From positions 1 through 20,192 of the forward strand of contig JAQEDR010000019.1 in NCBI GenBank assembly GCA_027669155.1: 20,192 nt of DNA, in the 5' to 3' direction. The stretch's first letter is position 1; the number at the start of each line of letters is the position of its first letter. The position numbers were made by a program, and so were the translations under genes. Positions 1 to 20,192 of this stretch are shown here, one piece after another. Source of the stretch: Peptoniphilaceae bacterium AM52-5BH. GTDB lineage: Bacteria; Bacillota; Clostridia; Tissierellales; Peptoniphilaceae. The notes beneath the pieces were generated by a model. The model ran no database searches and had not been told where the DNA came from. It saw only the letters and a list, made by a program, of their open reading frames with translations.

Positions 1-66
1 TTATGCACGAACTTAGTTTGCTTTAGGTGTCGCGATATTATTTGCAATTCATCGAACAAAAAAATT

Positions 67-2004
67 TTGCTTATAGCAGCTTTTGCATTCTTGTTACCAT
101 TTACTTCAAATGCCGATAGCAAGGAAGAGAGTAATGACATAGTTCGATATGATTATAGTTTTCCTAGGGATATTGAAGAATATGATGATTCTATTTTGAC
201 TAATTCATCTCAGAAGTTTTATTATGATGAGAATATTGAGGATCAAATCAATATTAGTAACTATGAAAATGCAGATGTTTTCATAAATGGTAAGGCTGTA
301 GAATCCGATGATGAGGCTAAAAATCTTATTCAAGAAGGAAAAAATACTGTAGATATTTTAAATGTAAGGGATAAAGTCGACGTAAAAATCAAATCTGGCA
401 AGGAAGAAAAAGGTTTTAACAATTCTAATAATAAATTAGACCAAAAAGTTACTGATTTGATGGAGACCTTACTTGATGAAGAAGTAAAGGAGAATTTTTC
501 TGGCGGTCAGATTAGTGTAATTAGAGATAACGAAGATATATATGACTATCATTTTGGCTATGTAAATAATTTTGAAAAAAATGGTGTAGCTATTCCTTTT
601 GAGGACAGGGTTAAAGTCGATGAGAATACTCTCTTCGATCTTGCAAGCAATACAAAGATGTATGTAACAAATTATAGTTTGCAAAAGTTAGTTTATGAGG
701 GAAAAATCAACATTGATGATAAAGTATCTAAGTATTTTCCTGAATTTAAGGATGACGAAAAAAGTCCTATAAAGGGTAAAAATGAGATGACTATTAGGGA
801 TATACTTAGACATCAAGCTGGTTTTCCTGCGGATCCTCAATACCATAATAACAATTACGACAAGGATGATGGTAACAAAAATGGAGTTAATGATTTATTC
901 TCCCAAGATAGGGAAAAAACATTGGATATGGTAATGAGAACACCACTATCATATGAGCCTGGCTCAAAATCAGTGTATTCAGATGTAGATTATATGCTAC
1001 TTGGATTTATAGTGGAAAAAGTCACCGGACAAAGATTGGATAAGTACTTTGCTGAAAACTTTGCTAAGCCATTAAATCTTAGATATACACTTTTTAATCC
1101 ACTAGAAAATGGATTTGATAAAAATCAGGTGGCTGCTACTGAACTAAACGGAAATACAAGAGATGGAGCAGTTGATTTCTTAAATATTAGAAAGGATACC
1201 ATCCAAGGTGAGGTTCATGATGAGAAAGCCTATTATTCTATGGCTGGTGTAAGCGGTCATGCAGGATTGTTTTCTAATTCACGCGAATTAGCAAAACTAG
1301 CAAATATTATGCTAAATGAAGGTAGATATAAAAATATTAGATTCTGGGATAAGAAGACTCAAGATGAATTCACTAAGGCAAGTGAAGTTAACCCATCCTA
1401 CGGTTTAGGTTGGAGGAGAATGGCCGATGGCAAATATGCTTGGGCATTTTCAAACCTAGCAAGTTCAAATACAATTGGCCATACTGGATGGACAGGTACT
1501 CTTACAGTTATCGATCCATTGGAAAGAATGACCTTCGTCTTATTGACTAATAAAAAGAACGGTTTTGTTTTAGATAATAAGGAAAACCCTAATTATTTCT
1601 ACACTGATGCTTCTATGAGTGGAGGTTACGGTGCAGTGAGTACTTTAATTTATAAAGCTCTTCAAGATAATTCAAAAGAGCTAGTTATGGCCCTTGCAAA
1701 TGAACTTCAGATTGGACAAGAAAGAATGTTAAAAGATAGAGAAGGCTATCTTAATGAGGCTGAACTTAATGATTATATAGCCATAAAAAATACAAATCAA
1801 ATAATCAAAGAAAAATACAAAAATACAAGCGAAGATAGTATTAGTATTGATGATGAAAAAGCTGATCATGATAATTTGGAAAAAACTAAGAATGAATCAA
1901 GATATGAGAAAAGTTCTAATCCTAAGACAGGAATAAATGGATTAATACATTTGCTTAGCTTAGCGTTTTCTTCAGCATTTGCCTATAGAAAAATAAAGAG
2001 ATAA
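67..2004 (+). CDS. Secreted serine hydrolase, PBP4B/YfeW-like (beta-lactamase fold), possibly wall-anchored
   Basis: Beta-lactamase/PBP-fold serine hydrolase. The three active-site motifs are in order: S194-N-T-K197 (SxxK, nucleophile Ser194), Y304-S-D (the YxN position) and H472-T-G (the KTG-equivalent). A hydrophobic signal peptide covers about residues 1-16, followed by an acidic, Asn-rich region of roughly 110 residues before the catalytic domain. The tail carries N618-P-K-T-G, a hydrophobic stretch and a basic end, which resembles a sortase signal. The start is uncertain: TTG at 67 has no clear ribosome-binding site, and the frame is open to the window edge, so the true start may be upstream. 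It lies 2 bp before mupG. In E. coli the PBP4B gene yfeW is next to murQ-murP, and B. subtilis AmiE, a MurNAc-L-Ala amidase in its MurNAc cluster, is of the same fold. It probably trims wall peptides or muropeptides outside the cell; amidase, esterase or carboxypeptidase activity cannot be told apart. Confidence 0.85.
   Translation: MLIAAFAFLLPFTSNADSKEESNDIVRYDYSFPRDIEEYDDSILTNSSQKFYYDENIEDQINISNYENADVFINGKAVESDDEAKNLIQEGKNTVDILNVRDKVDVKIKSGKEEKGFNNSNNKLDQKVTDLMETLLDEEVKENFSGGQISVIRDNEDIYDYHFGYVNNFEKNGVAIPFEDRVKVDENTLFDLASNTKMYVTNYSLQKLVYEGKINIDDKVSKYFPEFKDDEKSPIKGKNEMTIRDILRHQAGFPADPQYHNNNYDKDDGNKNGVNDLFSQDREKTLDMVMRTPLSYEPGSKSVYSDVDYMLLGFIVEKVTGQRLDKYFAENFAKPLNLRYTLFNPLENGFDKNQVAATELNGNTRDGAVDFLNIRKDTIQGEVHDEKAYYSMAGVSGHAGLFSNSRELAKLANIMLNEGRYKNIRFWDKKTQDEFTKASEVNPSYGLGWRRMADGKYAWAFSNLASSNTIGHTGWTGTLTVIDPLERMTFVLLTNKKNGFVLDNKENPNYFYTDASMSGGYGAVSTLIYKALQDNSKELVMALANELQIGQERMLKDREGYLNEAELNDYIAIKNTNQIIKEKYKNTSEDSISIDDEKADHDNLEKTKNESRYEKSSNPKTGINGLIHLLSLAFSSAFAYRKIKR
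1918..2001 (+). other. LPXTG-like (NPKTG) C-terminal sorting signal of the serine hydrolase
   Basis: Residues 618-622 read N-P-K-T-G. A hydrophobic stretch of about 19 residues follows, and the protein ends in Arg/Lys (R-K-I-K-R). That tripartite layout is the class signature of sortase substrates. NPKTG departs from LPXTG only at the first residue. Wall attachment is inferred, because no sortase gene lies in the window. Confidence 0.6.
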
Positions 2005-2006
2005 TT

Positions 2007-2996
2007 ATGCTTGGTTTTTCTTTATATTTTGATATGGACTTCGATTTAGAAAATGAAGTAAGCAAATATGAGGGCTTTGATATCTTATTTACTTCGATTC
2101 ATTATCCAGAAGGATCTGAGACTTTCGAAAAGTTCTTGGACCTTTGTGAAAAATCCCTTGATAAAAATTTTAATATTTGTGTCGATTTAAATAAGGATGT
2201 CCTTAGTAAGAATCCCAAGCTTTTGGATATGGACCTTATACTAAGGCTTGATTATGGCTTTAACCCCAAAGAGATAGCAGAATTAAGTAAGAATAATAGG
2301 ATTTCTATAAATGCTTCTACAATTGATAGGAAAATCTTAGAAAAGATTTTAGCTTTCGGGGCGAATAAGGATAATATCCTAGCTATTCACAACTACTATC
2401 CTCTTGAATTTTCAGGTCTGGGAGAAGATTATCTTAAGAGGAGAAATGACCTCTTTAAGTCACTAGGAATAGAGACTATAGCCTTCGTAGCTGGAAATGA
2501 GAATTTGCGTGGGCCAATGCGTAAGGGTCTACCAACTCTTGAAAGTCATAGGTTAAAGGATCCTTACCTAAGTTTTGTGGAACTTAAGAGAAAATACGGG
2601 ATGGATTCTATAATATTAGCTGAAGGAGTTGATGATAGGAATATTTCTAATATAAGAGATTTTCACAAGGACAATAGGCTAAGTCTTAAAGTTAGGATGA
2701 ATGATGAATTTAACCATATCAAAGGCTTTAGACAAAGGATGGATCTTAGCGAATTTATCCTAAGAAACGAGAGGGAATATAGGAAGGTAGAAGCTTCTAC
2801 TTCCTTCTATGCCAAAAGAGGAGATATACTAATCCTAAACGAGAAGGCTGGAAGATACAGCGGAGAGATTGAAATTTGCAAGAGAGATTTAGGTCTTGTA
2901 GCAGATAGAAATCTTATCGGCAAGGTGGATAAAGAACATATTGAATTAATTGATTATATAAAAGGAGGTGATGATCTTGTCTTCGACAGAAGATAG
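2007..2996 (+). CDS. mupG: 6-phospho-N-acetylmuramidase, MupG/DUF871 family
   Basis: A protein of the DUF871 family, a TIM-barrel-like N-terminal domain with a smaller C-terminal domain. The N-terminus (G-F-S-L-Y-F) and the segment L-P-T-L-E-x-H-R around residue 175 are of the type seen in the family. In Staphylococcus aureus the family member MupG hydrolyses MurNAc-6-P-GlcNAc, made by MurP during uptake, into MurNAc-6-P and GlcNAc. The order mupG-murQ-murP matches the staphylococcal operon, which makes the assignment strong. At 329 aa it is slightly short for the family. It is cytoplasmic, with no signal peptide. It starts 2 bp after the preceding gene with only a weak ribosome-binding site, and its 3' end overlaps the start of murQ, so it is probably translated in a coupled way. 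Confidence 0.85.
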   Translation: MLGFSLYFDMDFDLENEVSKYEGFDILFTSIHYPEGSETFEKFLDLCEKSLDKNFNICVDLNKDVLSKNPKLLDMDLILRLDYGFNPKEIAELSKNNRISINASTIDRKILEKILAFGANKDNILAIHNYYPLEFSGLGEDYLKRRNDLFKSLGIETIAFVAGNENLRGPMRKGLPTLESHRLKDPYLSFVELKRKYGMDSIILAEGVDDRNISNIRDFHKDNRLSLKVRMNDEFNHIKGFRQRMDLSEFILRNEREYRKVEASTSFYAKRGDILILNEKAGRYSGEIEICKRDLGLVADRNLIGKVDKEHIELIDYIKGGDDLVFDRR

Positions 2997-3852
2997 AAAT
3001 CCCCAAAGCGCAGACCTAGATTTAAAAAGCGTTAGGGAGATATTGGAAGTTATTAATAGAGAAGATAGGACGATTGCAGGAAGTGTTGGACAATCCTTAG
3101 AGGATATAGAAAAGCTTACCGAAGAAGTAGTAAAGACTTTTAAAAATGGTGGCAGATTATTTTATTTGGGAGCAGGAACTAGTGGAAGGCTTGGAGTGCT
3201 CGATGCATCTGAGACTGTTCCAACCTTTTCAGTAGATCCAAAGCTTGTAACAGGCCTTATTGCAGGAGGAGACTATGCCCTCCGCCATCCTATAGAAAAC
3301 GCTGAGGATAGCGAAAAGGCAGGAGAAGAGGATTTGATTAAGGAAAATCTTACATCCAAGGACTTTGTTATAGGAATCGCGGCAAGTGGTAGAACTCCTT
3401 ACTGCATAGGAGCTGTTGAGTATGCCAAAAAAATCGGTGCTAAGACCGGATCTATCGCTTGTAACAAAAACGCTCTTATTTCTGATCATGTGGATTATCC
3501 AATAGAAATAGAAACTGGAGCGGAGGTCCTTACAGGTTCGACTAGGATGAAGGCAGGAACTGCAACCAAAATGGTGCTAAATATGATATCGACTACAGCC
3601 ATGGTGAAAATCGGCAAGGTCTATGATAATCTAATGGTTGACTTAAGGCCAACTAATGAGAAGCTTATAGATAGGGCGAGAAAGATTATTGTTGAACTTA
3701 CAGGAATTTCATACGAGAGGGCAGGAGAAATATTAGAAGAAGCTAATAATCAAGTGAAACCTGCAATAATAATGGCAAACAAGAACATCAGTTATGAGAA
3801 AGCCCTAGAGATATTAAAAATTAACCAAGGCTTTATAAGAGAGGATTTGTGA
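2977..3852 (+). CDS. murQ: N-acetylmuramic acid 6-phosphate etherase
   Basis: MurQ cleaves the D-lactyl ether of MurNAc-6-P to give GlcNAc-6-P and D-lactate in the cytoplasm. It has a SIS-type sugar-phosphate domain with the conserved A-G-T-S-G-R-L-G loop and D-A-S-E, where the Glu is the expected counterpart of catalytic E. coli Glu83. N-A-E-D lies at the second conserved acid (Glu114 in E. coli). I chose TTG at 2977: a strong AGGAGG at 2963-2968 sits 8 nt upstream, and the product then begins S-S-T-E-D-R-N-P like other MurQ proteins. The upstream GTG at 2968 lies inside the Shine-Dalgarno and is rejected. The protein is 291 aa, normal for the family. It overlaps mupG by 20 nt, and murP begins 1 nt after its stop. 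No murR regulator is in the window. Confidence 0.95.
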   Translation: MSSTEDRNPQSADLDLKSVREILEVINREDRTIAGSVGQSLEDIEKLTEEVVKTFKNGGRLFYLGAGTSGRLGVLDASETVPTFSVDPKLVTGLIAGGDYALRHPIENAEDSEKAGEEDLIKENLTSKDFVIGIAASGRTPYCIGAVEYAKKIGAKTGSIACNKNALISDHVDYPIEIETGAEVLTGSTRMKAGTATKMVLNMISTTAMVKIGKVYDNLMVDLRPTNEKLIDRARKIIVELTGISYERAGEILEEANNQVKPAIIMANKNISYEKALEILKINQGFIREDL

Positions 3853-3853
3853 T

Positions 3854-5293
3854 ATGACAAACAATGAATTAGCCAAATTATTGATAGAAGATTTTGGTGG
3901 ATCAGGAAACTTAAAAGAAGTTATCAATTGTATGACTAGAGTTAGGGTAAAGGTCAATAACCCTGACCTAATCGATTATGAAAAAATTAAATCAAGGGAG
4001 GGAGTCCTTGGCCTTGTTGAAGGAGAGCAAGTCCAAGTAATCCTAGGACCAGGTAAGAGCGAGAAAGTAGCAAGAGCTATGGCAAGTCTATCAGATAGCC
4101 ACTTCAGTGAAGAAACTGATAAGGAAAGACTCAAAAGACAAACACAAGAAAACAAAGAAAGCTACAAGGCAGGTCAAAAGCAAAGCGGGTTCAAGAAGTT
4201 TACATCAAGTATTGCCTCAGTCTTTGTTCCACTAATTCCGGCCTTCGTTGGGGCAGGACTTATAGGTGGTGTAGCCTCAGTCTTACAAAATATGGTAACA
4301 GCAGGTAGCGTAAGCCAAGAATCTGTGGCAACTTTAATTCAAGTTCTAAATATTATGAAAAACGGCCTTTACGCTTATCTAAATATCTTTATTGGTATCA
4401 ATGCAGCGAGAGTCTTTAAGGCAAATCAAGGCCTAGGTGGAGTAGTTGGAGGAATGGTATATCTTACAGGAATGAATCCAGATATGCCTATAAATAATAT
4501 TTTCCTAGGAACACCGCTTGCAGCTGGTCAGGGAGGAGTTATTGGAGTATTAGTTTCAGTTTGGATTTTATCCAAGGTAGAAAATGCCCTTCACAAGGCT
4601 GTACCAGATTCTTTGGATATTATAATAGTCCCAGCTATCTCACTAATTATCGTAGGACTCCTTCATATGTTTATCATAATGCCACTAGCAGGACTTATCT
4701 CTAATGGCCTAATAGGATTTATCGATGGAGTAATCAACATAGGTGGACCTATATCTGGCTTTATCCTAGGCGCCTTGTTCCTTCCAATGGTAATGCTGGG
4801 TCTACACCAAATACTCACCCCAATCCATGTGGCTATGATTGAGTCACAGGGAGCAACCTACCTTCTTCCAATCCTTGCTATGGCAGGAGCTGGTCAAGTT
4901 GGAGCTGCTATTGCGATTTTGGTTAAATGTAAGAACAACAAGCAAATCCAAACCATAGCCAAGGGTGGACTTCCAGTTGGAATCCTTGGAATTGGCGAGC
5001 CTTTAATCTACGCCCTAACCCTACCAATGGGTAAGGCCTTCATCACAGCTTGTATTGGCGGAGGCGTTGGCGGTGCTGTAATTGGTCTAATCGGATCAAT
5101 AGGCGCTACAGCCATTGGACCTTCAGGAATTGCCCTAATTCCACTTATTTATAACAATAGATGGCTAGGATATCTTGCAGGTCTTATTGCAGGATATGTG
5201 GGAGGTTTTGTAGCGACTTACTTCTTTGGGATTGATGAAAAATATGTAAATGGAGCAAGTCTCGATAATTCTAATAAGTTTGAATTTAAATAG
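3854..5293 (+). CDS. murP: PTS EIIBC, N-acetylmuramic acid / MurNAc-GlcNAc specific
   Basis: This membrane permease of the glucose-class PTS takes up MurNAc, or in Gram-positives MurNAc-GlcNAc, and phosphorylates it at C6. The EIIB domain (about residues 1-85) has the phosphorylated Cys26 in N-C-M-T-R-V-R-V. A charged linker (about 90-115) leads to a multi-span EIIC domain (about 120-465) with the typical G-E-P-L-I-Y-A motif near residue 381. There is no EIIA domain, as is usual for MurP, so a separate glucose-type EIIA must supply phosphate. MupG and MurQ directly upstream define the substrate; by sequence alone another EIIBC of the sucrose/trehalose type would be hard to exclude. It is the last gene of the operon and is followed at once by a terminator. 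Confidence 0.9.
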   Translation: MTNNELAKLLIEDFGGSGNLKEVINCMTRVRVKVNNPDLIDYEKIKSREGVLGLVEGEQVQVILGPGKSEKVARAMASLSDSHFSEETDKERLKRQTQENKESYKAGQKQSGFKKFTSSIASVFVPLIPAFVGAGLIGGVASVLQNMVTAGSVSQESVATLIQVLNIMKNGLYAYLNIFIGINAARVFKANQGLGGVVGGMVYLTGMNPDMPINNIFLGTPLAAGQGGVIGVLVSVWILSKVENALHKAVPDSLDIIIVPAISLIIVGLLHMFIIMPLAGLISNGLIGFIDGVINIGGPISGFILGALFLPMVMLGLHQILTPIHVAMIESQGATYLLPILAMAGAGQVGAAIAILVKCKNNKQIQTIAKGGLPVGILGIGEPLIYALTLPMGKAFITACIGGGVGGAVIGLIGSIGATAIGPSGIALIPLIYNNRWLGYLAGLIAGYVGGFVATYFFGIDEKYVNGASLDNSNKFEFK

Positions 5294-5303
5294 CAAATCA
5301 GTG

Positions 5304-5337
5304 AAACCACGGCGGGATTTTCCTTGCCGTGGTTTTT
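5304..5337 (+). terminator. Rho-independent terminator of the MurNAc operon
   Basis: A perfect 10-bp stem (AAACCACGGC at 5304-5313 with GCCGTGGTTT at 5326-5335), a 12-nt loop, then a T run. It starts about 10 nt after the murP stop. Confidence 0.9.
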
Positions 5338-5362
5338 GCTATAGAAGTCGACTCTCTTTGTA

Positions 5363-5390
5363 TTGATAATTGGCTATTAAAAGATATAGT
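5363..5390 (+). promoter_or_regulatory. Putative sigma-A promoter for the phosphatase-deoC-amylase-rnhA operon
   Basis: TTGATA at 5363-5368, a 16-bp spacer, TATAGT at 5385-5390. It lies just after the murP terminator and 28 bp before the ATG at 5419. Confidence 0.55.
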
Positions 5391-5418
5391 TATTATAACA
5401 AGTTTAAGGTAGGATAAG

Positions 5419-6510
5419 ATGGCAAATACAAGTAATTTTACTGAAGATAAAAATTTTTTTATATTAAATTCTATGGATGATTGGGTTAGGATTGTCGATA
5501 CAAATGGCAAGACTATCTTTATTAATGAAGCATTCAAGAAAGCGTGCGACTTGTCATCTGAGCTAAAAAACTACCTAGAAGCGTCTTCTTCTTTTCTTTT
5601 AGGAGATAGGAATGAAGCTGTAAGAAATACGACCATGATTGAAGAAAAGTTAATCGATGAGAGATATTTTTCTATAAAATCCTCTCCAATCTACAATGGA
5701 GATGAGTTCTTGGGGATTGTGGAAGTATATAGGGATATCACCCGTGAGAGTCTGATGAAAATCGAGCTATTTAATAACAATAGAAATATGCTCGATGATG
5801 TTAGATTCGTAAAGAAGATTCAAACAAATATCCTCCCTAGGGATAAGACCTATGGCAAGCTTGTCTTAAAGAGTAAGTATATACCAAGTGATGAGCTTTC
5901 AGGGGACTTCTTCGACCTTATTAAAATCAATGAAGGGAAATACGCCCTATACATAGCAGATATAATGGGCCATGGGGTCAAGGCTTCGATAATGACTATG
6001 TTTATCAAGGTTACTATGAATGCAATACTCGATAAACACCCCGACTATTCTCCATCAGAGATTTTATTTAAGCTAAGGGAGAAGTTCGCAAAACTTGGCA
6101 TGGAGTCAAGTCAGTATTTTACAGCTTGGCTTGGAATATTTGACTTCGAAAGAAATACTCTAACATTTTCCAATGCTGGCCACAACTGTCCTCCGCTCTT
6201 ATATTCCAAAAAAGAGGAGAAAGTAACTTATCTTTTGGCAAGCGGAAGGATGATTTCAAATATTATAGAGCCCGATAACTATGATGAAAAGACTGTAGAA
6301 GTAGAAAGTGGAGATAGGATTCTCTTATTTTCTGACGGAGCCATAGAGACAAAGGATGAAAAAAGATGTGAGTATGGGCTCGAGAGGCTTAAAGAAAACT
6401 TTGCATCCTACCATGATCTAGAGAAAAGCTATACAGATATCAAAAACTTCACCTGGGGCAAGCAAGAAGACGACCTTAGTCTTGTCCAAATCGAATATAA
6501 GGAGAAATAA
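5419..6510 (+). CDS. PAS-domain PP2C-type (SpoIIE/RsbU-like) serine phosphatase
   Basis: A cytoplasmic signalling protein of 363 aa. Residues 11-110 form a PAS-like sensor ([13 protein letters not shown] core; Y-R-D-I-T at the end). A short helical linker follows, then a PPM/SpoIIE phosphatase domain at about 150-360. Metal-binding motifs are visible: S-G-D163-F-F-D, I-A-D181-I-M-G-H-G, F-S-D306-G-A and the terminal D-D-L-S-L. Family members dephosphorylate anti-sigma-factor antagonists, but no partner STAS or kinase gene is nearby, so the target is unknown. The ligand of the PAS domain is also unknown. It is the first gene of an operon with its own promoter and ribosome-binding site, and its TAA shares a base with the deoC ATG (TAATG). 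Confidence 0.85.
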
Positions 6511-7148
6511 TGAAAAATTTAAATTCATATATAGACCACACTAATTTAAAGCCAGAGGCACAAATTGACGAGATAAAGACCCTTGTCGATGAAGCTGTCG
6601 CAAATGATTTCTACAGCGTATGCGTAAACTCTACCTACGTAAAAGATATTAAAGCCTACAACGAAGACGTAAGAATCGCAGCAGTAGTCGGCTTTCCTCT
6701 AGGAGCAATGGCGACAAGGGCCAAGGCCTACGAGGCAAAGTGCGCCGTAGAAGACGGGGCAAGTGAGATCGATATGGTTATTCCAATCGGAAGACTTAAG
6801 GATAAAGATTACGATTATGTCCTAAAGGACATAAAAGCTTGTAAAGAAGCGATAGGTGATAAGATACTAAAAGTAATCATTGAAACATGTCTTTTAACTG
6901 ACGAAGAAAAAATCAAGGCCTGTGAGCTAGCAGAAGAAGCTGGGGCCGATTTTGTAAAGACTTCTACAGGATTTTCTACTGGAGGAGCTAACGCCTTTGA
7001 CGTAAAACTTATGAAGGAAACAGTAGGAGATAGGCTAGAAGTTAAGGCAAGTGGCGGGATCCATACTAGAAAAGAAGCCATTGATATGATTGAAGCTGGC
7101 GCTAGTAGGATTGGTGCTAGTAAGTCAATCGAGATTTGTAAGGAGTAA
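6510..7148 (+). CDS. deoC: Deoxyribose-phosphate aldolase
   Basis: DeoC splits 2-deoxyribose-5-phosphate into glyceraldehyde-3-phosphate and acetaldehyde, the last step of deoxynucleoside catabolism. The class I TIM-barrel aldolase shows the Schiff-base lysine in V-K150-T-S-T-G-F, the second lysine in V-K179-A-S-G-G-I, and the acid in E-I-D88-M-V. The 212-aa length is typical of the short Gram-positive form. The start overlaps the phosphatase stop, so translation is probably coupled. No deoD, pdp or deoB gene is adjacent; it sits instead with an amylase and RNase H, which suggests an operon of general carbon or nucleotide salvage. Confidence 0.95.
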
Positions 7149-7150
7149 GT

Positions 7151-8602
7151 ATGGCCAATGAAGTCATGATGCAGTCTTTCGAGTGGGACACAGACGGATC
7201 GGGAGACTTTTATAAGAAACTAAAAAAAGATGCCAAGACCCTAAAGGAAAATGGAATAGATGGTTTGTGGCTTCCTCCAATGACCAAGGGCGGAAGCGAT
7301 ATGGACGTAGGCTACGGAGTCTATGACCTTTGGGATTTGGGAGAGTTCGATCAGAAGGGAACTGTAAGAACCAAATACGGAACCAAGGAAGAGCTCCTAG
7401 ACGCCATTAAGGCCTTACAAGATGCTGGGATCAAATGCTATGCCGACGTTGTCCTAAACCATAAGGGAAATGCCGACTTTACAGAAGAGTTTAAGGCAGT
7501 AATGGTTGATCAAAACAACAGAGAACAAGACGTATCAGGAGAAATGGACATAGAGGCTTGGACCGGATTTGACTTTAAGGGAAGGGCTGGTAAGTATTCC
7601 GACATGGTTTGGCACTATTATCATTTCTCAGGTGTGGACTATGACGTAAAAAGTGACACTTCAGCTATATTTAGAATCCTAGGAGACGGGAAATATTGGG
7701 AAGAGGATGTATCAGGCGAAAAGGGTAACTTCGATTATCTCATGAATTGCGACATCGACCACGACCATCCAGAAGTAAGGGAAGAGATTTTCAAATGGGC
7801 CGATTGGTTCATCGACGAGACCAAGGTCGATGGCTTCAGATACGACGCCCTAAAGCACATTTCATCTAACTTCATCCACGACCTATCAGACCACATAATA
7901 AATGAAAAGGGTGTGGAGAACTTCTATCTTTTTGGAGAATTCTGGCAATACAACAAGGAAGAAATCGCCAAATACCTCGAAACAACAGATTATAACATAG
8001 ATTTATTCGATGTTCCCCTACATTTTCACATGCAAGAGGCAAGCAAGTCTATGGGTAACTACGACATGAGAAAAATCTTCGATAATACAATCGTGGCAGA
8101 TTTCCCAGCCCAAGCCGTAACCTTTGTGGATAACCACGACAGCCAACCAGGTCAGTCGCTCGACTCTTGGGTTGAAGATTGGTTTAAGGAAATCGCCTAT
8201 GCTATGATTTTGTTTAGAAAAGATGGCTATCCATGTATCTTTGCAGGAGACTACTACGGACTAATAGGAGAGGTAAAGACTGAAGCCAAATACGACCTGA
8301 TAAATAATATGCTTAAGGTTAGAAAAAATTACAACTACGGCGATCAAGACAACTACTTCGATGATCCTTCAGTTATTGGTTGGGTCAGGAGAGGAGATGA
8401 AGACCATAAGCCACTAACTGTTCTAATTTCCATAAAAGACATGGCTGAAAAGCAAATGTTTGTGGGAGAGGATGAGGCAGGAGCGACTTATGTGGACCTT
8501 TCTGGCAAAAACGAGGACATCACAATTGATGAGAATGGGAATGGAGTATTCACTGTGGGACCAGGGGCTGTAACCTACTGGGCCAACAAGGAAAGCTTAT
8601 GA
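7151..8602 (+). CDS. Cytoplasmic alpha-amylase, GH13 (subfamily 5-like)
   Basis: A glycoside hydrolase of the alpha-amylase fold, cutting internal alpha-1,4 bonds of glycogen or maltodextrin. Conserved regions in order: D99-V-V-L-N-H (region I), F-R-Y-D232-A-L-K-H with the nucleophile (II), F-G-E263-F-W acid/base (III), and V-D-N-H-D330 (IV). The N-terminal M-M-Q-S-F-E-W is typical of the AmyS/AmyA-like cytoplasmic group. There is no signal peptide, so it should act inside the cell on stored or imported glucans. The length of 483 aa is normal. It starts 2 bp after deoC and its stop overlaps the next start (ATGA), which places it firmly within the operon. Confidence 0.93.
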   Translation: MANEVMMQSFEWDTDGSGDFYKKLKKDAKTLKENGIDGLWLPPMTKGGSDMDVGYGVYDLWDLGEFDQKGTVRTKYGTKEELLDAIKALQDAGIKCYADVVLNHKGNADFTEEFKAVMVDQNNREQDVSGEMDIEAWTGFDFKGRAGKYSDMVWHYYHFSGVDYDVKSDTSAIFRILGDGKYWEEDVSGEKGNFDYLMNCDIDHDHPEVREEIFKWADWFIDETKVDGFRYDALKHISSNFIHDLSDHIINEKGVENFYLFGEFWQYNKEEIAKYLETTDYNIDLFDVPLHFHMQEASKSMGNYDMRKIFDNTIVADFPAQAVTFVDNHDSQPGQSLDSWVEDWFKEIAYAMILFRKDGYPCIFAGDYYGLIGEVKTEAKYDLINNMLKVRKNYNYGDQDNYFDDPSVIGWVRRGDEDHKPLTVLISIKDMAEKQMFVGEDEAGATYVDLSGKNEDITIDENGNGVFTVGPGAVTYWANKESL

Positions 8603-9183
8603 AATATTACGCAGTAAAAAGAGGAAGGAATCCTGGGATATACACATCCTGGGATTCTTGCCTTAAGGAAGTAAAGGGATTTTCCAATGCGAGCTACAAG
8701 TCCTTTAAGAAAAAGGAAGATGCTATAGCCTTTATGGAAGATATAGGAGAGACGATTGAAGTAGACGATGAAACAATAATAGCCTATGTGGATGGATCTT
8801 ATAATCTTAAGGAGAAAATCTACGGGGCAGGTGTTGTCTATATAAGCAAGGATGGAGAAGAAGAACTCTACGAATCCTATACAGATGATTTCTACAAGCA
8901 TAGAAATGTAGCAGGAGAGGTCAGAGCAAGTGAGCTTGCTATAAAAAAGGCTCTTGAAGAAAAAAGAGAAAAAATAATAATCTATCATGACTACCAGGGA
9001 ATCTCCTCCTGGGCCAATGACGAATGGAAGGCCAACAACGACCTTACTATCTCTTATAAGAGTTTTGTTAAAGAAGCGAGAAAAAGCCTAAAGATAGGCT
9101 TTGTCAAGGTCAAGGGTCACTCCAACGACAAGTACAACGACTGGGCAGATAGGCTCGCTAAAAAGGGCGCCTTAGTTGAATAA
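8599..9183 (+). CDS. rnhA: Ribonuclease HI with N-terminal viroplasmin-like (RNA-hybrid binding) domain
   Basis: Degrades the RNA strand of RNA:DNA hybrids. Residues 1-48 are the caulimovirus/viroplasmin hybrid-binding domain (Y-Y-A-V-K-R-G-R-N-P-G-I-Y, then a W and a G-F-x-N-A-x-Y-K-S-F pattern), as in eukaryotic RNase H1 and many Firmicutes. The RNase H domain follows at about 60-192, with the D-E-D-D catalytic set: D65 in Y-V-D-G-S-Y, E107 in A-G-E-V, D131 in Y-H-D-Y and D181 in Y-N-D-W. The length of 194 aa is typical. Its ATG overlaps the amylase stop by 4 nt, so translation is coupled. It is the last gene of the operon. Confidence 0.93.
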   Translation: MKYYAVKRGRNPGIYTSWDSCLKEVKGFSNASYKSFKKKEDAIAFMEDIGETIEVDDETIIAYVDGSYNLKEKIYGAGVVYISKDGEEELYESYTDDFYKHRNVAGEVRASELAIKKALEEKREKIIIYHDYQGISSWANDEWKANNDLTISYKSFVKEARKSLKIGFVKVKGHSNDKYNDWADRLAKKGALVE

Positions 9184-9203
9184 GGGTAAATAAAAAGTAA
9201 AAT
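9176..9203 (+). promoter_or_regulatory. Putative promoter of the antiporter leader
   Basis: TTGAAT at 9176-9181, a 16-bp spacer and TAAAAT at 9198-9203, overlapping the end of rnhA. If active it would give a leader of about 90 nt before the antiporter ATG, containing a small hairpin (AGGGAA 9210-9215 with TTCCCT 9225-9230) and the larger one at 9247-9285. Confidence 0.4.
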
Positions 9204-9246
9204 AAACTTAGGGAAATGAAGTTCTTCCCTGTAAAATAAACGCTAT

Positions 9247-9290
9247 AAGCTGATGACTTCTACTTAAGAGTAGGGCCATCAGCTTTTTTT
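9247..9290 (+). terminator. Intrinsic terminator or attenuator directly before the antiporter RBS
   Basis: The outer stem AAGCTGATG (9247-9255) pairs with CATCAGCTT (9277-9285), and an inner stem CTACT (9260-9264) pairs with AGTAG (9269-9273). Seven T residues follow at 9284-9290. The Shine-Dalgarno AGGAGG (9291-9296) begins at the next base. It ends the rnhA operon, but because it sits between a promoter candidate and the next gene it may also attenuate that gene. Confidence 0.75.
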
Positions 9291-9300
9291 AGGAGGAAAA

Positions 9301-10494
9301 ATGTTAACAAATGTCGGACTTATAATGATAGCAGGTCTAATCGGGTCTAAAATTTTTTCAAAAATCAAACTTGCCCCCATCTTGGGCATGCTTCTAGCAG
9401 GAATTATCATAAGCCCCAATCTCTTGGGACTAGTAAAGGGAGATATAGGGGCTCTTTCAAAGGACTTAAGGCAGATTGCTCTAGTAGTAATCCTATCGAG
9501 GGCTGGCCTTAGCCTATCTTTTGATAGATTAAGGGAGGTCGGTCTTCCTGCAATCCTAATGACCTTCCTTCCAGCAAGCTTTGAGATGGTCGCTATAACA
9601 TTTCTTGCTAATAAAATCTTTAAGCTTCCCTATATCGACAGCGCAATCCTTGGAGCTGTTCTTGCGGCAGTATCTCCTGCCATAGTCGTGCCAAGGATGA
9701 TAAGACTTATAGAAGAAGGCTATGGAGAAGATAAGAAGATTCCCGAGATAATCCTTGCAGGCTCTTCCATAGATGATGTCTACACCATAGTATTTTTTAC
9801 AGTTTTTATCAATCTAAAGCTAGGAGGTCAAGCCTCTATAGGAAGTTTTCTAAATATTCCTATATCAATTATTACAGGAATTCTTTTTGGAATATTAGTA
9901 GGATATATCCTATATATAATTTATTCAAATATAAATTTGGGCAGAATTTATAAGGCAATCGCCCTTATGGGCCTATCATTTTTTATCTTGGAAATAGAGG
10001 ACTTGGCTAAGAGCTATATAGCCTTCTCGGGCCTTGTGGCTATTATTTCTATGACTATGACGATTAAAAAACTTGACCAAGACCTTGCAGATGAACTTTT
10101 GGATGTTTACTCTAGCCTTTGGGAGCTTTTTGAGATCTTCCTCTTTGTCCTAGTGGGAATTACAGTAGATCTTTCTATAATAGGAGAAGAAATCATACCA
10201 GCCCTTCTTCTAATCACAGGAGGTATAATATTTAGGATGCTTGGAGTTTACCTGGCTCTTCTTCCTTCAAATCTTGAAAAATCTGAGAAGATATTTTCAG
10301 GCTTCGCCTATCTGCCAAAGGCCACAGTCCAAGCAGCCATAGGACCGGTCGCCCTAGGATATGGGATTGCAAGTGGTAAGCTAATCCTCGCCATATCAGT
10401 AATAGCAATCCTCTACACAGCACCCCTTGGAGCCATACTTACAGATAAGACCTACAAGAAGCTATTAGCTCAAAATAAAAAAGCCAAGCTTTAA
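9301..10494 (+). CDS. Cation/proton antiporter (Na+/H+ exchanger family, CPA type)
   Basis: An integral membrane protein of 397 aa with about 11-12 hydrophobic segments across its whole length and no cytosolic regulatory domain. Features of monovalent cation:H+ antiporters are visible: R67 in L-S-R-A-G-L near the fourth span, S125-P-A-I-V-V-P in the discontinuous-helix region, and the S-S-I-D158-D159 pair at the expected ion-binding site. It should exchange cytoplasmic Na+, K+ or Li+ for H+; the ion cannot be read from the sequence. A strong AGGAGG sits 4 nt before the ATG. Expression may be controlled by the terminator-like hairpin just upstream. The end of the gene overlaps a bidirectional terminator. 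Confidence 0.88.
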   Translation: MLTNVGLIMIAGLIGSKIFSKIKLAPILGMLLAGIIISPNLLGLVKGDIGALSKDLRQIALVVILSRAGLSLSFDRLREVGLPAILMTFLPASFEMVAITFLANKIFKLPYIDSAILGAVLAAVSPAIVVPRMIRLIEEGYGEDKKIPEIILAGSSIDDVYTIVFFTVFINLKLGGQASIGSFLNIPISIITGILFGILVGYILYIIYSNINLGRIYKAIALMGLSFFILEIEDLAKSYIAFSGLVAIISMTMTIKKLDQDLADELLDVYSSLWELFEIFLFVLVGITVDLSIIGEEIIPALLLITGGIIFRMLGVYLALLPSNLEKSEKIFSGFAYLPKATVQAAIGPVALGYGIASGKLILAISVIAILYTAPLGAILTDKTYKKLLAQNKKAKL

Positions 10495-10516
10495 TATTAG
10501 CATTGGCTTATTATTT
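10475..10516. terminator. Bidirectional terminator between antiporter and Fic genes
   Basis: AAGCCAA (10481-10487) pairs with TTGGCTT (10503-10509). Downstream on + is a T-rich run (10510-10518), and on - the A run at 10475-10482 gives a T run. It serves two convergent genes and overlaps the antiporter stop codon. Confidence 0.75.
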
Positions 10517-10526
10517 TTCTGTAAAA

Positions 10527-11279
10527 TTATAGAAATTTCTTAGCTTTATCTATTTCGGATTTTAAATCTTCTAAGATATCATATTCCTTTTCGATAACTA
10601 GGTTATTGAAATCATTTAGCTCGCCTGTACCAGCGTATTTATCAAGGCTTTCATAATAACTAGGTCTATCACTAGCCTCGATTATTATAGCTTTGAATCC
10701 ATTAGCCATCAAGACATAGTTTAATAGTAATCGTGCACATCTACCGTTTCCGTCTTGGAAGGGGTGGATTTTTACAAATTGAGCATGGACGAAAGAGGCT
10801 AGTTCAATAGGATTTAGAACTTTAGTTTTAGTATTATAATCCATTATGAAAAACTTCATATCTTCCCTAACCATAGTCCAATCAGGTGGACTAAAAGATG
10901 CACCTGTAATCCTTACGTTATATCTCCTGTAAATACCACCATCAATAATATTTTCCATAACTATTTGATGAATATCTTTGATTAATTCCTCATCTAATTC
11001 TCGACCCTGTGCAAGCATTTGATGGATATATCTATTAGCCTTTTGATTGTTAGTGACTTCGTAGATTTCCCTTAGCTCCTTGCCCCCTATAGAAAGTTTA
11101 TCAATTAAAATAGTTTTTACTTCACTTATACTTAAGGTGTTTCCTTCTATTTTTGTAGATTCGTGAGTAAATTTAACATTAAAATCTTCCATCATACTTT
11201 TATAGGTTTCTTTTGGTAAATATTTTATATTATCATTGACATAATCGTTTAATTTGCTAACTTTTTCGAAAGTAATCAT
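10527..11279 (-). CDS. Fic-domain protein (AMPylase-type, class II with N-terminal inhibitory motif)
   Basis: A Fic enzyme that is expected to transfer AMP, or another nucleotide part, to a hydroxyl of a target protein. The active-site loop is complete: H172-P-F-Q-D-G-N-G-R180, with His172 as catalytic base. The N-terminal inhibitory helix is also present, S41-T-K-I-E45-G46, matching (S/T)xxxE(G/N), whose Glu blocks ATP placement in self-inhibited Fic proteins. The inhibitor is thus in the same chain, before the Fic core (class II). The length of 250 aa suits a solitary Fic protein; there is no C-terminal winged helix. The ribosome-binding site GAGGGAG precedes the ATG, and a TATAAT-like -10 (11320-11315 on -) lies about 35 bp upstream. 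No separate antitoxin is seen. The target is unknown. Confidence 0.9.
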   Translation of the reverse strand: MITFEKVSKLNDYVNDNIKYLPKETYKSMMEDFNVKFTHESTKIEGNTLSISEVKTILIDKLSIGGKELREIYEVTNNQKANRYIHQMLAQGRELDEELIKDIHQIVMENIIDGGIYRRYNVRITGASFSPPDWTMVREDMKFFIMDYNTKTKVLNPIELASFVHAQFVKIHPFQDGNGRCARLLLNYVLMANGFKAIIIEASDRPSYYESLDKYAGTGELNDFNNLVIEKEYDILEDLKSEIDKAKKFL

Positions 11280-11360
11280 TGCTCTTCTCCCTCATTTAAT
11301 ATGGGCTTTTTTATATTATACTATTTAAAACAGACTTTATATTTAATAATTATAGGAAAG

Positions 11361-11392
11361 AAAAAACTAGCTCATAAATCTATGAACTAGTT
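11361..11392 (-). terminator. Rho-independent terminator of the amino-acid ABC operon
   Basis: On the - strand a 12-bp stem (11392-11381 with 11376-11365, one G-U pair) with a 4-nt loop is followed by a T run (complement of the A run at 11361-11366). It starts 7 nt after the ATPase stop. Confidence 0.85.
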
Positions 11393-11398
11393 TCAAAC

Positions 11399-12139
11399 TT
11401 AATTTTCTCCCAAAAATCTCTTTAGGAACTCCTTGGTCCTGTCGTGGTCTGGGTTTGTGAAGATTTTTTCTGGAGTGCCGTCTTCTAGGATGATTCCCTT
11501 GTTCATGAACAAGACCCTACTAGATACGTCTCTTGCAAAGTCCATCTCGTGGGTTACGACGATCATGGTCATACCGCTTTTGGCAAGCTTGGTCATTACA
11601 TCTAGGACTTCTCCAACAGTCTCTGGGTCGAGGGCGCTTGTTGGCTCATCGAAAAGAAGGAGGTCAGGATTCATGCAAAGGGCACGGGCTATGGCTACCC
11701 TTTGTTGCTGGCCTCCGGAGATTTGGCTAGGCTTTGCATTGACATAGTTTTGCATATTTACGCTTTCTAGGTACTTTCTAGAAATTTCTTCGGCTTCCTT
11801 ATGATTTCTACCGAGGACCTTGATTTGACCTAGCATGCAGTTTTCAAGGACGGTCTTGTTGGCAAAGAGATTAAAGTTTTGAAATACCATGCCTACCCTG
11901 GACCTGTATTTTCTTTGGTCGAACTTATGGTCTAGGATATTGTCGCCCCTGTAGAGGATCTCTCCGCTTGTAGGAGATTCCAAGAGGTTAAGGCAGCGAA
12001 GGAGGGTCGACTTACCAGATCCAGAAGATCCTATGATAGATACTACTTCTCCTTCATTTACTGCCATATTTATATCCTTAAGGACTAGATTGTCCCCGAA
12101 TTTTTTCTCTAAATTGTTTACTCTAATTATCTCAGACAT
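11399..12139 (-). CDS. Polar amino-acid ABC transporter, ATP-binding subunit
   Basis: The ATPase of a PAAT-type amino-acid importer, 246 aa. It has Walker A G37-S-S-G-S-G-K-S-T45, Q-loop Q87, signature S141-G-G-Q-Q, Walker B L-L-L-F-D-E (160-165) and H-loop H197, so it should be active. I took the ATG at 12139, preceded by AGGAG with a 6-nt gap; the frame stays open further up but that part overlaps the permease and is not ATPase-like. The start overlaps the end of the upstream fusion gene by 8 nt, so the two are co-translated. Substrate is set by the partner and suggested by the T-box leader (probably lysine). A strong terminator follows. Confidence 0.95.
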
Positions 12140-13697
12140 TGTTTGCTCCTGTTGATGATTCCATGATAAAGTCAGTATCCCTAAATCTTCTTTCAAGGAC
12201 AAGAAGGATTCTCGTAATAGTGAAGGTTAGTACGAAATAAATTACTGCTGTTATCAAGTAAGTTGGGAAGTATTGGTAGGTTGATCCTGCGACAGACTTA
12301 CTCATAAAGAAGAGCTCTGTTACAGAAATTACGTTAAGGACTGATGTATCCTTGATGTTTATTACAAACTCGTTTCCGATTGATGGGAGGATTGTAAGGA
12401 TTGTTTGAGGAAGGATTACGTGAACCATAGTTTGGAAATGGGTCATGCCTATAGCCTTGCAGGCTTCAAACTGTCCCTTGTCAATCGAATTGATTCCACC
12501 ACGGACTACCTCAGATAGGTAGGCTCCAGTATTGATAGAAACTATAAGGATTGCCGCAAACATGGTCGATAGGTCGATATCGAAATATTGTTTGAGTCCG
12601 TAGAAGATTATTACAGATTGAACCATCATTGGGGTTCCCCTAAATATCTCAACATAAGCTCCCAAGATCCAATTGATTATTTTGTGGAGATAGTAGGTAA
12701 AGGCATTTTCTGTCTTTTTGACTTCCATTCCTCTAATAACTGCAACCAAAAGACCTAAGAGGAAGCCTAGGATTGTGGATATTACGGCTATGATTAGGGT
12801 ATTTACCACACCCTTTAGGAAAAGAGTAGAGTAGGTCGCCCAAATCGATTTAACTTCATCGACAAAGCCTGCACTTTCTTCCTCATCTGCAGTAAGCTGG
12901 GTCATGACTCCCATAATCTCAGCCTGTTCCTTTTCTATATCCATAGATGAAAGAACCTTGTTGATATCTTCCGTTAGAGGAGAGTTTTTGGAAATTCCTA
13001 CTCCTACTGTCGTATCTTCATCATTAGTAGTAAAGCCATTTGCTTCGTCGAAAGTTATATAGGTAAGCTTTGGGTTGGCGGCTATGGCAGATTCAGCACC
13101 AGCTTCTTCTGAGATATAGCCGTCAATTGTTCCAGCATTTGCAGCAGCAATCATGGTAGGGAAGGAGTCCATGGATTCTTGTTTGTTAACACCTGCCATC
13201 TGATCGATCATAGCTACGTGGAAGGTCCCTAGTTGGGCGGTAATCTTTGCTCCCTCAAAGTCATTAATGGACTTGGCATCCTTGTACTTTGAATCCTTTT
13301 GGGTAACTACAACCATCTTGGCATGGTAATAAGGAATAGAAAAGTCGATTTGCTCGAGCCTTTCAGCAGTTGGGCTCATACCAGCAACTATTGCATCGAT
13401 CTTGCCACTGGTTAGGGCAGGTATTAGTCCATCCCATTCGATCTTGTAGATTTCAAGTTTCTTGCCTAGACCATCGGCGATCTTCTTGGCAAACTGGACG
13501 TCATAACCGTTGGCATACTCACCCGGGGAGTTGGCTACAGGATAGCCTCCATTTTCATCACTTACTTCAGAGAAGTTAAATGGAGCGTAGTTTACTTCCA
13601 TACCTACTCTGAATGTGTCTTCTTCGCTTGCATTAACCTGGCCAAGGGGTGTTATGATTAGGATAAGTGCAAGGATAATCTTTACTAGCTTTTTCAT
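12132..13697 (-). CDS. Amino-acid ABC transporter: substrate-binding protein fused to permease
   Basis: A two-domain importer subunit of 521 aa. Residues 1-24 are a signal peptide (no lipobox Cys). Residues 28-275 form a family-3 solute-binding domain, with the ligand-carboxylate motif M-S-P-T-A-E-R followed by I-D-F-S-x-P-Y-Y. Residues 295-510 are a HisM/GlnP-type permease domain with the EAA loop E-A-C-K-A-I-G-M and about 4-5 spans. Binding-protein/permease fusions of this kind are common in Firmicutes (for example GlnP-like proteins); the binding domain stays tethered to the membrane. I chose ATG 13697, with AAAGGA upstream and a typical signal peptide; the longer open frame runs into the T-box terminator. 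The lysine-like T-box specifier points to lysine or a related basic amino acid. Confidence 0.92.
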
Positions 13698-13730
13698 AAT
13701 AAATCCTTTCATGATATATTTGATTGTAAA

Positions 13731-13988
13731 ATAAAAGTCCTTACTGCTCCAAATGGAAGCAATAAGGACGAAAATTCGCGTTACCACCTTAATTTTAGCT
13801 CATCTCACGACAAACTACTCAATAAGTACAATCATACTCTCTTGCTATAACGGGCAAGTCCCGCTGTCAGATCAAATATCCCCGACAAAACTCAAAGGCT
13901 TTTTTCACCAAAATTTAAAATCTCCATTCACACCAGCCAGGATTCTCTTTATTTTAAAATCTTTGGTTACTCCTCTTATCATTGTTGT
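13731..13988 (-). promoter_or_regulatory. T-box leader riboswitch (probable lysine specifier) for the amino-acid ABC operon
   Basis: Transcribed on -. The conserved T-box sequence AAGGTGGTAACGCGAA (13790-13775) forms the antiterminator and pairs with the tRNA acceptor end. It is followed by a terminator hairpin (13769-13737, about 14 bp) with a T run (13736-13731). Upstream is Stem I with AGTA of the loop-E motif (13971-13968) and the GGCTGGTG element. In the specifier loop the 3' side reads G-AAAAAA-G (13906-13899). Every sensible placement of the codon after the GAA bulge gives AAA or AAG, so lysine is most likely. Uncharged tRNA should allow readthrough into the importer genes. The T-box identity is firm; the specifier is a hand fold. 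Confidence 0.9.
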
Positions 13989-13995
13989 TGTTTAT

Positions 13996-14024
13996 ATATT
14001 ACACTCAAAAAAATTAAATGTCAA
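13996..14024 (-). promoter_or_regulatory. Sigma-A promoter of the T-box/ABC operon
   Basis: On the - strand a perfect TTGACA (14024-14019), a 17-bp spacer and TAATAT (14001-13996). It is placed a few bases before the T-box leader and diverges from niaR. Confidence 0.85.
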
Positions 14025-14059
14025 ATTTATTTTTGGGGTAAAGTGATATAGAGGTTAAT

Positions 14060-14569
14060 ATGAATATCAAAGACAGACAATTAGAAATTATAAGAATCTT
14101 ACAAGATAGGACTAGCCCCATATCTGGAGGGAGCTTAGCAGAGAAATTCGGCCTAAGTCGCCAGGTTATAGTCAAGGATATCTCTATCCTTAAGGCAAGT
14201 GGCTATGAGATAAAATCAAATAATAAGGGATATTGGCTAAGTCAGGCTTCGAAGATAGAATTTATCATAAAATGCTCCCACAGGGACGAGGAAATAGGAG
14301 ATGAGCTAAACATCATAGTAGATAGGGGAGGAGAAATCCTCGATGTCTTCGTCAACCACAAGACCTATGGACTTATCAAGAAAGAGCTAAATATCAAATC
14401 AAGGAAGGGCGTAGATGTTTTCATCAAATCAATAGATGAGGCAACGCCCCTAAAAAATCTCACAGAAAATATCCACTACCATACCGTGAGGGTGGATAAT
14501 GAATTTGCCAAAGAAAGTATCGAGAATAAGCTTAGGGAACAGGGGATTTTAATAGACAAAGACCTATAA
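14060..14569 (+). CDS. niaR: Niacin-responsive transcriptional repressor, HTH + 3H domain
   Basis: A repressor of NAD-synthesis or niacin-uptake genes that uses nicotinic acid as co-repressor. An N-terminal winged helix-turn-helix (about residues 5-55; S-L-A-E-K-F-G-L-S-R-Q-V-I-V-K-D is the recognition helix region) is joined to a 3H domain (about 65-165) with the conserved histidines H74, H100, H139 and H141 that bind metal and ligand. The 169-aa length is typical of NiaR/YrxA. None of its usual targets (nadABC, niaP, niaX, pncB) is in the window, so it acts elsewhere or on itself. It diverges from the T-box operon. A short GAGG ribosome-binding site precedes the ATG; no clear -35/-10 was found. 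Confidence 0.85.
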   Translation: MNIKDRQLEIIRILQDRTSPISGGSLAEKFGLSRQVIVKDISILKASGYEIKSNNKGYWLSQASKIEFIIKCSHRDEEIGDELNIIVDRGGEILDVFVNHKTYGLIKKELNIKSRKGVDVFIKSIDEATPLKNLTENIHYHTVRVDNEFAKESIENKLREQGILIDKDL

Positions 14570-14588
14570 GAAAGTCTTATCATCAAAA

Positions 14589-14741
14589 GGGGCTGTTGCA
14601 GAATGAATAAATCGTACCGCTATCGTTAGAAGAACCTCCACGGAAATTTTGCCTCCATCAGCCGGCAGGCATCACTGAAAATTTCCTAAGAGAACCTTCT
14701 AACGATGGTACGATGATTATTCATAGTTTTGCAACAGCCCC
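14589..14741 (+). repeat. 153-bp near-palindromic MITE-like repeat
   Basis: Ends are perfect 12-bp inverted repeats: GGGGCTGTTGCA (14589-14600) and TGCAACAGCCCC (14730-14741). Further paired blocks run inward (TGAATAA, TCGTACC, ATCGTTAGAAG, GGAAATTTT), so the whole element folds into one long imperfect hairpin. There is no coding capacity. The tips resemble the ends of some Firmicute insertion sequences, so it may be a non-autonomous relative; the family is not assigned. Confidence 0.8.
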
Positions 14742-14832
14742 ATCAGAAGCAAGAAGTTTGTTTATTGGGAAATAAGTCGGGTATAAACATTACCAAAAAG
14801 CTTGTATAAATGGAAGAAAAAAGGAGTAACCA

Positions 14833-15255
14833 ATGATTAAGAGAAAAAAACATATACCACTTCTAATACTTGTAGTATTTGGAATATGCCTAATATTTTT
14901 CAATCTAAAATCTAGCGTGGAGGATATCCAATATGAGAGGATATTTAAATCTGAAAGAGCTTTTGGAGATGATTACTTCGATATATACCTAATTAATTCT
15001 AAGGGAGAGCAAAATAACTGGAAGAAAATAGATGATGACTATTATATACAATCAAAAGGCTTCAAACAAATGATGGCAAGTTATAAATCTGAAATAGAAG
15101 ATTATGACATCTTGTCAAATTCGATATCCGAACTAGAAAAAGATAGTAATACTGTTTACTTCTACCAAGAAAATATCGATAAAAATGGCCACAGAACCTT
15201 ATATATTTATAATAGTGATTTGGATAAGGGATATATCTTTAATTTTCAAATTTAA
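14833..15255 (+). CDS. Small membrane-anchored protein of unknown function
   Basis: A 140-aa protein I do not recognise. A short basic start (I-K-R-K-K-H) is followed by one hydrophobic span at about residues 8-24, then a hydrophilic, acidic and Tyr-rich part of some 115 residues that should lie outside the membrane. There is no lipobox and no sorting signal. A good ribosome-binding site (AAGGAG) is 7 nt before the ATG, and possible -10 elements (TATAAA at 14782) lie upstream, so it looks expressed. It sits alone between the palindromic repeat and a dead IS3 element, at the border of the accessory region. It could be a cargo or orphan gene. Confidence 0.6.
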   Translation: MIKRKKHIPLLILVVFGICLIFFNLKSSVEDIQYERIFKSERAFGDDYFDIYLINSKGEQNNWKKIDDDYYIQSKGFKQMMASYKSEIEDYDILSNSISELEKDSNTVYFYQENIDKNGHRTLYIYNSDLDKGYIFNFQI

Positions 15256-15341
15256 GTGAGCCTTTATATAGCAAATAAAGAAAAAGACAATGATAATGAC
15301 CTCAACCCCAAAATCTGGAATAGGGATGGAGGGGTTTTTGT

Positions 15342-15883
15342 ATACCAAAATACACAAAAGAATTTAAAATTAAATTAATAAATGAATATTTATCAGATGA
15401 AACTGGTGGTCGATTAATGATTTTTAAAAAATATGATATACCTGAAGGTACATTGAAAAACTGGATAGTCAAATATAAGTCAGGAGGTTTTGACAAATTA
15501 ACTAAAAAAATAAGAAGAAATATACTAGTGAATTTAAACTATCTGTAATACAATATAGACAAATAAATAATACTACATATAGACAGACTGCAGAACACTT
15601 TGATATTAGCAATGGATCAACAATATGCCAATGGTTAGAAGATAATAGAGGTAGGCCTAAGAAAGATATATCTAAATCAGATAAGAAACCTAAGAACGAA
15701 AAACAAATATCTGAATCCGAAAGAGAAGAATTAATAAGACTTATAGCGGAAAATGAATATATAAAGGCAGAAAACAAAATAATAAAAAAAGAAATCGCCT
15801 TGAGAGAAAAGAATTACGCTGCGGAACTCAATGCGAAAAAGCAGAGATTGTCAAAAAACTCAAAGAAAAAGACTACAGACTAA
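15342..15883 (+). pseudogene. IS3-family OrfA (broken)
   Basis: The reading begins at ATA (15342-15344), where related elements have ATG before P-K-Y-T-K-E-F; a GGAGGGG ribosome-binding site remains just upstream, so the start codon appears lost. Two helix-turn-helix repeats follow, the first with G-T-L-K-N-W and the second with G-S-T-I-C-Q-W. Between them the A run at 15504-15510 is one base short, which shifts the frame. The C-terminal leucine-zipper-like region and stop (15881-15883) are intact. OrfA normally binds the ends and joins OrfB by programmed frameshifting. Confidence 0.8.
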
Positions 15884-16698
15884 AATGTCTTTTAATAGCT
15901 ATCGATTTGCCAAAATCAACATACTACTATGAAATTAATAAAGTTTATGCTGTTAAGATTAGAAATAAAAATATAGAAAATAAGATATCTGAGATATTCA
16001 ACAATCACAAAGGAAAATATGGTGTAAGATGAGTATATAGAGAATTATTGAATCAAGGATATGCAATAAATTATAAAAAAGTTCAAAGAATAATGCATGA
16101 ATCAAAACGATTTGGTAAAAGACTAGAAAAAAATATCATTCATGCAAAGGAAAAGTAGGGAAGATTGCTGATAATATAATAGACAGATATTTTAAAGCTG
16201 ATAATCCGTTACAAAATGGAGTACTTATGTATCTCAATTTAACTTTTTATTATGTAAATGCTACATTTCACCAATACTGATATGTATATAAATGAGATAA
16301 TCTCATATGACTTACCCTTAAGTCCTAATTTAAAGCAAATATCTAATATGCTAATGAAAGTATTTAACAAATTTCCAAAACTAAATAACTTAATCTTACA
16401 TTCAGATCAAGGTTGGAAATACCAACATAAATATTATATAAGTGAACTCAAGAAACACGGTATTATCCAATCGATGTCAAGAAAAGGTAATTGTTATGAT
16501 AACTCAATTATGGAAACGTTTTTTTCAAGATTAAAGAATGAAGTTTATTATGGTTACGAAAAAAGGTATAACTGTTTTGAAGAATTTTCGAAAGGAATAG
16601 AATAATACATCTATTATTACAACAACGAAAGAATTCAGAAGAAAACAAAATGGATGCCACCTACAAAATATAGGCTGGTATCCACTGCAAATAATTAA
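15820..16698 (+). pseudogene. IS3-family OrfB, DDE transposase (broken)
   Basis: This is an rve-type DDE transposase. Lesions read directly: CGA to TGA at 16030-16032; a one-base loss in the A run near 16128; another in the A run near 16215; the first catalytic Asp of W-S-T-D-V-S-Q changed to Tyr; a one-base loss near 16277; and GAA to TAA at 16603-16605. The later motifs H-S-D-Q-G-W and N-S-I-M-E-T-F-F (second Asp and Glu) and the Y-I-Y-Y-Y-N-N-E-R-I tail survive. The open stretch 16258-16605 is only a fragment of this gene, not a gene of its own. Confidence 0.88.
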
Positions 16699-16754
16699 TT
16701 AAGTATTGTGTCCAGTTTTATGGGTACACATCATCAGCGGGGTGTTTTTTGTTG

Positions 16755-16783
16755 TTGTAGAGAGAATTTACAGATGTTATAAT
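16755..16783 (+). promoter_or_regulatory. Promoter of the XRE / 225-aa / 500-aa module
   Basis: TTGTAG (16755-16760), a 17-bp spacer and a perfect TATAAT (16778-16783). It lies 27 bp beyond the IS3 remnant and 48 bp before the regulator ATG. No terminator is seen between it and the two following intact genes, so it probably drives all three. Confidence 0.7.
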
Positions 16784-16830
16784 GTATCTATTAAGGATAA
16801 TTTTGTACATCCGAATGAAAGGAGAATACT

Positions 16831-17041
16831 ATGATAAAGAATAATATTGAAGAGGATGTAAAAGTAAAGTGTATTGAAGCTGGAAAGACTCAGGTGCAGC
16901 TTGCAGAAGAGATTTACTGGCCAGTATGTTAACCGGATCATTAAGAAAAAAGATGGGGTTGTTAATAAAACCTTTGTACAGATTATAGAGGCCTTAGGCT
17001 ACGATATAGAAATTACATATGTAAAGAGAGGAAACAAATAG
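16831..17041 (+). pseudogene. XRE-type helix-turn-helix regulator, frameshifted
   Basis: It starts with ATG 16831 and a strong AAAGGAG. The first 30 codons give an XRE-type start (C-I-E-A-G-K-T-Q-V-Q-L-A-E-E-I). The frame then breaks and ends at TAA 16930-16932. In the +1 frame from 16922 the expected second half continues (Q-Y-V-N-R-I-I-K-K) to TAG 17039-17041. The junction looks like the loss of a few bases, perhaps 5, at the turn of the helix-turn-helix. Intact it would be a repressor of about 70 aa. The next gene starts 1 nt after its stop, so it was probably the autoregulator of the module. Confidence 0.8.
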
Positions 17042-17042
17042 T

Positions 17043-17720
17043 ATGTTTGACATGGCTAAAACCTTGATAGTCGTCTATAAAGACGAAATGCTTGTTAATC
17101 AGCTAAAGAAATTGGTGGAAACCAACGATGTCTCTGACGATGAACAAATTGTCGGAACGAGAGGAGATTCCATCAATATCGTTGCTTGGACAGAAAAAGT
17201 GTGGATTGGAAATAAGAAAGCAGGAAATATCAAAGATAAGGTTTTATTCTTAGATGATATAAAAGGAACAGATAAGTTAATTCCAGTTATAGATGTTAAG
17301 TTCGATGATTGTGGGGTTAAATTCGGTTGGGCAGGCAACCAAGCAGTGCTATTCACGGACATTAAAGCAATTAGTTCGGATGAAGACTATTTGGCTTTCA
17401 TAAAAAAGTTAGCTGTCCTTCCTGTTCCAGAGATGATAAAAAAGCCAGTAAGCATAAAAACTGAAGAATATAATGAAATAGTATCAAATGAAATTATTGA
17501 ATTGACACATGATATCGAAGAAAAAAAAGAACCTGTATTCTTGAGAAGAGCAAAGAAAGGTATATCTAAAGGTGCGAATGCTGTAGGGAAAGTAGGACGC
17601 TTGGTAGCAGATAAAACCGCTGATCTATTGAAAGATAAAAAAGCCATAAAGCGTCAGATGATGTTTTATGGAGTAGTAAATCTTTATAGAGATGGACTTA
17701 GAGAGTTCATGAATGTGTAG
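17043..17720 (+). CDS. Uncharacterised alpha/beta protein with basic C-terminal tail (module gene 1)
   Basis: A 225-aa protein of unknown function. Residues 5-28 read as a beta strand (T-L-I-V-V-Y) and an amphipathic helix; further strands are seen at about 44-55 (I-N-I-V-A-W-T-E-K-V-W-I-G), 66-71 (V-L-F-L-D-D), 82-96 and 101-106. This suggests a Rossmann- or flavodoxin-like alpha/beta domain of about 125 residues without a P-loop. A charged linker (about 135-163) leads to a Lys/Gly/Ala-rich helical tail ending Q-M-M-F-Y-G-V-V-N-L-Y. There are no membrane spans. GAGAGG lies 11 nt before ATG 17043; ATG 17052 is a possible alternative. It is preceded by the XRE remnant and followed 10 bp later by the 500-aa gene. 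I recall similar unnamed pairs in clostridial genomes, but this is memory, not a search. Confidence 0.75.
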   Translation: MFDMAKTLIVVYKDEMLVNQLKKLVETNDVSDDEQIVGTRGDSINIVAWTEKVWIGNKKAGNIKDKVLFLDDIKGTDKLIPVIDVKFDDCGVKFGWAGNQAVLFTDIKAISSDEDYLAFIKKLAVLPVPEMIKKPVSIKTEEYNEIVSNEIIELTHDIEEKKEPVFLRRAKKGISKGANAVGKVGRLVADKTADLLKDKKAIKRQMMFYGVVNLYRDGLREFMNV

Positions 17721-17730
17721 GTGATAAACT

Positions 17731-19233
17731 ATGAGTAAGTTGGAAGATGTAAAATACGGTTGGGATTTTATGGCCACGCTACTTGGCGCTGATATGGCAG
17801 GTCGTAGTGCGCTTTCTGATTACATGAATAATATGAATCAAAATGATGCTATTCATATAAAAAATGCACATATAAAACAAATAAATGAAGCTATAGACCA
17901 GCTTGCAAAAAACATTAATGAGCATCCTCATCTAAACCTAGATGTTGAACAGTTCAAAGGTTTTGTTGCAGAAGAAATGCATGCTGGAACTTTTAATATT
18001 GACGCTATACGTCAAGGTTCTGAACATAGAGCTTGGACGCTTCAAGATACTGGTTATGCAACAGTTGATGTTGAAACAAACTTTGGTAAATCTTATAGTT
18101 TAAAGTACTCAAATACTGCAAAAGGATCAGAAAATATGCAAGCGGCATTGAATCCGAATAACAGAGCTGCTAAATATCATGGGCAAGAACGCCTTATTGC
18201 ATCTGAACAAGTAGATGAAGCTAAAGGTTGGGCACATAGAAGAGGCCTAAAGGATATTCAAAATAGGCCGGATGTATCTAAGGCACACATGGAAACTGAA
18301 AAACATTTAACAGGGAAAATATCTGATAGTGAGGGTGTAGAATCTAAGGAACTTACAATAAAAGAGTCAAAGCAGATTGCCAAGGAAGCAAAGGATGGAG
18401 GTTTTGATCCGGAAAAGCATGGATACAGTAAAGATCCCTTGTTAGAAGAAGTTCGTATAGATTATATAAACCGAGCAATGAAAGCAGGACTTACTGCGGC
18501 GGCAATATCTGCAATTACTCAGATTGTTCCTGAACTTTATAAAGCAATTGACTACCTTATTAAACACGGTGAGATAGATGTCGCAGGATTAAAGAAATCT
18601 GGCAAGAAAGTGATTTCTGCAAGCGGTGAGGCTTTTCTTAGAGGTTCAATAGCATATGTGGTTGAGATGGCGATTCAAGAAGGATTACTAGGAGAAACTT
18701 TTAAACAGGTAAATGCATCTGTAGTAGGTGTTGCAGTTACAGTTATTCTTGGCACTATTAAAGATAGTATTCTTGTAGCAGCAGGAAAGATGACCACAAA
18801 AGAAATGGGAATTAAGTTTATTGATACGATAGTCATTTCATCTGGTTATTTAGTGAGTATGAAGGTTGGTGGAGCTATTGCTCAAACTCTATGTCCACAG
18901 TTACCAGGAATAGGTTATGCCATTGGTAGTTTGCTTGGTTGCTCTGTGGCTGTGGTATATAACATCGGTAAGAAAAAATTGATATCATTTTGTGTCGATA
19001 CGGGATTCACTTGTTTTGGATTGGTAGAACAAAACTACGAATTACCGGACGAAGTACTTAGAGAGATGGGAGTTCATTATATCCCAGTTCCAAAAACAGA
19101 AATTCAGAGATTCGATGTGAACAGAACATCTACTGCAGTAGAAATAAATACATCGGATTATGAGACAATTGATATTACTGTTCTACGAAGAGGAGTTATT
19201 GGGATAAACCGAATTGGTTATGTAATATCATAG
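17731..19233 (+). CDS. Uncharacterised large protein, soluble N-terminus plus glycine-rich membrane half (module gene 2)
   Basis: A 500-aa protein of unknown function. Residues 1-130 are mostly soluble, with H-A-G-T-F-N-I-D-A (84-92) and then a strand pair T-V-D113-V-E ... Y-S-L-K125-Y that resembles, without proving, the D...xxK core of PD-(D/E)XK nucleases; Ser123 stands where Glu or Gln is usual. Residues 131-245 are a charged helical linker. Residues 250-412 hold about five hydrophobic, Gly/Ala-rich segments (about 250-266, 300-315, 328-350, 361-385 and 393-411). The motif S-F-C-V-D-T-G-F-T-C-F-G-L-V-E-Q-N-Y follows (419-436), then a polar beta-like tail. There is no signal peptide. AGGTGA precedes the ATG. 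It could be a membrane-acting effector, but no activity is demonstrated. Confidence 0.75.
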   Translation: MSKLEDVKYGWDFMATLLGADMAGRSALSDYMNNMNQNDAIHIKNAHIKQINEAIDQLAKNINEHPHLNLDVEQFKGFVAEEMHAGTFNIDAIRQGSEHRAWTLQDTGYATVDVETNFGKSYSLKYSNTAKGSENMQAALNPNNRAAKYHGQERLIASEQVDEAKGWAHRRGLKDIQNRPDVSKAHMETEKHLTGKISDSEGVESKELTIKESKQIAKEAKDGGFDPEKHGYSKDPLLEEVRIDYINRAMKAGLTAAAISAITQIVPELYKAIDYLIKHGEIDVAGLKKSGKKVISASGEAFLRGSIAYVVEMAIQEGLLGETFKQVNASVVGVAVTVILGTIKDSILVAAGKMTTKEMGIKFIDTIVISSGYLVSMKVGGAIAQTLCPQLPGIGYAIGSLLGCSVAVVYNIGKKKLISFCVDTGFTCFGLVEQNYELPDEVLREMGVHYIPVPKTEIQRFDVNRTSTAVEINTSDYETIDITVLRRGVIGINRIGYVIS

Positions 19234-19237
19234 TTTA

Positions 19238-19399
19238 TATTACGTAAGTAGGATTAAGGCATATCCTCAAGTAATAGTTAGAGAAACCGAAGATGTTGGG
19301 TTTGATATGGAGTACAATGTATTCTGAGATTTATATGGAGATGCCTTTGCTGAAAATTGGTCTTATGCATATTTTGATAGAGTAAATGGCAGGATTTAA
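19238..19399 (+). pseudogene. Remnant of a phage-type gene of unknown function
   Basis: One frame reads as protein-like sequence (I-V-R-E-T-E-D-V-G-F-D-M-E-Y, then D-L-Y-G-D-A-F-A-E-N-W) for about 53 codons, broken by TGA at 19325-19327. Its TAA (19397-19399) shares a base with the ATG of the DUF3310 relic (TAATG), as in a tightly packed phage operon. No start is visible, so it is a 3' fragment. Family not recognised. Confidence 0.5.
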
Positions 19400-19890
19400 T
19401 GGATATGAAAAATGATGTTATAACTAGTCCTAACCATTATAGGTTGAATGGATTGGATATTTAGGTGAAAGTCGTTATCAAGAGTGCCTTGGATACTGTT
19501 GGACATCTAGGTTTTTATAAAGGTTAGACCATTAAGTATATTTTAAGAGCCAACAAAAAGAACGGATTAGAAGATTATAAAAAGGCAAGGAAATACTTAG
19601 ATTGGTATATTCAAGAGCTAGAAGGCGATAAGGATTGCGAAGGTCAGATGATATTTTTGGAGGATAAAATGGAGAGAGAATTAACACCAGAAGAAGAGCA
19701 AGAATTTGATGAATTGAGTAGGAAATTATTACGTACGGCGCCACCTATGACAGGAGAAGAATTGGAAAGATTTGGAAAATTGTCCGAGAAAAAGTATGGA
19801 ACTGAGGAAGAAATCGCCGAAGAGCAGAGACAAAATCGTAAAAATTTCCTAAAATTGCAAGAAAAATTGAGTAAAAAGGTTGCAAAATAG
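19399..19890 (+). pseudogene. DUF3310 phage protein, interrupted by two stop codons
   Basis: In one continuous frame from ATG 19399 the reading gives S-P-N-H-Y-R-L-N-G (the usual N-terminal motif of DUF3310 phage proteins), then I-K-Y-I-L-R-A-N-K-K-N-G-L-E-D-Y-K-K-A-R-K-Y-L-D-W-Y. Two stops lie inside, TAG at 19462-19464 and TAG at 19525-19527. The last part, from ATG 19648, stays open (80 codons, strongly charged, Glu/Lys-rich, coiled-coil-like), but it is the C-terminal end of the same frame. DUF3310 proteins are found in tailed phages and prophages, often with early or replication genes; their role is poorly known. The relic points to an old prophage or phage-derived island here. Confidence 0.82.
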
Positions 19891-19955
19891 CTATAATTGT
19901 GGAGAAAAATGTGGGAAAAGTGGATTTATAGTCATTTTTGGGTTTTTTCACGATT

Positions 19956-19984
19956 TGTAACAAAAAATGGAAAATTTTGTTACA
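19956..19984 (+). repeat. Perfect 10-bp inverted repeat
   Basis: TGTAACAAAA (19956-19965) and TTTTGTTACA (19975-19984) with a 9-nt centre. It lies in the 257-bp noncoding stretch 19891-20147 between the DUF3310 relic and the IS200-type tnpA; apart from this and the IS200 structures nothing else is seen in that stretch. It could be a protein-binding site, a weak terminator or a phage site. Confidence 0.6.
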
Positions 19985-20091
19985 CTTCATTTTGTCCACT
20001 TAAATGAGTTGAGCGAACGAAAGAGAGCGAAACAAAAAACCACCTGCTATGCAGGTGGAGGAATTTAGCTTTAGCTTCAAGCACCAAGAAA

Positions 20092-20143
20092 ACCTCCTTA
20101 AAGTATAATTGTGATAGTCACATGCACAATTAAACAAGGAGGT
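20092..20143 (+). promoter_or_regulatory. Ribosome-binding-site-sequestering hairpin of tnpA
   Basis: ACCTCCTT (20092-20099) is the exact complement of the Shine-Dalgarno AAGGAGGT (20136-20143). The inner part also pairs: TAATTGTG (20106-20113) with CACAATTA (20125-20132). The fold hides the tnpA ribosome-binding site, matching the translational block known for IS200. Confidence 0.8.
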
Positions 20144-20147
20144 AATC

Positions 20148-20192
20148 ATGGATAAAAATACTTTATCGCATACAAGCTGGAGATGCAAATAT
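20148..20192 (+). CDS. tnpA: TnpA Y1 transposase, IS200/IS605 family (5' part only)
   Basis: Fifteen codons are in the window (M-D-K-N-T-L-S-H-T-S-W-R-C-K-Y), matching the usual start of IS200-type TnpA, where the following part holds the HUH and Tyr motifs. AAGGAGGT lies 4 nt before the ATG. It is cut by the window edge, so integrity is unknown. Confidence 0.8.
   Translation, partial: MDKNTLSHTSWRCKY

Follow-up and report, generated by a model that had tools for sequence, protein, structure and literature searches.

The window, which is the whole stretch of 20,192 nucleotides analyzed here, carries two intact adjacent genes that would constitute an accessory anti-phage module, in which a membrane-tethered nuclease-like effector (gene 2) acts together with a soluble partner (gene 1). 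We assign this reading a probability of about 0.55, and a defence role of the pair, taken more broadly, is very probable. The evidence consists of the near-constant pairing of the two genes, the co-occurrence of gene 1 with a C-terminal tail of gene 2, the location of the pair in defence islands and on phages, and the invariant motif residues of gene 2.

Organization of the locus

Gene 1 (17043..17720, + strand) encodes a predicted soluble protein of 225 amino acids, whose linker is variable and whose C-terminal region is conserved, and gene 2 (17731..19233, + strand) encodes 500 amino acids comprising a nuclease-like domain, a membrane-type domain and a tail. The gap between the genes is 10 bp, and both open reading frames are intact with the coordinates and lengths given in the initial annotation, which had described two long lesion-free frames. 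The relics that it had placed on both sides of the pair are visible as well. They comprise an interrupted transposase at 15.5–16.7 kb (15500–16700), which we take to belong to the IS3 family and whose longest remaining frame is 16258–16605, and a broken frame at 19.3–19.6 kb (19300–19640), which presumably resembles a phage DUF3310-type protein. In comparison with the homologous locus L001, gene 1 shows a dN of 0.234 and a dS of 2.12, and gene 2 a dN of 0.126 and a dS of 2.10, with synonymous sites near saturation in both genes; the dS values against L002 and L003 are saturated. With dN of 0.23 and 0.13 against dS of ~2.1, neither gene shows relaxed selection, and the substitution pattern indicates that purifying selection acted in the history of both genes.

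Directly upstream of gene 1 lies an XRE-type regulator (16831..17042, + strand), in which the small indel reported earlier is confirmed as a frameshift. Its segment 16868–17038 matches an intact 68-amino-acid XRE regulator located immediately 5′ of gene 1 in the viral contig L044 (phmmer E value of 2.6e-19). Since, among all of the pairs seen, only those of the window and L044 have a homologue of this regulator beside them, we rejected the XRE regulator as a core part of the module, to which it had originally been assigned. Farther upstream, an extended -10 promoter-like sequence, TGTTATAAT (16775..16783, + strand), can be recognized by eye with a weak -35 element. The consensus scan found no + strand site at 16775–16783, and promoter-like sites in the region were fewer than in shuffled sequences (6 versus a mean of 11.6). 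Thus, the 'consensus promoter' of the initial annotation is only partly right.

Regarding the other features of the window, 10 further proteins were scanned against PADLOC, and only a Fic-type protein, an ABC ATPase (generic models only) and one regulator (a weak match to a WYL model) gave matches; therefore, the window's own neighbourhood adds little to the defence case. The Fic-type protein (10527–11279, - strand), 5.8 kb upstream of gene 1, matches PDC-S04 with an E value of 1.5e-40 and SoFic with 4.5e-30. A T-box leader (13761–13991, - strand; Rfam RF00230, 102 bits) precedes the gene at 12132–13787, which we take to encode a fused binding-protein/permease of the amino-acid ABC transporter type, and a fluoride riboswitch (9203–9269, + strand; RF01734) lies directly 5′ of the gene at 9301–10494, presumably encoding a cation/proton-antiporter-like protein.

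Homologues and distribution

In line with the initial description of both genes as uncharacterised, neither protein matched a family in Pfam, NCBIfam, PADLOC 2.0.0 or PHROGs (best E values of 0.09, 0.16, 0.021 and 0.1, respectively), and sequence searches of the PDB with gene 2 and with profiles of both genes gave no significant match. The structure models are of low confidence (mean pLDDT of 50.5 for gene 1 and 48.8 for gene 2), and Foldseek and VIA searches with the models of both proteins returned nothing above background; thus, we claim no fold from structure searches. Homologues are nevertheless abundant at an E value of 1e-3, numbering 1,168 for gene 2 (of 7,995 candidates scored) and 1,125 for gene 1 (of 1,536 candidates). 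They form more than a thousand clusters, with gut and rumen bacteria as the source of many and phages as that of some, and two or three of the 240 homologues listed carry a name, most being 'hypothetical protein'. Word-matching searches of the literature found no paper on this gene pair, so that its undescribed status is unproven; PMC13060105, in the portion available, deals with a different locus.

The loci compared here were collected in a scan of a genome collection (40 loci), a viral scan (four) and a second viral scan (five, of which L118 is the sole new contig). Most were retrieved by searching for peptide patterns of the membrane part and the tail of gene 2, so tail-less forms are under-sampled. 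The distribution of gene 2 relatives is patchy: any relative occurs in 10 of 295 genomes of one order, a sample that includes the genome on which it was centred, and three of these 10 (G003, G028 and G285) contain the tailed gene 2 with gene 1. The pair is also present on five IMG/VR viral contigs (L041–L044 and L118), and in the phage NatCom_9287 it lies right after a type II restriction enzyme. In L118 (10586–13866), it is followed by a macro-domain-like protein, recognized by eye, and other small genes.

Pairing of the two genes and the C-terminal tail

Gene 1 lies directly 5′ of gene 2 in 41 of the 42 long tail-bearing loci, the window included, and L021 is the exception. The count covers gene 2 copies of at least 430 residues with the tail (40 of 41 in the main set, plus L118), and two of the 41 paired loci contain a broken gene (gene 1 in L006 and gene 2 in L008). 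Fragmented or broken copies were omitted (L022, L024, L029, L034, L036, L037, L038 and L047); among them, gene 1 is found in L024, L034, L037 and L047, a piece of it in L029 and none in L022, L036 and L038. In L047 (5944–8764), on a Peptoclostridium plasmid, gene 2 is split by an IS3-family element. At the level of whole genomes, gene 1 was found in 33 of the 35 genomes with gene 2. The Atopobium genome G010 contains a second, divergent gene 1 copy (C2:210875-211471), and one gene 1 copy in G006 is in two pieces. The two genes thus form a conserved pair among their homologues, as the initial annotation had supposed.

The C-terminal tail of gene 2 (SFCVDTGFTCFGLVEQ ... LRRGVIGINRIGYV; 18985..19221, + strand) is present in the versions paired with gene 1 and missing in a group of relatives that have no gene 1. 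None of these 11 more distant, tail-less relatives (the second copy in L046, L048, L049, L050 and L064–L070) has an adjacent gene 1; for L067, only ~215 nt upstream are visible, and its genome lacks gene 1. Furthermore, gene 1 was absent from all seven whole genomes of tail-less relatives that were searched. This co-occurrence of tail and gene 1 suggests that gene 1 acts at the tail.

Defence-gene neighbourhood

To describe the surroundings of the pair, we located four defence families in the 35 genomes with gene 2. Within 10 kb of the pair lie five of 32 matches to HSDR_N, three of 11 to McrC, two of six to PglZ and three of 29 to GmrSD_N. Pooled, this is 13 of 78 matches versus 0.70 expected by random placement, with matches treated as independent (Poisson), G018 and G020 each counting for HsdR and GmrSD_N, and G035 for HsdR and McrC. 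The 13 close matches come from 10 of the 35 genomes, and the other 25 have none of the four families within 10 kb. With the housekeeping family Clp_N as a control, 102 rows were obtained, and a single Clp_N gene lies close to the pair. The pair is therefore strongly enriched beside defence genes, as is typical of a defence-island accessory module.

In L039 and L035 the pair is nested in a BREX operon between pglX and pglZ: the order in L039 is PglX, gene 1, gene 2 and PglZ, with outer gaps of 13 and 72 nt, and L035 has the same order but for a TIR-like gene between PglX and gene 1, which matches PF13676 at 26 bits, under the cut-off of 28. In L018 and L020, gene 1 follows a DUF262-type gene (PADLOC HEC-05 and HEC-06) at a distance of 5 and 15 nt. 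McrBC genes lie upstream in L007, L022 and L037 (Pfam), and the McrC match near the pair in G035 belongs to the genome of L040. In L023, the pair is followed by a type I methylase. Type IIG enzymes are found upstream in L002 and L033, as is an NB-ARC protein in L028 (Pfam).

We also compared the neighbours of the pair with PADLOC models at an E value of 1e-10. Of 219 neighbours within 4.5 kb, 102 have at least 150 amino acids and lie within 1.7 kb; these 102 matched 239 models, versus 23 for 102 controls drawn at random from 225 proteins in 20 far regions; since PADLOC models overlap heavily, these figures are not protein counts. Matches to mad2, mad3, mad8, Cas3 and AriA were treated as generic, as they occur in the control set too. 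Nineteen neighbours, picked as long and close rather than randomly, were scanned singly, and they comprise 10 named defence components, one weak match (PbeA in L014), one discounted match and seven proteins without a match, for two of which Pfam gives McrBC (L022) and NB-ARC (L028). DolB (Dodola) in L031 is the match that we discounted, since that gene encodes a Clp_N chaperone. The mobile or defence character proposed from the window is thus borne out by the surroundings of its homologues in defence islands, BREX operons and phages.

Domains of gene 2 and its relatives

The N-terminal domain of gene 2 (about residues 70–235; 17938..18435, + strand) was aligned with diverse homologues, leaving aside L050 and also L070, whose similarity to gene 2 is confined to the C-terminal domain. 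Six residues are invariant in all 22 proteins: G77, E81, N89, A92, D113 and K125, of which E81, D113 and K125 are encoded on the + strand at 17971–17973, 18067–18069 and 18103–18105, respectively. Their spacing would correspond to the signature layout of a PD-(D/E)XK core. All 22 proteins have the helix glutamate (GxxxE), the aspartate and the lysine of Mrr and PD-(D/E)XK enzymes, and these residues align in register with those of the Mrr profile. Where these enzymes have E, D or Q at the first position of xxK, gene 2 of the window has a serine. This residue, two before K125, is a glutamine in six tail-less relatives, which gives the QxK of Mrr enzymes, a serine or glycine in all 13 tail-bearing versions aligned and a serine in three apparently exported tail-less relatives. 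Owing to this replacement of glutamine in the tail-bearing versions, their domain may bind DNA without cutting.

In a profile comparison with 13 Mrr domains from the same genomes, the N-terminal domain gave P values of 0.0011 (all 22 proteins), 0.0014 (the six QxK forms) and 0.025 (tail-bearing versions alone). Reversed-profile controls gave P values of 0.19–0.74. Among 90 comparison windows from other families of neighbours, which were unfiltered for nucleases, the best P value was 0.033, and none reached 0.0014. A PD-(D/E)XK-type domain in gene 2 is likely on these grounds, while active DNA cutting by the protein of the window is somewhat doubtful.

The C-terminal half contains hydrophobic Gly/Ala-rich segments within residues 325–409 (18703..18957, + strand), as indicated by hydropathy, and glycine-zipper matches below the Pfam cut-off were found in the relatives L049, L066 and L068. 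This membrane half and a CFGLV segment are strongly conserved among close relatives. Thus, the faint nuclease-like core and the Gly/Ala-rich membrane half noted originally are supported by the invariant motif, the weak Mrr match and hydropathy. An essential role of both cysteines of the proposed Cys motif is not supported, as Cys428 is replaced by Leu or Met in L027, L031, L035, L044 and L046. Overall, the earlier interpretation stands for the conserved pair, its mobile or defence link and the two halves of gene 2, and it is unsupported for the regulator as a part and for the essential cysteine pair.

The relatives of gene 2 differ in their heads and neighbours. In L070, an LHH nuclease domain (Pfam E value of 3e-20) precedes the same C-terminal membrane-type domain as in gene 2; this gene (L108) lies beside a 999-amino-acid gene and, farther away, two small MNT-/HEPN-like genes recognized by eye. 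By eye, no signal peptide is seen in gene 2 of the window, and what looks like a signal peptide or lipobox is present in three tail-less relatives, L064, L065 and L046(-); their apparent export tells against a purely cytosolic DNase. The last of them is a second gene 2 relative on a Butyrivibrio plasmid (L046:8745-10673, - strand), 1.3 kb from the pair. A WYL-type regulator adjoins the tail-less relative L048, as confirmed by Pfam, and also L110, L111 and L113, as judged by eye; WYL regulators of the BrxR family are described, in the text available, as co-localizing with defence systems (PMC9122601). Lastly, a relative on a Klebsiella plasmid is preceded by a VWA gene and followed by AAA and CARF genes, and in the prophage-like L115 a portal-like gene, recognized by eye, adjoins the gene 2 relative.

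Comparison with known systems

A works-like analogy may be drawn with SNIPE (PD-lambda-1), a membrane-bound nuclease able to cut phage DNA during injection according to the accessible part of its description (PMC13190303). Like SNIPE, gene 2 would be a membrane-anchored nuclease-type protein suited to DNA cutting at the membrane. However, SNIPE is described there with one N-terminal transmembrane segment, DUF4041 and GIY-YIG, whereas the hydrophobic domain of gene 2 lies in its C-terminal half and a partner gene accompanies it, and no DUF4041 or GIY-YIG Pfam family was found in it at E values up to 1. Mrr-type nucleases (PF04471) share GxxxE, D and xxK in register with gene 2 in the profile alignment, but gene 2 has no Pfam Mrr match, carries serine for glutamine in motif III and adds a membrane-type half and a partner gene.

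BREX loci have repeatedly been reported to house auxiliary nucleases, among them PD-(D/E)XK-type genes inside BREX core loci, which is similar to gene 2; the part of that report available names no comparable membrane-tethered pair (PMC12839542). Unlike these nucleases, the gene 1 and gene 2 pair is also carried by phages and found in the vicinity of type I, McrBC and type II loci. BxaP, which occurs in BREX and RM loci, as well as PARIS and PrrC, are likewise second-line modules within or tied to restriction or BREX loci, as far as the available text describes them (PMC10799925; for PARIS also PMC12839542). We found no domain shared between them and the pair and saw no sign that anti-restriction proteins trigger it. 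The glycine-zipper toxins, such as LXG proteins and the T6SS toxin Tde1, resemble gene 2, to the extent that the sources cover them, in their glycine-rich helical domain, but no secretion domain was found in the paired gene 2, and the glycine-zipper matches of its relatives remain below the Pfam cut-off.

Alternative explanations

If the serine or glycine found two residues before K125 in 13 of 13 tail-bearing versions reflects a dead nuclease domain, this domain might serve to detect nucleic acid or a phage protein. Gene 2 would then be an abortive-infection membrane effector, with the glycine-rich domain depolarizing the membrane when triggered. The strong conservation of the membrane half and CFGLV segment in close relatives is consistent with such an effector, and glycine-zipper toxins that depend on the zipper or depolarize membranes are described in the portions available of PMC10434224 and PMC12744356. 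We consider it unlikely, as the invariance of E, D and K in 22 of 22 proteins goes beyond the need of a dead domain and an LHH nuclease stands in for the N-terminal domain in L070. The same LHH and glycine-rich architecture, the tight two-gene pairing and the apparent export of some relatives would also fit a toxin–immunity or toxin–antitoxin pair, in which gene 2 is a nuclease toxin that acts on its own cell or is sent to rivals and gene 1 is the antidote. However, gene 1 is absent beside 11 of 11 tail-less relatives; together with the lack of a signal peptide by eye in gene 2 of the window and the linkage of the pair to restriction and BREX operons, this makes such a pair very unlikely.

Finally, the pair could be cargo of phages or mobile elements that plays no part in defence; it might, for instance, provide an exclusion or entry-related protein and simply build up in islands. 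Its presence on phage contigs, the portal-like neighbour in L115 and the patchy occurrence of gene 2 relatives in 10 of 295 genomes agree with this, but mere accumulation accounts poorly for a pair nested in BREX operons and placed, in L018 and L020, just 5 and 15 nt downstream of DUF262 genes, and we regard the cargo explanation as highly improbable.

Proposed role of the pair

In the accessory anti-phage module that we favour, gene 2 would be the effector, with its N-terminal PD-(D/E)XK (Mrr-like) domain held at the inner membrane face by the glycine-rich helical domain. Gene 1 would be the soluble partner or switch that restrains or triggers gene 2, probably via the tail; its earlier designation as a 'sensor' is a guess. 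The target would be DNA at the membrane, namely incoming phage DNA, or alternatively the cell itself, as a back-up when the neighbouring restriction or BREX system fails. A more far-reaching idea, which is tentative and rather less probable than not, is a widespread class of membrane-tethered nuclease immunity, in which one glycine-rich anchor carries exchangeable heads (Mrr-like or LHH). The tailed branch would be run by gene 1 and other branches would have WYL or VWA neighbours, and in Bacillota the class might join BREX, type I and McrBC loci and serve there as a back-up striking DNA at the membrane. If the pair is indeed a membrane-tethered nuclease module, it would account for two adjoining genes that carry no label within BREX and restriction loci, and it would provide an independent family for the recent idea that self and non-self are told apart by the location of DNA.
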